Part shown: in pieces, positions 1 to 64,000 of the stretch
Layout of the letters: each line of letters opens with the position of its first letter
How positions within the stretch are numbered: position 1 is the first letter of the stretch
IMG/VR virus record: IMGVR_UViG_3300008113_000144
Span: 1-64,000 of that record
Reading direction: 5' to 3' (one strand)
DNA: 64,000 nt
DNA from: a virus
Position numbers and translations under genes: made by a program
The notes under the pieces: model-generated
What the model was told of the DNA's origin: nothing
The model's database searches: none
The model's input: the letters and a program-made list of their open reading frames with translations, nothing else

Positions 1-3000
1 AACAGCAGGTAGAGAATTAAGATTTCCAGCAGCAATAGCGGTAGTAGCAATAGCAATAAGAGTGCCGATGCTATTACGAACATCAATACAAGAATCTGGG
101 TTATTGTTATTGTTCAATTCTCCCTGAACACCATAACCAAATTCTGTTGGAAGATAACCTGGATTTGGATCTCCAGTGATAGTTAAATCTCTTACGTTTA
201 GCTGGTTGGTTACAGCTAATCTCATTACATCTCTAGCCTTATTAAAGGCAGTGATCGACTGAGAAGTTTCGCCAACTAATCCATTTGAAAGTGGAATTGT
301 GTTGGTTAAGAAATATCTCTTGGTAGCTCTAATTGTATTCTTATTACCACCATCATAAAGGTCAGAAGCAACAGCGTCAACAATATAACCAATATCTCTA
401 CGACACTTGCTTTCTCCAGCAAAATAAGTCGTAGCAGTCTCAGCAGGTAGACCAGTTAGATTACCAGCACTAATTCTATCGGTGATGAGTGTGGTGAAGT
501 TGGTGATTGCTGTTTGAACATCCGAGCAAGCAGCAGGATCTGTATTAGCTACATTTCCACCGCCACCACCATACGTAGCAGGACCAGTGCTGACAGTGAG
601 ATCCTTATAATATAGACCGTTGTAAACGGCTAGCTTCATCATGTCTCTTGCTTTGTTGAAAGCAACGACAGACTGAGCAGTTTCTCCAACTAGACCATCG
701 ACAATTGGAGTGCCGTTGTTAAAATACTGAAGAACAAATTGTCTGGAATACTTATTGCTTCCAGAGAAAAGGTCTAGAGAAATAGCATCAACGAAGTAAC
801 CAATATCTCTACGGCACTTGAGATTACCACTTGCTTTTCTTACAGCAGGAAGACCTGATGTATTACCAGCTTGAAGTGTGGAAGTTAGGATAGCAATTAG
901 GTTGCTAACAGCAGTTCTAACATTAGCACATGAAGCTTCACTAATATTAGATAGAGTATCAGGATCTGCTGTAATGGTTGTATCCTTAACATATAGCTGA
1001 TTTGTTAAGGCTTTGTTCATCCAGTCTCTTGCTTTGTTGAAAGCAACAACAGACTGTGATACTTCGCCAGCTAATCCATTTGTTAATAGAGTAGTAGCAT
1101 TTTCAAAGTATCTGAGTGTGTAATCAATAGTTCTTGAATTACCACCTGTTTGAATATCGTAAGCAATGGCATCAACAATATATCCAATATCTCTACGGCA
1201 CTTAGCTTCTCCAGCAGGAGTTACACTAGCACCTGTGGTGATTGTTGGTAAAACGTTAGCTCCATTGATATTTCCAGCAAGTAATCTGGTTTGAGCAATG
1301 GTTGCTAAAGTTTCTACTGCTGTTTGTACATCAATACAAGAAGCGGCATTTCCTGATTGTAAAACAGCAATGTTAGGACCAGCAACACCATAAGAAGCAG
1401 GACCAGCGGTTATAGTGAGATCCTTAATATAAAGCTGATTGGTTACAGCTTTCTTCATCATATCTACTGCTGTTGTAAAAGCAGTATCAGCTTCTGATTC
1501 TTCACCAGATAACCCGTTAGTAATCTTAATGCCAGTTTCTGGATTAAAGTATTGCTTAGTAAATCCTACAGTAAACTGGTTGCCTCCATCGTAAATGTCT
1601 AAAGAAATAGCATCGATGAAGTAACCAATATCACGCTTACACTTAGCTTCTCCAGCAGTTACAAAACTATCTCCTGTAGTTGGTGTTGGAAGAGCATTAG
1701 CGCCATTAATATTACCAGCAGTGATTCTGCTTGTAATTAGAGTAGTGAGTGTTTGTAGAGCGGTTTGAACATCAGAACAAGCAGTTGGATCTGTATTAGA
1801 AACAGAACCTCCACCTCCACCGTAATTAGTTGGACCAGCAGTTACACTAAGATCTGTATATGCTAATTGATTTGTAACAGCAAGACGGCATTGCTCTGTC
1901 GCTTCATTGAAAGCAAAAACTGATTGGGCAGTTTCTCCAACTAAACCATTGGAAATAGCTAATCCACTTCCATCAAAGTATAGTTTTGTGAAAGCAATAG
2001 AATACTGGTTTCCGCCAGTTGCCATGTCAAGAGAAATAGCATCAACGAAGTAACCGATATCACGCTTACACTTAGCATTATCTCCTCCAGGAACAGTAAA
2101 TCCAGGATATTGTGCTTGCATTGAAGCAAAAGCAGCATCAATAATAGCACTTCTGTTCTTTTGAATTAGACGATAACCATCTTTAAATCTTGATCTGGCG
2201 TTGGTTTGAGCATCTCCAGGGTAATAAAAATCTGGATAATCTACAGCAATTTGAGCAGCAGCTCTATCAATAATTTCTTGACGATTCTGTTGAATTAGTC
2301 TGTAGCCATCTTTAAATCTTGATCTTGGACCAGTTTGTGGATCATTTGGATAGTAGAAATCAGGGAACTGAATAGCAATTTCAGCAGCAGCTCTTACCTT
2401 AATCTCTTCTTTGTTTGCCTTAATTAGATTAGCAGCATCATAGTATCTGCTCTGGTAATCTCTATTTACGTTTGGAAGACCAGTTAGATTACCAGCATTT
2501 AATCTAGTAGTGATGATTGATGTTAGGTTGGAAATATATGTTTGAACATCAGAACAAGCAGTTGGGTCAGTGTTAGCTACTGTAGCTCCACCAGAAGCAT
2601 AGATTGCAGAACCAGCAGTTACACTAGTATCAGTTACACCAAGTTGGTTAGCAACTGCTTTTCTCATTTCATCTCTTGCTGAATTAAAAGCAAGAACTGA
2701 TTGAGAAATTTCTCCAGCTAAACCATTAGTTGTTAGATTTCCTGAATTGTCAAAATATTGCTTGAGGAAATTGATGCTATTTGAGTTTCCACCGAGGAAA
2801 ACGTCAAGAGAAACAGCATCAATAAAATAACCAATATCACGTTTACACTTAGTACCATCTGGATCTGCTGGAATAGAACCACCAGAAGCAGTGTAAGCAG
2901 TATCAATGATAGCAGTTTTGTTTTGCTGAATTAAACGATAAGCATCAGCATAACGTGAACGCTCATTAGTTTGTAAATCGCCAGGATAATAGAAATCAGG

Positions 3001-5916
3001 ATACTGTACAGCAATCTCAGCAGCGGCTGTATCAATAATAGTTTCCTTATTCTTTTGAATTAGGCGATAAGCATCGTTGTATCTGCTTTGAGCGTTAGTT
3101 TGAGTATCACCAGGATAATAGAAATCTGGATGATCTACGGCAACTGCTGCTAAAGCACGATCAAGAATTTCTTCTCTGTTAGCTTTGATTAGATTTGTTG
3201 AATCCTTGTATCTAGCAGCAGAAGCATTAGGACTGATAAAGAGTTCTGGGTAAGCATCTTCAATGTATCTTGAAGTCTCTTGCTTGATAAACTCTTGGTT
3301 TCTAGCGATAAGATAGCTAGCCTCAATAAATCTATCAGTTTGATTATTAGAAATAATAGCAATGAAGAGATTTGCTAAGTTATTAATAGCAGCTTCTACG
3401 TTAGCACAATATGGCCAAACTGAATCAATTGTTACATCTGGATCATAGTATCTAGAAATATTAGAAAATTGTGGAGCATATAAATCGCCAGCTTGATTAA
3501 TTCTCCATCCTCTCATGGCGAGGACAGCTAAATTTCTAGCAATATCAAATGCTCTAATTGTTTCTGAAAGCTCCGTAGCAATATAACCAATACCAGTGCC
3601 TAGAACGTAATACTTAGCAGCTTCAATGGTGTTATGGTTTCCACCATATTCCATATCACGAACGATAGCACTCACAAAGTGACCGATATCTCTAATACAC
3701 TTTGCTTCGTTTGGATTTGTGAATTCTGGGAACTCAGCAATTACCTGCTTATAAGTTTCATCCTTGATAAACTCAAGATTATTTTTAATTAGATTTCTAG
3801 CATCTTGATATCTTCTAGAAATATAAGGAGTAGCTTCAAACTTGTTTGGTGAGTTTAAAAGAGATAGAGTTACATAATATGATACAGGAGAAACTGTAGC
3901 GTTTGCTGGAGTGTAATTGCTATCAGTAAACGAAGTCATGTTATCTTTAGGGATAACAAATCTTCTTGATCGGGAGTCGTCGTCAATCAGTACACCAACT
4001 TTATCTAAATCATAAATTCTTTGAATACCATTAAGGTTAGCTAATTCTGTTGGAAGACCAGAAATAAGAACTTCCTGACCTTCATGGAAATCATGAATAT
4101 TATCTACACCTTGAAGTTGATTTGTGTAGAAAATAATGCCACCAACTTGAGCTTGCTGAGAAGCATCAATTCTTACGATTGGGAAAGTTGTTGTGGTGTC
4201 TGTACCATGCTCTACAACTTCGCCTTCTGGTCTAATAGAAGAAAGGTCTACAATTGTAAATGTAAATTCTTCTGCCCAGTTAGAGCCATTCCAAGTATAA
4301 GTAATGCCATCATTTGGGTGAACAAAAGTATCTCCAATTGATGGCGAAGATGGCCAACCAGTATATTCTACAGGAGCTTCAATATAATAACGAGCACTTT
4401 CACCTTCAGCAAATACACCAATAGTAGCTTCAAAATCTATAAAGCCTTTTTGGTATGCTGTTGGTCCTGTAGTAGAATCAAAACTTACAACTTTAACAGA
4501 ACCAATAGCACTAGTATTAACACCATTAATCGTTTCACCAACAACTAACTTGTTGCCTCCAGCGTTAAAATCAAATACTGCTCTGAAAAGTGTTTTACCA
4601 AAGATTTGATGGCCAATTGGAAATCTTCTCTTGAAGTCTCCGCCATATGTTGGATCATAATATAATCTTTGCTTATCATCAAATACACAAGCAAAATTCC
4701 ATGTTGAAACTGGATTACCTAAAGTATCTAGTTTATCCCTAAACACCATACCAGTGATATAGTTTTTATCGGCAAACTTAAATACATGTTTACCAGGATT
4801 ATTTGGTCTTACAATTACAATTCTTAGCGAGTCACCAACAACCGAACAATCAGGTGGAATAGAAATTGGGTTATCTTCTACATAGTCACCACCAGCAATG
4901 ATAACTGTTTCTTTTACATTTCTTGATTCTGTAGCAATTTGACAACCACGCTTGATTGTTCTTACTGGAGAAGCAACAGATCTACCGTCATTTTCATCAT
5001 CACCAATTTGCTGAGATACGTAAACACGACCACCAACGTCGTTTGTAGCGAGGTTTAATACGTATTCGGTAGTAGCAATCTTGTTGGAGTTATCTCCTAG
5101 GGGAGGAGTAATAGATCTTGGCCAAGAAAGTTGACCAAAATATGGTTGGTTTGAATCATTTACACGAAAACCAACATGTTCTAATTCAACTGTACCATTA
5201 GTTACTATGCCACTGGTATGTAAAGGTGGATTACTTCCAGTAATACCAGTATTTTTTGCTCTATATAAGTTACCTTCATAATAACGAATAGAATTTTTCG
5301 TTAACGAAACGTTTGAAACCCAAACTTGTTCCGAGTTATTATCGAATAATTTTAATGAAGGTGCTCTAATAGCAAGATCGGCTGTTACAAAATTCTCTAG
5401 ATCTAGATTGAGAATTCTAGCAGTATCAGAAATAATAGATGAAGAAGTTCTAATAGCACCATTAACATCAATTTCGTAATCAATGGTATCTAATGTACAA
5501 GTTGCTACAGCACCACCGCCTGTAGTATCTCCTTCCGCATTTTGAATCGTAATTGAAGGTGGGGTAATATAACCAGATCCTGGGTTTGAAATAATAACTG
5601 CTATTACTCTTCCATTTGATAAAATTGTGCTAGCAGTAGCTTGAATAGAACCAATTCCAGCGGGAGGTGGATCTATAATTACCAATGGTGGTGTAGTATA
5701 TCCAGAACCCTGAGCTGTTACGTTAATATTATCTACACGACTTCCTGTTCTATTGACACCAATTCTCGGTAACTTGGTAGTTGGATCAATTAAAGCTCTA
5801 AATACTTCTTTTTCATCAGATCCTTGACCTGATCTAATGATAAAATTATCGCTACCAATAATATTAGGCGAATCAGATTTGATATATTGCTTATCAGAAT
5901 TAAATTCTAATCCCAT
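1..5916 (-). CDS. Giant repetitive tail-fibre-like structural protein (C-terminus outside window)
   Basis: The minus frame is open from an ATG at 5916 to the window edge, at least 1972 codons with no stop, so the C-terminus is missing. Residues ~50-110 have repeated G-S-G-Y-x-T-P-P turns. Residues ~305-330 carry the DDENDGRSVASP segment seen at the start of right-handed beta-helix fibre proteins. From ~residue 740 onward there are seven copies of a 120-150 residue module with the signature CRRDIGYxVDA (codons near 3690, 2833, 2056, 1632, 1180, 813 and 405). Tandem YPDFYYPGD...RLIQxNR blocks lie at about 2100-2400 and 2890-3180. Modules of this kind are familiar from very long cyanomyovirus virion proteins. 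A fibre or adhesin role is inferred from repeats and position after the baseplate genes. It follows a late promoter. Confidence 0.85.
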   Translation of the reverse strand, partial: MGLEFNSDKQYIKSDSPNIIGSDNFIIRSGQGSDEKEVFRALIDPTTKLPRIGVNRTGSRVDNINVTAQGSGYTTPPLVIIDPPPAGIGSIQATASTILSNGRVIAVIISNPGSGYITPPSITIQNAEGDTTGGGAVATCTLDTIDYEIDVNGAIRTSSSIISDTARILNLDLENFVTADLAIRAPSLKLFDNNSEQVWVSNVSLTKNSIRYYEGNLYRAKNTGITGSNPPLHTSGIVTNGTVELEHVGFRVNDSNQPYFGQLSWPRSITPPLGDNSNKIATTEYVLNLATNDVGGRVYVSQQIGDDENDGRSVASPVRTIKRGCQIATESRNVKETVIIAGGDYVEDNPISIPPDCSVVGDSLRIVIVRPNNPGKHVFKFADKNYITGMVFRDKLDTLGNPVSTWNFACVFDDKQRLYYDPTYGGDFKRRFPIGHQIFGKTLFRAVFDFNAGGNKLVVGETINGVNTSAIGSVKVVSFDSTTGPTAYQKGFIDFEATIGVFAEGESARYYIEAPVEYTGWPSSPSIGDTFVHPNDGITYTWNGSNWAEEFTFTIVDLSSIRPEGEVVEHGTDTTTTFPIVRIDASQQAQVGGIIFYTNQLQGVDNIHDFHEGQEVLISGLPTELANLNGIQRIYDLDKVGVLIDDDSRSRRFVIPKDNMTSFTDSNYTPANATVSPVSYYVTLSLLNSPNKFEATPYISRRYQDARNLIKNNLEFIKDETYKQVIAEFPEFTNPNEAKCIRDIGHFVSAIVRDMEYGGNHNTIEAAKYYVLGTGIGYIATELSETIRAFDIARNLAVLAMRGWRINQAGDLYAPQFSNISRYYDPDVTIDSVWPYCANVEAAINNLANLFIAIISNNQTDRFIEASYLIARNQEFIKQETSRYIEDAYPELFISPNASAARYKDSTNLIKANREEILDRALAAVAVDHPDFYYPGDTQTNAQSRYNDAYRLIQKNKETIIDTAAAEIAVQYPDFYYPGDLQTNERSRYADAYRLIQQNKTAIIDTAYTASGGSIPADPDGTKCKRDIGYFIDAVSLDVFLGGNSNSINFLKQYFDNSGNLTTNGLAGEISQSVLAFNSARDEMRKAVANQLGVTDTSVTAGSAIYASGGATVANTDPTACSDVQTYISNLTSIITTRLNAGNLTGLPNVNRDYQSRYYDAANLIKANKEEIKVRAAAEIAIQFPDFYYPNDPQTGPRSRFKDGYRLIQQNRQEIIDRAAAQIAVDYPDFYYPGDAQTNARSRFKDGYRLIQKNRSAIIDAAFASMQAQYPGFTVPGGDNAKCKRDIGYFVDAISLDMATGGNQYSIAFTKLYFDGSGLAISNGLVGETAQSVFAFNEATEQCRLAVTNQLAYTDLSVTAGPTNYGGGGGSVSNTDPTACSDVQTALQTLTTLITSRITAGNINGANALPTPTTGDSFVTAGEAKCKRDIGYFIDAISLDIYDGGNQFTVGFTKQYFNPETGIKITNGLSGEESEADTAFTTAVDMMKKAVTNQLYIKDLTITAGPASYGVAGPNIAVLQSGNAASCIDVQTAVETLATIAQTRLLAGNINGANVLPTITTGASVTPAGEAKCRRDIGYIVDAIAYDIQTGGNSRTIDYTLRYFENATTLLTNGLAGEVSQSVVAFNKARDWMNKALTNQLYVKDTTITADPDTLSNISEASCANVRTAVSNLIAILTSTLQAGNTSGLPAVRKASGNLKCRRDIGYFVDAISLDLFSGSNKYSRQFVLQYFNNGTPIVDGLVGETAQSVVAFNKARDMMKLAVYNGLYYKDLTVSTGPATYGGGGGNVANTDPAACSDVQTAITNFTTLITDRISAGNLTGLPAETATTYFAGESKCRRDIGYIVDAVASDLYDGGNKNTIRATKRYFLTNTIPLSNGLVGETSQSITAFNKARDVMRLAVTNQLNVRDLTITGDPNPGYLPTEFGYGVQGELNNNNNPDSCIDVRNSIGTLIAIATTAIAAGNLNSLPAV

Positions 5917-5965
5917 GATTGTATCTCTTCCAAGAATTGTTGTTATTACAGGAATTTATTATTAC

Positions 5966-5973
5966 TATTTATC
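5966..5973 (-). promoter_or_regulatory. Late promoter (GATAAATA) for the giant fibre gene
   Basis: Minus-strand GATAAATA, one mismatch from the T4 late consensus TATAAATA, 50 nt upstream of the ATG at 5916 and just inside the end of the preceding gene. GGAAGAG ahead of the start is a fair ribosome site. Confidence 0.55.
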
Positions 5974-5978
5974 AGGTC

Positions 5979-6488
5979 TTACCAAGAAACTGATACAACT
6001 TGTATGCTAGAAATCCATTTAACAACACCTGTTGCTCCATTTGCTTCTACACTAAAACTAAATTCACCAGAATTTCCAGTATCATAATTTTCTACTGACC
6101 ATGTTTGACCTGATGGTACATCATCTCTAAGAATTGTTGTCAAAGATGCTAAAGTAGAAACATCCCCAGAAGAACTACATTTAACAGTTGTCTCCACTTT
6201 AGTGGAATAAATTCCAATACCGTTTTGACCCACTCCTATTACATTAGCTGTAATAAAATTTACTGTGTTATTTTCTAATTGAATATAAGCATTTTCAGTA
6301 TTACTTTTAGATAATATAGCAGTATTTAATGCTTTTAAAATAAATTCAGATTTTTTAATATCTGTATAATTTACATTTTTTAATTCAAATGAATTAACAT
6401 TTTGAAGATCATAATTATCAGAAATAATGGTGGTTTGTTTTACACCAAAACCACCTTCTGAATTGAAAGTTTTTGTGTCTACTGGCAT
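5979..6488 (-). CDS. Putative virion structural protein, 169 aa
   Basis: The ATG at 6488 starts five bases after the stop of the 1377-residue protein, so the two are co-transcribed. The sequence is Ser/Thr/Asn-rich and predicted mostly beta. It has the VDTKTFNSEGGFGV opening and a C-terminal block (NTGEFSFSVEANGATG-like, about residues 135-160) that looks like the head of a tail appendage protein. No catalytic motif is visible. I do not recognise a named family. Its place between two fibre-like genes suggests an accessory fibre or connector subunit. Confidence 0.75.
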   Translation of the reverse strand: MPVDTKTFNSEGGFGVKQTTIISDNYDLQNVNSFELKNVNYTDIKKSEFILKALNTAILSKSNTENAYIQLENNTVNFITANVIGVGQNGIGIYSTKVETTVKCSSSGDVSTLASLTTILRDDVPSGQTWSVENYDTGNSGEFSFSVEANGATGVVKWISSIQVVSVSW

Positions 6489-6493
6489 TTTAA

Positions 6494-9400
6494 TTATCTA
6501 ATAAAGGTTTTTAAAATAGTAAATTCTATACTAGAACCGCTAGAAACGGAGCTATCTAATGTAGTTGTTAAACGAACATCTCCGTTTGAATCAAAATCAA
6601 AAGTAGCATCATATAAAAGATTTCCTGAAAGCAAGCTTTCATATTCTATGTTATATATGTTTGCTCCATTAGCAATAATATTATAATCAACCATATGCTT
6701 TTCGTATGTTGACAAATCAACAGCAATAATAGTCAATTTACAAGCAGATGCTAAATTAGGATCATACAATACATAAGAATTGAAATTAGTTGTATCTTTA
6801 ACTAAAGTAAATTTATTAGTTTCTAATACAGCATTAGCAAGTCCAAAATAAGTTAAAGTTCTATCTAAAACTTTCTCTCCTGTATAAGAACCTTCAGTAA
6901 AAGTTTTATTTACATAGATATCACCAGTAGCACTTAATCTTAATAAAGCGTCATTAGTAAGACCAGATTTTAATCCGATATCTAAATTATTTTTACCAGA
7001 ATAAAGCTTTGTTATTGTAGAACTCGTTGAATCGATACCAAAAGTATCACTAGAATATCTAACTCCATCAACATTAATGTTTAAGATATTATTGTTTGAT
7101 GTGATAGTATTAGCAGTCTGGAATGTTAATGATGTTTTTGTTACACGTAAAGTATTATCACCATCATTATAGAAGTATAAAATATTCTCATTAGCTCCAG
7201 ATGAAGATTCTGGAATAATATAAGTATTTCCATCTACGTCTCTAACGCCACCAAGACTTGTCCAAGCAGTGCCGTTGTATCCTTCATACTGAGTTGTAGC
7301 AGTATTAAATCTTACAGCTCCAGCTTCAGCAATACCTCTGTTTAGATTATTTCCCACAGGAAGAACAAATGAAGTAGTTGAATTTACTTTGACTAATTTT
7401 CCTGAGAATGGAGTAATAGTAATGTCTTCTGTTACGCTAGAAATATCACTATTAATAATTTTTAGTTTATTATTTACATTAAGTACACTATTAATATTAA
7501 CATTATTAATATTAGTAAATGTTAAATTACCATAGATTGTTCTGATGTATTCATAATTATTTGTAGTACCAGAAGTATGAGTAGGACCAGAACCACCAGA
7601 AGTTAAATTGGTAGTTATTTTGTATACGTTAGTTCCATTATGTACTAAATCGTCTTGCTCATATGTTGTAGCTGGCTCCCATTTCAAAACTCCTACCAAA
7701 TCAATAGATGAAATTGTATTAGCTGATCTAAATTCTAATTTATCTTGATCTAATTGTAGGGTATTAACCCCGTTGTTGTAGAAATACAGAATATTTTCAT
7801 TGGATCCAGCAGAAAGTTCGGGAATAATATAAGTATTTCCATCAACATCTCTTACTCCACCTAAGCTACTCCAAGCGTTTAAACCATAACCTTCAAATTG
7901 CTGGTTGCTAGTGTTAAATCTGATAGCGCCAGTTGTAGCAGAACCTCTTTGTCCAGTTGAACCAGTGGGAATAACCAAAGAAGTTTGAGCATCAACAACT
8001 ACGTTAGTTCCTGTAGAAGGTTTAATAGTTAACCCAGATAATCTAGTTTCTATTAAATTAGGAGAAAAGGTTAAATTTTGATCTATACTTAACGAAGTAT
8101 TTTTTACAACAAGCGAACCATTCGTGGAAACTAAAGAATTAATACTTTCAAAAACTAGATCTGTTGTAGTAATTTTTAAAGTATTGCTATTATTATTGTA
8201 AAAATAAAATATATTGTCATTGGCTCCTACTGTAGCTTCAGCAAGTAGGAAAGTATTTCCATCAGTGTCTCTAACACTTCCTAAACTAGACCAAACGTTT
8301 GTGTCTCCATCATAACCCTCAAATTGTCTTGTGTCTGTATTAAATCTAATAGCTCCAGTTTCAGCATCTAATTGTGGTCTCTGTACTTGAGTTCCTACTG
8401 GTACAATAAGTGCTCTATTAGAATCAATTTTTATATTTTTTCCTGGAAATGGCTTTAAAATTAGTGGATTTTCTAATAACGATGAAATTGTATTATCTAC
8501 AATTGTAGTAATATCATTAACGTTTAAACCATCAAGACATTTAACTTCGCCATTAGTAGTTATATTTCCGTTTGAAGATTCTATTGATAAAGTAATTGTA
8601 TTACTATTATCAAAAATATTAACTCTATTTGTACCGATATTAATATCATTAACAACATCAAACTCTAAAATATTTGATGCTGATAATTTTGGAGTCGAAA
8701 TATTTGTACTGGCTGTTAGATTGTCTGTTGTAATAAAGTCTGAATTAATATCATCAATAAAACCAAGTTGTCCTGTAAATGATACTGCTTCGACATCTCC
8801 TGTCAAAACCTCTACTTTTACAGGAGATGTTACAGATATTCCAGTTGATGTAAATGAGAACCCGCTACCGTCACTTGTATCTACAATAGTATAAGTTGCT
8901 TGATCTGGAGTATTATTGACGCCCGATACAGTAATTACATCGCCTACACCATAACCTGTTCCAGGATCATTTACTTGTATATTAGTAATGTTACCACCAC
9001 TAATATCAGTAACTACAACTGTGGCAGTACCATTTCCAATGGTAATTAAATCGTTTATTGAATATCCAGATCCAGGAGTATTAATTGATGCGGAAGTTAT
9101 CTCGCCACCAGTTACTCCAGATACAGTAAATTGACCACCTGTGCCATTTGGAATAGTTAATACATCACCAATTTGATAATTTTGACCACCATTTACAATA
9201 TTAATTCCAGTAATAGATCCACCCAAAATAGATGTTACTGTTACTGTGCCTCCAGTACCACCATCAATGGTTAAAATATCATTTACTTGATACTCAATTC
9301 CCCCCGAATTAATAATAACTGAAGAAATCGCTCCCCCAGGAGTAACCGAAGATATAGATAATCTAGCATCATCTGGCGCTGGTAGTCCAGTCTCTGGATC

Positions 9401-10627
9401 TAATGCCTGAGAACCAGGAATAGATACAGTTTCTCCTTGAACATATCCACTACCACCAGAATTTAAAGTTATATTTGATAGAGTTCCTCCAGCATCAACC
9501 ACAAAATTAACAGTTAAACCAACCCCAGTTGACGTAACATTTATGGGACTTGTTGGTTGATTTGTATATGTTCCTGGAGTGTAAACGCTACCAACACTAT
9601 CTACAGTAAAAGCAGAAACAACATTTTGAGGTCCTGCTACAATATCTACCGTAGCTCCATTACCAAATCCACCGCTTAAAGTTGTGGTTGATGTAGTGTA
9701 CCCAGAACCAACCGAAGTTAAACTAAGTTGATTGATTTCTCCAGCATTTATTACAGAAATTGAAACTGATGCTCCAGTTCCATTTCCTCCTGTAGGACTA
9801 TAAACTCCATCAAAATAATTAGACCCAGAAATTATATTTTCTACAGTTCCAATAATACCTCCCGTTGAGGCAACAATATCTAAAGTAAGACCAGAACCTA
9901 ATCCACCAGTAGTAGATACGTTCTGTGTAGTAACATATCCTTCTGTTCCATTTAAAAATCCAATCTGTTCAGGAACTCCATTTACTGAAGCAGTAATATC
10001 TACTGTTAGACCAGTTCCAGATCCGCCAGTTGTAGGTACATCTAAACCAGAAACATAAGTTTGTCCACCGTTTATTAAAGTTAACCCGACTACTCTTCCT
10101 GTGGGATCATTTGATATTTCTTGAGGAGCAACAGTTAGATCATCTCCAACTACATAGCTATATCCCCCATCCGTAATAACTACATCAGAAACCGAACCAT
10201 TAGAATCGACAGTAATAGTAGCTTTTGCTGCTGTGCCAGTTCCACCTAAAACATTTATGTTTGTGTAAACACCTTCAGCATATCCAGTTCCGCCACTAGT
10301 GATTGTTATATTTTGGGTTGATAAAGATCTTTTTTCTGTATATAAATTTTGAGCAAAATAAGATCCAGTAGGAGACAAAGATAAAACAGGCTTTCCTCCA
10401 CTAGCAAACCCTAATCTTTGAGCACCATCTTTATAAATTCCTAAAGTTACATCTGTTTCAAATGTAAACGATGGCGAAACCAAAGATCCATCAGCGTATT
10501 CTGTTTTGAGAACAGTAATACTCGATTCACCTGAAGTAAAATCATATACATCTTGAGCAATTAAATTAATTTTTTGCCTTTGAATTTCAAATGTGTCTGT
10601 TTTAGCAACGGATCTAAGAACTGCCAT
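6494..10627 (-). CDS. Repetitive fibre-like virion structural protein, 1377 aa
   Basis: Three parts are visible. Residues ~1-100 form a unique head (KTDTFEIQRQKINLIAQDVY). Residues ~105-600 are a long run of Gly-rich beta repeats of the type G-G-x-x-Y-x-x-G-D-x-L-T-I. The last ~650 residues contain three copies (near residues 775, 915 and 1125) of a module reading GAIRFNT..QFEGY...SSLGGVRDVDGNTY...NENILYFYNN. The repeated module is typical of cyanomyovirus structural proteins. The ATG overlaps the upstream 65-residue gene by 14 nt. It is probably a tail-fibre or baseplate-peripheral protein. Repeat number likely varies between relatives by recombination. Confidence 0.8.
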   Translation of the reverse strand: MAVLRSVAKTDTFEIQRQKINLIAQDVYDFTSGESSITVLKTEYADGSLVSPSFTFETDVTLGIYKDGAQRLGFASGGKPVLSLSPTGSYFAQNLYTEKRSLSTQNITITSGGTGYAEGVYTNINVLGGTGTAAKATITVDSNGSVSDVVITDGGYSYVVGDDLTVAPQEISNDPTGRVVGLTLINGGQTYVSGLDVPTTGGSGTGLTVDITASVNGVPEQIGFLNGTEGYVTTQNVSTTGGLGSGLTLDIVASTGGIIGTVENIISGSNYFDGVYSPTGGNGTGASVSISVINAGEINQLSLTSVGSGYTTSTTTLSGGFGNGATVDIVAGPQNVVSAFTVDSVGSVYTPGTYTNQPTSPINVTSTGVGLTVNFVVDAGGTLSNITLNSGGSGYVQGETVSIPGSQALDPETGLPAPDDARLSISSVTPGGAISSVIINSGGIEYQVNDILTIDGGTGGTVTVTSILGGSITGINIVNGGQNYQIGDVLTIPNGTGGQFTVSGVTGGEITSASINTPGSGYSINDLITIGNGTATVVVTDISGGNITNIQVNDPGTGYGVGDVITVSGVNNTPDQATYTIVDTSDGSGFSFTSTGISVTSPVKVEVLTGDVEAVSFTGQLGFIDDINSDFITTDNLTASTNISTPKLSASNILEFDVVNDINIGTNRVNIFDNSNTITLSIESSNGNITTNGEVKCLDGLNVNDITTIVDNTISSLLENPLILKPFPGKNIKIDSNRALIVPVGTQVQRPQLDAETGAIRFNTDTRQFEGYDGDTNVWSSLGSVRDTDGNTFLLAEATVGANDNIFYFYNNNSNTLKITTTDLVFESINSLVSTNGSLVVKNTSLSIDQNLTFSPNLIETRLSGLTIKPSTGTNVVVDAQTSLVIPTGSTGQRGSATTGAIRFNTSNQQFEGYGLNAWSSLGGVRDVDGNTYIIPELSAGSNENILYFYNNGVNTLQLDQDKLEFRSANTISSIDLVGVLKWEPATTYEQDDLVHNGTNVYKITTNLTSGGSGPTHTSGTTNNYEYIRTIYGNLTFTNINNVNINSVLNVNNKLKIINSDISSVTEDITITPFSGKLVKVNSTTSFVLPVGNNLNRGIAEAGAVRFNTATTQYEGYNGTAWTSLGGVRDVDGNTYIIPESSSGANENILYFYNDGDNTLRVTKTSLTFQTANTITSNNNILNINVDGVRYSSDTFGIDSTSSTITKLYSGKNNLDIGLKSGLTNDALLRLSATGDIYVNKTFTEGSYTGEKVLDRTLTYFGLANAVLETNKFTLVKDTTNFNSYVLYDPNLASACKLTIIAVDLSTYEKHMVDYNIIANGANIYNIEYESLLSGNLLYDATFDFDSNGDVRLTTTLDSSVSSGSSIEFTILKTFIR

Positions 10628-10811
10628 TTCTTATTATCTCTCTAAGAAGCTTTTTGATTTCAGATATTTCTTCCTTCAAAGTATTTATGTCATCTCTCAT
10701 CCCATTAAATTCAGTCGATAGTCTTTTTGTGGGGCGATCTTTACTTATAATCGCCCCCGTTGACATATCTCTAACTAAATTTGGATGACCTTCTACTGGA
10801 ATATATTTCAT
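10614..10811 (-). CDS. Small coiled-coil protein, 65 aa
   Basis: Begins MKYIPVEGHPNLVRDMSTGAI, a highly recognisable opening for a small protein carried beside tail genes in marine T4-like phages. Residues ~33-60 form a heptad-patterned acidic/basic helix (MRDDINTLKEEISEIKKLL). The ATG overlaps the stop of the DUF4815 gene (TGATG) and its 3' end overlaps the next gene by 14 nt, so translation is coupled. The function is unknown. An oligomerising linker between baseplate and fibre is a reasonable guess only. Confidence 0.8.
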   Translation of the reverse strand: MKYIPVEGHPNLVRDMSTGAIISKDRPTKRLSTEFNGMRDDINTLKEEISEIKKLLREIIRNGSS

Positions 10812-13800
10812 CAGAATGAAGCGACAGCACGTAGATCCTGAATTTTTGGAACATATGCTGGATCATCAGTCTTCATGATAATCTTAATAGCAAATGAGGT
10901 AAATTCAGATAAATTAGAAGCACTATATGTGAATTCTTGATAATATGATTGCTTTTCAAACTGACCAGAAATAGAATTAGAAGCAGATGCTAAATCATCA
11001 TTGTCTGGATTACCATCAACATTAAAGAAGTTCCAATTAATATCATCAAAATTGGTTTGAGCTGAAGTCTCTTTAATCTTATAAAGAACCTTGACATTTT
11101 CAACATCCTTTAGATTAATAGTTAATCTAACATCAATAGAAGTTCCTGGAGAATTAATAGAAACTTCTTTTGTAACGTACTTAGCTACAGAAGAGCTATT
11201 TTTGGCATCAGTCTCTTTAACATAATCAACGCCCGTAGTAAATTCCATTGAAGCAACTTCTACATATTTTCCATCGGTAGACTTTAAAATATCTCCGACT
11301 CTAAAAATATCTGGGGATTGATTTGCTGGATCATCTTGACGTACAAAAGCACTGTCTTTAGTAATTTTACTCATATAATCATTATTAATTGGAGCATATG
11401 AATTTTCAACAATCATTTCTTTATCTTTAGAATCCCAAACAATAACTCTTCCGTTAATTTTATTGGAATAATCAATATTGACATTTTGTGGATAATAAGA
11501 AACAACATTTGAATTTTCACTAAAACTAAATTCTAATTCAGAAATTGATGAAATAGTAATGCTGATAGTATCGATAATAATACCATCAGAACCAATTAGT
11601 GTAGCTCCTTCATTTTGAATAAATGGAGTTTTCGATTTTAATCTTACTAAAGCTACACTATTTGTTATTTGAACAATAGTAGCTTCTGCTTTAGATGTGT
11701 TGCCAACTAAAGTTTGATTTTGACCGATTACACCAGATGAGCCAACAACATTTAGGGATAAGTTATACAATGGCAAGAAGCGAAGAATTTGATTTCTCTT
11801 ACCATAACGATTTTCATAACCAGTTGAATTTTCTACACGAGAAGATTGTGTTTTGACAGAGGCATATCTTAAATCAATTACAGGGCTTAAGTTGGCATTA
11901 GTTGAAGATAATACAAATTTGTATGTGAGAGATCTGTCAATTTGATTTAATGTCTCGTTGATTCTTGATGAAATAACTTTTTGATTTGTGAAGAATTGCT
12001 CTTCATTGATAAAAGTTTTTTCAAAATCAGTTTGTGAATATGAAACATAGTTTGTTGTTCTAGAATCAACTGGAACAATATTAGTTGTTTTTACGAAAGA
12101 ATCTACCGAAGTTCCATCTAATTTTAAAAATGCTACTTGAGCATAAAGTTTTTCAAACTTTCTATTATATGAGGCGAGAACTTTATTTCCTCCACCAAGA
12201 ATGCTGGAACCAGCTCTATTTGGTCCAACAATATTATATGTGTCAATACCAGAGTTGGTAATTTTAAATAATCCACTGTTTAAGCTTACAGAAGAAATTC
12301 CTCCAACATCTTCACAGTTTTTGAAGAATACAAAAGAATCTCCATTATCTTCAAAACCATGATCTCTGTGAGTAACTTTAATAATCGAATTATTATTTTT
12401 GAATAATGAAGATGTAGCATTTGTTGCTGATCTTACACTAGTCTCAAATGGAGATGGATCTAGTAATTCATAACCTAAGTCTTGGTTTGAAACTAAAAGC
12501 TCAGCATTTCTTGAGATACTAAATTCTGCTTTATATAAATTAAATTTAATATCTTCAAATAAATCTTCTGTCCAGTTATCAGTATTTTGTGACTTATAAA
12601 CAGAACCAAGTAAAGGTTGTGAAGAAACTACATTGCTTGTGGAAATTTCAGTTTCACCGAGTTTAGAAGCCCACAATTCATATTCTATAGAATCAGTTTC
12701 AATATTTAAAGCATACTCAGTATTATTTTGTAGATAAACTGGGTACTTGAAATTAAATCTTGTAGGAACCGTAGATGGAGTGACACCATCTCTATCGATC
12801 GCCACGCCCATAGAAACAGCTGGAGTATCAATCTCAATAACTGATTCAATAACAGCACCACCAGAGCCAGTGCCAACTCCTCTAATAACAACAGAAGGAG
12901 CTTCAGTGTATCCTCTTCCATTTAAGGACAAGTTTGTATTATAAATTTTCCCGTCAGAAACATCAACAGTACCAGTAGCTGTGCTGCCGCCAGGAAGTTG
13001 AGGACTTTCAATAATAATTGTGGCACTGGTATAGTTTTCTCCTACATTAGTTACCTTCAAATCAACAACTTTACCAGAATCTTTAGCAATAAAGATTGCT
13101 ACATTGGTATTATTTCTAGCATTGTAATCTTTTACGGAAGGAATAACAAGCTGTTCATTTTGTACGAATGAAACACCGTTGTGATTTTCTAGAACAAGAG
13201 TATATACTTGCTCTTTGTTTAATTCAAAAGTTGTGGAAGTTTCGTCACCAATTTGAATGTTATTTTTGTCAAAAACTTTTAAAATTGGACCACTAGCATT
13301 AGAATTTTTTCCAGTTACAAATTCCGACTTGCTGATAGAAATTGTCTCTGTATCGCCAGTTACATATATTTTTAATAGTGTTTCTGGTCTCAAAGTACAC
13401 TCTGCTCCAGGTACTACAAACTTTCCTGGCTTACCAACATCAATGTTAGTTAAATATGCTCTTATAGGAATGGAAGAACTCTTCTTAGCAAAATAAAGAT
13501 CTACCCCAGTAACAAAAACACCACCTTGATAGTTTTCAATTTTGAAAGTTTGAGCCAATGGATTTGGTTTAATTTCTAGATCAGTATTGCTATTGACAAG
13601 TTGAACACCTTCATTAGCTTTGAAGAATGCTGTTTCTGTTGAAACAATAGAAGGAGGATTTTGTGGAATTATGCCAGTAGCATAGAATTTAACATCAGCA
13701 TAAGTATCTACATTTTCTTTAATATCGTTAGTAGAACTTGAGGTGAATCTAATTGTTTTAGCACCACTAGTGAATCTAACTTCCTCAGAATTTTCATCAT

Positions 13801-16800
13801 ATGAAACGGTATCAGGATTTCCAGTCCAACGGCTATTCTCTGTTGGAGCTTTGCCAGCTGGAATAAGAATGATACCACTCAAATTACCATTTGAATCAGT
13901 AACTAAAGGAGAATTAAATGTCGATAAAGAGTTTGCTGGAACACCAGTAAATCTAGTATCAGGAACAACCCATCTACCAATATCTCTATTGTCCATAAAC
14001 ACAAATACTTTAGTATTTGGTTTTAGTCTATTGATTACAAATTTAACTGGAATCGATCTGGCAAAGAATTGTAACTCTGTTGAAACATTTAATTCATTTA
14101 CTGATTTTGTGTTAACACCTTTCGCCAGTTCATTATTTTGTGGACTAACGTTAGAAGAGCTAGCAACTAAAGCATTAGTAACAGAAGATTGAATTTCTTC
14201 ACTGTTAATGTTAGCAAGAGATTCAATATTGTAGAAAGATCTATTAGTTCCTGTCCAGTTTACAATGAAAGAATTATGTAAGCTAGCAAAAGATTCTTTA
14301 ACATCATCCTTAGCTAAGAAGATAGTATTTAATTTTGTGTTTGTGTCATTAACTAAAGGAGCAACAGTAGTATCATACCATTGGTCTATTGTGGGACTTA
14401 GTGATCCTTCACCAACATATTGAATAACTACAAATGGATTTGGATTTAAAGTTTTTGTAGCATTATCATTGCCCAAGAACTTCAAGCTTTTGAATGGAAG
14501 AGTAATTACTCCATTATTATTAACATAACCAGCAACGCTTCTTTGATCTTCTCTGGTATTAACTTCAACTAAAGTAAACGAATCTTCTTTTGTTTGTGGT
14601 CTTAATACGGCTTGCTGAGAATCAATAGCACACTTATAATCGATAGAAGCTAAATTGCCAATCCTATGAGCTTCAAAATTATCTACGATAAATCCACTCT
14701 TGAATCTATCAAGACCGATTTCGTCCTTGACTTGCATGTTTAATGCTTGCTGCTCAAGAATACTTAGAGTAGTGTAATATTCTAGTCTTTCAATTCTCTT
14801 TTCAAGCTTACCAATGTCCTTCATTGTGTAACGCTTGTTATTTACAGGAATAATTCTTACGTCTTTGCTGTTGTTTGTGTACGCTGGAATGTGTAAATAA
14901 CATAAAGCAATAGCATCATCAACAGGATCTGGTTTAGATGGGTTCTGTGATGAGTTACCTTCCTTGACAATAAAATCACCTTTCTTAGTTAAGAATACTC
15001 CATCAATACGATCTAGGTACTGAGTTTCTGTAAATGAGACAGTATATTCTAAATTGGAATCTGAGGCAGGAGTTAGAGAAGTAACTCCACCAGAACCAAC
15101 AAAGTTTACATAATCTCTACCATTTGGATTAGCTAAAATAGAAATGTCTTGGAAGCCAGTAACTGTAGTTTCGCTATCTACCTTTGGTCTAAAATCAATA
15201 GCATCTTTGAGAGAAATAACTCCATTAACTGATGAGTTAAACAAAGGTATCTCATCTACAGTAACGCCAGCTTCGTGAAGATAAGAATCAACTGTACAGA
15301 AATCTCCTTGAGAATGTTCAAAATAATCAAAAGCAACTACTAGTTGTCCTGATGGTGGATCAAATCCAGGCTTTAATACTATTCTTGAAACATCATAGAA
15401 AGTATCACGTTGACCGTCATCAAAAGTAAACTTATAGGTAATGTCAGTACCGCTGACTAAATTACCGTTAGCATCTACGTTAGGTGGATTAGTAGTTGTT
15501 CCTTCATAAACATATCTTAATCTATAAGCATCTGAATACGAGAATGTTTCGATAGTTTCTCCATCATAATCTTGACCACGTAGAGGGATAACTCTATCTC
15601 CACTGGAGATTACAACAATTCTCTTATTTTTGATAGATGTCTTTAATCTAGGTCTTGCTTTATCAATTTCGATGGTAGCAGTTAGCTTTAATTTAGGGAA
15701 CGTGCCGCCTAAAGGAATATCACCGAAATAATTTGTTGGTAAGTTGATTAAAAATGCTCCAGCAGATACTTGATTAGCAGTAATTTCTGACTGAATAATA
15801 GTTACGTTGTCTGGAGAAATATAAACAATATCACCATTATTGACTGTTGTAGAAGATCCTTTATCTAATACAGTTAAAATATAATTGTTTTCACTAAAGC
15901 TTACAAATCTTTGAGTACCAACTGGGAGTTGAGCAGTAAATGTAATATTTCCACCACTTGAAGACAGATCAGTGATAAAATCTTTTCTTACATAATACTT
16001 GAATTTGGTATCACTAGTATCCTTAATTAACGAACCAACTTGCTTAGATCCTGTTGGGAAAACTAAAGTAGAGCTGTTAGCATTTTGAATGTTTGGTCTT
16101 AATCTAATAATAGAAGCATTACTAATATCATCAGGTAAAGCATAATCCAAATAAATTCTCGATTTAATAATTCCCTCTGGATCAGTAACTGATTGTACAA
16201 TGTTTCTAATAACGTTATTGTTGACATCAGTAAATTGAATTAGATCGCCTTGAACTAAATCTTTAGATAGATTAGCTCCAAAACCATTACATTCAACATA
16301 CTTTCTTCCTCTGTAACCAAAGAAAGTAAAATCAGTTACCTGTGAGTAAGTAGAATACTCTGTACTTGATACATCAATATCAGCAGTAAACTTGTAGTTA
16401 TTATAAGTCGATGAGAAAGACTTGATGTTTTGTGGAGTATATGTTAATACAGAATTTTTATTTAATACAGGAACAACTGTAGCAGCATTTGTTGAAATAG
16501 ATGGAGCTGGTGTAACTGTTACTGTGGGAGGAGAAGAATAAACGGAAGACAATCCGTTTCTATCAACAATAGAAACTGAATATAATGTTCCTCCATACTC
16601 TTTTACTGATACTTTAGACTGATCAATTTCTTGACCATTGACTACAATTTTAGAAGTAGAAGGATATGAGTTTCCTCCATTTGTAACAATGAAATGAGAA
16701 ATGGTATTATCTTTAGCAATCTTGATGGCATTTCCATCTTCATCTAAAATTGTTTCTCCAGAAACAAATGTTCCAGATAAAGTGGTTACGAATAAAGTGT

Positions 16801-18886
16801 TTCCAAATGTATAATTTCCTGTTGTGTCCGATTCAATAACTCCATAAGCTCCACTTGTTCTTCCTATAATATACTTACCAGTGGTAAATCCTGTATCTAT
16901 AGGAGTATCTGTTTTAATTCTTGTGAAGAATACTGGATTAAAATAAGAGAAATTAAATGTGGCATCATAAGGTCTAGTGTTAGAACCAGTTCTTCCCTTT
17001 GAAATAACAATGTCAGTATCTTCATTAAATCCAGAAGCTCTTTTAATTAGTGAAAAATCTTTTGGCTTAGCGATACCAATTACGGGTGTAATAGTTTCAT
17101 TGTAGTCAACTACAATGCCGTAAATTGAATTACTAGAATTAGATAATGCTTCTACTTCAGATAGATATACGTATCTCTTCTTTGCTGCTCCGCCTTCATC
17201 ATACTCAATCAAATAAGTATCCAGTAAAGATTTTTTACCAACTACAGTAAATTCAATATAAAATTGACCACTAGATTCAGAAACTTCAGGTCTTCTTACT
17301 ACAGAATGACCGATAACATCGGCAAAATCTACGGTTGATGCTAGACCACCACTTCTAGTTTTAACAAACCACAATTTGGTTGGGAAATCTGTTTCTAGAG
17401 TAGGTAGTTCTCCAGTTACTTGAACGTAGATAGTTTTGATGCCATCACTTAATGTGAATGGTGTTGATCTTCTATTTTTTGTCTGCTTAAAGTATAGAGA
17501 AGATTCTTCATTGTTTAATCCAATAGTTCCATCATTAAATACAGAATTTAGTAAAATATTTGGGGATGATGTAATTTCATCACCAATAGTATTCAATGGA
17601 ACTGTACCATATAAGTTGGTAATTTTAAACTGAGATAATCCCTTAGTTTTGATAGTTACATTATCTTTTACTAGAGTATCTCTAGCTTTATTGATTGTAA
17701 TATTTTTAGTTTCTTTGTTAACAATCTCAAAGCCTTTGACATAAGCTTTGCCAGGACCAACACCTAAAATCATCTTGGCAGCAGCTTCTGCTGGCTCTAG
17801 ACCATTTACTGTGTTGCTATTTGTATCTAAACGGTAAATACCGTTATTACCAGATTTTTGATAGTATTCTCTTACATCAAAAGAAAAATTATCAACTACA
17901 TAATCACCAGATTCGTCATATGTTCTTCTGGCAAGAGTTTCTTCTAGTAATGTATAATCAGCAGGCTTGATTTGTCTTTCAACTACGCCAGAATTGATCT
18001 GTAGTAATTGAATGAAGTTTTTATCTGTTTGTGCTAAGTAATCAAACTTTTGAAGTTCTAAATCAATCTTTAATCTATGTGCTCCAGGTGATGAGAAATT
18101 TGAATATCCTCTAGAGTTGTCATACAAAGAAGCATCTTCTTCTGGAGTTACGATAGATTCTTTAATAACAAAACCTACTTTTGCTGATGGCTTGTCGTAG
18201 TATTTGTCAATAACTAAAATTTGAGATTTATTTTGTACGAAGTATCCGTTGACAAAATAAATTCCTTCTTTTACTTCTACAGCAGAAGCAAAGCCCATAG
18301 CAGGACTTTGTAAGCTGGTTGTTTCTTCTGTAACTGGATTAGTTACAAAAATACTAGTTGGGAGAACACTGCCATCGGTTCCCACAACTAGTAAAGGAGT
18401 ATTTACGCCACCAATAACTTCTAAAGTTTCGCCTTGTCTAAAAGTATTTTCGTTATTGGAATCGCCACTTGTTAAGTAGTTTACAAAAATTGTATCAGAT
18501 TCAATTTCTGTTCCATAATCAGCTTCAATTACAGAGGCAACAACACCAGAGTTAATACCTCTTAGTTGTGATCCAATAAGTTGTTTAATGTCATACTTTT
18601 TATATACGATATTGCCGTTTTCGTTTACAGCAACTTCTGACACAGAAGACAACTTAACATAATTTAACTTGTTATTTAATCCTACTTCACCAGGAATTAC
18701 TAATTCTCCTTGCTTAAATTGGAACTTACCATAGTTCTCAATTTGTCCTTGAAGAATAGACTGGAGGGAGGTTAACTCCCTCGTCTGTATTGAATACCCA
18801 GGTCTGAAAAGAACTTTATAAAAGTTCTTTGAAGGATCAAAATCATCATAATATGGCGCTACATTAAGATTTGTCTTCTGTGGCAT
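10811..18886 (-). CDS. DUF4815 baseplate/tail structural protein, 2691 aa
   Basis: The N-terminus (residues ~1-600; QKTNLNVAPYYDDFDPSKN, then VLFRPGYSIQTRELTSLQ) matches the DUF4815 phage tail family, which starts the same way with the Y-x-D-D-F-x-x-x-K-x-F-x-x-V-L-F-x-P-G motif. The rest is beta-rich with repeated G-x-x-Y-T-S-A/P turns near residues 1990-2040 and low in charge clusters. In T4-like cyanophages this gene sits after gp8, where T4 has gp9/gp10, so a peripheral baseplate wedge role is likely. It is far longer than T4 gp10 (about 600 aa). The start at 18886 has GGGGTAAA ahead of the ATG. Confidence 0.88.
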   Translation of the reverse strand: MPQKTNLNVAPYYDDFDPSKNFYKVLFRPGYSIQTRELTSLQSILQGQIENYGKFQFKQGELVIPGEVGLNNKLNYVKLSSVSEVAVNENGNIVYKKYDIKQLIGSQLRGINSGVVASVIEADYGTEIESDTIFVNYLTSGDSNNENTFRQGETLEVIGGVNTPLLVVGTDGSVLPTSIFVTNPVTEETTSLQSPAMGFASAVEVKEGIYFVNGYFVQNKSQILVIDKYYDKPSAKVGFVIKESIVTPEEDASLYDNSRGYSNFSSPGAHRLKIDLELQKFDYLAQTDKNFIQLLQINSGVVERQIKPADYTLLEETLARRTYDESGDYVVDNFSFDVREYYQKSGNNGIYRLDTNSNTVNGLEPAEAAAKMILGVGPGKAYVKGFEIVNKETKNITINKARDTLVKDNVTIKTKGLSQFKITNLYGTVPLNTIGDEITSSPNILLNSVFNDGTIGLNNEESSLYFKQTKNRRSTPFTLSDGIKTIYVQVTGELPTLETDFPTKLWFVKTRSGGLASTVDFADVIGHSVVRRPEVSESSGQFYIEFTVVGKKSLLDTYLIEYDEGGAAKKRYVYLSEVEALSNSSNSIYGIVVDYNETITPVIGIAKPKDFSLIKRASGFNEDTDIVISKGRTGSNTRPYDATFNFSYFNPVFFTRIKTDTPIDTGFTTGKYIIGRTSGAYGVIESDTTGNYTFGNTLFVTTLSGTFVSGETILDEDGNAIKIAKDNTISHFIVTNGGNSYPSTSKIVVNGQEIDQSKVSVKEYGGTLYSVSIVDRNGLSSVYSSPPTVTVTPAPSISTNAATVVPVLNKNSVLTYTPQNIKSFSSTYNNYKFTADIDVSSTEYSTYSQVTDFTFFGYRGRKYVECNGFGANLSKDLVQGDLIQFTDVNNNVIRNIVQSVTDPEGIIKSRIYLDYALPDDISNASIIRLRPNIQNANSSTLVFPTGSKQVGSLIKDTSDTKFKYYVRKDFITDLSSSGGNITFTAQLPVGTQRFVSFSENNYILTVLDKGSSTTVNNGDIVYISPDNVTIIQSEITANQVSAGAFLINLPTNYFGDIPLGGTFPKLKLTATIEIDKARPRLKTSIKNKRIVVISSGDRVIPLRGQDYDGETIETFSYSDAYRLRYVYEGTTTNPPNVDANGNLVSGTDITYKFTFDDGQRDTFYDVSRIVLKPGFDPPSGQLVVAFDYFEHSQGDFCTVDSYLHEAGVTVDEIPLFNSSVNGVISLKDAIDFRPKVDSETTVTGFQDISILANPNGRDYVNFVGSGGVTSLTPASDSNLEYTVSFTETQYLDRIDGVFLTKKGDFIVKEGNSSQNPSKPDPVDDAIALCYLHIPAYTNNSKDVRIIPVNNKRYTMKDIGKLEKRIERLEYYTTLSILEQQALNMQVKDEIGLDRFKSGFIVDNFEAHRIGNLASIDYKCAIDSQQAVLRPQTKEDSFTLVEVNTREDQRSVAGYVNNNGVITLPFKSLKFLGNDNATKTLNPNPFVVIQYVGEGSLSPTIDQWYDTTVAPLVNDTNTKLNTIFLAKDDVKESFASLHNSFIVNWTGTNRSFYNIESLANINSEEIQSSVTNALVASSSNVSPQNNELAKGVNTKSVNELNVSTELQFFARSIPVKFVINRLKPNTKVFVFMDNRDIGRWVVPDTRFTGVPANSLSTFNSPLVTDSNGNLSGIILIPAGKAPTENSRWTGNPDTVSYDENSEEVRFTSGAKTIRFTSSSTNDIKENVDTYADVKFYATGIIPQNPPSIVSTETAFFKANEGVQLVNSNTDLEIKPNPLAQTFKIENYQGGVFVTGVDLYFAKKSSSIPIRAYLTNIDVGKPGKFVVPGAECTLRPETLLKIYVTGDTETISISKSEFVTGKNSNASGPILKVFDKNNIQIGDETSTTFELNKEQVYTLVLENHNGVSFVQNEQLVIPSVKDYNARNNTNVAIFIAKDSGKVVDLKVTNVGENYTSATIIIESPQLPGGSTATGTVDVSDGKIYNTNLSLNGRGYTEAPSVVIRGVGTGSGGAVIESVIEIDTPAVSMGVAIDRDGVTPSTVPTRFNFKYPVYLQNNTEYALNIETDSIEYELWASKLGETEISTSNVVSSQPLLGSVYKSQNTDNWTEDLFEDIKFNLYKAEFSISRNAELLVSNQDLGYELLDPSPFETSVRSATNATSSLFKNNNSIIKVTHRDHGFEDNGDSFVFFKNCEDVGGISSVSLNSGLFKITNSGIDTYNIVGPNRAGSSILGGGNKVLASYNRKFEKLYAQVAFLKLDGTSVDSFVKTTNIVPVDSRTTNYVSYSQTDFEKTFINEEQFFTNQKVISSRINETLNQIDRSLTYKFVLSSTNANLSPVIDLRYASVKTQSSRVENSTGYENRYGKRNQILRFLPLYNLSLNVVGSSGVIGQNQTLVGNTSKAEATIVQITNSVALVRLKSKTPFIQNEGATLIGSDGIIIDTISITISSISELEFSFSENSNVVSYYPQNVNIDYSNKINGRVIVWDSKDKEMIVENSYAPINNDYMSKITKDSAFVRQDDPANQSPDIFRVGDILKSTDGKYVEVASMEFTTGVDYVKETDAKNSSSVAKYVTKEVSINSPGTSIDVRLTINLKDVENVKVLYKIKETSAQTNFDDINWNFFNVDGNPDNDDLASASNSISGQFEKQSYYQEFTYSASNLSEFTSFAIKIIMKTDDPAYVPKIQDLRAVASF

Positions 18887-18920
18887 TTTACCCCGACATT
18901 ATACTAGTATCTCGTAGTAT

Positions 18921-18928
18921 TATTTAGA
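18921..18928 (-). promoter_or_regulatory. Late promoter (TCTAAATA) for the DUF4815 gene
   Basis: Minus-strand TCTAAATA, 35 nt upstream of the ATG at 18886, in the 59-bp gap after gp8. It matches the late consensus TATAAATA except at two of the first bases. Confidence 0.5.
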
Positions 18929-18945
18929 AGGGTAAAATGTATAAA

Positions 18946-19545
18946 TCAGAACTCAATAACTAGCTTGATATCTTCGATTTGGTCAGGGGCTCTTGTGATG
19001 AGTCTTCTGTTTTCTACGTAGATAATTTCGCCAGAATTGTTTTCAATTTCTGGAGTAGCAACACCAGAAGCAAAAGTTACGCCACTAAGAACAGCATTAT
19101 TAGCGGTATCTACGTTACCTGAAGCAAGGGAAGAACCCCCAGTTACAGCATTAGCTCCGTTTGATTCAAATGCTCTTACTACACCATTATTTGTGTGTAG
19201 ATCTGGAGATTGGATATACTTAAGAACACCTGATGTGGTGCTTCCTGAATCCAATGTCCAAGAAACTACAGTACCAAAAGCAGTGCCACCAGTAACAGTT
19301 TGAGAAATAACTTCGTCTGCCTGATAATCAGCAGTAGCTCCAGTAATTTTTAGAGCACGAACACCGCTTAGAGTTGAAGTGGTAGCAAAAGTAGTAGTAC
19401 CAAAAGCATATGGATCCTTGATAATACCGATTCTACGGAAGTCGTTATCTACAGGGAAATCACCATTACCTTCAGCATAGGTTAAGCGAATGTTTGTCAT
19501 TACACGCTTACCATTAAGCTCCATTTCCATGTCGAACTGAAGCAT
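18946..19545 (-). CDS. gp8: gp8 baseplate wedge, C-terminal part in a shifted frame
   Basis: This frame carries the conserved end of gp8: RVMTNIRLTYAEGNGDFPVDND followed by FRRIGIIKDP, then a beta-rich tail. T4-like gp8 proteins have this immediately after the part encoded in the preceding ORF. The ATG given (19545) is only the first available in this frame and has no good ribosome site. The frame overlaps the stop of the N-terminal ORF at 19514. The segment that normally links the two parts in cyanophage gp8 seems shortened. Either a deletion of non-triplet length, a sequencing/assembly error, or programmed frameshifting explains it. Confidence 0.75.
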   Translation of the reverse strand: MLQFDMEMELNGKRVMTNIRLTYAEGNGDFPVDNDFRRIGIIKDPYAFGTTTFATTSTLSGVRALKITGATADYQADEVISQTVTGGTAFGTVVSWTLDSGSTTSGVLKYIQSPDLHTNNGVVRAFESNGANAVTGGSSLASGNVDTANNAVLSGVTFASGVATPEIENNSGEIIYVENRRLITRAPDQIEDIKLVIEF

Positions 19546-20635
19546 ATGTGTATCCAGTGCCAGCAGCAACTACAGATACGCTAGTTACAGCACCACCGCT
19601 AACTACCAAGCTAACCTTACCACCAGAACCATCACCAATGATAGGAGCATAATGTGTGCCGTTTGGAAGGTTGGCACCAGCATTTTCAATTAGGGCAACA
19701 TGTACGGCACCATTTACAGCAGCAGCTTGTACAGCAACTCTAGAAGGCTCTGTAGGAGCTACAATAGGCATAAAGTCGGTAGAGAGGAAACGTAGTACAT
19801 CATCAGTTGGGATGGTATACATGTACTTCCAAACATATCCAGCAGTACCAGTTTCTTCAGTGAATAGACCACCAGAATAAGTACCTTGACCAGCCGAAGG
19901 AGTTGTCTTTGGCTCGTTGGTAGCGTTTTGACCAGTTGGGTTAGCGGGAGTTTGACCGTTATATAGACACTTAAATACTTCGTAATTTGAGTTAATTACG
20001 TAGAACTTAGCATCAGCAATTGAGGTAGCACCAGTAGCCGAAGCCTTACCAATTAGACCACCGCTACCTGGAGTAGCAGAGTAGTCAGGCTTCCACATGT
20101 CAAACTTAGGGTTAGCAACTAGATCCCAGTTGTAACGTCTAATAACTGTTCTAGCAAACTCGGAAGTAATTCTCTTAGCAGCAATGATGTCATCATAAAC
20201 ATCATACTTTTCTTTTTGGTTATCTAGAGGTACTGGGGGTACATCTTCAGTAGCGTAACGATAAACCCCAGTTAGAGCTTGAGCGCCAGTGTCAGCAACG
20301 CCGTTCCAACCTTTTAATGTCGAACCTACAGCAGGAGCAGAGCTAACGGTTGGTCCAATGCTATAAAGTAGGAGGCTATTTTCGTATACTTTTCTTACAA
20401 CTGCCTTAAATGTAGCAGAACCATAAGAAGAACCTACATAAACTTCGTCGCCATCGACGAAAGCAGTAGCATTTTTGTTATAAACTTCTAAGTAAGCATC
20501 CCAACGCTGAGGACGACCTACGAAAAAATACATTCTAGTTCTTTCGGCGCTAACGTCTGTACTGCCTTCCGAAAGAGATTCTAGAAACTGTTTAGCATTA
20601 AAAATTCTAAACTTATCTGAAATAATAGCAGCCAT
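19514..20635 (-). CDS. gp8: Baseplate wedge protein gp8, N-terminal part
   Basis: Begins MAAIISDKFRIFNAKQFLESL, with the Y/F-F-V-G-R-P-Q-x-W and RTVIRRYNWDLVANPKFDMWKP segments of cyanomyovirus gp8, a wedge subunit joining gp10 and gp7 in the T4 baseplate. The frame is truncated just after VVAAGTGYTYASV by a TAA at 19514. The remainder of the protein continues in another minus frame (18946-19545). T4 gp8 is 334 aa; here 373 codons plus about 190 shifted codons exist. Two overlapping late promoters lie 36-49 bp upstream. Confidence 0.88.
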   Translation of the reverse strand: MAAIISDKFRIFNAKQFLESLSEGSTDVSAERTRMYFFVGRPQRWDAYLEVYNKNATAFVDGDEVYVGSSYGSATFKAVVRKVYENSLLLYSIGPTVSSAPAVGSTLKGWNGVADTGAQALTGVYRYATEDVPPVPLDNQKEKYDVYDDIIAAKRITSEFARTVIRRYNWDLVANPKFDMWKPDYSATPGSGGLIGKASATGATSIADAKFYVINSNYEVFKCLYNGQTPANPTGQNATNEPKTTPSAGQGTYSGGLFTEETGTAGYVWKYMYTIPTDDVLRFLSTDFMPIVAPTEPSRVAVQAAAVNGAVHVALIENAGANLPNGTHYAPIIGDGSGGKVSLVVSGGAVTSVSVVAAGTGYTYASVRHGNGA

Positions 20636-20670
20636 TGAAGAATCTCTCTATTGAAATTATTTGTCTGATT

Positions 20671-20684
20671 TATTTATATTTATA
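20671..20684 (-). promoter_or_regulatory. Tandem late promoters (two overlapping TATAAATA) for gp8
   Basis: Minus-strand TATAAATATAAATA contains two perfect T4-type late boxes (20677-20684 and 20671-20678). They lie between the gp7 stop and the gp8 ATG. This is the strongest late promoter in the window. Confidence 0.85.
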
Positions 20685-23600
20685 TCAAACCGAGTAAGGA
20701 ATGATATCATTTCCTGAATCTATGGTGCTAGATCCAGAAATTACTGTACAACCAGTAAAGGATGTTGAAGTCTTTCCTGTGTAAGAAATAACTGTATATT
20801 GGGTCGAAGAACCTTGGAATAAGTAACCAGATGTTGGGAATTTAGAAGTATTACCAACAACACTCAAGATATTTGTTGTTGAAAGATCTGTTAGTACAGA
20901 AAGTACAACAGGATTTTGAATTGATGGAGCAGCTAAATTGAATTTTGCTCCAGATAAAGTAATTGCTGAATATGGTCGTTCGGTAAAATCATCTACCGTA
21001 ATTGTTGGATATATGAAGGAAATTTCTTCGATACTAGTAGAAGTTGATAATAATCCAGTATCAATAAACTTATTATTTTCATATGTTTTCAAATTAAAGC
21101 CAGCATTTATTGAATAGTATGAAGTATAAAATTCGTCAAGTATTACAGCTTTATTTTCAACTTCTACTATTCCATTATTTCTTGTTAAAACTTCGTTGAT
21201 AGGATCTTCTAAAATTACCTCACCTGTTCTCGTAAGAACAACATTATCTAATATAATTGATTCAAGGTAATAATCTAAAGTTCCTGTTTTATAGAATCTA
21301 GTTACATCAGCATTTTTAGCTAACTTAGAAGATAACAGAGTTGATAATGTATATACAGTTAATGGAACGTCTAGGTTAGTGGTTATCGTATTAGACGTTT
21401 GAATATATGTATTGTCAGCGTATAGATTATGATTTAATTTTATTTCCCTAGAAATAGGATCAGATAAAATAGTAGTTAATGTGGATACTACGGATAAAGC
21501 ATTTGCTGCTAATACAGTAATATTAGTTGATTCTACTAAGTTAGTATTATCTAAACCAATATTGACAAAGTTTGTAATTAACCTATCACTAGTTACTAAA
21601 GAAGTGCTAAGTACACTAGATACAGAGCTAAATGTATAATCAACTTCTGTTGTAATTGTGGAAGAAGTAATTACATCTAATTCTAAGTTAATTGACTGTA
21701 CTGTTGTAATTTCTTTGTCTGTCTCACCAGACATTTGAACATTAACAGCATTCGATACATTTAATACTCCTGCTTCAGTAAGTGTAGAAACATAACTTTG
21801 AGTTGAGTAAATGTTAGTAACAACATTATATGATATTGGAGGAATTATAATTATTTCCTTAATAACATCAATTTCTTTTACATCAGGTACTTCAAAGTTA
21901 TATTGAGTATTAATTTCTCTTTCTACATCTTCTATTACACTCGCTTCTACAACCAACGAAATAGATTGTACTAATACTGTAGGCTGAGGAATAACTGTAG
22001 AAGTAACTTCTGTGGTGAATATAGTAGTTGGACCTACAGGAACAATAGAAATTAGTTCTGGTAAATGTCTTAGATAATCGCCAGCTTCATGTGTTGTCAC
22101 CGTTGTGCCAGCAGCACCTCTTTCTACACCAAGGAAACGATCAGAAAGTTTTCTAGCGTATCTAACAATTTCTTTACCGATAAGAAGTCTGCTAGCATCA
22201 GGGAATCTTCTGGTATCAGGAATATAAACAATAGTATCAGTTAGAGATAATGGAGCATCTAAGAAAGCACCAACATCATTTGTGGCATCTGAAGGAATTT
22301 CAATAATAGCATTGTTTAAAATTTTGTTTATATTAACAGTAATTTCTCTGTCAATCGAAGATATTGTTGAAGAAGAAACAATATCTGCTGGTACATCAAT
22401 AATAGAAGTAATTTGTCTTGATGTAATATAATTTAAAGGATCAGCAATCGAAGTTCTAGAATCAATTAAGATTTCTGTGTCAAATTTTTGCTGAGCAGTA
22501 GCTAAAACTTTTGGTTTTGGCGTAATAATTTGAGTTACAAATCTATCTAATTCTTTTTTATCAAGTAATCCACCAAAAGTAATTAAAGAGAAAATACCAA
22601 GAGCAGCAGGACCAGAACCAGAAATAGTAATAGTAGAAGTTGTGCTATGCTCCGTTGTAATTGCTATACTAGAAGAAATATTTAATACTGTAGAGGAATC
22701 AATCTTTCTAGTAGGTTGTTTAATTCTGTTATAACCTCTAGCCACAACAACTTTTGGTGGCTGAGTATAACCAGAACCACCATCAACTAAAACAATATCA
22801 AGTATTTGACCACCATAAGCAATTACTTCTGCCTTAGCTCCACCGCCATTACCATCAACTGGAATGAAATAAACTTTTGGAGTGGTGTAATATTGATATG
22901 CTGTTGGTTGTAATAAAATTCCTCTTTCAAAATAAAGTTGTAGGTCTCTCTTATTGTATTCAATATCAGAAACATTTAACGAGCTAATAGAACCATCTTC
23001 AAAGTCTACATTGGCAGTAATACTTAATCCTTCTCCTCGTGTAATACCTTCGTAGTTTGTAGACCTTACTTTGGTATAAATTTGGTTTGAAATATATTCG
23101 GAAGGATTGTAATTTCTAGTGTTGACAAAATTAGGTAATGATAGTATTTCACGATAATCTAATTCACCATCAATTTGAATTTTATCACCAGGGTATAAAT
23201 TAGCATTCAACACATTCTTTTCTAGCCAAGCATCATCTCCTGCTTTAGTGTCAAATAACCAAGGAGAAATATTTCTCTTTAATATTCTATTTCCTTCGGA
23301 ATCTTCAGTGTAAGAATATTCAATTGAATCAACATTTGATATTGGATATTCTTTGTATTGTGTTGTTATTTGAGGAACAAAAATTGGTTCTCCTGATAAA
23401 ACATTTATTTCGCCATAATATGGACCAAAAACATCAACATAGTAATATTTTTGTACGGTGGTAGATTCTGTTAAGTTCCATGTAACAACACCATTAAAAG
23501 TGCCATTATTCTGTACAGCAGGAACTTCATAATTTTGATTGTAATATGATCCAGTATAACTGTTAACGAATATTCTATTATATACTGATGGATCTGAATC

Positions 23601-26600
23601 TAATTGATAATAATATATTGATGTTAAATCATTTGGAATTACCCAAGTAATTGTCCCATTTGACGTGCCATTATTAAGAATATTATTAGTTACAGGAGTT
23701 CTATTTCCAAATCCATCATCTTTTACAATAGACACCGAACTTGGAGAAGATATAACTAATTCTAATATATTATAAGCAGAAACAAAGATACTTGGATTTA
23801 CATCAGTAGGTCTTCCTGGATCTACAAAACCAGTTCCATTATAAGACAAAACAAATGTAGAAGTTTCACTATTTTGTGGTTCTAATCTATCTAAAATATA
23901 AAATGGTCTTCCTAGAGTGTTTACGTTAAATGTTACTGTATTTCCTTGTCTTAAGGTTAAAGTAGAATCGCTTAAATTTTGAGTAGGATTAAATGTTGTG
24001 GTAACATTCCAATCATTTGTTTCATCTGGAAAGGTAACATTATAGTTGTAACTAGCAGTATCTAACTGCTCAACTAAAATAAAAGTTTCTTCAAGTTCTT
24101 CTATATTAATAATTTTCAAGTCTGGGTCAGATAGATTTATAGTATCAGATAAATTATGATTTAATAATGTCACAATAATTTCATTACTTGATACTTTTTT
24201 AAATCCTCTTATGTATCCAAGAGTATTATCTCCTTCATTTAAAACAATTTTGAAAACAGATAGATCTGTGTAGAGGTCACTAAATGTCTGACTTACGTTG
24301 TTTCCAACGATAGTTACATCAATTGAATTATAATAAGTATCTGGTTCAAAATCATAGAATGTTAATGACTTTGGTAAATCTCTTCCATATACCAGTATAA
24401 TAGAAACTTGTTGATAAATTGTTTCTCCCGATTCAGAGATATATTTTTGGAGAGGATTCGTAAAGGTAATATTGGGTCCTACAATTTGATAAGAATCCCC
24501 TTCTCTTTGTAAAACACCATCAATTATAACAAAAGCATATAATGATTCATCAATTTTTCTTACTCTTCCTTCTAACTCATCAAGAATTAGATAAGGACCA
24601 CCCTTTCTAAATTCAATGAGTCTATTCTCGATAGTAAATCTTTCATAATTGCCAATAGTGTAGATAAAGCACTTCTCACTTCCTTTTAATTCGGAAGGTA
24701 ATTCGGTATCATATTGATCTTCCTGGTCAATTGGAGCGGAAGAAAATACAATTTTATCTGTAACGCTTGGATCTTCTGACCTTAAAATATAATAAGAATT
24801 ACCGAATTGAGTATCAGCAAAAGACTTAGAATTTTGAATAACTCCGTTTAGAGTTACAATTAAGTTTTCGTTTTGGTCTGTTTTGACAATAGAATTATCT
24901 TCATAGTATAAATCGAACGAAGTTTTAACTCCATCAAATTGATTTGATATCGATTTAATCTTTTTGAAGTATCTTGAATTTAATGAAGAATTTTTAAACT
25001 TAATCGCTCTACCATAGAATTTTTGTGGGCTGACTTCTTGCCCTTCTACAATTCTAGTACCAAATGGAGGTTGGGAGAATTTAATTGTTGTTCCAGAAAT
25101 TGTATAAGACTTTCCTGGCTCTTGTAGTATACCGTCTAAAGTTACAACAATTTGTTGTGGATTGTCTAAAAATAGTGGAGTATTTGTTTTGGTATTAATT
25201 AAAGTAAATTCTGTAGTGCCAACAACTTTACCTGTGTTTGGATCAAAATCTCCATCAAATTCTGGAGACAATCTTACATTATATGCTAATGTTTCCGAAG
25301 AATCAAATGTATCTACGGAAACAGCTCCTAGACCTCTTTCTACAAGTAATGATTCATATTTTACAACAGTATTAGTTACATATTTTCTAGTATCAATTAC
25401 AGTGATATTTACTGGCGCTAGAGTAATTACACTATAAGTTTCTACTGTTTTTTGATCGGATGGCATCGTGATTGAGCTATCCGTTTCAATTAATACTTCA
25501 CCAAATAATTGGAAACCTGCTGGGTGAGTGGTTTCTTTAATCAAATCTTTCCAAACTTCAATTGGAGTTTTTGATTTAATTACATAAGAATAATCTTGGT
25601 AGAAATACGAATCTAATAATTTCTGTGAGTTTGCTCCAACCTTTCCTTTGTCGGATGAATAAAATCCTAAGTTATCATAATATGATCTAATGTCAGGATT
25701 AAATTCTGTACTTAGTTGTGATACTAGAATAGCAGTTCTAGTAACGTCTTTGCCGAAAATAGGATAGTTATTTTCAAATATGCCTTGAATGTTTTCTACT
25801 TTTAATAAATTACTACCAGCACGCCAACCATTTTTTGATACTTTTGCTTTTGCTCCAGTGAAAGGTTGAGTTATAGTTTCTCCAGGGAAGAAATCATAAT
25901 CATTAAAATCTTTAAGTAAAAATGTGGTATTTGATTTGTACTTAGCTAGTGTTGTTTTATCGGCATTAAAATAATAACCATTATTAACTATACTAATATT
26001 TTGTGGTACGCCAATAGTTTCAGACTCTAGGAAAATACTTACGTCTGTTTCAATTATTTTTACGGTTGGTTTTTCTGTAAATTTACCACCGTTTAAAACG
26101 AGAATTGATGTAACTTTACCACTTTCTTGAATACATTTAAATTCGTATTCTGATTCAGAATCAATGATAATAGCTTTTGGTTTTGAATAATTAATTCCTT
26201 GCTGGATAATATCAAAACCAACAACAGTTTTGTTTAAAGTATCGTAAATAGGATCAACTAAACATTCGTATTCAGCAGAAGGAAGAACTCCATCAACTGT
26301 AGGTATCTTTTTGTAATTTTGTCCAGTATTTGTAATTTTTATTTTATCAATTTTACCAATGGCAAATGGAGAAGTTGTGGTATACGTAATTACTCCTGTG
26401 CCATCATATTCTGGTATTGTAGATAATTTGTATACTAATTTTTTGCTAGTGGCATAAGATACTGTCTTTTCTCCAACCAAAGGATCATCTATAATCTTTA
26501 AGAAAGAATTGTTGGTATTAACATCTGGTGAAACTTTAATGAAATAAAAATAATTATTAAAATTAATTCTTCTTCTTTCTGTAAAATTATTATTTGAAAT

Positions 26601-29600
26601 ATTTGGACCAAATCCTAATTTGATAGTTACAAAAGATCCTGGGCTACCAGGAGAAACATTACTTACAAATTTCTCTTCTGTAAAAATGTTATAATTTGAA
26701 CTAGCTGAAAAATCTAGATATGTGTTAACCATGGAAAAATGGCTAACGTCAAATTTATATTTGTAATATTTTTGTATTTCAATAATTGGATTTGTTATTA
26801 AATTATCTTCTGTATTCTTAGAAAATTCTAAATTAAATTGAGGATCTTCTGCTGTTTTAATAGTTACTAGTTTAGCTGGTGTGCTAGAATCAAAGAAAAT
26901 AGAACTTTGAAGTATTTTTACTGGATTTGTAGTTCCGTAATCATATGAAACAAAAATTTCCTTCTTATTTTCATCATAAGAAATAATGTACGGAGTATTA
27001 GCTTGTTCGCCAAATGGACGATAATTTTCGGCAAATCTATAATTTCCTTCAAAAAGAGATACAGCTAACCCGTCAAAATGATTAGTTGGTCTAGTTCCTT
27101 TTTGACCTCTTTCTACACGAACAGATTTTTCTTCTATATCAACACTAGTAATTTGTACAATTTCTTCATTTAATTTCAAATAATCGCCAATTGATAAATT
27201 GGTGATGTTAGATAATTTTAGTGTTTCATTAGTAGCAGCAAAACCAACATGGTCTACAACAATGTACAATCTTTGTTCACTGCCAGTATTTGATAATCTA
27301 CCTAAATCTTCATCTGCTACAGTTAGAACATCTCCTGGCAAATAACCAGATCCTTTGTTCGTTATAGTAACTCTACGTACAGGACCATAACCTAAGCCAT
27401 CAATATTTGAGATTTCAATAGTAGCTTTTGCGTTATTTGGATTTCCTGGAAGACCAAGACCATCTCTTGCTTTTGTAGAATCTTGGAAGATTAATTCGAC
27501 ATTTTGATATGATTGAGCAAAAGTGTAATCAGATCCACTGTTTAAAACATCAGCACTACCAATTCCCCTGTCAACAATACGAGAATTGTGTGATATTTGA
27601 TTTAAAATTGCTTTTTGATATAATCTTTTTCTTACAAAATATGTAGTTTGTGTTTCAGCATCATTTGGTAAAACATCAACTGTAATTTTATCGCCAATAG
27701 CAACGTTATGATTTTCTTCTGTTTCTAAAATAGCAACTTTATCATCGATTTCAAAGATATTCAAATTTTTACTTAACGAGAATTTGCTAATAATTTTTGA
27801 TCTAGAAGTATCACCTAAATTACTGCTCTTTAAGAAATAGTTGTCATCAATGTTAAATTGACCACTAATAACTTTAATCTTCAAAGAATTTTGGCGAAGA
27901 ATGCCTTCAAGAACTTCTCCTGTTGCTATATCAGAATTAGCTTTTCCTTTGCCGTCAGTTAACGTTAAAATTGACCCCTTAGTAAAGGTAGAATTTTTGT
28001 CTAGGATCAATGTTAAAACTTCAGTTGAAGATGAGATTGGATCAGTTAAGTTAAATTGTCCAGAAACATTCCTTAGAACAAATTCGCTATCATTTATAAC
28101 ATCACCTATTAAAACACCACCAGCTTGATTACCATCACTTTGATTTTGAGTAATGACATCTCCTTCAAACAGATAAGCAATTTTGTCAATTCTTATTTGA
28201 ACAGCTTTAGTCTGTTCTGATTCTAACGAAACAACATCTTTTCCTTGTACAGAAGAAACGTTAGCTTCTGCTCCAAAACCTTCTGTTAAAAAGTCATTGA
28301 TTGAAATAAAAGAATTTACTGAAAAATTAGGAAGTGAATTATAAACAGCAGCTTTCGATACCGTACCAGATTTTACATCTTTGATAAATCCAATAAAGTT
28401 TAATCCGTTTTCCTCAAAATCAGAAGTTTTTAATCTCTTTACATTTGTAGGAATATCATCCTGTGAAATTTTTGAATTGTAGTTAGAGTCAACAGGCAAT
28501 GAATAATAGTTATTGCCCAGAACATATGGGAAAACAGGCGTGTTGCTTGAATTGATTGACAAGAAATAAGCATAAACACCATTTGGATAATCTGGTGTTA
28601 CACAGAATCTGCCATTATTTTGATCTAGTTCAAGTTTTCCTGATTGTACACTAGGAACCCATGTGTAGTCATCAATGAAAGTACCCAATGGATATTCAGT
28701 AATAGAAGGACCATTGGGACGAGAATTTTTTAATTGATAGCCACTTGAAAGTCTAGCAATAGAAGAATTACTATTAACTGGATCAGAATATCCATAAGGT
28801 CCATATATTGGATTGCCATCATAAGCATATCCAATAATAGGAGAATGTTTTAATGTTGCTGTTTGCTCGTAAGCAGAAGTTAAATTATCGTTAATTCTTT
28901 TTCTTAAAACTACTGGGTTAGCTACTACACCATACCCATATTTTCTTGAAATATCAAAATTTTCAAAGACGTATGAATTGTTTGTGTCTAATGAATTTTT
29001 AAGTTTTTCGTATCTATTTTTTACCCAACGCTTGATTTTAGCCGATGCTTGAGCACCTTTTCCTACAGGATCTACAAAAATAGAAACATATCCTCTTGTA
29101 TAAAATCTACCACCACTGATTCTTTTACAAGATTCAATTTTTCCATCAGTAGTTAAGATTGCTTCGTATTCGGCAAAATTACCTTTACCCAATTCATCAA
29201 TAATTCTAATGATAGGTGGCGACGAATAGTATTGACCTGGATTATCTACTTTTATACTTGTAATTCTTCCTTCTGTTACAACAGCAGATAATTTTGCTCC
29301 TTCGCCAGATGTAATTCTAATTACAGGATCTTCTTGATAGTTGTCATCTGAAATTAAAGTTATTTCTCCAACTGTTTGTCCAGACAAAGATGACAAAGCC
29401 TTATTTGGTTGCTCGTTAATTAAAACATAAGGAGCAGCTTCGTAACCATTGCCCTTGCTATCAATAGTAATTGTTTCAATCTTACCAAATTTTACAGAAT
29501 CAAAATCTTTGTAACTAAAGATTGGAGTTCCATCAACTAAAATACCTACATCTCTATTTGTAGTTTGATATACTTCAGTTGTTGTAGTTGGATTTTTTCT

Positions 29601-31115
29601 GATTAATTTTAGATGCTTTTGATCTGCTAACGGCTCAACAACTTCAGTTGTTAATAAATCAGTAACATTTGGGAAAGATGAAGAGCAGATATAAAAATAT
29701 TGGTCATCTTCATAAATTGCTGATACATCAGCATTTAAATCACCTACTTGACTGTTTACGCCAGGAACAAAAGAATTTACTTTATCAAAGTCTGTATTTA
29801 ATAACCATCTTGTGGCATTTGATTCAACATCAAAAATTATTGGATGTCTAGATTCAAAACCAGAGCTTTCTGCTTGTACAATGTCTCCAGTTTCGGAATA
29901 TGGCTTGCCATCTTTTGGTAATAGGTTATAAAGTACACCTAAAGTAACAAGAGTTACTCCCGATCCTTCAATAGTAGAAAAACTGTATACTGGCTGACCT
30001 TCTGTGTGTAATTGTTGGGCAGATCTTTCTGTGATAACAAATTGATTTAGGTTCTTTTCTGTGTATTCAAAAATTTCTGAGCCAATTTGTATTTTTCCTT
30101 GCTTTGGAAATCCTTGAGTTGAAAATACATCAATTCTTTTTCCTGGTCCATCAGAAGGAGAAATGTTAGTTCTTAAAGTTGTTTTACCAGCTACTCTAAA
30201 AGAACCATTTACTGTAGAAGGCTCTAAAACAAGCTCGTAAATATCTTCGTTTCCTGCTTTGCCAATGTAAGAAACATTGTCTACAACAGCAGAAGCAAAG
30301 GTAATAGACTTATCAAAATCATCTAAAGCTTGAGTAATTGTGTTGCCAACAAGTGAATTTACGTCACCAGAGATTACTTTTACTTTTAAAGCATACTTAT
30401 TAATCCAATCTGAAGTTGATGCTTTTAAAGTAAAATCTTTTGGATTGTATACAGATACTTGCTCTGTAGGATCTTTAGAAATGATAGAATTAAAAATAAA
30501 TCTAATTGATCTATCAGTTCCTTTTGCTCTGTAGAAATCACCAATATTTTTAATTAGTGTTCTCTTGTCTACGTCATTCTTTAAATACTTTTCTGGAAAC
30601 GCTCCGAGATATTCAGCTTCAAAGTTTTTAACAAAAGCGTATAAGAATAAATTACTAATGTTGAAAACTTCGTCTCCTGTGTAATGAGGAGCCGCTTGTG
30701 TAGTTACGAATTCGCTTGAAGTGTATAGATCTCCTAGAGTATTGTTGCCGCTAACACCTCTAGATACTTCTAAAAATTGTGTTTCTGTTCTTTCTTTGTA
30801 GAAACAGATCTCGTCACCAATTCTGATATAACCATTTTCTTCTGGGAAAGAAGAAGCATCTTCTACGCTAATTGTTGTTGCATTATTAGCAATAGATTGT
30901 GATAGCTTTGTATTTTGGTTTAATAAATTCTTTTCGTAAAAATTAATATCACGATACTTAGTGATATTCGATAAAATATCTAATGGCTGACCACGTAGTT
31001 CTAACTGCTCGTAGTATTTCTCTACAAACTTAGAAAAGTTTTCGTACTCGCTAGAAATGAACCCAGGTAATTGACTCTCGATTAGGGTTGAGATTTTTCT
31101 TGTCTTAGCGGCCAT
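20685..31115 (-). CDS. gp7: Baseplate wedge initiator gp7-like giant protein with YHYH domain, 3476 aa
   Basis: Lies between gp6 and gp8 as T4 gp7 does, four bases after the gp6 stop. The N-terminus (TLIESQLPGFISSEYENFSKF, then EKYYEQLE) is the conserved cyanophage gp7 head. Residues ~760-870 contain a YHYH-type domain (IIGYAYDGNPIYGPYGYSDP, then YPNGVYAYFLS). Around 540-650 and ~2350 there are GxGYxxxPxVxI beta repeats. Residues ~2500-3300 are low-complexity Ser/Thr/Ile-rich. T4 gp7 is about 1030 aa, so most of this length is added insertion or repeat sequence. No late promoter precedes it, so it should be read through from gp25/gp6. Confidence 0.85.
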   Translation of the reverse strand: MAAKTRKISTLIESQLPGFISSEYENFSKFVEKYYEQLELRGQPLDILSNITKYRDINFYEKNLLNQNTKLSQSIANNATTISVEDASSFPEENGYIRIGDEICFYKERTETQFLEVSRGVSGNNTLGDLYTSSEFVTTQAAPHYTGDEVFNISNLFLYAFVKNFEAEYLGAFPEKYLKNDVDKRTLIKNIGDFYRAKGTDRSIRFIFNSIISKDPTEQVSVYNPKDFTLKASTSDWINKYALKVKVISGDVNSLVGNTITQALDDFDKSITFASAVVDNVSYIGKAGNEDIYELVLEPSTVNGSFRVAGKTTLRTNISPSDGPGKRIDVFSTQGFPKQGKIQIGSEIFEYTEKNLNQFVITERSAQQLHTEGQPVYSFSTIEGSGVTLVTLGVLYNLLPKDGKPYSETGDIVQAESSGFESRHPIIFDVESNATRWLLNTDFDKVNSFVPGVNSQVGDLNADVSAIYEDDQYFYICSSSFPNVTDLLTTEVVEPLADQKHLKLIRKNPTTTTEVYQTTNRDVGILVDGTPIFSYKDFDSVKFGKIETITIDSKGNGYEAAPYVLINEQPNKALSSLSGQTVGEITLISDDNYQEDPVIRITSGEGAKLSAVVTEGRITSIKVDNPGQYYSSPPIIRIIDELGKGNFAEYEAILTTDGKIESCKRISGGRFYTRGYVSIFVDPVGKGAQASAKIKRWVKNRYEKLKNSLDTNNSYVFENFDISRKYGYGVVANPVVLRKRINDNLTSAYEQTATLKHSPIIGYAYDGNPIYGPYGYSDPVNSNSSIARLSSGYQLKNSRPNGPSITEYPLGTFIDDYTWVPSVQSGKLELDQNNGRFCVTPDYPNGVYAYFLSINSSNTPVFPYVLGNNYYSLPVDSNYNSKISQDDIPTNVKRLKTSDFEENGLNFIGFIKDVKSGTVSKAAVYNSLPNFSVNSFISINDFLTEGFGAEANVSSVQGKDVVSLESEQTKAVQIRIDKIAYLFEGDVITQNQSDGNQAGGVLIGDVINDSEFVLRNVSGQFNLTDPISSSTEVLTLILDKNSTFTKGSILTLTDGKGKANSDIATGEVLEGILRQNSLKIKVISGQFNIDDNYFLKSSNLGDTSRSKIISKFSLSKNLNIFEIDDKVAILETEENHNVAIGDKITVDVLPNDAETQTTYFVRKRLYQKAILNQISHNSRIVDRGIGSADVLNSGSDYTFAQSYQNVELIFQDSTKARDGLGLPGNPNNAKATIEISNIDGLGYGPVRRVTITNKGSGYLPGDVLTVADEDLGRLSNTGSEQRLYIVVDHVGFAATNETLKLSNITNLSIGDYLKLNEEIVQITSVDIEEKSVRVERGQKGTRPTNHFDGLAVSLFEGNYRFAENYRPFGEQANTPYIISYDENKKEIFVSYDYGTTNPVKILQSSIFFDSSTPAKLVTIKTAEDPQFNLEFSKNTEDNLITNPIIEIQKYYKYKFDVSHFSMVNTYLDFSASSNYNIFTEEKFVSNVSPGSPGSFVTIKLGFGPNISNNNFTERRRINFNNYFYFIKVSPDVNTNNSFLKIIDDPLVGEKTVSYATSKKLVYKLSTIPEYDGTGVITYTTTSPFAIGKIDKIKITNTGQNYKKIPTVDGVLPSAEYECLVDPIYDTLNKTVVGFDIIQQGINYSKPKAIIIDSESEYEFKCIQESGKVTSILVLNGGKFTEKPTVKIIETDVSIFLESETIGVPQNISIVNNGYYFNADKTTLAKYKSNTTFLLKDFNDYDFFPGETITQPFTGAKAKVSKNGWRAGSNLLKVENIQGIFENNYPIFGKDVTRTAILVSQLSTEFNPDIRSYYDNLGFYSSDKGKVGANSQKLLDSYFYQDYSYVIKSKTPIEVWKDLIKETTHPAGFQLFGEVLIETDSSITMPSDQKTVETYSVITLAPVNITVIDTRKYVTNTVVKYESLLVERGLGAVSVDTFDSSETLAYNVRLSPEFDGDFDPNTGKVVGTTEFTLINTKTNTPLFLDNPQQIVVTLDGILQEPGKSYTISGTTIKFSQPPFGTRIVEGQEVSPQKFYGRAIKFKNSSLNSRYFKKIKSISNQFDGVKTSFDLYYEDNSIVKTDQNENLIVTLNGVIQNSKSFADTQFGNSYYILRSEDPSVTDKIVFSSAPIDQEDQYDTELPSELKGSEKCFIYTIGNYERFTIENRLIEFRKGGPYLILDELEGRVRKIDESLYAFVIIDGVLQREGDSYQIVGPNITFTNPLQKYISESGETIYQQVSIILVYGRDLPKSLTFYDFEPDTYYNSIDVTIVGNNVSQTFSDLYTDLSVFKIVLNEGDNTLGYIRGFKKVSSNEIIVTLLNHNLSDTINLSDPDLKIINIEELEETFILVEQLDTASYNYNVTFPDETNDWNVTTTFNPTQNLSDSTLTLRQGNTVTFNVNTLGRPFYILDRLEPQNSETSTFVLSYNGTGFVDPGRPTDVNPSIFVSAYNILELVISSPSSVSIVKDDGFGNRTPVTNNILNNGTSNGTITWVIPNDLTSIYYYQLDSDPSVYNRIFVNSYTGSYYNQNYEVPAVQNNGTFNGVVTWNLTESTTVQKYYYVDVFGPYYGEINVLSGEPIFVPQITTQYKEYPISNVDSIEYSYTEDSEGNRILKRNISPWLFDTKAGDDAWLEKNVLNANLYPGDKIQIDGELDYREILSLPNFVNTRNYNPSEYISNQIYTKVRSTNYEGITRGEGLSITANVDFEDGSISSLNVSDIEYNKRDLQLYFERGILLQPTAYQYYTTPKVYFIPVDGNGGGAKAEVIAYGGQILDIVLVDGGSGYTQPPKVVVARGYNRIKQPTRKIDSSTVLNISSSIAITTEHSTTSTITISGSGPAALGIFSLITFGGLLDKKELDRFVTQIITPKPKVLATAQQKFDTEILIDSRTSIADPLNYITSRQITSIIDVPADIVSSSTISSIDREITVNINKILNNAIIEIPSDATNDVGAFLDAPLSLTDTIVYIPDTRRFPDASRLLIGKEIVRYARKLSDRFLGVERGAAGTTVTTHEAGDYLRHLPELISIVPVGPTTIFTTEVTSTVIPQPTVLVQSISLVVEASVIEDVEREINTQYNFEVPDVKEIDVIKEIIIIPPISYNVVTNIYSTQSYVSTLTEAGVLNVSNAVNVQMSGETDKEITTVQSINLELDVITSSTITTEVDYTFSSVSSVLSTSLVTSDRLITNFVNIGLDNTNLVESTNITVLAANALSVVSTLTTILSDPISREIKLNHNLYADNTYIQTSNTITTNLDVPLTVYTLSTLLSSKLAKNADVTRFYKTGTLDYYLESIILDNVVLTRTGEVILEDPINEVLTRNNGIVEVENKAVILDEFYTSYYSINAGFNLKTYENNKFIDTGLLSTSTSIEEISFIYPTITVDDFTERPYSAITLSGAKFNLAAPSIQNPVVLSVLTDLSTTNILSVVGNTSKFPTSGYLFQGSSTQYTVISYTGKTSTSFTGCTVISGSSTIDSGNDIIPYSV

Positions 31116-31119
31116 TTAA

Positions 31120-32928
31120 TTACTCGGGAAAAGCAGTGAACTTACTTTTTGCTATATCGATATCCAAATAGACATTACGAATAGCATTTAAATCATTTGA
31201 AAATGGTTTTACACGTACTTCAATACGATTATCGTCGAAACTACCTTTAATAATAGTTAAATCGTATATCATTATCTCTCCTTTTTCATAATCAACATCA
31301 CCTAAAGAATCATTTAAAATGATCTTATCACCAGTTAGAGAATCTAATCTATATAGGACAATTTTGCCAGCCCTATCCTCAAAATACACTGTAAAATTGG
31401 GGTAATCACTGGTTGTAAAACCAGTAGACATGACGACTGGACCATCACATGTAGAATCAAATTTATTTTGATAACAAAGCTCATAATAGAATTTTGAATT
31501 AAGTGATGGGAAGAAATCCTTTCTCATCAAAATCGAAGTTTGGTTTGAATTGATTGATCTATCAGCATCATCAATTACAGAAATAAATTTACTATATCTA
31601 AATTTACCATTGAATTTTTCTGTATCTGATTGAGCAATATACTCTTCCAAAGCAGAAATAATTTTACTACGAATTTCTTCTGGCTTTTGTGTAGTTTTTG
31701 ATCTATCAAAATAAATTTTACTATTCATTTCAACATACAAAATTGATGGATCTAAAATTTCTGGGATAACAGATCCAACCATGTAAGGCTTTAGTTTTCT
31801 AATAATTTCCTGTTTAGTCGTTGATGAAAGGAAAGCAGAATTTTTTGGCTTGATTACAATCTTAACCTTGCCATATTCAGGATTTCTTTCCTCTTCTCCA
31901 CCATAAGTGATAATATCAGCAACAGCAGGATAAATGTTTCTGCCGCTAATAATAGCAGCATAGTCAGATGCCGTCACAGCACGATCTTGAGTGCCGAAAT
32001 ATTTTGGAGCATTGAATTTGATGTTGGTGATAGATTCGATGCCTTCTCCTCCATCAGAAGGAGTGTTGGTGGAGTTTAGAACAGTAACCTGTGTTGGATA
32101 TACAGAATTTCCGTTAATATCTTCTAATACACCAGCAAACGTGAAAGTTCTTGCTCCATTAGTTAACGGACCATTTGTAATCAAGTAAGAAATTTCAACA
32201 AATTCATTGCTTTCTAGCTTTCTGCCCAATATTCCATCACCAAAAAATATTTCATATCTTTCATCTTCAATTTCTTCGATGTAAAATACTGTAGAATTTC
32301 TATTGACATTCAGAATGTTATCAGAATATTCGTATTCAGTAAATTGAGTGCTATTTTGATTTGGATATACTTTTACACGAACGGTTGAAATATCAGCATT
32401 AGGGTTGTCAATAATAAAACGCTGAGATTTTAAAGCTGTGTTTACAATAAAGCTATTTGTTATAATACCACCTTCATACACAGGAACATTTCTGAAAGCA
32501 GCAGTATTTGAATTAACAGCAGCTTCTTGTGCTTCTACTACAACATATTGATATAGATTCTCATCAAAAATTGTGTTGAAGCCAGTTCCTTTTCTTAAAA
32601 ATATAGTATTTGGAGCAGTTCCTGTAAAAACTACGTCAAAATTTACATATGCTACTGGAGCAGTGATCGATTTTGGCTTATAACCAATTTGCTTTGCTAA
32701 TGATACTACATTGTCTCTTATCGTAGCGGAAGACAAGAACAGCTCATTAACCACCATATTGGTGTTAAATGCTGTATAATAAGTATTATAAGCAAGTAAA
32801 TCTACTAACGTACTAAGAGCAGAACCCTCAAAGTCGTAATCAGTGAAATCTGAATGGGATCTTAGATATTCGATTAATGAAATTCTAATCTGATCGAAAT
32901 CTAGATTGTTTACTTGAGTATACGACAT
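31120..32928 (-). CDS. gp6: Baseplate wedge protein gp6 (baseplate J-like), 602 aa
   Basis: The N-terminus (NNLDFDQIRISLIEYLRSHSD, then FTDYDFEGSALSTLVDLLAYNT) and ELFLSSATIRDNVVSLAKQIGY are the hallmarks of T4 gp6/baseplate J family wedge proteins. Six copies ring the hub and drive sheath contraction. The 602-residue length is close to T4 gp6 (660). The start codon adjoins the gp25 stop directly (32928/32929), an arrangement conserved in T4-like phages. Confidence 0.93.
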   Translation of the reverse strand: MSYTQVNNLDFDQIRISLIEYLRSHSDFTDYDFEGSALSTLVDLLAYNTYYTAFNTNMVVNELFLSSATIRDNVVSLAKQIGYKPKSITAPVAYVNFDVVFTGTAPNTIFLRKGTGFNTIFDENLYQYVVVEAQEAAVNSNTAAFRNVPVYEGGIITNSFIVNTALKSQRFIIDNPNADISTVRVKVYPNQNSTQFTEYEYSDNILNVNRNSTVFYIEEIEDERYEIFFGDGILGRKLESNEFVEISYLITNGPLTNGARTFTFAGVLEDINGNSVYPTQVTVLNSTNTPSDGGEGIESITNIKFNAPKYFGTQDRAVTASDYAAIISGRNIYPAVADIITYGGEEERNPEYGKVKIVIKPKNSAFLSSTTKQEIIRKLKPYMVGSVIPEILDPSILYVEMNSKIYFDRSKTTQKPEEIRSKIISALEEYIAQSDTEKFNGKFRYSKFISVIDDADRSINSNQTSILMRKDFFPSLNSKFYYELCYQNKFDSTCDGPVVMSTGFTTSDYPNFTVYFEDRAGKIVLYRLDSLTGDKIILNDSLGDVDYEKGEIMIYDLTIIKGSFDDNRIEVRVKPFSNDLNAIRNVYLDIDIAKSKFTAFPE

Positions 32929-33321
32929 TTATCGAGTTCTCTCTAAAAAGAATGTAACGGATTGTGGGAAGTCTTCTCTGCCAATAACTTCAAAAGTTAA
33001 TTCAACTTCAAATCCATTAGAATCATAATTTGTAAATGTTTCTAATGAAACAATCGAAATTCTTGGTTCATAAGTTCTCAAAACATTTCTAATTTCATTT
33101 GTTATTTGAGCAGCTGTGGCAACATCCAATGGTTCAAATAACAATTTATTTAAAGATGACCCAACTTTAGGTTTGAACAACCTTTCGCCTTTATTTGTTA
33201 ATAGCAAACTAACAATAGCCTGCTTGATAGCAGCCTCACCCTTTACTGTAGTTAAGTCTCCAGTAATAGGGTGAGGTTTAAATGTTATATTCAGATCTTT
33301 AAAAGTCTGAAAATCGGGCAT
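32929..33321 (-). CDS. gp25: Baseplate wedge protein gp25, 130 aa
   Basis: Full-length gp25/W-like family: F-K-D-L-N-I-T-F near the start, then the E-R-L-F-K-P-x-x-G-S core (GERLFKPKVGSSLNKLLFEP) and a C-terminal beta sheet. In T4 it binds gp6 and gp53 at the wedge core and marks the sheath docking site. Translation starts 17 bp below a perfect late box, with no Shine-Dalgarno visible. Confidence 0.93.
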   Translation of the reverse strand: MPDFQTFKDLNITFKPHPITGDLTTVKGEAAIKQAIVSLLLTNKGERLFKPKVGSSLNKLLFEPLDVATAAQITNEIRNVLRTYEPRISIVSLETFTNYDSNGFEVELTFEVIGREDFPQSVTFFLERTR

Positions 33322-33337
33322 AGGACTGTTTTTATAT

Positions 33338-33345
33338 TATTTATA
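33338..33345 (-). promoter_or_regulatory. Late promoter (TATAAATA) for gp25-gp6-gp7
   Basis: A perfect TATAAATA on the minus strand just past the stop of the 63-residue gene and 17 bp from the gp25 ATG. This close spacing leaves a leader of only about 10 nt. Confidence 0.85.
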
Positions 33346-33347
33346 TC

Positions 33348-33539
33348 TCACTCCTCAAACCTTTCAACATAATCATCGAAGCCGTTGGCACCGCCACAAG
33401 GTCTCGATAAACGATCTTCTGGTACTTTATAATTATTTTTTCTAACTTTTCTCAAGTGTTTTTCTGAAGCAAGGTCTGAGATCAGAGTCATACCTGATTG
33501 AATAAACGCCTCACTTTTGTCTACGGGTGATAATGCCAT
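33348..33539 (-). CDS. Conserved small phage protein, 63 aa
   Basis: A good ribosome site (AGGAGAAAACAG) precedes the ATG at 33539. The product is charged (SEKHLRKVRKNNYKVPEDRLS) with a C-terminal GGANGFDDYVERFEE. Small proteins with this ending sit next to gp25 in cyanomyoviruses as I recall them. No domain is recognised. Co-transcription with the baseplate genes suggests a late structural or assembly role. Confidence 0.75.
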   Translation of the reverse strand: MALSPVDKSEAFIQSGMTLISDLASEKHLRKVRKNNYKVPEDRLSRPCGGANGFDDYVERFEE

Positions 33540-33583
33540 CTGTTTTCTCCTATAAGGTTTAAACAGAACTTTTAGAGGGGTTG

Positions 33584-34033
33584 CTATCCCTGTACAATCT
33601 TATTATACATCTCTTCCGTCCAAAATGAATAATAACGAGTTGTGTGGAGAGACTCTCTAGCTTTTAATAGTTTCTCTTTATTTTGGCATAGTATCAAATT
33701 ATATTTGCCATTATTTGTTTGTACGCCATTGATATAAGTGTGGTCATCTTTATGATCATCTAAAAAAATGTAATCGGGATAAGCTTCGTTAAGCTGCCTA
33801 CAACGCTCTAGAAGCTCATCGAGAGTATGAGAATCATCCAATACAAAAATAGCGACTTCAACCCCTTCTAGAGGCTGTAAGTCGCTAATCAGACGTTTTT
33901 CAATTTGATACTTAGCAAACATAGCGTAAGGGCAGGTGGCAAACCTGCCTAACTCACGCTTTGGTTTTGTAAGACTGAGAATCCAGTCTTGAATGTCTTT
34001 AGTTACCTTGTCCACGATACTTTTTACGGGCAT
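33584..34033 (-). CDS. Conserved phage protein with CPYA motif, 149 aa
   Basis: The frame runs further upstream, but that part overlaps the separate 47-residue gene. I take the ATG at 34033 (MPVKSIVDKVTKDIQDWI); an ATG at 34054 is an alternative. The motif F-A-T-C-P-Y-A at about residues 30-36 and an Asp-rich middle (FLDDHKDDHTYINGVQ) match a conserved cyanomyovirus protein of unknown function. The layout hints at an alpha/beta fold (VAIFVLDD strand), but no catalytic assignment is safe. Confidence 0.7.
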   Translation of the reverse strand: MPVKSIVDKVTKDIQDWILSLTKPKRELGRFATCPYAMFAKYQIEKRLISDLQPLEGVEVAIFVLDDSHTLDELLERCRQLNEAYPDYIFLDDHKDDHTYINGVQTNNGKYNLILCQNKEKLLKARESLHTTRYYSFWTEEMYNKIVQG

Positions 34034-34142
34034 TGTTTCGACTAGTGCTAGCATACTTTGTATGCTTTCCATCTCCCTGACGGGACTTCTTCGGTTTGGA
34101 CTCAATTTGGTTAGCACCAGTAAACGAGGGACGCTTTGCCAT
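33999..34142 (-). CDS. Small basic protein, 47 aa
   Basis: The ATG at 34142 gives MAKRPSFTGANQIESKPKKS then RQGDGKHTKYASTSRNNARK and KYRGQGN, stop at 33999. It overlaps the start of the next gene by 35 nt in another frame. The Lys/Arg-rich composition and KYRGQG ending recall a tiny conserved T4-like cyanophage protein in the same neighbourhood. It may bind DNA or RNA, or be a minor virion component; both are inference. Confidence 0.75.
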   Translation of the reverse strand: MAKRPSFTGANQIESKPKKSRQGDGKHTKYASTSRNNARKKYRGQGN

Positions 34143-34179
34143 AGGATTAAAACTCAACTACCCCCCTAGTATACACCAT

Positions 34180-34509
34180 TTACTTCCTGGTGTCAACAAA
34201 CACAGAGGTGGCACCAAACGCCGCCACCTGTCCCGAAGGACCAAACTGAGATGTTAATAAACTACCGATCACTGCCATTGGTTGCTTATCAACAAAAACT
34301 GTTGGTGAACCAGTTGATATACGATCTGTATGTACGTCAGGTGGTAGATGTTGATGAGGAAGCGTTTCGTTGCCTACATGGTGTACTTGCTTCCCATTGA
34401 TGAATACCCCAGCAGAAGCTCCTGTAGGGGGCGGAGCATACCCCACAGGAGGCCATGGTCCATGTCCACTTGTCATGTCCTCAGGGGTGTATAGAGCAGG
34501 AATGTCCAT
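34180..34509 (-). CDS. PAAR-motif spike-tip protein (gp5.4-like), 109 aa
   Basis: Proline/glycine-rich protein with PAAR features: SGHGPWPPVGYAPPPTGASAG at residues ~14-34, His residues in QVHHVGNETLPHQHLPP that could bind the tip metal, then a hydrophobic beta repeat (STGSPTVFVDKQPMAVIGS). PAAR proteins cap the tail spike and sharpen it for membrane piercing. The length is normal for the family. The ATG overlaps the stop of the 242-residue gene by 1 nt. Its position near gp25/gp6 supports a baseplate-hub role. Confidence 0.85.
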   Translation of the reverse strand: MDIPALYTPEDMTSGHGPWPPVGYAPPPTGASAGVFINGKQVHHVGNETLPHQHLPPDVHTDRISTGSPTVFVDKQPMAVIGSLLTSQFGPSGQVAAFGATSVFVDTRK

Positions 34510-35237
34510 TACTCTTCTTCAAAATTATCTCCTTCAATATTTAGGATAGCATTTATTCTTCTACGCTTCAATAAAAACTTCAAACGCTCATTCGCTGCCT
34601 TTTGATTGTATTGTACAATCATATAAGCAGTTGAAGGATAGGTTCCTAATGTTGAAGTGATCACAACATCAAAATAAAATCTCAATTTCTTGTTAATTTT
34701 CTTTAAATCGAAAGGTAAATTCGTTGGAAAGTTCTCTAAAGGCGCATAAAAGAATCCGTCACTCGTAAATCGGGTAACGGCATTTAAATATGACACTACA
34801 ATCTCTCGATCATACCAATTTCTTTCAGTGAAATAACCTGAAATGGTACAGACGCCACCAGCCCCAGGCGTAGTGACCACCAGAGGCTCCAGGAAGAGCC
34901 CAGGAGCCCAGAAAGGTGACACTTTAATCTTCAGGGGAGCATCTAGAGAACGGGTGGTTTCAGAGCCAGGTAGAGGGTCCTCAAGAACACATGATTTCAG
35001 AGTTATAGTCAGACTAGTAATAACCTCCAAGGGTGCTGTTGGGATAGCACTCACAGCTAATGTGAATGGCTGATAAGTGCTGATATAATTGGCATTAGGT
35101 CCGCCCTCCCCATCAGGTAACTTATTTGCTACTGGACGAAACTCCCAGGTAGCCGAAGGTATCGCTGGATTTGCTGTCGGTGGACCTGGGAGTGGTGCTG
35201 GTCCTACTGTGAGACCATCAACTAATAACGTTGCCAT
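34509..35237 (-). CDS. Probable tail/baseplate-associated protein, 242 aa
   Basis: Not assigned to a family. Residues 1-45 are Pro/Gly/Ala-rich (PAPLPGPPTANPAIPS), followed by a beta-rich core and a basic C-terminal helix (NERLKFLLKRRRINAIL) ending acidic. The start ATGGCAACGTTATTA overlaps the 67-residue gene by 20 nt. Its place directly upstream of the PAAR gene argues for a spike- or hub-associated structural role. Confidence 0.7.
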   Translation of the reverse strand: MATLLVDGLTVGPAPLPGPPTANPAIPSATWEFRPVANKLPDGEGGPNANYISTYQPFTLAVSAIPTAPLEVITSLTITLKSCVLEDPLPGSETTRSLDAPLKIKVSPFWAPGLFLEPLVVTTPGAGGVCTISGYFTERNWYDREIVVSYLNAVTRFTSDGFFYAPLENFPTNLPFDLKKINKKLRFYFDVVITSTLGTYPSTAYMIVQYNQKAANERLKFLLKRRRINAILNIEGDNFEEE

Positions 35238-35421
35238 TTTCTAACTTTCTAAGTCTTTCATCGAGTTCATCCAGAAACTCAACAATATTTACATATTCTT
35301 CCCGTTGGGGAGGCTTGTACATCATTTTGAATGGGACTGGAAGCTGGTCGAGCTTAGCCTTGAGGTTCTGGACCAGTTTCACCAAGGAATTCCATTCCTC
35401 TATTGTCACCTTGTTGTTCAT
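35218..35421 (-). CDS. Small helical protein, 67 aa
   Basis: Two predicted helices (VTIEEWNSLVKLVQNLKAKLDQ and VNIVEFLDELDERLRKLE as short segments) flank a QLPVPFKMMYKP linker. It overlaps both neighbours (20 nt downstream, 68 nt upstream), so it belongs to the same transcript. The function is unknown. The charged heptads suggest oligomerisation. Confidence 0.65.
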   Translation of the reverse strand: MNNKVTIEEWNSLVKLVQNLKAKLDQLPVPFKMMYKPPQREEYVNIVEFLDELDERLRKLENGNVIS

Positions 35422-35599
35422 TCGTAACCTTCTCCTTTCTTACCATACTATCATAGATCGTCTCCACCGAGACTTCGGGTTTCATGCCAGCATAATACTG
35501 ATTGGCAATTTCATCGATGTTGTTGGCGAATTCATTGAAGTTGTCAAACATCTTCTCTTGTAATACCCCATCGGGGGTTCTGAAAGTGATTCTGTGTTC
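35354..35599 (-). CDS. Small phage protein, 81 aa
   Basis: The ATG at 35599 (MEHRITFRTPDGVLQEKMFD) is chosen over the upstream frame start because AAAAAGG lies at the right distance and the upstream part overlaps the preceding gene. The protein is acidic with an N-terminal beta hairpin followed by a helix. It shows no recognised domain. Confidence 0.65.
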   Translation of the reverse strand, partial: EHRITFRTPDGVLQEKMFDNFNEFANNIDEIANQYYAGMKPEVSVETIYDSMVRKEKVTNEQQGDNRGMEFLGETGPEPQG

Positions 35600-35612
35600 C
35601 ATAGCGACCTTT

Positions 35613-35945
35613 TTAGTTAAAAAATATCTTGAAAATTTTTTTGAAACTGTCGAAAATAAAATCCCAAATTCCATCCAGGATTTTGTCTATAAAATCTGGG
35701 GAATGTGGTGTGTAACTGTATTTATTTGAATATTTTGTAGCGGAGCGCCGAGTTGATTTCGGTTTATTACTGGTACTGCCAGTTGACTCCCTGGTTCTTC
35801 GGCGTTCCCTTTTGTAATACTCTTTAAGGTTTTTACGTTTTTGGAGTTCTCTGGAGTAATTTGTTGCCTTTGATAAGTGTTGACCTTTTCTCATAATTTT
35901 TTTCTGGGCGGATTTTTTTATTTCTGTGAGAATCCTTTGAGACAT
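35613..35945 (-). CDS. Very basic small protein with amphipathic tail, 110 aa
   Basis: Residues 1-75 are Lys/Arg/Ser-rich (KKSAQKKIMRKGQHLSKA and YKRERRRTRESTGS). The last ~28 are hydrophobic and aromatic (DKILDGIWDFIFDSFKKI), consistent with a membrane-binding amphipathic helix after a nucleic-acid-binding region. It is the first gene after the AT-rich gap at 35946-36260, so a promoter probably lies there, though I see no clear one. No family is recognised. Confidence 0.65.
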   Translation of the reverse strand: MSQRILTEIKKSAQKKIMRKGQHLSKATNYSRELQKRKNLKEYYKRERRRTRESTGSTSNKPKSTRRSATKYSNKYSYTPHSPDFIDKILDGIWDFIFDSFKKIFKIFFN

Positions 35946-36260
35946 TTAGAGGGCTCTGGGAAACGTTTATAGCTTAGAAAGACGGTACTTTTTTGGCGAC
36001 GCTCGGCGTTTATTATAATAAACGAACGATTACGATTAACTGTTAATTCTTTATACCTACACATACGATTAACTGCTATAAAGAATTAACAAACACTTAG
36101 GATTACAAAGTTATTATAATACACATGTAATCGTAAATGACTGTTTATTCTTATTACTGTGTAATTGTAATTATTGAATAATAGTTATTATCATGTATTT
36201 TATGTTTTTTCTAATAATAATAGAATTACACATTTTCCACATTGTATAATAAACTGAAAA
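35946..36260. other. AT-rich non-coding gap with inverted repeats
   Basis: No supported gene. It contains a perfect 18-bp palindrome (36007-36024, CGTTTATTATAATAAACG), a perfect 14-bp inverted repeat (36042-36055 with 36077-36090), two copies of CGATTAACTG (36033, 36066), several TATAAT boxes on both strands, and a TTTTCCACA at 36234-36242. It separates the late structural block from the small-gene region. Candidate roles are promoter/terminator cluster or origin-like element. Confidence 0.6.
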
Positions 36261-36296
36261 AAAGAGAAAATAAAAAAAGGGGCAGATTCTGCCCCC
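36261..36296 (-). terminator. Intrinsic terminator after the 92-residue KTSC-like gene
   Basis: A 7-bp G/C stem (36279-36285 with 36289-36295, loop of three) is followed on the minus strand by a T-rich run (TTTTTTTATTTTC). It lies 22 bp past the stop at 36318. Confidence 0.85.
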
Positions 36297-36317
36297 TGAT
36301 AATTATAGAGAATTCGC

Positions 36318-36596
36318 TCAATCTTGGGCGTAAGGCAGTTGCTGAAGATCGCCGTTTTTCCGTGCCTTGGCTATCACTGAACCGAGGGAGAATCCCAGGA
36401 GATCGGGTGATTTAATAATCTCGGCAAGGTGTACAGCAAAGCGAGATGTAGCATCGAAAGCGTATGCTTTCTCTGTGTTGCTCTGGTAGATGATTTCGAC
36501 GCAATTCTCGTCGATCTCGATGTTATGAATTGCCGAGGATTCGTCAATAGTGAAAGTCCGAAAAATCGGGGCTTTGCTGATAACGAAGGAAGGCAT
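36318..36596 (-). CDS. KTSC-like small protein, 92 aa
   Basis: The order SSAIHNIEIDENCVEIIYQS, KAYAF and a helix ending SLGSVIAKARKNGDLQ fits the KTSC fold (short beta meander plus helix; S-x-G-x-x-I/F-x-x-x-I/A-R end). It resembles the 74-residue protein at 40795-41019, so the two may be distant paralogues. A G/C hairpin (GGGGGGC-ACACC-GCCCCCC) lies in the leader about 30 nt before the ATG. Confidence 0.65.
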   Translation of the reverse strand: MPSFVISKAPIFRTFTIDESSAIHNIEIDENCVEIIYQSNTEKAYAFDATSRFAVHLAEIIKSPDLLGFSLGSVIAKARKNGDLQQLPYAQD

Positions 36597-36662
36597 GGGT
36601 TTGAGTAGAGAATGGGGTGGTGGGGGGGCGGTGTGCCCCCCGTTGCTCGCTATCCTAGCACA

Positions 36663-36959
36663 TCACAGGCGGCTGTTCCGATCCTGTGCCCACATCGCCA
36701 GGCGCTGGGTGCTCGCCTTGCTGAACACCCGATCGTTCTGGGTGGTGCTGCCGTCAGCGTGGCGGACGACGTGGCGACCCGCTGCCTTGGCACACTGCTG
36801 GAGGGCACGGCGACCGAGGCGGTCGGTCTGGGCGAGGTTGAGCAGGAGGGCTGCTCGGTGCCCGCCGATCACCTGGGGGCGGTTGATCAGGATCTGAGCG
36901 ACTCGCTCGGCGTCGCCCATGAAAGCAGCGAAGCGGGAGGAGGGGATGATCTTGAGCAT
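36663..36959 (-). CDS. Small GC-rich-coded protein with SKAST motif, 98 aa
   Basis: The longer frame is trimmed to the ATG at 36959 (MLKIIPSSRFAAFMGDAERV), because everything upstream is promoter sequence. The C-terminal block AQTDRLGRRALQQCAKAAGR ... SKASTQRLAMW is shared with the 59-residue protein at 40215-40394. The codons are far richer in GC than neighbouring late genes. The basic helical character suggests nucleic-acid binding, which is inference. No named family is recognised. Confidence 0.7.
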   Translation of the reverse strand: MLKIIPSSRFAAFMGDAERVAQILINRPQVIGGHRAALLLNLAQTDRLGRRALQQCAKAAGRHVVRHADGSTTQNDRVFSKASTQRLAMWAQDRNSRL

Positions 36960-37004
36960 GGGTCTCGGGGGTGGTGGGGGGCGGTGGTGCCCCCCGATGT
37001 CGTA

Positions 37005-37060
37005 ATTATAGCGGATCGGGGGTGGCTGTCGAGGGTCGGCAGCCAGTTCCCGAAGTGTCC
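37005..37060 (-). promoter_or_regulatory. Early promoter with upstream dyad for the 98-residue gene
   Basis: -10 TATAAT at 37005-37010. A -35-like TCGACA lies at 16 bp spacing. The dyad is at 37039-37060 (CCAGT ... AGTGTCC, gap 28 bp) and its last base is the first base of the neighbouring stop codon. A G/C-rich hairpin sits in the leader. Confidence 0.6.
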
Positions 37061-37224
37061 TAGTGGCGGTCGGAGATGTTCCAGGTGGTGGTAGGAACGG
37101 GGGTGAGCTTACCAGCTCGGATCGCCTGCCGCTGCTCGTGCTCACGCTGGAGGGTCGCCATGTAGGCTGCCATCGCCATCTGGCAGGCGGGGTCGTTCTT
37201 GGCGAATTCGTTGGTGATGAACAT
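37060..37224 (-). CDS. Small hypothetical protein, 54 aa
   Basis: The ATG at 37224 gives MFITNEFAKNDPACQMAMAA then YMATLQREHEQRQAIRAGKL and TPVPTTTWNISDRH, TAG at 37060. It is preceded by its own promoter with the standard 25-nt spacing from -10 to ATG. The middle is a charged helix. Function unknown. Confidence 0.7.
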   Translation of the reverse strand: MFITNEFAKNDPACQMAMAAYMATLQREHEQRQAIRAGKLTPVPTTTWNISDRH

Positions 37225-37248
37225 GGGGTGTCGGTTGCTGACTCTGTA

Positions 37249-37307
37249 ATTATAACGGGTCAGGGGAGCTGGCAGCTGCCAGGGAGGACACTGTTGTAAG
37301 TGTCACA
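37249..37307 (-). promoter_or_regulatory. Early promoter with dyad inside the upstream gene
   Basis: -10 TATAAT at 37249-37254, no -35 hexamer. The 22-bp dyad at 37286-37307 (GGACACT ... AGTGTCACA on the plus strand) lies 31 bp upstream, inside the coding sequence of the 58-residue gene. Confidence 0.7.
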
Positions 37308-37436
37308 GCGGCGCTCGGTGGCGGTGTTGACTGCCTGGACAGTATCGGCAGCGAACCCGATGGCTGCCCCACCCACGGTGGCGATGGGAGCGTAGAAGGC
37401 AGCACCGAGGGCGAGCAGGGCGATGGTCTTGAGCAT
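37260..37436 (-). CDS. Small membrane or exported protein, 58 aa
   Basis: The ATG at 37436 gives MLKTIALLALGAAFYAPIAT then VGGAAIGFAADTVQAVNTAT and ERRCDTYNSVLPGSCQLP, TGA at 37260. The first ~33 residues are a long hydrophobic Ala/Gly helix after one Lys, either a signal peptide or an anchored segment. Two Cys in the C-terminal tail (residues 43 and 55) could pair outside the membrane. No family recognised. Confidence 0.7.
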   Translation of the reverse strand: MLKTIALLALGAAFYAPIATVGGAAIGFAADTVQAVNTATERRCDTYNSVLPGSCQLP

Positions 37437-37459
37437 GGGTGGGGGTGTCGCTGGTGATC

Positions 37460-37518
37460 AGTATAGCATGGGGGAGGGCACCGCTGTGGGTGCCCGTGGG
37501 TGCTCAGGGAGTAGGATC
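37460..37518 (-). promoter_or_regulatory. Early promoter with a degenerate dyad
   Basis: -10 TATACT at 37460-37465, 24 nt before the ATG at 37436. A G/C hairpin (GGGCACC-CACAGC-GGTGCCC) lies between. The expected dyad position (37497-37518) holds only the core CCTGAGCAC, overlapping the stop of the upstream gene. Confidence 0.5.
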
Positions 37519-37758
37519 GAAACCGTCGAAGATTTCCTTTACAATGTCTTCGTGTGTTTGCTGGTTGAGTATACCAGAGACGGCGATCTCTTCTGCCCAT
37601 TCCCAATCCTCAGTGCCACCAGTGAGTACATCAAGGGGGAAGATGTGGGGGTGGATTGTGTTGAGAAGATCCTCGATCTTACCCAGCTCAGTGTAGAGAT
37701 CGGTGGGGATCTCCCATGCTTCGTCGATCTGAACCGTGTCGGTGAAAGCGTAGCTCAT
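37504..37758 (-). CDS. Acidic hypothetical protein, 84 aa
   Basis: Trimmed to the ATG at 37758 (MSYAFTDTVQIDEAWEIPTD). The product is strongly acidic (EDWEWAEEIAVSGILNQQ, HEDIVKEIFDGFDPTP), which could be a small inhibitor or DNA mimic; that is speculation. A monocistronic early gene. The region upstream of 37758 is promoter, so earlier in-frame starts are rejected. Confidence 0.75.
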   Translation of the reverse strand: MSYAFTDTVQIDEAWEIPTDLYTELGKIEDLLNTIHPHIFPLDVLTGGTEDWEWAEEIAVSGILNQQTHEDIVKEIFDGFDPTP

Positions 37759-37782
37759 GGGGTGTCTGTGGTTGACTTGATC

Positions 37783-37842
37783 AGTATAGGGGGCAGGTGG
37801 GGGCATTGCTGCCCCCTGGTGGACAGTGCTCAGGCTGTCACA
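37783..37842 (-). promoter_or_regulatory. Early promoter with dyad and G/C hairpin for the 84-residue gene
   Basis: -10 TATACT at 37783-37788, dyad 37821-37842 (gap 32 bp), no -35. A hairpin GGGGGCA...TGCCCCC lies between them. The dyad overlaps the stop codon of the upstream Gp88-like gene. Confidence 0.7.
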
Positions 37843-38558
37843 GCTTCACGAACTGTAACCTTCTGGATCTTACGGTTTGCCCTGGAAGCTTTGCCCCATT
37901 CGCTACCCTTAGGCTGTGTACCGTGTACCAGGAGAGCGAACGGACCATCCTCAAAACAGGAGCGATCCTTTACATCAACCTTGAAACCTGCTGCCTTAGC
38001 ATGTGCTTCGGTCATGAACACTTTACTATAGCGAGGGAACACACCTTCGTCGATGAGATAATCGAACTTGCCACCATAGCTAGCGGTGAAGTAGAAATTA
38101 TCGGGAAGGTTGAGACCAACAAACAGCGGCAGATTCTTGCTGTAGCAGTAGAACTTGATCGTAGGATTGTGGCGAGCAACCAACAACCAAGCGAGCAAAT
38201 ACTCTGCTGTGAAGAAGTCACCAGACTCGTGGATTCTCACTTTAGTGATAGATTTAGTGAGATTCTTCTGGAGTTCTTTGTTGATGAGATCAGCACAGTT
38301 ACCCTCTTTGAGAGCTTCACGGATCGCCTGAAGGTTACGCTGTCTTGCTTCGTATACTTTCGTATACTGTACTTCACTGCTAGCAGCAAAGCAGCGAAAC
38401 TCAGTCTGAGGACCATCCCAAATCTTGCGTTTGCCGTTAGAATCAATCCGAACCATTGAGAGACACTGACTAGCACCAGGGCAGGTTGTACCTGCTGGCA
38501 GGTTGAAGATCAGGGTCTGTTTGTCGAGCTTGTCGTTGCCTTTGGAGAAGCTGAGCAT
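37830..38558 (-). CDS. Gp88-like phage protein, 242 aa
   Basis: Residues ~15-40 read FNLPAGTTCPGASQCLS, and ~105-135 read KVRIHESGDFFTAEYLLAWL. This Cys-containing LPAGxTCPGA opening followed by the H-x-S-G-D-F motif is the signature of the 'gene product 88' family seen in mycobacteriophages and cyanophages. Family function is unknown; Cys31, Cys36 (approximate) and His/Asp suggest a metal-binding fold. The end is VREAVTA with the stop inside the dyad. It is the longest gene of this monocistronic run. Confidence 0.75.
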   Translation of the reverse strand: MLSFSKGNDKLDKQTLIFNLPAGTTCPGASQCLSMVRIDSNGKRKIWDGPQTEFRCFAASSEVQYTKVYEARQRNLQAIREALKEGNCADLINKELQKNLTKSITKVRIHESGDFFTAEYLLAWLLVARHNPTIKFYCYSKNLPLFVGLNLPDNFYFTASYGGKFDYLIDEGVFPRYSKVFMTEAHAKAAGFKVDVKDRSCFEDGPFALLVHGTQPKGSEWGKASRANRKIQKVTVREAVTA

Positions 38559-38582
38559 GGCTCTGTCGTTGTTGACTTGATC

Positions 38583-38642
38583 AGTATAGGGGGCAGGTGG
38601 TGCCCCCTGGTGGTGCTAGTGGACAGTGCCTGAAGTGGCACA
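38583..38642 (-). promoter_or_regulatory. Early promoter with dyad and hairpin for the Gp88-like gene
   Basis: -10 TATACT at 38583-38588, dyad 38621-38642 (gap 32 bp). A 7-bp G/C stem (GGGGGCA-CCACC-TGCCCCC) abuts the -10 with no -35 present. Confidence 0.7.
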
Positions 38643-38645
38643 GGG

Positions 38646-38837
38646 TCAGAAGTCTACAGCCCAGTCTGGGTCATTCTTTACAGCAACCCAGAAAAAGTTC
38701 TTGCCATTGCTAGAGCGAAGAAACACACGGTTTTCTTTGATCTGCTCAACAATACACTCTGGGTTGCTGTTCATGAGGTTAGCGAATCTGTTCTTCGCTT
38801 TGTTAGACTTAGGAGTGACAAAAGCGAGGTCAAACAT
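38646..38837 (-). CDS. Small conserved phage protein, 63 aa
   Basis: The ATG at 38837 overlaps the TGA of the upstream gene (TGATG), so translation is coupled; an earlier GTG codon is not needed. Sequence MFDLAFVTPKSNKAKNRFAN then LMNSNPECIVEQIKENRVFL, ending NFFWVAVKNDPDWAVDF. The N-terminus is basic and the C-terminus beta. I have seen similar small proteins in cyanophages but no function is known. Confidence 0.8.
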   Translation of the reverse strand: MFDLAFVTPKSNKAKNRFANLMNSNPECIVEQIKENRVFLRSSNGKNFFWVAVKNDPDWAVDF

Positions 38838-39016
38838 CACAAAACGTAGATACCGTGGGTGTTAAACAGTGTGGGTTGATTCTGTTGCCAACCCGTCATC
38901 ATCTGCTGGAGTTGCTGTTCAGAATAGCGATTGAGGAAAGTATACTCAAACGTGGGTTGGCTATTCTGAACACGAAGCATGTTCTGGATTGAGTTAATCA
39001 AACGTGAACGAAGCAT
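38837..39016 (-). CDS. Small Gln-rich protein, 59 aa
   Basis: The ATG at 39016 gives MLRSRLINSIQNMLRVQNSQ then PTFEYTFLNRYSEQQLQQMM and TGWQQNQPTLFNTHGIYVL, TGA at 38837. It is Gln-rich with a basic amphipathic N-terminal helix. First gene of a two-gene unit, with the GTTCAAAC leader. Function unknown. Confidence 0.75.
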   Translation of the reverse strand: MLRSRLINSIQNMLRVQNSQPTFEYTFLNRYSEQQLQQMMTGWQQNQPTLFNTHGIYVL

Positions 39017-39038
39017 TGTGTTTGTTTGAACTGATGTC

Positions 39039-39097
39039 AGTATGGCATCACTCAGGCACGCTTGGGGGTGTTAGTGGACAGTTCAGAAAGTGTCACA
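39039..39097 (-). promoter_or_regulatory. Early promoter with dyad inside the upstream gene
   Basis: -10 CATACT at 39039-39044, dyad 39076-39097 (gap 31 bp) within the last codons of the 103-residue membrane protein gene, no -35. GTTCAAAC lies at 39024-39031. Confidence 0.7.
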
Positions 39098-39363
39098 TCA
39101 CATACCCAATAGTACAGCTTCTCTGTGCTAACACTAAGGAACAGCAGAAACTGTTTGGTATACTTTAGGAGGGTTTCTCGCCCACCATTGTTATACCAAT
39201 CGCTGACACGGTTAGCAACCCAAACCGTGACGCCAACGATAACACCAGCGATCGTGGCGATGGTATAAAGAATCTGTTGGATGGTCTCGTTGTTAGCAAC
39301 CTCATCCATCAGTTCATTATACTTTTCGATGATGGGGTTGTTGAAAAGAATGGTGGCGTTCAT
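39052..39363 (-). CDS. Membrane protein, 103 aa
   Basis: Trimmed to ATG at 39363 (MNATILFNNPIIEKYNELMD). Residues ~35-52 (TIATIAGVIVGVTVWVA) form one clear transmembrane helix, and FLLFLSVSTEKLYYWV may be a second. The C-terminal ~12 codons overlap the next promoter's dyad, so a regulatory site and coding sequence share DNA. No named family. Confidence 0.75.
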   Translation of the reverse strand: MNATILFNNPIIEKYNELMDEVANNETIQQILYTIATIAGVIVGVTVWVANRVSDWYNNGGRETLLKYTKQFLLFLSVSTEKLYYWVCDVTLSELSTNTPKRA

Positions 39364-39411
39364 TGTTGTAGAGAATTGAACAGCAATGGTCGATCTCTCA
39401 ACCACGAACAC

Positions 39412-39470
39412 ACCATAGCACCCCCAGCACCCCAGGTCAAGCGGTAGTGGACACTAGCCAAACTGGCACA
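39412..39470 (-). promoter_or_regulatory. Early promoter with -35 and dyad for the membrane protein
   Basis: -10 TATGGT (39412-39417) and -35 TTGACC (39435-39440) with a 17-bp spacer. Dyad 39449-39470, gap 31 bp to the -10. Confidence 0.65.
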
Positions 39471-39484
39471 CACCCCCTTGACAA

Positions 39485-39518
39485 ACAATAAAATACCCCC
39501 TAGATTACATCTAGAGGG
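39485..39518 (-). terminator. Intrinsic terminator after the 42-residue gene
   Basis: A 10-bp stem (39509-39518 with 39496-39505, one G-T wobble, three-base loop) is followed on the minus strand by TATTTTATTG. It lies 52 bp past the stop at 39571. Confidence 0.7.
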
Positions 39519-39570
39519 TTATATGTTAACAAATTACGATTTGTTTGACATATAATCTATATGTGTTAAC

Positions 39571-39699
39571 TTATTCTTGTGTAGTATAGTCTATATCTAC
39601 TACTATACTATAGTCATCATACTCTAATTCTTTATTCTTTATATCTTCTTCTTTCATTTCTTGAATAATATATTCTTCAAATGTTATTGTATTAGCCAT
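39571..39699 (-). CDS. Tiny acidic protein, 42 aa
   Basis: The ATG at 39699 gives MANTITFEEYIIQEMKEEDI then KNKELEYDDYSIVVDIDYTT and QE, TAA at 39571. Acidic, with Asp/Tyr-rich end. It is bounded by terminators on both sides, making an isolated unit. AT-rich codons unlike its GC-rich neighbours. Function unknown; I rate it real because the frame, start and flanking terminators agree. Confidence 0.6.
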   Translation of the reverse strand: MANTITFEEYIIQEMKEEDIKNKELEYDDYSIVVDIDYTTQE

Positions 39700-39734
39700 A
39701 AGAATAAAGATTAAAGTTTAATTATTATAGTTTA

Positions 39735-39776
39735 TAAAAAGTGAGAAATCCTATTTTTTAAGATTTCTCACTTTTT
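39735..39776 (-). terminator. Perfect 15-bp inverted-repeat terminator
   Basis: AAAAAGTGAGAAATC (39736-39750) and its exact complement (39762-39776) form a stem; on the minus strand it is followed by TTTTTATAAAC. It ends the 57-residue gene that stops at 39784 and, being symmetric, may act both ways. Confidence 0.85.
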
Positions 39777-39783
39777 TAGATTT

Positions 39784-39957
39784 TTAACTTTCTAGCAATT
39801 CAGGATAATGATCAGCCACCTCAGTCATCAATTCCTCTTCAGTGTAATCATTGAAGCATTGAACTAGCATGTCATAAGCATACATTTCCAGCGTCTTCAT
39901 GTCCATGTTCTCTAGGACTTGCTGGGCGTAGGCATCAATCAGTTCAGCTTTGTTCAT
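39784..39957 (-). CDS. Small conserved cyanophage-type protein, 57 aa
   Basis: ATG at 39957: MNKAELIDAYAQQVLENMDM then KTLEMYAYDMLVQCFNDYTE and EELMTEVADHYPELLES. The pattern ELIDAY..MD.KTLE..Y..L...... EEL..EV...YPELL recurs in small proteins of many marine T4-like phages. It is acidic and all helical. A weak -10 (TATGAT, 39983-39988) lies inside the next gene. Confidence 0.8.
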   Translation of the reverse strand: MNKAELIDAYAQQVLENMDMKTLEMYAYDMLVQCFNDYTEEELMTEVADHYPELLES

Positions 39958-39976
39958 GACAGTTGTGGTGGTGGAT

Positions 39977-40144
39977 TCAAACATCATAGCACAGGTAGGA
40001 TGCCATCTCATCCTCGTAAGAGTCAACCTCATCATCAGTCAACCAAGGCATGGTCAACACAAAATTGAAGTGGTCAACCATCCAAGCATTGAGTGTCATG
40101 TGTTCATCATGACGGCTGATAATGTTGGTGTTGAAGTAATCCAT
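39977..40144 (-). CDS. Small acidic protein, 55 aa
   Basis: The ATG at 40144 gives MDYFNTNIISRHDEHMTLNA then WMVDHFNFVLTMPWLTDDEV and DSYEDEMASYLCYDV, TGA at 39977. The C-terminus is acidic with a helix-turn. GAGAAA precedes the ATG. A gene with its own strong promoter 24 nt upstream. Function unknown. Confidence 0.7.
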   Translation of the reverse strand: MDYFNTNIISRHDEHMTLNAWMVDHFNFVLTMPWLTDDEVDSYEDEMASYLCYDV

Positions 40145-40167
40145 GTGGATTTCTCAGGAACAAATTA

Positions 40168-40224
40168 AGAATAACATGGGTGGGGGCTGGTGTCAAGCCC
40201 CCTGTGACACTTAATCAGATGGCA
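40168..40224 (-). promoter_or_regulatory. Strong early promoter with dyad, overlapping a G/C hairpin
   Basis: -10 TATTCT (40168-40173), -35 TTGACA (40191-40196), spacer exactly 17 bp, dyad 40203-40224 (gap 29 bp). The -35 lies in the loop of a 7-bp stem (GGGGGCT ... AGCCCCC). The dyad overlaps the end of the 59-residue gene. Confidence 0.75.
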
Positions 40225-40394
40225 CTGGTGCCCTTGCTCACCCACAGGGCAAGCCTCATGGTGCTAGCCTTGCTCACCTGCTCCTTAGTACGACCAGCTG
40301 CCATGGCGGCAGTCCGAAGGGCAGGGCGACCAGTATCAGTCTGGCTGGCGGTCAGCACGTTACGGGCGGCTTGGAGCAGTTGCTGTTGGGTCAT
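40215..40394 (-). CDS. SKAST-motif protein, 59 aa
   Basis: Trimmed to ATG 40394 (MTQQQLLQAARNVLTASQTD), since the longer frame is promoter sequence. The last 36 residues (SQTDTGRPALRTAAMAAGR ... VSKASTMRLALWV) match the end of the 98-residue protein at 36663-36959, making a paralogous pair. Helical and basic. CTGAGG lies just before the ATG as a weak ribosome site. Confidence 0.7.
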   Translation of the reverse strand: MTQQQLLQAARNVLTASQTDTGRPALRTAAMAAGRTKEQVSKASTMRLALWVSKGTSAI

Positions 40395-40440
40395 GATCCT
40401 CAGGGATAGTGTTTGCTCGGGGTGTTCCCCCGATGAACAT

Positions 40441-40498
40441 AGTATGGCACCCACCAGAGCCCCCTACAAGCCCCTCTGTGCCACTTCTGAAACTGTCT
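40441..40498 (-). promoter_or_regulatory. Early promoter with dyad for the 59-residue gene
   Basis: -10 CATACT (40441-40446), -35-like TTGTAG (40464-40469) at 17 bp, dyad 40477-40498 (gap 30 bp). The leader of about 40 nt contains a CGGGGGAACACCCCG hairpin. Confidence 0.65.
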
Positions 40499-40539
40499 AG
40501 GTGTCACACCACCAGGCACATGATCCTGTACGTTTACAA

Positions 40540-40570
40540 GGTAATAAAAAAGGGGGCTCAATGCCCCCCA
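40540..40570 (-). terminator. Intrinsic terminator after the 55-residue KNNRKY gene
   Basis: Stem GGGGGC (40552-40557) with GCCCCC (40563-40568), loop of five, followed on the minus strand by TTTTTTATTACC. Confidence 0.8.
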
Positions 40571-40576
40571 ATATTA

Positions 40577-40744
40577 CTATTCCCAATCACCATACTCATC
40601 GTAGTCTTTGAATTTAGCTTGTCGTTTTTGACGAGTTGAATATCGTTTGGCATTCTGGACTTCGTATCCATAATCCTCATATTCGTCTTCAAAGATATCC
40701 ACAGTGTTGAAAGACTCTGTGTACTTACGATTGTTTTTTGCCAT
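40577..40744 (-). CDS. Small charged protein, 55 aa
   Basis: The ATG at 40744 gives MAKNNRKYTESFNTVDIFED then EYEDYGYEVQNAKRYSTRQK and RQAKFKDYDEYGDWE, TAG at 40577. It has a strong ribosome site (AAGGAGC about 13 nt upstream). Alternating acidic and basic blocks with many Tyr. A late-type box lies upstream, unusual for this region. Function unknown. Confidence 0.75.
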   Translation of the reverse strand: MAKNNRKYTESFNTVDIFEDEYEDYGYEVQNAKRYSTRQKRQAKFKDYDEYGDWE

Positions 40745-40784
40745 TTTCTAACAGTTTTTGCTCCTTATTAGGGGTAATTGTTGT

Positions 40785-40792
40785 TATTTAGT
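40785..40792 (-). promoter_or_regulatory. Possible late promoter (ACTAAATA)
   Basis: Minus-strand ACTAAATA 41 nt upstream of the ATG at 40744, matching the last six bases of the late consensus well. It would give the 55-residue gene late expression. Confidence 0.35.
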
Positions 40793-40794
40793 GT

Positions 40795-41019
40795 TCAAAC
40801 GGCGACAATTTGAAGGGTTTGATCCTCTTTGATCGCCCGATTGATGAATCGACCCACCGATTGGTTGGATTCAATCACTTTCTCCAGCGAATTTACGAAA
40901 TTAGCGTCATTCGTGGTGTAGTTATAGGTTTTGTTGCTGCCCTTAAAGGTAATAGCAACGGCAGTGCCTTCCACGTTGATGTCGCTAATGGCGGTCGAAT
41001 CAAGATTTACAAAGTTCAT
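40795..41019 (-). CDS. KTSC-domain-like protein, 74 aa
   Basis: Short beta strands (SDINVEGTAVAITFKGSNKT, YNYTTND) followed by a helix and the VGRFINRAIKE ending that resembles the KTSC C-terminal S-x-G-R-F-I-N motif. The whole length fits the small KTSC fold found in phage and bacterial proteins of unknown function. A perfect early promoter sits about 120 bp upstream, leaving an unusually long structured leader. Counterpart of 36318-36596. Confidence 0.75.
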   Translation of the reverse strand: MNFVNLDSTAISDINVEGTAVAITFKGSNKTYNYTTNDANFVNSLEKVIESNQSVGRFINRAIKEDQTLQIVAV

Positions 41020-41137
41020 GGTTTTACTGATAATGATTAAAATTTAATTCTGAGATTTTTGAAAAATCTAGATTTCTCATTTTTTGAGATTTCTAGATTT
41101 TTGAGATTTTTGGAAATCCCTCAAATCTCATGTACAC

Positions 41138-41194
41138 AGTATAGGGCATCCTGCCAGTCTTGTCAAGGGGTCTGTGCCAGTCCCTGAACTGTCC
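41138..41194 (-). promoter_or_regulatory. Near-perfect early promoter with dyad for the KTSC gene
   Basis: -10 TATACT (41138-41143), -35 TTGACA (41161-41166), 17-bp spacer, dyad 41173-41194 (gap 29 bp). It points into the 118-nt leader of the 74-residue KTSC gene. Confidence 0.8.
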
Positions 41195-41245
41195 TCGGAA
41201 GGTCTCGGAGCCCCTTGGATAGTCTTAGAGGTAGACTCATGATTT

Positions 41246-41280
41246 TGTCAAGCCCCTGTGTGCCACTTTGAGATCTGGCA
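41246..41280 (-). promoter_or_regulatory. Decayed promoter: dyad and -35 without a -10
   Basis: Dyad at 41259-41280 and TTGACA at 41246-41251 keep the normal mutual spacing (7 bp), but the -10 position reads CTAAGA. There is no gene immediately downstream. Probably a remnant of a lost gene's promoter. Confidence 0.45.
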
Positions 41281-41426
41281 CATTTCGACTTGACTTTCGG
41301 GTGCTGGCAGGCTTAGACAACAACACCTCCGTACATTTCTATGCTTTCAGCAACATTTAACGAAACCTTTTGTCAGAGAATCAAAACACTCAACTATGTT
41401 TTTTTAAACATTTATTAATATACCAG

Positions 41427-41460
41427 TTTTCCACAGCTTTTTCCACAACCCTGTGGAAAA
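41427..41460. other. Cluster of three DnaA-box-like sites, candidate origin element
   Basis: TTTTCCACA occurs at 41427-41435 and 41439-41447 on the plus strand and 41452-41460 on the minus strand. This 9-mer is the form reported as the cyanobacterial DnaA box. An AT-rich stretch (41399-41420) sits directly beside it. Origin function is inferred. Confidence 0.5.
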
Positions 41461-41524
41461 CTCAAAGGTATCGTTGAGAACATCCTAGTCATAGACTACA
41501 TTCTCTCAATGCGGAACTTCTTCC

Positions 41525-41728
41525 TCATTTCCTAAAACTCCTATGGATTTTAGCAAAGTCTATTCGTTTAGCAATCATCATATCCATATGATTTAATACA
41601 TCACCTATCAGTTCAGTCATACCAGAGATAGCATAGAATACATGCTTTAGTATAGGGATGATTAACAATGGTGTACATGGAATGAAGATAAGAAAACAAA
41701 TAATTCTTCCTTTCAATGTATACTTCAT
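41525..41728 (-). CDS. Small membrane protein, 67 aa
   Basis: Residues ~8-31 (RIICFLIFIPCTPLLIIPIL) are a clear transmembrane helix after a short basic N-terminus. The rest is amphipathic and ends basic. The ATG overlaps the upstream stop by four bases (ATGA). It is the last gene of a two-gene operon, and may target the host envelope; no family known. Confidence 0.75.
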   Translation of the reverse strand: MKYTLKGRIICFLIFIPCTPLLIIPILKHVFYAISGMTELIGDVLNHMDMMIAKRIDFAKIHRSFRK

Positions 41729-41976
41729 TTGTTTACCATACGAATAGCATCATCAATCATTTCATATGCTTGTTCATTAAGATAATCATATGATTCAATT
41801 TGATCTAAAACTTTAGTTACAGTATCAATAGGTAGATACTGTTCTTCAAATGTTTCTTGGTCGAAGATTGTTACATCATTCTGTGTGTAGATGAAGGCAG
41901 CCACAGGAGCATCTGGTCCTTGTTCTTTAATCAGTTGTTGGATGGACTCTTGGAGTTGTTGAAGAGTTCGTGCCAT
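41725..41976 (-). CDS. Small acidic conserved protein, 83 aa
   Basis: MARTLQQLQESIQQLIKEQG then PDAPVAAFIYTQNDVTIFDQ and an acidic helix ending EMIDDAIRMVNK. Proteins opening MxRTLQQLQ..I.QLI..QG.DAPVAAF recur in marine T4-like phages as small hypotheticals. First gene of the operon, starting 23 nt below its -10. Confidence 0.8.
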   Translation of the reverse strand: MARTLQQLQESIQQLIKEQGPDAPVAAFIYTQNDVTIFDQETFEEQYLPIDTVTKVLDQIESYDYLNEQAYEMIDDAIRMVNK

Positions 41977-41998
41977 GTGGGTTGTTTGAACTGTTGAT

Positions 41999-42058
41999 AG
42001 TATAGTGGCTGCTTGGTGTGGTGTGGTGGTAGTGTGTGACAGTTATTAAAGTGTCATA
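41999..42058 (-). promoter_or_regulatory. Early promoter with dyad, no -35
   Basis: -10 TATACT (41999-42004), dyad 42037-42058 (gap 32 bp). GTTCAAAC (41985-41992 on the minus strand) lies in the leader before the ATG at 41976. Confidence 0.7.
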
Positions 42059-42554
42059 CCTTTTGAGTAGAAATCAAATTAATACCATCTACAATATGAT
42101 TATACATGAACTTGGTTTGTTCTATGCTCAAATCAACAATACTAAACTCAACACTATTATTAGTTGTAGAGATATTATACTGACAAGGCTTAGTAACAAA
42201 ATTAGTAATTTTAACTGTTTGTTTTGGTTTAGATTGGATTGTTTTCTCTTTGGTGAAGATCATTGGGAAATGTTGGCGATAATCATCAAAAATGTCCATA
42301 TCCATATGAAGATCAAATTTCTTTTTAACCTTTTCAGATATGGATTCAATATGCTTATTGTTTCTGATATATGGAAAATGATACCTACAGTATTTCGCCA
42401 TTCCCCTCAGTGTATTAATTTGATCTAATGGTTTATTTTTAGTGGTTAATTCATCTAGTGTGTCAGTAATGACATTCATCCACTTAGTATTAAAATCAAC
42501 AATAAATTGTGGATAATTATTTTCAATTTGTATTTGCCAGCGACAGTTGCTCAT
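42054..42554 (-). CDS. Hypothetical protein, 166 aa
   Basis: MSNCRWQIQIENNYPQFIVD, then helical, Lys-rich middle and a beta-rich C-terminus (NSVEFSIVDLSIEQTKFM). AT-rich codons resemble late genes more than its neighbours. Separated by 36 bp from the oxygenase gene, so probably read in the same operon. No family recognised. Confidence 0.65.
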   Translation of the reverse strand: MSNCRWQIQIENNYPQFIVDFNTKWMNVITDTLDELTTKNKPLDQINTLRGMAKYCRYHFPYIRNNKHIESISEKVKKKFDLHMDMDIFDDYRQHFPMIFTKEKTIQSKPKQTVKITNFVTKPCQYNISTTNNSVEFSIVDLSIEQTKFMYNHIVDGINLISTQKV

Positions 42555-42590
42555 GATTTTTCAGCCTCATAATTTTGTTTAAGTTTACTT

Positions 42591-43160
42591 TCATTCAGAT
42601 GTACCTATGTTAATATCAAAGACCACAACCCATCGTGGTGTAGGAATAGGTGTAGTCCAATGGAGAATCTTTCCTGGGAAGATCATTACATCACCTTCCT
42701 TACATTGAGTAGAAGAGACAATACCATCAAACAAAGGATAAGTATTCGATGAATTGTTTGTTGGTAGGAATTTTGTTGGGTTAGGCTCTTCAAGATGTAA
42801 GAGATAGATCCCTGTGAAATCTGATTGATAATGCCGATGAGGATTACAGATTTCATGGGGATCATAATAATTCCACCAAATCGTTTTTACATTAGATCTG
42901 ACCAGTTTAACCTTATTCAGGTTAGAATCAAATTCTTTGAGCATCTGGTTAAATGGATCCCAGATAGCATCCCGTACAAACTCTTCATGAAACAATTCAA
43001 AATTCACCAGACCACTCGTAGTAATGCCTGTACCATTGATTTCACCACGATGAGCACGTTCTTTATCCTTTTCCAGTTTAGGAAGAAGAATACGCTTGTG
43101 CTCTTCGTGGTTGGGTACAGTTTGGTAAAAGAAAAACTCTGGTGTGAATGTGTGAATCAT
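42591..43160 (-). CDS. Putative 2OG-Fe(II) oxygenase, 189 aa
   Basis: Residues ~104-122 (ICNPHRHYQSDFTGIYLLH) and 155-168 (KEGDVMIFPGKILHW), then PRWVVVFDIN, reproduce the cupin-fold 2OG-Fe(II) layout of small phage oxygenases: His108/His110 and Asp114 region, His167 as distal ligand, Arg176 as 2-oxoglutarate contact. Such enzymes are common in cyanophages, substrates unknown. The protein is complete. It overlaps the upstream gene by 4 nt. Substrate may be a nucleic-acid base or host protein (inference). Confidence 0.7.
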   Translation of the reverse strand: MIHTFTPEFFFYQTVPNHEEHKRILLPKLEKDKERAHRGEINGTGITTSGLVNFELFHEEFVRDAIWDPFNQMLKEFDSNLNKVKLVRSNVKTIWWNYYDPHEICNPHRHYQSDFTGIYLLHLEEPNPTKFLPTNNSSNTYPLFDGIVSSTQCKEGDVMIFPGKILHWTTPIPTPRWVVVFDINIGTSE

Positions 43161-43402
43161 TGTCCTTTCTTTTGTTTGTAGTCTTGTTTCAGTTCATGCT
43201 CATTGTAGTACAAGAACACTTCATCAGGATACTGTCCAATCCATTCGATAAACTCATCGCCAATGGCAATAGCATTATCCATTTGATTCTCTTCCATTAA
43301 ATGTTGGAAGCGATCTTGCATATACAGTAGAATCTGGTCTGATTGCTCAGACACAGACTCATACTCTAGTTCTTGTTGTTTTTGTAAGTCGTGTTCGTTC
43401 AT
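43157..43402 (-). CDS. Small acidic helical protein, 81 aa
   Basis: Very acidic (MNEHDLQKQQELEYESVSEQ), with an IGDEFIEWIGQYPDEVFLY segment. It overlaps both neighbours by ATGA. Predicted all-alpha. Function unknown; its place beside the oxygenase may be only operon packing. Confidence 0.7.
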   Translation of the reverse strand: MNEHDLQKQQELEYESVSEQSDQILLYMQDRFQHLMEENQMDNAIAIGDEFIEWIGQYPDEVFLYYNEHELKQDYKQKKGQ

Positions 43403-43635
43403 AGGTTCTCCACGGTGATACGATTTTGTAGATGATCGTAGGAGATGAATTTTTGATTGGATGGGAGAGCGTCAGCTAGTGCTCTGGCGAAGTCATTGGG
43501 GAATCGTCCATGATAACGCCAGAACAGTTCTGTTTCTCTTGTTGATAGGGATTCTTTGGGTACAGGTCTATAGGTTGTTTCTGATAATGGTATCAGTTGG
43601 ATTAGTTCCTGTAAATGATCTGCTACAATATTCAT
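43399..43635 (-). CDS. Hypothetical protein, 78 aa
   Basis: Complete ORF with ATG at 43635 and stop overlapping the next start. Sequence MNIVADHLQELIQLIPLSET then YRPVPKESLSTRETELFWRY. A WRYHGRFPNDFARALADALP segment in the middle is helical. No domain recognised. Confidence 0.65.
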   Translation of the reverse strand: MNIVADHLQELIQLIPLSETTYRPVPKESLSTRETELFWRYHGRFPNDFARALADALPSNQKFISYDHLQNRITVENL

Positions 43636-43853
43636 TTGATGTACATGGGGTGAGGGGCGTAAACTTGAAGGAAATCAACACATGCTTTGTAGAGTTGATA
43701 CTGGTCAGGGTTTAGATCCAACCAATCAATCAGATCTTGTGATTCCCAATCAACTGTACCATCTTGATTCATGTCATACATGACGGGAGTACCAGCATCA
43801 TCAATGCTGATAGCATGTTGACCGACAACAAAGTACATGTCTTCGTGTTCCAT
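43632..43853 (-). CDS. Small acidic protein, 73 aa
   Basis: First gene of the operon reading to 42054. GGAGG in CCTGGAGGTTTTG is a strong ribosome site. It has two DxxGT-like turns (DDAGTPVMYD, QDGTVDWESQDLIDW) that look like calcium-binding loops, though no EF-hand is complete. Function unknown. Confidence 0.7.
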   Translation of the reverse strand: MEHEDMYFVVGQHAISIDDAGTPVMYDMNQDGTVDWESQDLIDWLDLNPDQYQLYKACVDFLQVYAPHPMYIK

Positions 43854-43885
43854 TGTTTCAAAACCTCCAGGGTGTTCAGATGAAT

Positions 43886-43914
43886 AGTGTAGCAGATCAG
43901 TTGGTGAGTGTCAA
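43886..43914 (-). promoter_or_regulatory. Early promoter for the 42054-43853 operon
   Basis: -10 TACACT (43886-43891) and -35 TTGACA (43909-43914) with exactly 17 bp between. No dyad upstream, unlike most promoters here. The -35 lies inside the C-terminal codons of the adjacent membrane protein. Confidence 0.65.
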
Positions 43915-44118
43915 GGCTTTGGGCAGACCCACCAGGATGAGGAATGTGAGTAGAATCACCACATCCCAACACTTGTTCCGCACCATGTACGGAATCGCCA
44001 AGCCATTGGCTACCATATAAATCCTGGCACCTGTTACAGTGTCATGGTACATGGTAATCCAATAGGCTGTGACGACAAGAATACTTGAGATTATTCTTGC
44101 TTTGACATCAGGTTTCAT
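43897..44118 (-). CDS. Small membrane protein, 73 aa
   Basis: Hydrophobic segments near residues 9-28 (ISSILVVTAYWITMYHDT) and 45-66 (NKCWDVVILLTFLILVGLPKA). The middle ARIYMVANGLAIPYMVRNKCWD aligns with VGIYCRMVGNVLSWPHFQKMRMWD of the protein at 50910-51164, suggesting paralogy. Last gene of a four-gene operon. Confidence 0.8.
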   Translation of the reverse strand: MKPDVKARIISSILVVTAYWITMYHDTVTGARIYMVANGLAIPYMVRNKCWDVVILLTFLILVGLPKALTLTN

Positions 44119-44368
44119 ACTCTTTGATGATGATATTCTGTTGTGATGGAAACATTTCCTGTCCCGCCATTACAAAATCAACAAATTTCTCTACCACGTC
44201 TAGACAAGTATCATAAGATTTTGACAACATTGGTCCAGAATACCACAGTTGAAGCAGCAAATCATCTTTACAATCAATCCAAATACCAAATCGTTTGATT
44301 TGAGCGTAATACCAATGTGTATTTGGATTACCGAGAATAGATGGACGACGTTGGATTCTCAATTTCAT
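44108..44368 (-). CDS. Hypothetical protein, 86 aa
   Basis: Begins MKLRIQRRPSILGNPNTHWY then YAQIKRFGIWIDCKDDLLLQ. Basic N-terminus, helical end. Overlaps the membrane protein gene by 11 nt and the Pro-rich gene by ATGA. Proteins with an xRRPSILGNPNTHW-like opening recur in cyanophages in my recollection; function unknown. Confidence 0.65.
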   Translation of the reverse strand: MKLRIQRRPSILGNPNTHWYYAQIKRFGIWIDCKDDLLLQLWYSGPMLSKSYDTCLDVVEKFVDFVMAGQEMFPSQQNIIIKEYET

Positions 44369-44655
44369 GGTGTTGTTTCCGATGCTTGTGGGGGCTCAGG
44401 AGGGGCAGGAGGTGCTGCTGGCGTGGGTGGCAGCTGAGTTGGCGTTGGTGCCTGTTGTGGGGGCAGCTGGAGGGGTGTAGCGAGCTTTTGTTCCAGCTTC
44501 TCCTCCAGTTGAGTTAATTTCTGCTCAATAGCAGGTGGTTTCTCCTCTGGTTTGTAGTCTGGTTGTTGTTGTGCTAGTTTCCAGCCAGCAGCACCAGCAC
44601 CAAAGATGCTAGCCAGTGCTGCTACAGTTGAAATGGTTGATTGAAACTTACTCAT
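44365..44655 (-). CDS. Membrane-anchored Pro-rich protein, 96 aa
   Basis: Residues ~5-28 (QSTISTVAALASIFGAGAAGW) form a short hydrophobic helix. Then follow a charged coiled segment (EQKLTQLEEKLEQKLA) and a Pro/Ala/Thr/Gln-rich tail of ~45 residues (PLQLPPQQAPTPTQ, PTPAAPPAPPEPP). The layout suits an envelope-anchored spacer. Low-complexity codons make its length likely to vary between strains. Confidence 0.75.
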   Translation of the reverse strand: MSKFQSTISTVAALASIFGAGAAGWKLAQQQPDYKPEEKPPAIEQKLTQLEEKLEQKLATPLQLPPQQAPTPTQLPPTPAAPPAPPEPPQASETTP

Positions 44656-44837
44656 TTGTTGTCAATGATGGCTTTCAGTTCATAGATGGCGTTGCTCACA
44701 GTCGCCTCAAGATAACCATAACAATAGGGATAACCATGCTCATTTTGAATGGCAGGGTTCTTTGTCACTTTAAGAGCATCCTCAAGACCTTCCAGAATGC
44801 TTTCCAGGTGCCAGGTGGTAACTTTGGTGGTGCTCAT
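44652..44837 (-). CDS. Small protein, 61 aa
   Basis: MSTTKVTTWHLESILEGLED then ALKVTKNPAIQNEHGYPYCY and a helix ending AIYELKAIIDNK. First gene of an operon of four. Its promoter lies entirely in the 3' end of the upstream gene. Function unknown. Confidence 0.7.
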   Translation of the reverse strand: MSTTKVTTWHLESILEGLEDALKVTKNPAIQNEHGYPYCYGYLEATVSNAIYELKAIIDNK

Positions 44838-44858
44838 GATGTGATGTGTGAACTGAGA

Positions 44859-45014
44859 TCAGTCTACGCTGATCAGGTCTTCTAGCAAGTCTTCTGGGAC
44901 AGTCTCGTAACTGTCCTCAAGATAAATGTCTTCGGCATTTCGTAGGATATTCTGCCGAACAGTGTAATCATCGTAGTAGTATTCAGTTGTGTCAAAGTCA
45001 GAAAAGTAAGTCAT
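44859..45014 (-). CDS. Very acidic small protein, 51 aa
   Basis: The ATG at 45014 gives MTYFSDFDTTEYYYDDYTVR then QNILRNAEDIYLEDSYETVP and EDLLEDLISVD, TGA at 44859. ATGA overlap with the gene before. Strongly acidic and Tyr-rich. A 20-bp perfect dyad (44897-44916) that serves the next promoter lies inside this gene. Confidence 0.7.
   Translation of the reverse strand: MTYFSDFDTTEYYYDDYTVRQNILRNAEDIYLEDSYETVPEDLLEDLISVD
44861..44916 (-). promoter_or_regulatory. Early promoter with perfect dyad inside the 51-residue gene
   Basis: -10 TAGACT (44861-44866) overlaps the stop region of the 51-residue gene. The dyad GGACAGT-CTCGTA-ACTGTCC (44897-44916) is perfectly palindromic and 30 bp upstream. 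A GTTCA-type leader precedes the ATG at 44837. Confidence 0.7.
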
Positions 45015-45202
45015 GATTCGTGTGAATGATTACCGTTTACAAGTTCAAGTTCGTTTTGTTGATTGGGATAGACTAGCATACAGACATCCCGCCTTGGATC
45101 ATCAGGAAAGTGTCGGACACATACAGTTATATACGACTCACAAGCAAATCGTACATGACCATACATGCCTCTATAATACACTTCTGTTCCTTCTGGCAGC
45201 AT
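45011..45202 (-). CDS. Small conserved protein, 63 aa
   Basis: ATG at 45202 (MLPEGTEVYYRGMYGHVRFA) is chosen because the conserved part starts there; ATG 45247 is an alternative. The core YRGMYGHVRFACESYITVCV, then RDVCMLVYPNQQ, recalls a common cyanophage hypothetical whose beta barrel-like half ends with a Leu-Val-Tyr strand. It overlaps neighbours in different frames by 4 and 32 nt. Confidence 0.65.
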   Translation of the reverse strand: MLPEGTEVYYRGMYGHVRFACESYITVCVRHFPDDPRRDVCMLVYPNQQNELELVNGNHSHES

Positions 45203-45434
45203 ACTCGTACTCGGTGATTGGTTCGTGGTGGACACTGATTGATTCATAGTCAGGGTACATAACAGAAACAATGTATTGAGCCAAGTTATGATTAGCTGCC
45301 ACTACATACACGTCAGCAGTAATTGAGCTTGGTGCTTCTTCGGGGGCATCTTGCCAAGGTAATTCTACCTCAACAAGATATACATGCCCGTGTTTTAAAC
45401 TGTTGTCGAAATCAACGATCAAATCAGACATCAT
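45171..45434 (-). CDS. Hypothetical protein, 87 aa
   Basis: Two adjacent ATG codons at 45434 and 45431. The middle VYLVEVELPWQDAPEEAPSS and YVVAANHNLAQYIVSVMYP suggest a small alpha/beta domain. Overlaps its downstream neighbour by 32 nt. Function unknown. Confidence 0.65.
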   Translation of the reverse strand: MMSDLIVDFDNSLKHGHVYLVEVELPWQDAPEEAPSSITADVYVVAANHNLAQYIVSVMYPDYESISVHHEPITEYEYAARRNRSVL

Positions 45435-45594
45435 ACTCTTTATTCAATTCAGATGTGAGTTCAAAACGTAGTTCATCAATCTCTTCACGAAGAAATTTTA
45501 TTTCTTGTTGTAAATGAATGATTTCGCCTTGTTGGGTTTTGACAAGCTCAGCGTATTCTTTTACGAGAGCTTCTGCCTGTTCTAGACTGGTCAT
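45424..45594 (-). CDS. Small coiled-coil protein, 56 aa
   Basis: The ATG at 45594 gives MTSLEQAEALVKEYAELVKT then QQGEIIHLQQEIKFLREEID and ELRFELTSELNKEYDV, TGA at 45424. Heptads from about residue 3 to 50 make a single long coiled coil. Overlaps the next start by 11 nt. Probably an oligomerisation or scaffold peptide. Confidence 0.7.
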   Translation of the reverse strand: MTSLEQAEALVKEYAELVKTQQGEIIHLQQEIKFLREEIDELRFELTSELNKEYDV

Positions 45595-45595
45595 G

Positions 45596-45712
45596 TTACT
45601 TTTTAGAAGACAAATGGTATTTATTGTAGTCTAAACTACCGAGTTTTTGCTCTTGGAGTAGTGTATATTGCCCAACAACAAGAGCAATCATGGCAATAAT
45701 GATTGGTTTCAT
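45596..45712 (-). CDS. Very small membrane protein, 38 aa
   Basis: The ATG at 45712 gives MKPIIIAMIALVVGQYTLLQ then EQKLGSLDYNKYHLSSKK, TAA at 45596. Residues 3-19 are a transmembrane helix or uncleaved signal. Overlaps the zinc-ribbon gene by ATGA, showing it is translated in line. Real because of coupling, function unknown. Confidence 0.65.
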   Translation of the reverse strand: MKPIIIAMIALVVGQYTLLQEQKLGSLDYNKYHLSSKK

Positions 45713-45918
45713 CCCATACCTCGGGGGAATTGATGGTTACAATCAGGACACAGCCAGTAGGCAATACGATCTTCACCCAATGGCTCAACACCAATCACAC
45801 GAGAATAAAAATACGGAGCTGAATAGTTGTGTCGATACTCTTCGGGGATGGGTTTATCTACCCAGTTTGCCCCACATTCAGGACAGTTCCGCATGTGTGT
45901 GATGTCTTGGTAGTTCAT
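45709..45918 (-). CDS. Zinc-ribbon-type small protein, 69 aa
   Basis: A pair of C-x-x-C motifs, CPEC (residues ~12-15) and CPDC (~57-60), frames an aromatic-rich core (HNYSAPYFYSRVIGVEPLG). Four-Cys spacing fits a zinc ribbon. Small phage zinc proteins usually bind RNA polymerase or nucleic acid; no direct evidence here. ATG at 45918. Confidence 0.75.
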   Translation of the reverse strand: MNYQDITHMRNCPECGANWVDKPIPEEYRHNYSAPYFYSRVIGVEPLGEDRIAYWLCPDCNHQFPRGMG

Positions 45919-46038
45919 TTACATAAACTCCGCCATGTAATAATCAACAGTCACCTCAAGTTCCGCAGCTTTCTCCTCAATGGCAGCCATGAATGCGGAA
46001 TCAATGTCCAGTTGATCGTGTTGCTGTTGTTCAGTCAT
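45919..46038 (-). CDS. Short acidic protein, 39 aa
   Basis: Trimmed to ATG 46038, because the longer frame overlaps the previous gene; MTEQQQHDQLDIDSAFMAAI then EEKAAELEVTVDYYMAEFM. An 8-nt overlap with the upstream gene indicates coupling. Helical and acidic. Unknown. Confidence 0.6.
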   Translation of the reverse strand: MTEQQQHDQLDIDSAFMAAIEEKAAELEVTVDYYMAEFM

Positions 46039-46204
46039 GTTGGTCAAGTGCTTTCCAAGCATCAAATAGTTTAGCATAGAGTTCGTTTCCGTCAATCTTT
46101 GTGTGATTTTCAAGATGAACTTGGATGTGTTTGTTGAGATACTGGAGAGCCGAGATAAGATAGTTAAGCTCTCCAGAATTGAGACGTACAAAGTCTTCAG
46201 GCAT
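46031..46204 (-). CDS. Small helical protein, 57 aa
   Basis: ATG at 46204 lies in the stop region of the previous gene (8-nt overlap). MPEDFVRLNSGELNYLISAL then QYLNKHIQVHLENHTKIDGN. All-helix, slightly acidic, ending AWKALDQHD. The longer frame is rejected for lack of a ribosome site. Function unknown. Confidence 0.6.
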   Translation of the reverse strand: MPEDFVRLNSGELNYLISALQYLNKHIQVHLENHTKIDGNELYAKLFDAWKALDQHD

Positions 46205-46391
46205 CATAGCCAGCGTGACGGAGCATGGCTCGTCGGCAATCATAGGCTACCAGTTCGTTAGGATACACGCCGAGGCAGTGGCGAGATTCACGATCAATGA
46301 TCTCCCACTTGCTCGTACCGATCCTAGCACGAACGATGAAGGGGTTGTCAATGCCCAGGGGATAGGGCTTCTTGGTGATGGTGGTGCTCAT
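46197..46391 (-). CDS. Hypothetical protein, 64 aa
   Basis: MSTTITKKPYPLGIDNPFIV then RARIGTSKWEIIDRESRHCL and a basic helix (DCRRAMLRHAGYDA). Beta hairpin plus helix layout. The ATG overlaps the previous stop (ATGA). No family recognised. Confidence 0.7.
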   Translation of the reverse strand: MSTTITKKPYPLGIDNPFIVRARIGTSKWEIIDRESRHCLGVYPNELVAYDCRRAMLRHAGYDA

Positions 46392-46564
46392 TGGATTTTA
46401 CCCTCGCTAATGTCGTTAATGATGAAACGTAGTTTGTCGATAGTTTCTTGATCAACGTAGTTGTCGATCATCGAGTCTGTATTGTAGCAGTCTACGAGCA
46501 ATTTGGCAGCATCGTAGACGGCAGCAACAGCGTCGTCACGGGAGGTGAATTGAAAACTGCTCAT
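46388..46564 (-). CDS. Small helical protein, 58 aa
   Basis: The ATG at 46564 gives MSSFQFTSRDDAVAAVYDAA then KLLVDCYNTDSMIDNYVDQE and TIDKLRFIINDISEGKIQ, TGA at 46388. First gene of the operon reading to 44859. The promoter carries a full -35. Function unknown. Confidence 0.7.
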   Translation of the reverse strand: MSSFQFTSRDDAVAAVYDAAKLLVDCYNTDSMIDNYVDQETIDKLRFIINDISEGKIQ

Positions 46565-46590
46565 GTCGAGGTTTTCTTTGGTACGAAGTT

Positions 46591-46647
46591 ATTATGGCAC
46601 GACCACAGGTGCCTGTCAAGGGCAGTGTGCCAGTTTCAGGACAGTAA
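46591..46647 (-). promoter_or_regulatory. Strong early promoter with dyad for the 44859-46564 operon
   Basis: -10 CATAAT (46591-46596), -35 TTGACA (46614-46619), 17-bp spacer, dyad 46626-46647 (gap 29 bp). The dyad overlaps the stop codon of the 581-residue gene. Confidence 0.75.
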
Positions 46648-48381
46648 CAGGTGAGGTGCCGAATCGAACGCTGCTCGTGGTACACCTTTTACTTCTGCTG
46701 TGATGGCACTCTTAATTGTAGTTAAATTATTGTCATAATCAAAAATCTTATATCCTTTCTTACTAATTACTCCGTAAATAGTCAAGAACATTCTTTGTTT
46801 TAAGTAGGTTTGGAAACTCTTACCACCAATGAAAGCAAACCATGCTAACTGAGCATGAACATAGTGTGCCTCAATTCTAGCATCAGTTTCTTGTGAAGTT
46901 GCTGGTCTTGTAATTTGTATCTTATCTTTATCTTTCGCTGTTTTCTTATTTGGATTTGGTATCATGTCTTTCATAGTAAAACTAGCATACCTATCCGAAA
47001 TCTTAATAGATGGGCTTACTTGTTTTCTCACTAGATTAATAAGAGCAACTTGATATGCCGTAGCAGTATTAACTCTGCCAGTTTCTTCATCAAATGCTTT
47101 GAAGAAATCCATTAAGTTTTTGGATTGTTTAACTGTGGATAGAATCTTCTTAGTTAAAAGATCTTGTGTTGCTTTCCTATGTAGATTCTTCAATTTTGTT
47201 GAAAAACTACGTGTATCAATTGAACCAGAGGTCTCCTTACCAGTTAAAACATAATTAAATGCTTTTGCCCTCATGTGTACTAATTTTTGTATCACAGTTG
47301 AGTATTCTCTATACTGCTCGTAGAAATGTTCAAATGTAGACACACCACCGCCACCAGTCCAAGGTGGTCCTTGATGACCCTCAGCAACAAATCCATTCCA
47401 TCCAGCACCATAACCTTGAGCAAGGAATATGATTTTATAATTCATATCGCTGAGTGGTTCTATATCTCTACCAAATACTTTTTGTGCTGCTACTCTATAT
47501 CTAAATGTAACTGGCAGTTCCCATGTTAATACAGATGGCGATACTTTAAATTGACCATATTCAATCTTAATCAAATTTTCAATTAATGATTTTAATTGTC
47601 CTGGGTTAGCAGTATATGCTAAAGTCATGAACTTAGTATATGGGTCAATATAATCAGAAACTTCTTTTCTTACATTTTGTGTACCAATGATGTTAATATA
47701 TTTCTTCTGTTCTACTGTTCCTGGTAATTTTAATGATACGGCAACCAATGATCTAGTATTTGACTTGGAAGCAAAATGACGATTTAAAATAGTTCTATAT
47801 GTGTGGCGATTCAAACAATAATTTGAAAGTATTGTAGCATCATCAGCATTAACAATATGTTGATTAATTTCAGATAATATCTGCTGTTTTTTCTGTTTGT
47901 GTACAATGAATACATCAAAACTTGCTAACATATCAAGTCTAAATGTTAGCCCAAACACTTGTTTAATTTTATTCAATGCTTCATCTTTTACCGTGGTGGT
48001 AAATTTATCTGTTTGATCTAAAAACTCATATACTTCCCAATTTTGACCAACCACTTTTGAATTATACAGACTCAATGCCACATCATATACTTTTTGTATT
48101 GTTGTGTGAGCAGTGATAGTATCTTTCTTTGGATTGTATTTTGATTTGAAATCATTTATTGTTCTTCTAAAAGGAAATCCATTACCTAAATGATTTCTAT
48201 ATTTAATTAATCGTGGTCTTTCTACGCCAGACTCTTGTTGATCTTTTGCCGAAAGAAAGATGTCATAAAATGCTTGTTTATGTTGTTCTGCTTCATTAGT
48301 ATTATAAGGAATCACAGCAAAATGAGCAAATGCTAAACACTGAGCGAACTCTTTAGTATTTCCCGTGTTTCCTTTTGCCAT
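46636..48381 (-). CDS. Large protein of unknown function, 581 aa
   Basis: MAKGNTGNTKEFAQCLAFAH then FAVIPYNTNEAEQHKQAFYD; basic overall, largely helical, AT-rich codons like the late genes. Middle features: a VSLKLPGTVEQKKYINIIG strand region and a Gly-rich loop (GAGWNGFVAEGHQGPPWTGG, residues ~345-370). No transmembrane segment or known catalytic motif. It is by far the largest gene among many of 40-90 residues. It lies 16 bp after the upstream gene and has its own late box, so it is probably made late. It could be a head or injected protein; I do not recognise a family. Confidence 0.6.
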   Translation of the reverse strand: MAKGNTGNTKEFAQCLAFAHFAVIPYNTNEAEQHKQAFYDIFLSAKDQQESGVERPRLIKYRNHLGNGFPFRRTINDFKSKYNPKKDTITAHTTIQKVYDVALSLYNSKVVGQNWEVYEFLDQTDKFTTTVKDEALNKIKQVFGLTFRLDMLASFDVFIVHKQKKQQILSEINQHIVNADDATILSNYCLNRHTYRTILNRHFASKSNTRSLVAVSLKLPGTVEQKKYINIIGTQNVRKEVSDYIDPYTKFMTLAYTANPGQLKSLIENLIKIEYGQFKVSPSVLTWELPVTFRYRVAAQKVFGRDIEPLSDMNYKIIFLAQGYGAGWNGFVAEGHQGPPWTGGGGVSTFEHFYEQYREYSTVIQKLVHMRAKAFNYVLTGKETSGSIDTRSFSTKLKNLHRKATQDLLTKKILSTVKQSKNLMDFFKAFDEETGRVNTATAYQVALINLVRKQVSPSIKISDRYASFTMKDMIPNPNKKTAKDKDKIQITRPATSQETDARIEAHYVHAQLAWFAFIGGKSFQTYLKQRMFLTIYGVISKKGYKIFDYDNNLTTIKSAITAEVKGVPRAAFDSAPHLLLS

Positions 48382-48397
48382 GAGAATAGTTTTTTAA

Positions 48398-48559
48398 CTA
48401 TTTAGATTTACGTTTTGGTTTCTTCTGTTTTTCTCTATGTTTCTTCAACGCTTCGATGGCTTCCTCATCAGTCTTGTGATCACTGAGTTGAAAGCCATTA
48501 TATATCAAAACAAAACGGTCCCCCCAGGGGACCGTAGCATATCCATCTTTGGTTATCAT
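48398..48559 (-). CDS. Small protein with very basic tail, 53 aa
   Basis: The ATG at 48559 gives MITKDGYATVPWGDRFVLIY then NGFQLSDHKTDEEAIEALKK and HREKQKKPKRKSK, TAG at 48398. A small beta hairpin is followed by a helix and a Lys-rich end. ATGA overlap with the upstream gene. Possibly nucleic-acid binding. Confidence 0.7.
   Translation of the reverse strand: MITKDGYATVPWGDRFVLIYNGFQLSDHKTDEEAIEALKKHREKQKKPKRKSK
48399..48406 (-). promoter_or_regulatory. Late-type promoter (TCTAAATA) for the 581-residue gene
   Basis: Minus-strand TCTAAATA, 18 nt above the ATG at 48381, overlapping the stop of the 53-residue gene. The same sequence precedes the DUF4815 gene. A small inverted repeat (AATAGTT ... 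AACTATT) lies right after it. Confidence 0.5.
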
Positions 48560-48720
48560 TTTAGATGTTCTCTACAATATACAAATCTATTCCATTCTTC
48601 ATCACTGAAATTATCACTGGCATAAGGAATGCCAACCACATAAGCACAAAACCGATTAATTTGTTCTGATTTATCCATGGGGGTAGCAGCAATCACAGAT
48701 GCCATTAGAATTTCAATCAT
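48556..48720 (-). CDS. Small protein, 54 aa
   Basis: The ATG at 48720 gives MIEILMASVIAATPMDKSEQ then INRFCAYVVGIPYASDNFSD and EEWNRFVYCREHLK, TGA at 48556. A short hydrophobic start may touch the membrane. It overlaps the SPFH-tail gene by 4 nt. Unknown family. Confidence 0.65.
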   Translation of the reverse strand: MIEILMASVIAATPMDKSEQINRFCAYVVGIPYASDNFSDEEWNRFVYCREHLK

Positions 48721-49124
48721 TTGTTCATTTGGAGAGTAGGGACGGGCATTCCACCTTCGGTGGGCACATAGATGGTCACATTACCATTCTTGCTACCATC
48801 TTCAAGACCAGTAATGTACAGGTATTGGAGATACTCACGGTTGTCCTTCAGGCTATCACCGATGATTTGGTTTGCCTTGGCAACACCAGTAGCACGGATG
48901 ATCTCAGCATCAGCAAGTTGTTGTGCCGAATCTTTTTTTGCCTGTGCTTCCAGCACAGCCACCTGTCGGGTGTATTCTGCTTTCTGAAGCTCTGCTTTAC
49001 CAGCAAGAGATTGCTGCCACACATTGTATTGTGGACCACCAATGAAGATGAGACCACCAAGCACAATCACACCACCAATAACAAAAACAGCAACAGGGTC
49101 AATATATCCATTTTGTTGTTTCAT
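48717..49124 (-). CDS. SPFH-tail-like membrane protein, 135 aa
   Basis: Trimmed to ATG 49124 (MKQQNGYIDPVAVFVIGGVI), coupled to the previous stop. Residues ~10-30 are a transmembrane helix. The remainder (KAELQKAEYTRQVAVLEAQA, QLADAEIIRATGVAKANQII, then DNREYLQYLYITGLED) matches the C-terminal helix of SPFH/prohibitin/stomatin proteins, with the A-E-I-I-R-A-x-G signature, but lacks the SPFH domain. Cyanophages carry such proteins; a membrane-microdomain or host-protease role is inference. Confidence 0.7.
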   Translation of the reverse strand: MKQQNGYIDPVAVFVIGGVIVLGGLIFIGGPQYNVWQQSLAGKAELQKAEYTRQVAVLEAQAKKDSAQQLADAEIIRATGVAKANQIIGDSLKDNREYLQYLYITGLEDGSKNGNVTIYVPTEGGMPVPTLQMNK

Positions 49125-49204
49125 TTTTTTACCTCTTTGTAAATTTTCATAGCAAGGTCCATTACACAATAGCCAAAGGCAAATCCTGCCATAATTTCAA
49201 TCAT
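49121..49204 (-). CDS. Tiny membrane peptide, 27 aa
   Basis: The ATG at 49204 gives MIEIMAGFAFGYCVMDLAMK then IYKEVKK, TGA at 49121. Both ends overlap neighbours by ATGA, so ribosomes reading the operon would translate it. Single short hydrophobic helix with a charged tail. Similar in layout to phage toxin-like micropeptides, but function unknown. Confidence 0.55.
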   Translation of the reverse strand: MIEIMAGFAFGYCVMDLAMKIYKEVKK

Positions 49205-49476
49205 AGTGCTGCTACCTCTTCCATGATAATTTCTACATCCTGTTCATCACGATGACCAAGCACATCCTCAGTCACAGGAGTATCATAGCACAGCTCAAAG
49301 TCATCTTCATTACCTTTGATGACTGCTACTTCATACAGTCCCGAAGTATAACCATATGAACCAGGGAAGCGAACAACACTCACACCATAACCATTAGGAA
49401 AGAAGTGTTTTGCTTGTACCCCATCATCTTTGTAGTGAGGATGGGGTTGAAAGTCAAGATCAGTAAATTTCGTCAT
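49201..49476 (-). CDS. Hypothetical protein, 91 aa
   Basis: MTKFTDLDFQPHPHYKDDGV then QAKHFFPNGYGVSVVRFPGS: beta-rich, with a YGYTSGLYEVAVIKGNEDDF segment and acidic helix at the end. It recalls small beta-sandwich phage proteins; family not assigned. ATG overlaps the previous stop (TGATG). Confidence 0.7.
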   Translation of the reverse strand: MTKFTDLDFQPHPHYKDDGVQAKHFFPNGYGVSVVRFPGSYGYTSGLYEVAVIKGNEDDFELCYDTPVTEDVLGHRDEQDVEIIMEEVAAL

Positions 49477-49634
49477 CAGAAAGGAATTTCCTCCAGGGTG
49501 GGCACAGCAGACATTGTAGCACAGGCAGGATGCTCTTCAGTCACGGTGTCACCAGTGATAACATCAAGAATGTTCAGAATCTCTTGACCGTTGGCACCCT
49601 TACGGAGCATGGAAATCAGAAGTTGCTTGCTCAT
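49476..49634 (-). CDS. Small conserved protein (RKGANGQEIL motif), 52 aa
   Basis: The ATG at 49634 gives MSKQLLISMLRKGANGQEIL then NILDVITGDTVTEEHPACAT and MSAVPTLEEIPF. The block xLxMLRxGANGxxILxILDxI is widely conserved in marine T4-like phages as a small unnamed protein. Overlaps the next gene by TGATG. Confidence 0.8.
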   Translation of the reverse strand: MSKQLLISMLRKGANGQEILNILDVITGDTVTEEHPACATMSAVPTLEEIPF

Positions 49635-49661
49635 GGTAATAAAATGATAAGGTTTACAGAA

Positions 49662-49820
49662 TCACTCTTCAGGGAAGAGTTTCCAGATGTCAGGGCGAAT
49701 GCCCAATTCCTCACAACGAACCTCATAGGCGATTCGCTGGAGGAGGCGAAGGTCCATGCCCTCGACCTCCTTGATTATAGCACGACGGATCTGGGCGTCT
49801 TGGGCAGTGTCAGTAACCAT
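49662..49820 (-). CDS. Small protein, 52 aa
   Basis: The ATG at 49820 gives MVTDTAQDAQIRRAIIKEVE then GMDLRLLQRIAYEVRCEELG and IRPDIWKLFPEE, TGA at 49662. Helical, mixed charge. First gene of the operon reading to 46636; a 27-bp gap separates it from the next gene. Unknown. Confidence 0.65.
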   Translation of the reverse strand: MVTDTAQDAQIRRAIIKEVEGMDLRLLQRIAYEVRCEELGIRPDIWKLFPEE

Positions 49821-49844
49821 TGTGGTTCCGTTGTTGACTCACTC

Positions 49845-49903
49845 ATTATAGGGGTGGAACCACCCCGTTGTGGGGTGGTCTTGTGTCAGTTGTCAGGCTG
49901 TCA
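49845..49903 (-). promoter_or_regulatory. Early promoter with dyad and 8-bp hairpin
   Basis: -10 TATAAT (49845-49850), dyad 49882-49903 (gap 31 bp), no -35. A perfect 8-bp stem (ACCACCCC ... GGGGTGGT, about 49858-49878) fills the space between. GTCAACAACGG lies in the leader. Confidence 0.7.
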
Positions 49904-50357
49904 CAACCTCGGGCATCGGCAGCTCGTGGGTGTTGCCACTACCCCAGCCGATCCTGTAGGCTCGCCACTTGCCTTCGGTGGTGTACAGGTAAGCAAACTC
50001 CTCGCCAGTGTTGCCACTGGTGAACTCTTCAAAGTCACCGTGAGTGATCTCCAGTTCTTCGCCACGCTCAGTGTGGTAGAGGGGCTGGGGAGCACGAGTG
50101 GGAGAATACACCCAGTTGCCGTCCATGTCACGAGCGATGTCTCCATCCTCAGTACGAACCACAGACGTGATCCACAGATGGGTGGTCCGAAGCGAAGACA
50201 TGCTACCGCCGTCGATCAGCTGACGGACAGCTTCACGATCTTGGTAGTGCTCAGCAAGAATACGACCGTTGTGCTCCAGGTAGCCATCATAGTGGCAGTA
50301 AACACTGATAATGCTGTTGTCAGGCAGTTGGTAGCCGATCCGAGAGCGAGTGCCCAT
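49893..50357 (-). CDS. Conserved phage protein (MGTRSRIG family), 154 aa
   Basis: ATG at 50357 chosen: MGTRSRIGYQLPDNSIISVY then CHYDGYLEHNGRILAEHYQD. This opening (MGTRSRIG...SVYCHxDGYxxHNG.IL..HY) is one of the commonest unnamed phage proteins, also found as bacterial homologues. The middle is beta-rich with an extended acidic loop (TERGEELEITHGDFEEFTSG) and C-terminal WRAYRIGWGSGN. Monocistronic. Its function is unknown. Confidence 0.85.
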   Translation of the reverse strand: MGTRSRIGYQLPDNSIISVYCHYDGYLEHNGRILAEHYQDREAVRQLIDGGSMSSLRTTHLWITSVVRTEDGDIARDMDGNWVYSPTRAPQPLYHTERGEELEITHGDFEEFTSGNTGEEFAYLYTTEGKWRAYRIGWGSGNTHELPMPEVVTA

Positions 50358-50382
50358 GTGGTCCTCCGTTGTTGACCCTCTT

Positions 50383-50439
50383 AATATAGGGCAAAAGAAA
50401 GGGGGCGTCAAGCCCCCTGTGCCACTCTGTCAGCTGTCA
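50383..50439 (-). promoter_or_regulatory. Composite terminator-promoter with dyad
   Basis: -10 TATATT (50383-50388), -35 TTGACG (50406-50411), 17-bp spacer, dyad 50418-50439 (gap 29 bp). The -35 sits in the loop of the hairpin GGGGGC-TTGAC-GCCCCC, followed by TTTCTTTT, so the same DNA ends the 53-residue gene's transcript and starts the next. Confidence 0.8.
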
Positions 50440-50598
50440 CACACCATGTTCTCTCATGCTTCTCACAAGATATGCTGTAAATTGTTCCATTTTTTCTGGC
50501 GATACTGATTGTGGACAATAATGAATAGCATTCCTTAGAGCAATCATTTCATTGTATTCTTCCTGGTTAAGCTCTTCTTTTTTGTTGGAATAGGTCAT
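50437..50598 (-). CDS. Small protein, 53 aa
   Basis: The ATG at 50598 gives MTYSNKKEELNQEEYNEMIA then LRNAIHYCPQSVSPEKMEQF and TAYLVRSMREHGV, TGA at 50437. Proteins with the NQEEY.EMIALRNAI.Y.P.SV.P.KME.F pattern recur in cyanophages. Weak promoter (TATAAT at 50620-50625) without dyad or -35. Function unknown. Confidence 0.75.
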   Translation of the reverse strand: MTYSNKKEELNQEEYNEMIALRNAIHYCPQSVSPEKMEQFTAYLVRSMREHGV

Positions 50599-50619
50599 GG
50601 TGTGTCAGCATTTCAACAC

Positions 50620-50625
50620 ATTATA
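50620..50625 (-). promoter_or_regulatory. Weak early promoter for the 53-residue gene
   Basis: TATAAT 22 nt before the ATG, no -35 hexamer and no recognisable dyad at the usual distance. An ACTGGT ... ACCAGT inverted repeat flanks it upstream. Confidence 0.4.
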
Positions 50626-50686
50626 CTGGTATTTAACCATGAAACACCAGTTCTTAATGTTATGTTTATATTTGTGTGTAGTAATG

Positions 50687-50908
50687 TTACTGAGAGAATG
50701 GTCCCCAACTACCTTTATCACCACTCATACGTTGCTCAAGCTTATCAATCAACTCATCAATTTTCATGAGCTGATCAATATCACCAATCATTGCTGAGAT
50801 AGTTTTACACACAAGTGGGCGCTCTTGGCGAGCAGCATATGCTAAAGCATTACGAAGCGATGCTTCTGCTTCTTTCAGACTAGATTCAACGGATTCGGAC
50901 AGTGCCAT
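50687..50908 (-). CDS. Small conserved helical protein, 73 aa
   Basis: ATG at 50908 (MALSESVESSLKEAEASLRN), then ALAYAARQERPLVCKTISAM. All-alpha with a strongly conserved cyanophage-type opening (MALSESVESSLKEAE..LRNAL..AAR.ERP.VCK). It is the last gene of a long operon starting at 57565. Function unknown. Confidence 0.8.
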   Translation of the reverse strand: MALSESVESSLKEAEASLRNALAYAARQERPLVCKTISAMIGDIDQLMKIDELIDKLEQRMSGDKGSWGPFSQ

Positions 50909-50909
50909 A

Positions 50910-51164
50910 TTAAAAAAACCAAATTTGAATAAGTTTAATAGCTTCCACAATAGCAAAGAATGCTCGGATTGTCAATATATCCCACATCCTCATCTTTTGG
51001 AAATGAGGCCATGATAATACATTGCCAACCATACGACAATAGATACCAACTTCAACACTGGTAAAAAGAATGACAATGTAGCCAACAACAAACATCATGT
51101 TGCCAACTACTCTCATCCAACTGAGAATTGGATACTTGGGATCTATGAATTTATATTCTGTCAT
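50910..51164 (-). CDS. Small membrane protein, 84 aa
   Basis: Transmembrane segments near residues 17-36 (MRVVGNMMFVVGYIVILFTS) and 65-84 (TIRAFFAIVEAIKLIQIWFF). Its middle resembles the membrane protein at 43897-44118 (VGIYCRMVGNVL vs ARIYMVANGLAI). Overlaps the next upstream gene by ATGA. Perhaps a host-envelope effector. Confidence 0.75.
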   Translation of the reverse strand: MTEYKFIDPKYPILSWMRVVGNMMFVVGYIVILFTSVEVGIYCRMVGNVLSWPHFQKMRMWDILTIRAFFAIVEAIKLIQIWFF

Positions 51165-51436
51165 GCCATAGTATCATAATGTTTGATGAGAACATCAATT
51201 AATTCTTTAGTTTTTGATTTATCAAAAAGAACTTCAGCAAATGCTCCACAACCATACTTGGATCGTTTACCAAGAATATACATGAAGGCATATTTGATTC
51301 TATTCAACAACCCAGTGTCTGAAAGGTGAATTTGAAACCAAATGCTATCATTCAACAAAGGATCTGAGTCATAAGAAATGATCATTTGATGACTTACATC
51401 ACCACACTGACAAACAAAAAGATCGTTACTTTCCAT
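51161..51436 (-). CDS. Small protein with Cys motif, 91 aa
   Basis: N-terminal CQCGDVSHQ (residues ~9-17) and a C-terminal LGKRSKYGCGAFAEVLF. The CxCG start followed by an IHLSDTGLLNRIKYAFMYI helix matches a small family of phage and bacterial proteins in which FxCxCG...L is conserved. Possible metal site. Function unknown. Confidence 0.65.
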   Translation of the reverse strand: MESNDLFVCQCGDVSHQMIISYDSDPLLNDSIWFQIHLSDTGLLNRIKYAFMYILGKRSKYGCGAFAEVLFDKSKTKELIDVLIKHYDTMA

Positions 51437-51698
51437 GATTGTTGATAGTAGTTTGCCAGAATGTACTGGTCATTTGGGTAGATCCTGCCATACGAGCAAC
51501 AACTTGACCATTAATCAATGCTACCAGGGTAGGAGTCGCTTCAACGCCACAATCTTTAGCAAATTGAGACCATTCGCCGTCAACTTTAGCAGGAGTAATG
51601 TTTACCACATTATCCCACCCGTCAACTTTCTTCAGTTGTGTTTCAGCATACAAACAAGGGCGGCATCCCTCTTGAACAAATAAATGAATTTCTTTCAT
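51426..51698 (-). CDS. Thioredoxin-like protein, 90 aa
   Basis: Active-site C-R-P-C at residues 12-15 after the first beta strand (EIHLFVQEG), and the cis-proline loop ATPTLVALINGQVVARMAG near residue 54. Shorter than E. coli thioredoxin (108), which fits phage glutaredoxin/thioredoxin types such as T4 NrdC. It may supply electrons to a ribonucleotide reductase or, by position, support the oxidoreductases in this operon. Overlaps upstream and downstream genes. Confidence 0.85.
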   Translation of the reverse strand: MKEIHLFVQEGCRPCLYAETQLKKVDGWDNVVNITPAKVDGEWSQFAKDCGVEATPTLVALINGQVVARMAGSTQMTSTFWQTTINNHGK

Positions 51699-52033
51699 GA
51701 TAGCATTTCTTTAATGGACATTGCTTGGAGTTCCTCATCAGTATATTGTGGATTCTCAGGATTTTCAAGACGAGAGAGTTTTGCTCTCACATCTTCAAGT
51801 TCTTTTCCCGCTTGAATAGAATACCCCCAAGCACGTTGAAATTTAATGTCGTGCTCATCAAGATAGCCCTTGACATAATCACCAAGAACAAATAGCATAG
51901 ATTCTGCTTTTTTGTACTCACGATTATCAAGTTCCTCTTGAACAAAACCAATCATTTCTTTGATATAACCCAGTTTTGATGTGATCATATCAAGTTCATT
52001 CATTGAATTCCAGACATCATCGTAGCTGGTCAT
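51695..52033 (-). CDS. Conserved helical protein, 112 aa
   Basis: MTSYDDVWNSMNELDMITSK then LGYIKEMIGFVQEELDNREY; entire protein is predicted helical with an AESMLFVLGDYVKGYLDEHD middle and a W in FQRAWGYSIQAGKE. It looks like a conserved cyanophage hypothetical; no function known. ATG at 52033, overlapping the previous stop by ATGA. Confidence 0.75.
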   Translation of the reverse strand: MTSYDDVWNSMNELDMITSKLGYIKEMIGFVQEELDNREYKKAESMLFVLGDYVKGYLDEHDIKFQRAWGYSIQAGKELEDVRAKLSRLENPENPQYTDEELQAMSIKEMLS

Positions 52034-52215
52034 GGGGTCTCCGTTGGGACGATGGGTGTATTATAGGTCTGTTGCTCCAGCCTGTCAAGTCTGTTAAGGA
52101 TCTCGTATATGGTATTATCAGTCTCAACCAGTTCGGTTTTGAGATAATTAACTTCATATTCAAGATCACGAATCTTATCATTTAAAGACTCATATTCAAA
52201 ACTATAATCACTCAT
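52030..52215 (-). CDS. Coiled-coil small protein, 61 aa
   Basis: MSDYSFEYESLNDKIRDLEY then EVNYLKTELVETDNTIYEIL, heptad spacing from ~13 to 50, then a Pro/Thr tail. Overlaps the zinc-like 55-residue gene by ATGA. Oligomerising, function unknown. Confidence 0.7.
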   Translation of the reverse strand: MSDYSFEYESLNDKIRDLEYEVNYLKTELVETDNTIYEILNRLDRLEQQTYNTPIVPTETP

Positions 52216-52379
52216 AAAATACCCACCTCTTTTAAATAACGACGATATGCTAAAAATCTACCCATTTTGGGTTGACCAGGGACATTCAGTTGATGACAAA
52301 TTTCACAATAACACAACCAATCATACCATGGTGTGCTAGGATCTAATTCGTGATACTTTATTTCTGATTGCTTCGACAT
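52212..52379 (-). CDS. Small Cys-containing protein, 55 aa
   Basis: The ATG at 52379 gives MSKQSEIKYHELDPSTPWYD then WLCYCEICHQLNVPGQPKMG and RFLAYRRYLKEVGIL, TGA at 52212. It overlaps the halogenase stop by 44 nt in another frame, an unusually long overlap. The C-x-C-x-x-C-H run may bind zinc. Function unknown. Confidence 0.6.
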   Translation of the reverse strand: MSKQSEIKYHELDPSTPWYDWLCYCEICHQLNVPGQPKMGRFLAYRRYLKEVGIL

Positions 52380-53754
52380 AATCTAAATGATGTATTGTGT
52401 CTGTTTTGTATTCTGGTTGTTTAAATGGCAGCACAGTTGATGAAGTATTCCAAGTGTGATCTTTGGCAGCTATTGTGTGCATAAACATAATATAATCATC
52501 ATGATCCATATAATAATCTCCAAGGAGATTTATAATATGTTCTTGGTAATCATATTTTATGTTTTTATGATCTATCCAAAAACGAGTATCATCTCGTTGA
52601 CACGTTTTATATTGAGTTAAAATGAATGCTGCCCAAAATTTGTATCTACTTTCAATTCTATCATTAATAACTTGTCTCAAACTATTTACAACATTTTTAT
52701 CTGGAATATCTTTCCATTGTTGTAAAATAGGTTTTAAATGATTAATGACATCAATTGTTAATGTTAGACCAGGAGCATCTAGTGGTTCTAGAAATCCATT
52801 AGCCAAACCCAGAGTACAGTAATTTTCATGATATGTTTTTTTATTATATCGAGGATAAAAATTGACAAGCCTTGGTTCTATATCTACACCAACGTCATTA
52901 ATAAATTCTTGCCTAGCTCTATCTTCACTGATATAGTTGGAGCTGAATGTATATCCTGTACCAATTCTTGAATAAGTTGGCGTTATCCATCTCCATCCAT
53001 ACTTCATAGTTTTTGCTACTGTGTATGGATGAAATTGATTTCTTTTATCAGTATATTCTAGTGGATATACAAAAGCTTTATTTGTTAACAATACATCAGA
53101 CAAATCTACATATTCTTCATTCAGAATATCATTGTAACCAGTGGCAACAATATAGTAATCTGCTGTGATTACAGTACCTTTATCAGTAATAAGTCTTTCG
53201 ATCTTATCATCTATTTTTTCTACTTTATCAATAGTTTCTGCTAGTGTAGAAACATGTTTATGTTTTTTACAGTGCTTAGAAATAAACTCAATATATTTGC
53301 CAGCATCAAAATGCCATGATTTTGGGTAAAAGAAATCTGATTTGAATACCTGATTATCTTTTATAGCATCGTTCAAGTTACAAGCAATTAGATCATTTAT
53401 AGAAACATCCTTTGGCTTGTTTGCCAAAAGCCTATAAAACATGGTCGTATGAATGCTCATAGCATTCGATGATCTATTATTTTTAAAATTGTGAATAAAA
53501 TTATTTTTAGACCAATTCTTATAATAGACACCATATTTTATAGCGGCATCTGATTCAGTGACAAAAATATCCTGATTTATTCCAACTTCTTGGTGGAAAT
53601 CATTTAACTTAATTGTATTAGATTCTCCAACACCAATACTAGGAATGTGTGGAGAACCTACAATTACAATTTCTTTAAAAAACTCTTTTTTCATCGCCAT
53701 GGCAGCACAAGCCATCCAGCCTGCTGCCCCAGTTCCAACAATACAGAGTTTCAT
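52336..53754 (-). CDS. Flavin-dependent tryptophan-halogenase-like enzyme, 472 aa
   Basis: N-terminal FAD fold with G-x-G-x-x-G (GTGAAGW, residues 7-13), GVGESN (41-46), conserved Lys73 in the DAAIKYGVYYKNW segment (equivalent to the Lys that carries the HOX intermediate in PrnA), the WxWxxP motif (GWRWITP, 253-259) and a FLEPLDAPGL loop (~321-330) where PrnA-type enzymes have EPLES. The Asp for Glu and Ala for Ser differences could change substrate. Family members halogenate indoles or aromatics using reduced flavin, O2 and halide. A viral halogenase is known from cyanophage Syn10. AT-rich relative to its operon, suggesting transfer. No flavin reductase seen here. Confidence 0.85.
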   Translation of the reverse strand: MKLCIVGTGAAGWMACAAMAMKKEFFKEIVIVGSPHIPSIGVGESNTIKLNDFHQEVGINQDIFVTESDAAIKYGVYYKNWSKNNFIHNFKNNRSSNAMSIHTTMFYRLLANKPKDVSINDLIACNLNDAIKDNQVFKSDFFYPKSWHFDAGKYIEFISKHCKKHKHVSTLAETIDKVEKIDDKIERLITDKGTVITADYYIVATGYNDILNEEYVDLSDVLLTNKAFVYPLEYTDKRNQFHPYTVAKTMKYGWRWITPTYSRIGTGYTFSSNYISEDRARQEFINDVGVDIEPRLVNFYPRYNKKTYHENYCTLGLANGFLEPLDAPGLTLTIDVINHLKPILQQWKDIPDKNVVNSLRQVINDRIESRYKFWAAFILTQYKTCQRDDTRFWIDHKNIKYDYQEHIINLLGDYYMDHDDYIMFMHTIAAKDHTWNTSSTVLPFKQPEYKTDTIHHLDYVEAIRNKVSRIRS

Positions 53755-53978
53755 AGTTTTCCACCAACAGTCCCTTCATGTGTTTTTGTTTCTGGAAATC
53801 CTTCTTGTAGACATTTAAGATACCAACGTGTAGCTGATACACATTGCTCTCTAGTCCCTGAAGTAATTACACATTTTCCATCTTTTGTGTAAGAATCCCA
53901 AGTTCCGTACTTTTTTTGTTCCACACGAAATGTGTCGTCAATCCAGTCAACTTCAGCGATTTCAGGATGCTCATTCAT
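53751..53978 (-). CDS. Small conserved protein, 75 aa
   Basis: MNEHPEIAEVDWIDDTFRVE then QKKYGTWDSYTKDGKCVITS and TREQCVSATRWYLKCLQEGF. The GTWDSYTKxG...T..E..V..TR.YLK..QEGF pattern occurs in cyanophage hypotheticals. It overlaps the halogenase start by 4 nt. Unknown. Confidence 0.75.
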   Translation of the reverse strand: MNEHPEIAEVDWIDDTFRVEQKKYGTWDSYTKDGKCVITSGTREQCVSATRWYLKCLQEGFPETKTHEGTVGGKL

Positions 53979-54295
53979 TCAAATTCTCCTGTGTAGTTTT
54001 TGATTTTTCCTGAGCGATATACGCCCTCAATTCGGGTGTCTCTGTCCACTCCCAGATTGTGCCATCCTTCTGGGTATAAGATTTCGGAATTGTTTGGAGT
54101 TTCATAAATTTCTACCTCAACTTTAATTTCTTTATCATTCCAGTGTCTCACCACCCCCGCCACAATGAAGACGTTGGTGATGAGATATGTAGCAAAGATA
54201 ATCGTTCTAACGATTGCTACTCGGTCTGCCACGTCGTCTTTTTTGTGTGCCTTCTCGCCCAGTGCTAGTGCCCACAGATGCCACAGTTTTTTCAT
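53975..54295 (-). CDS. Membrane protein, 106 aa
   Basis: ATG at 54295 (MKKLWHLWALALGEKAHKKD) is chosen because the KxLWHLWALALGEK opening is well conserved in cyanomyoviruses. One transmembrane helix (IVRTIIFATYLITNVFIVAG, ~30-50), basic segment, then a beta-rich soluble end. Overlaps the AT-hook gene by 89 nt in another frame. Confidence 0.75.
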   Translation of the reverse strand: MKKLWHLWALALGEKAHKKDDVADRVAIVRTIIFATYLITNVFIVAGVVRHWNDKEIKVEVEIYETPNNSEILYPEGWHNLGVDRDTRIEGVYRSGKIKNYTGEFE

Positions 54296-54584
54296 TTGGT
54301 TCAAAGAATTGTTCAAGAGAAGAGAATAGTTCCTGTTTGGGTTTCCTGCCACGCTTCTTAGGAGTTTCTACAGGATCCTCCTTGTCCACAACAGGAAGTG
54401 GCACAGCAAGTTCTGGATCTTGATAATGGATGGTAGCATCCTTTGCCTTGATTTTGTAGCGAGTCAGATGCTTGTCGAGATGATTCTGGCATTGAAACCA
54501 GCAGATTTTATGCTCCTTCCCGTCCTGATACTCCAGACGAATCGGAAACCCAGTGTGAGGGAACAGGTCTTGGTCTTGTTTCAT
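54207..54584 (-). CDS. AT-hook-containing DNA-binding protein, 125 aa
   Basis: ATG at 54584 (MKQDQDLFPHTGFPIRLEYQ). The N-terminal half is a small beta domain (KICWFQCQNHLDKHLTRYKI). The C-terminal half has two AT-hook-like motifs, KKRGRKPK and RRRGRPS. A DNA-bending role in regulation or replication is inferred. Overlaps both neighbours (77 and 89 nt), extreme even for this operon. Confidence 0.75.
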   Translation of the reverse strand: MKQDQDLFPHTGFPIRLEYQDGKEHKICWFQCQNHLDKHLTRYKIKAKDATIHYQDPELAVPLPVVDKEDPVETPKKRGRKPKQELFSSLEQFFEPNEKTVASVGTSTGREGTQKRRRGRPSSNR

Positions 54585-54930
54585 AATGTTGTAGTTTGCC
54601 GTTGAGGAACGTGAGAGCACACTCTGGCCAGTCTTCCCACCGACCATCGTATTTCTGTGGATATACTACCACAGTTTTGGACAACTGGCAAGCTTTGACC
54701 CTGCCGTGGTTGCCGTTGAGAATGTATTCTAATCCCAATAGGTTTTCATCAGAATCTACAATGTCAAAGATGTCTTCATCTTCAATGACCCACAACCTAC
54801 CAGATGGATCTAGCCAATAAAAATCCAAAAATCCTCTGTATTTGTCATTAAATGTCTTGGATTGACATACAGCTTCAGTAAACTGTTCTCCTAGATCATA
54901 AGATGATCTAAACCAATCAAACATGCCCAT
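54508..54930 (-). CDS. Conserved phage protein (MGMFDWFRSSYDLG family), 140 aa
   Basis: Starts MGMFDWFRSSYDLGEQFTEA, a recognisable family head found in many T4-like and cyanophage genomes and always of unknown function. The middle FYWLDPSGRLWVIEDED is a beta hairpin. Complete, with stop in the AT-hook gene. Confidence 0.8.
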   Translation of the reverse strand: MGMFDWFRSSYDLGEQFTEAVCQSKTFNDKYRGFLDFYWLDPSGRLWVIEDEDIFDIVDSDENLLGLEYILNGNHGRVKACQLSKTVVVYPQKYDGRWEDWPECALTFLNGKLQHYETRPRPVPSHWVSDSSGVSGREGA

Positions 54931-54934
54931 GACA

Positions 54935-55102
54935 TTAAGTTGTAGTAATGTTAAAGTTAAAACTATCTATGAATGTTTCCCATCCTTGATCAGTTGCTTT
55001 TTCATGCTCATAGACAAATTTATATCCACTTTCATTCATCAGTCCTACTTCAATCTCAGCTTTAATAAGTGTCCGAAGAATTTCTATTTGTTCTTTAGTC
55101 AT
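54935..55102 (-). CDS. Small helical protein, 55 aa
   Basis: The ATG at 55102 gives MTKEQIEILRTLIKAEIEVG then LMNESGYKFVYEHEKATDQG and WETFIDSFNFNITTT, TAA at 54935. Overlaps the previous stop (ATGA). Helical, unknown. Confidence 0.65.
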   Translation of the reverse strand: MTKEQIEILRTLIKAEIEVGLMNESGYKFVYEHEKATDQGWETFIDSFNFNITTT

Positions 55103-55776
55103 CCCAGTTTCCTCCTAATTTTATCAAGACAATCATTCCATCCTTCTACCAGTTCTTCAACACCAACAGATTGAGAACCTTCGGCAGATTGATAACTGGG
55201 CATCCATTTCCAAATCCTTTCAACAAGATCTTTAATACATGTGTCAGAATCTCCATCAACTCCAGTTGTGAAGATGTCACTCCACCAATCTTCAATCACA
55301 TCATATAGAGTAGGACCAAAGGTAAACTTGAGTGATCCTTGTGGATTGGCAGAGATGTCAGCAGCAAACATCTTCTCAAGCAATCGGAATGTTTCTGGAT
55401 CATCTATACGAGTGAGTTGATCACCTTTATCATTTTCACGCCACCACTTCACCCAATCATCACTATGTCTATACTTCATACGATAGTATTTGACGGTATT
55501 ATAATCAACACAATACACGCTACCATCTTTGAGGAGATCCATTTTACGAATAGGTGTTTTCTCAATCTCTTCAAGTAGTGCTACTTTCTTTTCAAGAATT
55601 TTAAGTTGTGCTTTCAGGTCTTCAAGTTCAGTCATAGGAGTTTCGTATTGTACTGGTTCAGATAGAGGAGACATAGGACACTTATTTGGATCAATACATG
55701 TACTGTTAATTGAGTTTGTTTTCAGATAGTTTGGAGCATAACACCATCCACAATCCCAGTATTTACAAACAGTCAT
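55099..55776 (-). CDS. Cys-rich zinc-binding protein, 225 aa
   Basis: N-terminal MTVCKYWDCGWCYAPNYLKT, then CIDPNKCP: five Cys in 33 residues (4, 9, 12, 27, 33) spaced as in small CCCH-like zinc fingers of cyanophage proteins. Then a heptad helix (ELEDLKAQLKILEKKVALLE, about residues 50-70) and an acidic C-terminus. May bind RNA, which fits the RNA-repair gene beside it, but this is inference. Confidence 0.7.
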   Translation of the reverse strand: MTVCKYWDCGWCYAPNYLKTNSINSTCIDPNKCPMSPLSEPVQYETPMTELEDLKAQLKILEKKVALLEEIEKTPIRKMDLLKDGSVYCVDYNTVKYYRMKYRHSDDWVKWWRENDKGDQLTRIDDPETFRLLEKMFAADISANPQGSLKFTFGPTLYDVIEDWWSDIFTTGVDGDSDTCIKDLVERIWKWMPSYQSAEGSQSVGVEELVEGWNDCLDKIRRKLG

Positions 55777-56846
55777 CGGTCTTTGTGCTTCAGAAGATAC
55801 GAGTTAGCAATCGCCTTGAAAGTGAAATTACTCTCCCACGACTTGAATACTAGACCCTCACGCTTAGTTTGAGGATTCAGCGATGGACCTTCAGCATATT
55901 CTAGCAGATCATCAATGGTATCGTATGCTTGAGCAACACGAAGGTCTCCATCAATGATAGGCACATGCTCAATGTCAGCACCCATTTCATCTAGCATTTC
56001 AAGAACAGTGTATCGTTCATCTGGTTTCAGATAGTATCCATGAGTGATACTATAGATGTCAAACAAATAGAAGCGTTGACCTTTGAGTTTCTCAGGATTA
56101 CCCTGAATACCTTCACCAATCAGTTCACCCTGAATAGCATACTCTTCACCATGTTTGATGCTAAGTTGAAGCAAAGCATCAACAATACCTTGCTCCCGTG
56201 CTGCTTTCCAGAAACTATTGCCCTCAGTTTCAATCAGATCAATATTACGAGAGCACACACCAATTTCACCATTCTTGACATACACAGTCATACTGCTACC
56301 ATCAAGTTTGGTAGTTACTTCATAGATCTCATCTTTGTGGGTCTCAAAGATTTCTTTACGAAGGTTCTGACAACGTTCTTGGTCAGTTTTAGGAATGAAG
56401 TGAGGAAAGTTACCCTTCATCGTACCTTGAAGTTGAGCAGGAATAGGTGGTTCCCACTTCTGAATACCAAGATATTCAGTAATATCTGTGCCGATAGTAA
56501 ATCCTTCTTCACCAACAGTCCAGGGGCGATTTTCTGGACCCCAAGTGCTAAGAGGAAGCAGAAGTCCCTGTGAGATTTGCCCACGAAGTTTCACAGTTTT
56601 CAGACGTTCACCCTTCACACCATTATATTCACGGGGTTCTTGACCTTTACTCAGAAAGGGAGCAAGTTCGTGAGGCACCCAACTATCAATCTCAAGATAG
56701 ATGGCAACATCACCAACTTGATATTCACCTTTCTTGACCACTACAGGCCAACCACCATTCACGATGGCACATTCAATAGCATCAGCACCTTCAATCGGTT
56801 TGATGTAAGTGATTTCAGCGATACTAGCGAGTTTACGAATAGTCAT
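55773..56846 (-). CDS. RNA ligase, DRB0094/Rnl5-like, 357 aa
   Basis: ATG at 56846 overlaps the next stop (TAATG). The KLDGSS motif at residues 180-185 gives Lys180 as the adenylated nucleophile. YAIQGELIGEGIQGN (motif IIIa), REGLVFKS (IV) and FKAIANSYLLKH (V) follow in order. The ~150-residue N-terminal OB-like part is characteristic of the DRB0094 group rather than T4 Rnl2. Seals RNA nicks or breaks with ATP, probably in tRNA repair alongside the neighbouring kinase, phosphatase and Rnl1 ligase. Confidence 0.85.
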   Translation of the reverse strand: MTIRKLASIAEITYIKPIEGADAIECAIVNGGWPVVVKKGEYQVGDVAIYLEIDSWVPHELAPFLSKGQEPREYNGVKGERLKTVKLRGQISQGLLLPLSTWGPENRPWTVGEEGFTIGTDITEYLGIQKWEPPIPAQLQGTMKGNFPHFIPKTDQERCQNLRKEIFETHKDEIYEVTTKLDGSSMTVYVKNGEIGVCSRNIDLIETEGNSFWKAAREQGIVDALLQLSIKHGEEYAIQGELIGEGIQGNPEKLKGQRFYLFDIYSITHGYYLKPDERYTVLEMLDEMGADIEHVPIIDGDLRVAQAYDTIDDLLEYAEGPSLNPQTKREGLVFKSWESNFTFKAIANSYLLKHKDR

Positions 56847-57196
56847 TACAGGTCTTCTCCAGCAAGTTGTTCCCAAGCGTATTGTTCACGCTCCCTCAAT
56901 GATTCAATAGAACCTTTAGCAACCTCAGGCCATTCTTCTTTAGAGTTCTGCCACCAATCTTTGTAATCTTCTGGCATTACAGAAGATAGTTCGTCATCAT
57001 AACGTTGAAGACGATCAAGTTCTGATTTGATAATCAGCAAGTTGTCGTAGTTTTCTTTATTAATATCATATTCTTCTTCCATCCAAGAAGGGTCACTATC
57101 TTCCTGATTCAATTCTTCACGAATCTCCCACGAAAGAGATTCCATGTCACCTGCTGTTTGTTGAAGGAAGTAATCAATCGTGTCAAATAAAGTCAT
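56846..57196 (-). CDS. Acidic helical protein, 116 aa
   Basis: ATG 57196 (MTLFDTIDYFLQQTAGDMES) gives an all-helix, very acidic protein (REELNQEDSDPSWMEEEYDI). Coupled to the ligase gene. Function unknown; probably not an enzyme given the composition. Confidence 0.7.
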   Translation of the reverse strand: MTLFDTIDYFLQQTAGDMESLSWEIREELNQEDSDPSWMEEEYDINKENYDNLLIIKSELDRLQRYDDELSSVMPEDYKDWWQNSKEEWPEVAKGSIESLREREQYAWEQLAGEDL

Positions 57197-57365
57197 GATC
57201 GTCAAAAGTAAAGTAATCAGTAATGGCAGACATTACAGCGTCATTGATTCGATCAATGATCACATGCTCTTCTGGATTCTCTACATGTTTGTGGGCAAGA
57301 CGCCAACCACGTTGAACACCTTGCTCAATTGCCATTTCAAGAATAACATGGAACTTAGGTTTCAT
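57183..57365 (-). CDS. Small conserved protein, 60 aa
   Basis: MKPKFHVILEMAIEQGVQRG then WRLAHKHVENPEEHVIIDRI. The MKPKFH.ILEMAIE.G...G...AHKHV..P.EEH pattern is common in cyanophages. All-helix, acidic end; overlaps both neighbours. Confidence 0.8.
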   Translation of the reverse strand: MKPKFHVILEMAIEQGVQRGWRLAHKHVENPEEHVIIDRINDAVMSAITDYFTFDDHDFI

Positions 57366-57565
57366 TTAAAAGCACCACCAATGATAGCAAAAATCAGAAT
57401 AACAGCAACAATAGCAAGAAAAATTAGAGCACTAATCCACAAAGGAGACAGCACCCACACCCAAGGCCAAGTGATGTTACCAGTGAGTTTCAGACCAATA
57501 AACAAAATGGTAAGCAAACCAGTGAAACCAATGCCACTGGAAGAGGAAGAAGAGTTGCTAGACAT
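57362..57565 (-). CDS. Small membrane protein (Fragile-X-F type), 67 aa
   Basis: ATG at 57565: Ser-rich start then GIGFTGLLTILFIGLKLTGN, ITWPWVWVLSPLWISALIF and VAVILIFAIIGGA. Two transmembrane helices with the GLLTxxFIxLKLxGxIxWxWxWVLxPxWI core that defines the small phage 'transmembrane Fragile-X-F' family. First gene of the very long operon down to 50687. Function unknown. Confidence 0.8.
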   Translation of the reverse strand: MSSNSSSSSSGIGFTGLLTILFIGLKLTGNITWPWVWVLSPLWISALIFLAIVAVILIFAIIGGAFK

Positions 57566-57587
57566 GTGTTTTATTTGAACTGAAGTC

Positions 57588-57644
57588 AGTATAGACCATA
57601 AAAAAGGGGGCGTCAACCCCCCTGTGTCGGTTTCAGAACTGTCC
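57588..57644 (-). promoter_or_regulatory. Composite terminator-promoter with dyad
   Basis: -10 TATACT (57588-57593), -35 TTGACG (57611-57616), 17-bp spacer, dyad 57623-57644 (gap 29 bp). The -35 lies in the loop of a G/C stem (606-610 with 617-621) followed by TTTTTT, so it also terminates the phosphatase gene. The leader has GTTCAAAT before the ATG. Confidence 0.85.
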
Positions 57645-58103
57645 TTTACCCTGCCCCACATCAAATACCCAGATGCCACGCTGAACCCACATGTTTACAA
57701 CACGCTGGCGATCATCAAAGACACCCAGAATCATGTGAGTTTTGAGGATTTCATCAGCAATCTCGCCTTTGACGACGGCATCATCACGATGATCTTTATA
57801 CTTTCTCATATACAGACCATCCCATTTGAAACCAAAGGCAGTCAACCACTCTTCTGTTTGCTCACGATAGTCGTCTGATCGACCAGATACAAAGAACAAA
57901 TCACAATCCATGGTTCCTTTGCTAGCATGTAGTGCTTTATACACATAATCTACTGCTAGATGAGGAACATCTTGTCCCAATCCTTTGTTCCAAGCATCCC
58001 AATTACGGGGTTTAGTTGCTACGTATTGACGACGATGGCGAACATCACAGATGGTGCCATCGAGATCGAAAACGAAGCACTTCTTTCGTACCACATTCGA
58101 CAT
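57633..58103 (-). CDS. Polynucleotide 3'-phosphatase (HAD), 156 aa
   Basis: ATG at 58103 (the upstream TTG is not needed). DLDGTICDVRHRR at about residues 13-25 is HAD motif I (Asp nucleophile and Asp+2). FFVSGRSDDYREQTEEWL provides motif II Ser, and ILGVFDDRQRVVNMW motif IV. Like the C-terminal half of T4 Pnkp, it would remove 3' phosphates before ligation. In T4 it is fused to the kinase; here they are separate and overlap by 59 nt in different frames. Length fits a single HAD domain. Confidence 0.85.
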   Translation of the reverse strand: MSNVVRKKCFVFDLDGTICDVRHRRQYVATKPRNWDAWNKGLGQDVPHLAVDYVYKALHASKGTMDCDLFFVSGRSDDYREQTEEWLTAFGFKWDGLYMRKYKDHRDDAVVKGEIADEILKTHMILGVFDDRQRVVNMWVQRGIWVFDVGQGKGQF

Positions 58104-58554
58104 AATCAAATCCTTCTGCTACAGTTGGTTTTTCAAATTGATGATACATTCTTTTCAGAATGTCTTTAGGAATAAACTTACCGTCACGATGATTGTTTCG
58201 TTCCAGTGCTTCCTCTAGAGTAATTTCAAAGTAAATTGCTCCTCTATGATAGTATGATGGCAGTTTATTCAGTTTTTTCTTTCGTGCTTTGGCACTAAGA
58301 TTGGTCTGATCCCAGATAATATCTTTACCATTGTCGATGGCATATGGGATCAGTTTCTCCATCATCCATGTTGCTTCTTTGATATACTTATCGAACACTT
58401 CATTATACGTTTTGCCCTCTTTTTTGGCATAGTAATCAATGTAGTAGTCCGTCGAGAGAACCACAGAATTTTTCCAATAATCCAGAGCAAGAAGTTTATC
58501 CACATAGGTAGATTTCCCGCTGGTGGGGATACCACAAAGCATTACACATTCCAT
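58045..58554 (-). CDS. Polynucleotide 5'-kinase domain protein, 169 aa
   Basis: ATG at 58554 with GGAGG ahead. Walker A GIPTSGKST at residues 8-16, then a DQTNLSAKARKKKLNKL segment (lid/DxxN) and basic C-terminal region. It corresponds to the N-terminal kinase of T4 PseT/Pnkp, which phosphorylates RNA 5' ends. The C-terminus ends inside the start of the phosphatase gene. Confidence 0.85.
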   Translation of the reverse strand: MECVMLCGIPTSGKSTYVDKLLALDYWKNSVVLSTDYYIDYYAKKEGKTYNEVFDKYIKEATWMMEKLIPYAIDNGKDIIWDQTNLSAKARKKKLNKLPSYYHRGAIYFEITLEEALERNNHRDGKFIPKDILKRMYHQFEKPTVAEGFDYVECGTKEVLRFRSRWHHL

Positions 58555-59711
58555 TGAAGACCTCCGAAGAGCCAACGATTTTGGTCAATTTTAGTTTGAG
58601 TGGTGAGTGATTTGCTGATCATGTCAACGATAGTAGCACGGGATCCTTTGCCGCCTTTCATAGCATACATGATGGGGGCGTGGATTGGCAAGATTTTGGT
58701 CTGAACAAACTGGGTAGCGAAATCCTTTTTATCAGGATACATGGTGTTACCAGCATTATACATGTCTGCCATCTCACCAGCAAGGTCGTCCACTGCCATC
58801 CAGAAGGCGTTCTGGAACGCTTTGAGGCGATGGGCGTCGTCTGGTGTCAGCAACGGAATAACGTCGTCTACAGAGTCACTGAGGATGGTCTGGAGAACGT
58901 TTTTCTCTTGGTTGATCTGTTCTTTCGATTTGTGGCGAAGAACATATTCATCCGCTTTAACTTTGACCATGTGACCAGAATCAAAGCGAAGAACAACACC
59001 TTCACCATCATCCCATTCACGAACTTGCTTTACAAACAACTCAATGTTTTGAACAGCAAGACCAGCAAGTGCTTTTACGACAGGAATACCAGAATGTTCT
59101 GCCAGTTCAACCATATTATAATAGGGAAGATAAGTCCCACTGAAAGTATTACGGATACCAGTGAGAATCAGTTGATCTTCTGGATAATCTACAACGATAC
59201 GATTTTTACGAGAACACCACTCAAAAATAGGAGTCAGTTTAGCATCAATACAACCACGAATGAAATCATAGTAATCTAAATCATCAGCAATGAAATACTC
59301 AGCATTCATCGCTACCTCAGTAATACCTGCTTTGGTAGCAAGACGGAAACCTTCTTTGGTAGGGATCGGACGAATCATAGACCCATCCAGTTTCTCCAGC
59401 ACTACATGAGGTTCATATAGATTAATTTTATTGATTGCCGTTTCTTCACGCTCACCAGCATTGAAAAACTTGTGATACGGACGGGAGATAAGATTGCCAG
59501 TGGCAGTATCAAAGATCAGACCACGACATTCACGACGAATTTTCATGTTGTAATGAGATCGCTCACGAATGAGAGAGAAAGTATCCTCAAATGCTACCAT
59601 GTAGTTGATAACAGTATACCAATCCTTCTCCATGACCTTGAACTCAGGACGATCTTCGATGTGTGGAATCACATCGTCAATATGTTTGATCTCAGGAAAA
59701 TCGTAATTCAT
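58542..59711 (-). CDS. rnlA: RNA ligase 1 (T4 Rnl1 type), 389 aa
   Basis: Nucleotidyltransferase motif I KLDGSM at residues 107-112 (Lys107 adenylated), preceded by RRECRGLIFDTATGNLISRP typical of Rnl1. WDDGEGVVLRF is near motif IV and MVKVKADEYVLRHK motif V. The size is near T4 Rnl1 (374). With the kinase/phosphatase just downstream it can repair cleaved tRNA anticodon loops. A 13-nt overlap joins it to the kinase gene, showing one transcription unit. Confidence 0.88.
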   Translation of the reverse strand: MNYDFPEIKHIDDVIPHIEDRPEFKVMEKDWYTVINYMVAFEDTFSLIRERSHYNMKIRRECRGLIFDTATGNLISRPYHKFFNAGEREETAINKINLYEPHVVLEKLDGSMIRPIPTKEGFRLATKAGITEVAMNAEYFIADDLDYYDFIRGCIDAKLTPIFEWCSRKNRIVVDYPEDQLILTGIRNTFSGTYLPYYNMVELAEHSGIPVVKALAGLAVQNIELFVKQVREWDDGEGVVLRFDSGHMVKVKADEYVLRHKSKEQINQEKNVLQTILSDSVDDVIPLLTPDDAHRLKAFQNAFWMAVDDLAGEMADMYNAGNTMYPDKKDFATQFVQTKILPIHAPIMYAMKGGKGSRATIVDMISKSLTTQTKIDQNRWLFGGLQWNV

Positions 59712-59732
59712 GATTTTGTTTGAATTGTTGAT

Positions 59733-59761
59733 AGTATAAAACCCCTCAACACAATTGTCAA
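59733..59761 (-). promoter_or_regulatory. Composite terminator-promoter for the RNA-repair operon
   Basis: -10 TATACT (59733-59738), -35 TTGACA (59756-59761), 17-bp spacer. The -35 is in the 5' arm of a 10-bp stem (CCCCTTGACA pairing with TGTTGAGGGG, two wobbles) and the -10 lies directly after the T run. No clear dyad; only a weak match near 59768. Confidence 0.75.
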
Positions 59762-59778
59762 GGGGTCATTGATAAGTG

Positions 59779-60186
59779 TTACGGATAGTGAGCAAGGATT
59801 TCAACAGTATATTTTATCTGTCCGCCAAACCCAGTAAATGTTGGGTCAACTTCTGCTTTAATTTCTGTTATAACTCCCTTTCCTCTTGCTACATCTTCCA
59901 TAACTTTATGGAATTGCTGTTCGATATTTGTTTGATATGGGATAGCAACATTTCTGTGATATGTTCCTATCGTTGAACATGTTATTCCATTAGAAACGAG
60001 AAGATTATTTGGATGAACATAATTACCAGTTAAAGTAATTCCTGTGTTTGTTAGTTGTGCTGTAGGAATTACAAACTGATCTTGTTCTTCTTCAACTTTT
60101 TCGGTAGTTTCTTCTATTACTTCTTCTATAGATTCTGGTTTTTCGCCATAAACTTCTTCAAATTTATCAAGTAGTGGGTTGCTCAT
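59779..60186 (-). CDS. Hypothetical protein, 135 aa
   Basis: ATG at 60186 (MSNPLLDKFEEVYGEKPESI), alternative ATG at 60192. Acidic N-terminal ~35 residues (EEVIEETTEKVEEEQDQF), then a beta-rich core (LTNTGITLTGNYVHPNNLL) and GGQIKYTVEILAHYP end. Last gene of the operon starting at 63743. Function unknown. Confidence 0.65.
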   Translation of the reverse strand: MSNPLLDKFEEVYGEKPESIEEVIEETTEKVEEEQDQFVIPTAQLTNTGITLTGNYVHPNNLLVSNGITCSTIGTYHRNVAIPYQTNIEQQFHKVMEDVARGKGVITEIKAEVDPTFTGFGGQIKYTVEILAHYP

Positions 60187-60526
60187 AATCATCGTCCCAT
60201 GGTGCTTTATGACTTAATACTCTAGCAATACTTTCATTAAATTGTGGTGGTTCGTTAAGTTTTTCCACAAGATTATCAAAATCTTCTTTCGATAATGTAA
60301 TACGTTCTGGCGGATAAGATCCTTTCCCCCAGAACTCTTCAAACCTATGAACGTAATTCATATGATCCCAACCATGATTGAGATTCAACCAAAAATCAGC
60401 ATATCGTTGGTGATCATCCATTCTCCAATAATCATGATTAATAAGACGATACCAATACCAGAAAATTGTATACTTAATCGGACTAAATCCGATTATCCAC
60501 TTGTTTAGCCACACTGGAAAGTTCAT
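60167..60526 (-). CDS. Trp/Tyr-rich protein with DUF1778-like tail, 119 aa
   Basis: Residues 1-65 are Trp/Tyr/His-rich (FPVWLNKWIIGFSPIKYTIF, WYWYRLINHDYWRMDDHQ). Residues ~75-112 read RITLSKEDFDNLVEKLNEP then PQFNESIARVLSH, close to the C-terminal helix pattern of DUF1778 antitoxins (L-S-x-E-D-F-x-x-L-V-x-x-L-x-x-P-P). It overlaps the upstream stop by 4 nt. A fusion of an unknown aromatic domain with an antitoxin-like segment is inferred. Confidence 0.55.
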   Translation of the reverse strand: MNFPVWLNKWIIGFSPIKYTIFWYWYRLINHDYWRMDDHQRYADFWLNLNHGWDHMNYVHRFEEFWGKGSYPPERITLSKEDFDNLVEKLNEPPQFNESIARVLSHKAPWDDDYEQPTT

Positions 60527-60771
60527 TGTCGATACCAGTTCAAATCACGTTGACGATAAGCAAGGAAATCAAATGAGAATGTCAGTTTGTAGATAGTAAT
60601 TGTAAATCCAAACAAACTTTCTCCTAAAATATTAACTAGAAGAATAGGTCTACATGGCCAATCATTCCAATCAAAGTTAAATTGAAACAGATTGAATAAA
60701 TTTGTACAAAATATGTTCAGATACCATTCATGACCAAAATCATAACAATAAAAGTAATCAAACAATTTCAC
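60523..60771 (-). CDS. Phe/Tyr-rich hydrophobic protein, 82 aa
   Basis: Rich in Phe, Leu, Trp and Tyr (DYFYCYDFGHEWYLNIFCTN, LFNLFQFNFDWNDW). A hydrophobic middle (PILLVNILGESLFGFTITI) may be membrane associated. ATGA overlap upstream, so translated. Unknown. Confidence 0.6.
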   Translation of the reverse strand: MKLFDYFYCYDFGHEWYLNIFCTNLFNLFQFNFDWNDWPCRPILLVNILGESLFGFTITIYKLTFSFDFLAYRQRDLNWYRQ

Positions 60772-60974
60772 GGCAAGTTCTCCAGTTCTTTGGATAATCT
60801 CATCATATCACCCTTGTCGATCACTGTCAAGTTGTCCAGTCTTGCTGCTGTCATGGTCTTGACATGTTCCATGGTTTTACGAATAATAGCAGCGACCAGC
60901 TTTTGCTCTGTATCTGCCCAAGTGTTTCTTTCATTCCACACTTGTTCCATTAGTTTTTGTGCTCTTTCTGTCAT
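60768..60974 (-). CDS. Small helical protein, 68 aa
   Basis: MTERAQKLMEQVWNERNTWA then DTEQKLVAAIIRKTMEHVKT and a DKGDMMRLSKELENL tail. All-helix, complete, 4-nt overlaps with both neighbours. Function unknown. Confidence 0.7.
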   Translation of the reverse strand: MTERAQKLMEQVWNERNTWADTEQKLVAAIIRKTMEHVKTMTAARLDNLTVIDKGDMMRLSKELENLP

Positions 60975-61216
60975 TGGTCACATAAGTCCATAGGTGGATA
61001 ATAGGTTCTGGTATCTCCAGTTTCGGATGTCATCTTATCATTCATCTCAAACCATGTCAAGTTAAGCATATACCAGAACGTTGCCCAATATCCATCATAC
61101 CATGTCAGACCATCACCTTCGTCAGCATAATGTGCCCACTCAACTGTATCAGTTGGCAGCGACATCCAATGCTTCCAATAATCAAAAATGAGTGTAGTAT
61201 GTTTGAGTGTTTCCAT
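60971..61216 (-). CDS. Trp-rich small protein, 81 aa
   Basis: METLKHTTLIFDYWKHWMSL then PTDTVEWAHYADEGDGLTWY and DGYWATFWYMLNLTWFEMND: ten Trp residues. It resembles the other W/Y-rich neighbours at 60167, 61182 and 62792 in composition. Overlaps the upstream gene by 35 nt in another frame. Confidence 0.6.
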   Translation of the reverse strand: METLKHTTLIFDYWKHWMSLPTDTVEWAHYADEGDGLTWYDGYWATFWYMLNLTWFEMNDKMTSETGDTRTYYPPMDLCDQ

Positions 61217-61370
61217 AATTAAGATAATGCCAAAAAAGTTTTCTCATTCTATCTTCATTTGGGTATCCATCAAGATGGTTCCACATATGATTTCTCCAAG
61301 AATATACACAATACTCAAAGAGATAGAGTGATGTCCAGATAGTCCATTTCTTCCAAGTATCTTTTGTCAC
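61182..61370 (-). CDS. Trp-rich small protein, 62 aa
   Basis: MTKDTWKKWTIWTSLYLFEY then CVYSWRNHMWNHLDGYPNED; Trp/Tyr-rich, likely membrane-peripheral. Start overlaps the upstream stop (ATGA). Despite the large overlap with the gene below, both frames are supported by coupling. Confidence 0.55.
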   Translation of the reverse strand: MTKDTWKKWTIWTSLYLFEYCVYSWRNHMWNHLDGYPNEDRMRKLFWHYLNYGNTQTYYTHF

Positions 61371-61663
61371 TTGAGAACCTCATCAACATCAACAACACCA
61401 TAACCATCAATACCAAGTTTAAACCTTACAAAATCAGTAAGGTCTGTAGCATCTTGTTCATAAACACAGTACCCACCATTACTATCACTTTCAGTGTAGT
61501 TGGTGAAATAATCGTCAAATGCTACCATAATGGCAAGAGCACGAGACTGATCATGTTCTGTAATGGTCTTATGTGGATGTGCCACAATACGAGTGATACA
61601 ATCAAACAACTCTTCACGGGTGTAAGAAAATGCTTTTGCTTCTTCGTTGAGTTTGTAAGTCAT
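61367..61663 (-). CDS. Hypothetical protein, 98 aa
   Basis: MTYKLNEEAKAFSYTREELF then DCITRIVAHPHKTITEHDQS. The N-terminal half is helical, and the C-terminal half YCVYEQDATDLTDFVRFKLG is alpha/beta. No named family. Overlaps neighbours by ATGA. Confidence 0.65.
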   Translation of the reverse strand: MTYKLNEEAKAFSYTREELFDCITRIVAHPHKTITEHDQSRALAIMVAFDDYFTNYTESDSNGGYCVYEQDATDLTDFVRFKLGIDGYGVVDVDEVLK

Positions 61664-61845
61664 AGATCATACGGGTGTTGAGGGTCTCTGGTCCAAAGTT
61701 TAGTATATACTAGCCATTTTTCTTGTTTGCTGTCCATTTCAGCAGTCCAGTGGATACCATTCTCATCAATAGCATCAAGGTAATGAATACCTTTACGGTC
61801 ATCAATTACACGGGTAACAGTTATAAACTTTACTTTTTCAACCAT
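61660..61845 (-). CDS. Small beta-rich protein, 61 aa
   Basis: ATG at 61845 lies in the 8-nt overlap with the upstream stop. MVEKVKFITVTRVIDDRKGI then HYLDAIDENGIHWTAEMDSK: five-strand pattern typical of a small barrel. The longer frame is a non-coding extension. Unknown. Confidence 0.65.
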   Translation of the reverse strand: MVEKVKFITVTRVIDDRKGIHYLDAIDENGIHWTAEMDSKQEKWLVYTKLWTRDPQHPYDL

Positions 61846-62029
61846 CCTTCCACTCCTCGTAGCGTGTTCGGATTCTACCATCATTCACAAAAACATTCAA
61901 GTGCCCTGTGCTACCATTCTCAAAATAGAATGCCATCCACACATGATGCCCTTCATCCATCACCTCATAATGATATGCTTTGATGTTATCAAGCAGAAAC
62001 TCATCAGGGTCGTAGAGTTCTTTATCCAT
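61838..62029 (-). CDS. Small conserved protein, 63 aa
   Basis: ATG 62029: MDKELYDPDEFLLDNIKAYH then YEVMDEGHHVWMAFYFENGS. Beta-rich end with a TGHLNVFVNDGRIRTRYEEW block common in small cyanophage proteins. Function unknown. Confidence 0.7.
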   Translation of the reverse strand: MDKELYDPDEFLLDNIKAYHYEVMDEGHHVWMAFYFENGSTGHLNVFVNDGRIRTRYEEWKDG

Positions 62030-62031
62030 GA

Positions 62032-62805
62032 TTAAGAGAAGTTGTAGTGAACACGAGTGTGGAAATCTTTGTAGCAACTCTTATTAGAGAGCTTCATCAT
62101 CACAGGAGGAATGTAGTATGAATATTCACTGAAGAAATCTTCTTTACTGAGGAATCTGAGACCATGAAGATGCCAAGTGCCAAACTGCTCATGGAATGCT
62201 CTCACAGCACGATATTCTTTGGTTGTACAAGAAACATACCTATTGGTAGATGTTTCAAAATCTTCAGGATGACCAGGATTCGCCTGTGTCATCATAATAC
62301 ACACGGTTTGACCTTCACCTGTGCCGAAGTATTCGGAAACCATATACACCCAATGCTCATCCACTGGGAATACATCACGTTGATACTTCTGCTCGTATTC
62401 TTTCATACAAGCATCGGCAACCAGTTGAAAGTTTTCTTTCTTCTTTGCTTGTAGTTCTTCAATCAGTTCTTCATGTTCAATTTTACGAAGTTCTTTGAGA
62501 GCATCGGAATACTTATCAATACCAGCAATAGCAGTTCTCACAGCATCCATTCGTTCCTCCTTTTCAATATCAGCAAGTTCTTTTAGAGCATCGCTATTTT
62601 CAGCATACAGTTTTTCTACTGCTTCCCATGCTTTTTTGTTTGCTTCCTCTCGCTTTGCTGCTTCTTCAAGCATTTCTTCGTGTGTCATAAATCCATCGTA
62701 TTGTGTGTTTAACCAAGGAGTATCATCTTTTTTTGAAGCCCAGCCTAAATTTGGCCATGTATCACGGTAGATTTCGTTGAGTTTCTCGTTGTCATAGATC
62801 ATCAT
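62032..62805 (-). CDS. Hypothetical protein with duplicated helix block, 257 aa
   Basis: Residues ~45-130 contain an internal duplication (SDALKELADIEKEERMDAV and SDALKELRKIEHEELIEEL), forming a long charged helix. The C-terminal third is beta-rich (HWVYMVSEYFGTGEGQTVCI) with ATG codons at 62805 and 62802. No domain recognised. It overlaps the gene upstream by 14 nt. Confidence 0.65.
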   Translation of the reverse strand: MMIYDNEKLNEIYRDTWPNLGWASKKDDTPWLNTQYDGFMTHEEMLEEAAKREEANKKAWEAVEKLYAENSDALKELADIEKEERMDAVRTAIAGIDKYSDALKELRKIEHEELIEELQAKKKENFQLVADACMKEYEQKYQRDVFPVDEHWVYMVSEYFGTGEGQTVCIMMTQANPGHPEDFETSTNRYVSCTTKEYRAVRAFHEQFGTWHLHGLRFLSKEDFFSEYSYYIPPVMMKLSNKSCYKDFHTRVHYNFS

Positions 62806-63169
62806 CTAACTCCACATCTTTTACAAGATCTTTAAGACGATCAAAGAAATCTTCATCAAGCGGAATCAGTTTTTCTTCGCCACGATCAATACGATCACAC
62901 ATTTCCATCAAATCTTCAAGGAAGAATTTAGGATAGCATTCATCTTCTCCAAGAGATACCCAAAACCATTCATAACATTCTGTAAAAGGATCGTCAGTGT
63001 GAAGTAAAGTATAATCTTTGAAATTATCTGTCATGAGATCACGCCAAATTCGGAATGCTCCATGAATACTTTGCCATCCAGTCATCCAACAGTGACCAAT
63101 CCAATACTCCCACCAATTCATTGTGGTTTTCTTAGATGCTGTTCCTTTTACAGATTTTGAAAATGTCAT
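62792..63169 (-). CDS. Trp-rich hypothetical protein, 125 aa
   Basis: ATG 63169 overlaps the previous stop (ATGA), supporting this start over Met17. Residues 17-60 are Trp-rich (NWWEYWIGHCWMTGWQSIHG) and the C-terminus is very acidic (RLKDLVKDVELDDDL). Fourth member of the aromatic-rich group in this operon. Function unknown. Confidence 0.6.
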   Translation of the reverse strand: MTFSKSVKGTASKKTTMNWWEYWIGHCWMTGWQSIHGAFRIWRDLMTDNFKDYTLLHTDDPFTECYEWFWVSLGEDECYPKFFLEDLMEMCDRIDRGEEKLIPLDEDFFDRLKDLVKDVELDDDL

Positions 63170-63393
63170 AGAAGATCGGAAATAATCAAGTTAACTTCTT
63201 CGATAATCTCTTCTTTGAGTTTATCGTAATCAGATTTGGGTGCCTCGCTGGTTTCTTCTTTTTCTTTTGATTTGGCAGCGTATTCAAGTTGAACAATCGT
63301 TGCTTGGAGAGTGATAATTTTGCTCTCAAGATCTCGTAAATGCTGCTCCAGGGGAACACAAGAACCAGAGTTGGTGTTGACAGTAATTTCCAT
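63166..63393 (-). CDS. Coiled-coil protein, 75 aa
   Basis: MEITVNTNSGSCVPLEQHLR then DLESKIITLQATIVQLEYAA: coiled coil over residues ~15-45, then a charged linker (SKEKEETSEAPKSDYDKL) and a hydrophobic helix. Function unknown. Confidence 0.65.
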   Translation of the reverse strand: MEITVNTNSGSCVPLEQHLRDLESKIITLQATIVQLEYAAKSKEKEETSEAPKSDYDKLKEEIIEEVNLIISDLL

Positions 63394-63411
63394 GATAAAG
63401 ATTAATAAGAG

Positions 63412-63561
63412 TCAGTTCTTGGCGAGTTCAATGTAGAGCTTTTCGTATTTCATTTCAAGAAGCTCTACCATGTCATAATCATCATACTCCTCCAATTCAT
63501 TCAAAAGTTCCTTGGTGGTTGCCAATGAATTAAGGAGTTTTATCACTTTTAAATGTGTCAT
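63412..63561 (-). CDS. Small acidic protein, 49 aa
   Basis: The ATG at 63561 (TAATG overlap with the 60-residue gene) gives MTHLKVIKLLNSLATTKELL then NELEEYDDYDMVELLEMKYE and KLYIELAKN, TGA at 63412. All-helix. Function unknown. Confidence 0.65.
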   Translation of the reverse strand: MTHLKVIKLLNSLATTKELLNELEEYDDYDMVELLEMKYEKLYIELAKN

Positions 63562-63743
63562 TAGTCAGACGCTCTCCAACTTCTTGCTAGTGGTGAGGAC
63601 TGATACTCTTCAACTGCTTGGAGAATCATGTGAGCAGATTCTAAAGCATCTGCTTCATCCCAGCCATCATCTTGCTGCCCACTAATATAATAAGCATACA
63701 GATGATCTTTAATCACGTCCATCAGTCGGTCATACTTGGTCAT
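63561..63743 (-). CDS. Small acidic helical protein, 60 aa
   Basis: MTKYDRLMDVIKDHLYAYYI then SGQQDDGWDEADALESAHMI and LQAVEEYQSSPLARSWRASD. First gene of the operon that reads to 59779, beginning 23 nt below its -10. Function unknown. Confidence 0.7.
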   Translation of the reverse strand: MTKYDRLMDVIKDHLYAYYISGQQDDGWDEADALESAHMILQAVEEYQSSPLARSWRASD

Positions 63744-63765
63744 GAGATCGGTTTGAACTACAGTC

Positions 63766-63822
63766 AGTATAGGGGCTCAGGCGTCGTCTGTCAAGCGGTC
63801 TGTGTTGATCTTAAGATCTTTT
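63766..63822 (-). promoter_or_regulatory. Strong early promoter for the 59779-63743 operon
   Basis: -10 TATACT (63766-63771), -35 TTGACA (63789-63794), 17-bp spacer. Dyad-like segment at 63801-63822 contains a perfect GATCTTAAGATC palindrome 29 bp from the -10. The -35 lies in the C-terminal codons of the 69-residue gene. Confidence 0.75.
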
Positions 63823-63986
63823 TCCAGTTGCCTGGTCATCCTCTCAACACGCCACTTGAGAGTCCAGCGTGGGATTGGGTTGATAGGGTGAAACCTGACA
63901 ATCCACCATGCTCTCTTGAGTTGAACTCCAGCATAGCGAACCATCAGGTCAATGAATATAGCTACATTTTTATCTACTACCATCAT
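63777..63986 (-). CDS. Small basic protein, 69 aa
   Basis: MMVVDKNVAIFIDLMVRYAG then VQLKRAWWIVRFHPINPIPR; hydrophobic start followed by Arg/Trp-rich middle and charged helix. Two ATG codons (63986, 63983). Its promoter lies past the right edge. Function unknown. Confidence 0.6.
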   Translation of the reverse strand: MMVVDKNVAIFIDLMVRYAGVQLKRAWWIVRFHPINPIPRWTLKWRVERMTRQLEKDLKINTDRLTDDA

Positions 63987-64000
63987 ATAAGCAATGATAG

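Follow-up and report, generated by a model that had tools for sequence, protein, structure and literature searches.

We report that short intergenic elements in a T4-like cyanophage are, with good probability, overlapped terminator-promoters that form operon boundaries, the terminator of one operon occupying the -35 slot of the promoter of the next. The window—the whole stretch of 64,000 bases analyzed—covers positions 1-64000 of a virus record of 92,980 bases. This record is a fragment from the Kyanoviridae (T4-like cyanophages), and its closest phage records are the Synechococcus phages S-CREM1 and S-SZBM1, of the same family. Terminator and promoter signals occur together in fixed register between codirectional genes, hairpins in this register are enriched across the family, their stems covary, and the genes on either side change. 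The role of the element is probably that of a compact, insulated operon boundary, in which ~35 bases probably have two uses, halting polymerase as a hairpin in the RNA and providing, as DNA, the site at which polymerase restarts.

Terminator and Promoter Signals at the Boundaries

What separates successive operons in this genome? A sequence-only reading of the window had pointed to sites at which a G/C stem followed by a T run ends one operon while TTGACG or TTGACA in the loop or stem is the -35 of the next, 17 bp from its -10. This combination is present at three sites, and the fourth, said to have a hairpin without a T run, is likewise as described (40202-40182, with TTGACA and the -10 TATTCT). 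All four sites lie on the minus strand, which that reading had left out.

Site 1 (50418-50383)
50400-50418, minus: terminator hairpin AGGGGGCTTGACGCCCCCT, then TTCTTTTG (50399-50392); minimum free energy (MFE) -14.5 kcal/mol, z -3.3 (RNA folding)
50406-50411, minus: -35-like TTGACG in the hairpin loop, its final G paired
50383-50388, minus: -10-like TATATT, spacer 17; predicted start near 50376
50418-50441, minus: 24-bp dyad TGTGACAGCTGACAGAGTGGCACA, with 6 bp between its end and the -35
50437-50598, minus: upstream gene, 53 aa, phrog_14124, ending at the composite
49893-50357, minus: downstream gene, 154 aa, phrog_1987, GGAGG directly ahead of its ATG

Site 2 (57623-57588)
57604-57623, minus: terminator hairpin AGGGGGGTTGACGCCCCCTT, then TTTTATGG; MFE -13.0 kcal/mol, z -2.7 (RNA folding)
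57611-57616, minus: -35-like TTGACG, in the loop; orthologs L346 and L347 have TTGACA and altered stems
57588-57593, minus: -10-like TATACT, spacer 17
57633-58103, minus: upstream gene, PNKP-type HAD phosphatase, 156 aa
57362-57565, minus: downstream gene, small hydrophobic protein, 67 aa, phrog_1374

Site 3 (59766-59733)
59741-59766, minus: hairpin ACCCCTTGACAATTGTGTTGAGGGGT, then TTTATACT; MFE -16.8 kcal/mol, z -4.7 (RNA folding)
59756-59761, minus: -35 TTGACA in the 5' stem arm, paired partly via G-U pairs
59733-59738, minus: -10 TATACT, spacer 17
59779-60192, minus: upstream gene, 137 aa, without a family match
58542-59711, minus: downstream gene, T4 Rnl1-type RNA ligase, 389 aa

Site 4 (40202-40168)
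40168-40202, minus: element with hairpin GGGGGCTTGACACCAGCCCCC (40202-40182), without a T run, z -1.8
40196-40191, minus: TTGACA
40173-40168, minus: -10 TATTCT, spacer 17
40226-40203, minus: dyad-like sequence upstream

Related elements
G000 67914-67880, outside the window, minus: another complete composite (AGGGGCTTGACGAGCCCCTTTTTTTGTGACATACT), dyad included, with a stop codon on one side and a 408-aa gene on the other
48497-48535, minus: T-tailed hairpin (48535-48515) standing in register with a promoter -10, TATAAT (48502-48497); no -35

The three T-tailed sites lie between codirectional genes, 9-18 nt past the stop codon and 22-26 nt ahead of the next ATG. At each of them a stop codon is followed by a G/C hairpin and a U-rich tract, as in an intrinsic terminator (site 4, without a T run, differs), and the -35 and -10 ahead of the next start codon are spaced within the 16-18 bp range of promoters of the sigma-70 type. 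Matches of these hexamers to the E. coli consensus amount to 11/12, 10/12, and 10/12 across the three sites. A promoter built into a terminator had been suggested to make the boundary compact; both signals are indeed in the sequence, the overlapping stretch at each boundary is ~35 bases, and stop and start are 64-79 nt apart. The T run of site 3 is short (TTTT) and merges into the -10, and it is also short in relatives of this site. When long-range folds of the leader RNA were considered, the hairpin was retained in the minimum-energy fold at 4/4 sites; thus, no antiterminator was seen.

Two of the composites touch an RNA repair pair encoded on the minus strand, the PNKP-type phosphatase (58103-57633) and the T4 Rnl1-type RNA ligase (59711-58542): one composite follows the phosphatase gene, and another stands ahead of the ligase gene.

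Register of Hairpins and Promoters

How often do terminators fall on the -35 position? The record (93 kb) contains 36 T-tailed hairpins, five of which have an in-hairpin -35 together with a -10; three dinucleotide shuffles yielded 0, 0, and 0. A strict pattern, GGGNTTGACRCCC, nearly overlooked the family in six phage genomes because the stems are variable, and in an offset histogram with loose promoter calls noise hid the peak. We therefore used a register test, in which all T-tailed hairpins were listed and the positions of strong -10s were recorded relative to the hairpin center, without selection on the -35, in nine genomes (this record, S-CREM1, Syn9, S-PM2, S-SZBM1, S-CRM01, S-CAM3, S-RIM32, and P-SSM7).

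Among 412 T-tailed hairpins in these genomes, 47 had a strong -10 at +18 to +22 nt, where 12.1 were expected (Poisson p 2e-14). This is the single clear -10 peak, it corresponds to a hairpin covering the -35, and the excess comes to ~35 in-register elements over the nine genomes. At least 4/6 of the -35 consensus was present in 15/47 of the in-register hairpins, against 1.15 expected from segment shuffling. With a stricter stem, the -35 slot held 33 T-tailed hairpins (6.5 expected), while hairpins lacking the T tail were not enriched there in the same nine genomes (12 vs. 9.5 expected, p 0.25). Because the excess is confined to T-tailed hairpins, the -35 slot appears to be occupied by terminators and not by palindromes as such. 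No in-register peak was found in T4, RB49, or KVP40.

In-slot hairpins without a T run do occur in this record. Those at 49880, 40202, 37816, and 37495 (minus strand) have C-rich sequence in its place (e.g., GGGGGCAGCAATGCCCCCACCTGCCCCCTATACT), and 3/12 of the nine-genome total come from this record, although it is the shortest genome.

Conservation at Orthologous Boundaries

Are both signals kept in relatives? Relatives, given here as numbered loci, were gathered via the downstream protein and not via the hairpin. Their boundaries contained 16 in-register hairpins, compared with ~1.1 expected from shuffles, and 8 more sites with the -35 in the 5' arm. Ahead of the 67-aa gene, the window reads AGGGGGG-TTGACG-CCCCCTT, L346 AGGGGC-TTGACA-GCCCCT, and L347 AAGAGGG-TTGACA-CCCTCTT, while L353 pairs ACCCCACC with GGTGGGGT around the loop TTCACA and L360 pairs ACCACCTC with GGGGTGGT around CTGACG. 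The -10 is constant across these five boundaries while the stems differ. Likewise, at the hli boundary TTGAC is flanked by GAGGGGC/GCCCCTC in Sf-CH3 and by AGGGGGG/CCCCCCT in S-RIM32, and the arms of site 3 are still paired, with changes, in L325, L327, L340, L341, L348, L359, and L388. The stems thus covary through compensating changes around a retained -35, with the loop hexamer and the -10 usually unchanged.

The sequence-only reading had looked to relatives for conservation of both functions, and this usually held, with compensating stems and with TTGACR and the -10 kept; there were exceptions. A -35 that drifts while the stem is kept, which it had named as evidence against itself, occurs in L336, L343/L344, L371, L378, and L402, where only 3/6 of the consensus remains. 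The -35 is weak (4/6) in L324 and L331. Among orthologs of site 1, L305 has TTGACG, L311 ATGACA, and L308 TGGACA; the last two, which are distant, keep the hairpin and -35, have lost the T run, and show AAA after the hairpin. In L307 and L333 the -35 and -10 are kept and the hairpin is absent. Since some relatives lose the -35 and others the T run, the constant part is a hairpin in the -35 slot plus a -10. The consensus -35 in the loop is then one version of the element, and its degeneracy in part of the family suggests that it may be dispensable.

The genes joined by the element also vary. Homologs of four different window genes stand upstream of the 67-aa gene, with a composite or hairpin-promoter in between. 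Those of the gene at 59782-60213 precede either the RNA ligase or the 67-aa gene, and a homolog of the gene at 62795-63190 is found ahead of the RNA ligase in L336 and of the 67-aa gene in L370. The boundaries may thus coincide with places of gene-order shuffling.

Distribution across Viruses

Is the arrangement particular to cyanophages? Scanning IMG/VR for GGGGGNTTGACRCCCCC returned at least 119 stretches. Among the matches listed, 81 sites were nonredundant, and a -10 stood at spacing 17 in 38 of them and in at most 8 at the other spacings between 12 and 24. Loci with hairpin, T run, and -10 had cyanophage protein matches in 70/70 cases among the matches listed, and the full element was present in 0/36 of the loci without cyanophage matches. 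This sample was fixed to a single stem sequence, so these counts express association and not frequency. An unbiased scan of IMG/VR for GGGGG-N7-CCCCC-T6 found TTGAC in the loop of only 2/109 viral hairpins; thus, the overlap is not a general property of terminators. By these sequence comparisons, the terminator-in-promoter arrangement is a family-wide cyanophage trait.

In annotated isolates the element again lies between codirectional genes: between regA and the following gene in S-CAM3, ahead of the high-light-inducible gene hli in Sf-CH3, S-H9-2, S-RIM32, and S-CAM1, and ahead of a glutaredoxin gene in P-SSM7. Inspection of partial BLAST matches in Krischvirus and Pseudotevenvirus showed hairpins that had no -35 in register.

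In several marine cyanophages (loci L422, L423, L424, and L426, around 499-545), the stems of the elements directly ahead of hli show compensating differences. Full overlaps outside the cyanophages (around 499-540) occur in Stenotrophomonas phage CM1 (L429, AAGGGGCTTGACGGCCCCTTTTTCTTTGCCTATAAT) and Enterococcus phage Toszka (L432, AAGGGGCTTGACGAAGCCTCTTTTTTGTGCTATATT), so the layout may have independent origins too.

A Dyad Upstream of the Element

Directly upstream of many elements lies an imperfect 24-bp dyad, TGTGACA-N10-TGGCACA. Copies on the minus strand at 50441-50418, 46649, 42058, 41282, 49905, and other positions stand about 28-30 bp upstream of -10 hexamers, the distance from dyad end to -10 being 28-30 bp in most cases. 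The gap between its halves is strictly 10: allowing up to two mismatches, this record has 11 matches at that gap and 0-1 at others. A hairpin lies between dyad and -10 in 34/139 dyad promoters (6.5 expected), and 29/34 of these hairpins are centered on the -35. Many hairpin-holding dyad promoters lack a consensus -35, at least 4/6 of which is present in 12/34. Conversely, 16/106 in-register hairpins have a dyad score of at least 10, against a background of 0.2%. The dyad also occurs in Syn9, S-PM2, S-CRM01, and S-SZBM1 and is absent from RB49.

Because so many hairpin-holding dyad promoters are without a consensus -35, the general layout would be a dyad, a terminator in the -35 slot, and a -10; judged by its motifs, the element with TTGAC in the loop is the version of this layout that additionally retains a -35. 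The dyad itself looks like a putative activator site of a promoter class.

Proposed Working and Alternative Readings

How might one stretch serve both signals? The RNA of the upstream operon would fold into the G/C hairpin at the U-rich tract and be released, with a predicted 3' end a few nucleotides before the -10. In duplex DNA, these bases would form the -35 region of the next promoter, the terminator being centered ~20 nt before the -10, and TTGACR in the loop or an arm would leave a site usable by sigma-70 holoenzyme. In the -35-less version, the promoter probably relies on the upstream 24-bp dyad, an extended -10, or both. The polymerase holoenzyme would start ~7 nt past the -10. As the promoter's RNA would begin downstream of the hairpin, new RNA should be free of the hairpin and unaffected by it. 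Terminating and open complexes would be mutually exclusive at the element; heavy transcription arriving from upstream should therefore either hinder initiation or, with recycling of polymerase, supply it. Rho is missing from the host group, and Synechococcus elongatus has ends with a hairpin and U-tract (PMC13289151), which makes such hairpins plausible as terminators.

A different division of labor has a modest chance of being right: the terminator is real, the TTGAC in its loop is a nonworking relic or product of drift, and the dyad, as an activator site, drives the promoter together with an extended -10. Such an arrangement would fit the limited share of hairpins reaching 4/6 of the -35 (15/47 in register, 12/34 in dyad promoters), the relatives that retain the hairpin without a -35 (L336, L343, L371, L378, and L402), and the high-scoring dyads at in-register hairpins. 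It fits poorly with the 15 in-hairpin -35s against little more than one expected, with a TTGACR that is unchanged while both arms differ (L346, L347, and the window), and with the IMG/VR composites, most of which, among the matches listed, have no visible dyad yet combine TTGAC with a -10 at 17. Alternatively, the hairpin could be mainly a DNA palindrome (an operator) around the -35, or a stabilizer of RNA 3' ends, and not a terminator. The T run is missing at 40202, 49880, 37816, and 37495 in this genome, and L308 and L311 keep a hairpin followed by AAA, as this would predict; we consider it unlikely, because enrichment in the -35 slot is restricted to T-tailed hairpins and because stem sequences vary widely between sites, unlike those of an operator. 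On the lack of enrichment among hairpins without a T tail in the nine genomes, the DNA operator or palindrome was set aside.

Mere co-occurrence of G/C-rich hairpins and TTGAC through composition is very improbable. Generic matches to the promoter consensus are common (89, with 60 expected), and of the record's five composites the one at 12989, within a coding region, is probably due to chance; the spacing, register, taxon, and ortholog tests all count against composition, and the register test refutes it for the set as a whole. The boundary might instead hand polymerase on, RNA polymerase staying on the DNA after recycling termination and reinitiating at the overlapped promoter, a reading to which we attach a small probability. 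Recycling termination with facilitated reinitiation at the nearest promoter is known in vitro for E. coli RNA polymerase (PMC11347151), and about 15-17 nt separate the predicted 3' end from the predicted start downstream; a terminating complex would cover the promoter, so the overlap could delay initiation instead, and in sequence a hand-off and plain insulation look alike. A switchable boundary is a long shot: a dyad-binding protein would activate the promoter and affect termination, giving either end-and-restart or read-through, with the terminated polymerase handed to the overlapped promoter.

Relation to Known Elements

The overlapped terminator-promoter, our preferred reading, invites comparison with promoter-early stem-loops (PeSLs), reportedly described by Arbiol in 2010 and Comeau in 2014 from the T4-like phages RB49, phi1, PST, and nt-1. 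PeSLs are said to lie between small accessory genes and to combine a stem-loop terminator with a sigma-70-like promoter, and they have reportedly been tied to gene-order shuffling. One source, which cites both studies, describes the PeSL as a composite promoter-terminator cassette of T4-like phages and judges S-PM2 to be without the dense PeSLs of the others (PMC4503421). The cyanophage element similarly combines a sigma-70-like promoter and an intrinsic-terminator-like stem-loop in one intergenic cassette, is present in several copies per genome (in this record at 50418, 57623, 59766, and 67914), and has changing gene partners on either side. It differs in that its -35 is part of the hairpin, with the stem ending 10-13 nt farther on (overlapped), whereas in RB49 a distance of 12-17 or 30-32 nt separates the end of the terminator stem from the -35 downstream of it (tandem)—a layout that we measured on RB49 here and that may not belong to the authors' definition of a PeSL. 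Our best reading is that the cyanophage element would work like a PeSL in overlapped form, a likeness that we do not extend to membership.

T4 middle promoters consist of a MotA box and an extended -10. Some cyanophage elements resemble them in having an upstream recognition motif and no -35, but in place of a MotA box they have a 24-bp dyad, located 28-30 bp before the -10. The sigma-70-like early promoters of S-PM2 and Syn9 belong, by consensus, to the same promoter class as those described here, and in that comparison cyanophages are without alt, mod, motA, and asiA (PMC2984593); we found no mention of a terminator overlapping the -35 in the early-promoter reports consulted. Recycling termination likewise places a terminator beside a promoter and makes a next round possible from the terminated polymerase, but it is an in vitro mechanism of the E. 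coli enzyme and not a sequence family (PMC11347151).

One stretch of DNA would thus serve both signals across a large family of ocean and freshwater viruses with Rho-less hosts. These boundaries offer natural test objects for the way in which host polymerase terminates and starts again on phage genomes, including a possible immediate reuse of the terminated polymerase, and for how gene cassettes can be swapped without loss of control signals. They also carry a warning for annotation: in Kyanoviridae cyanophages the bases called as a terminator are often those of the next promoter, and promoter finders that require a -35 will overlook many such promoters.

In a third layout, the 3' arm of a T-tailed hairpin contains TTGACA and the complement of this hexamer lies upstream; examples (record coordinates) are 8304 and 152167 in S-CREM1, 188771 in S-PM2, and 105663 in S-SZBM1.
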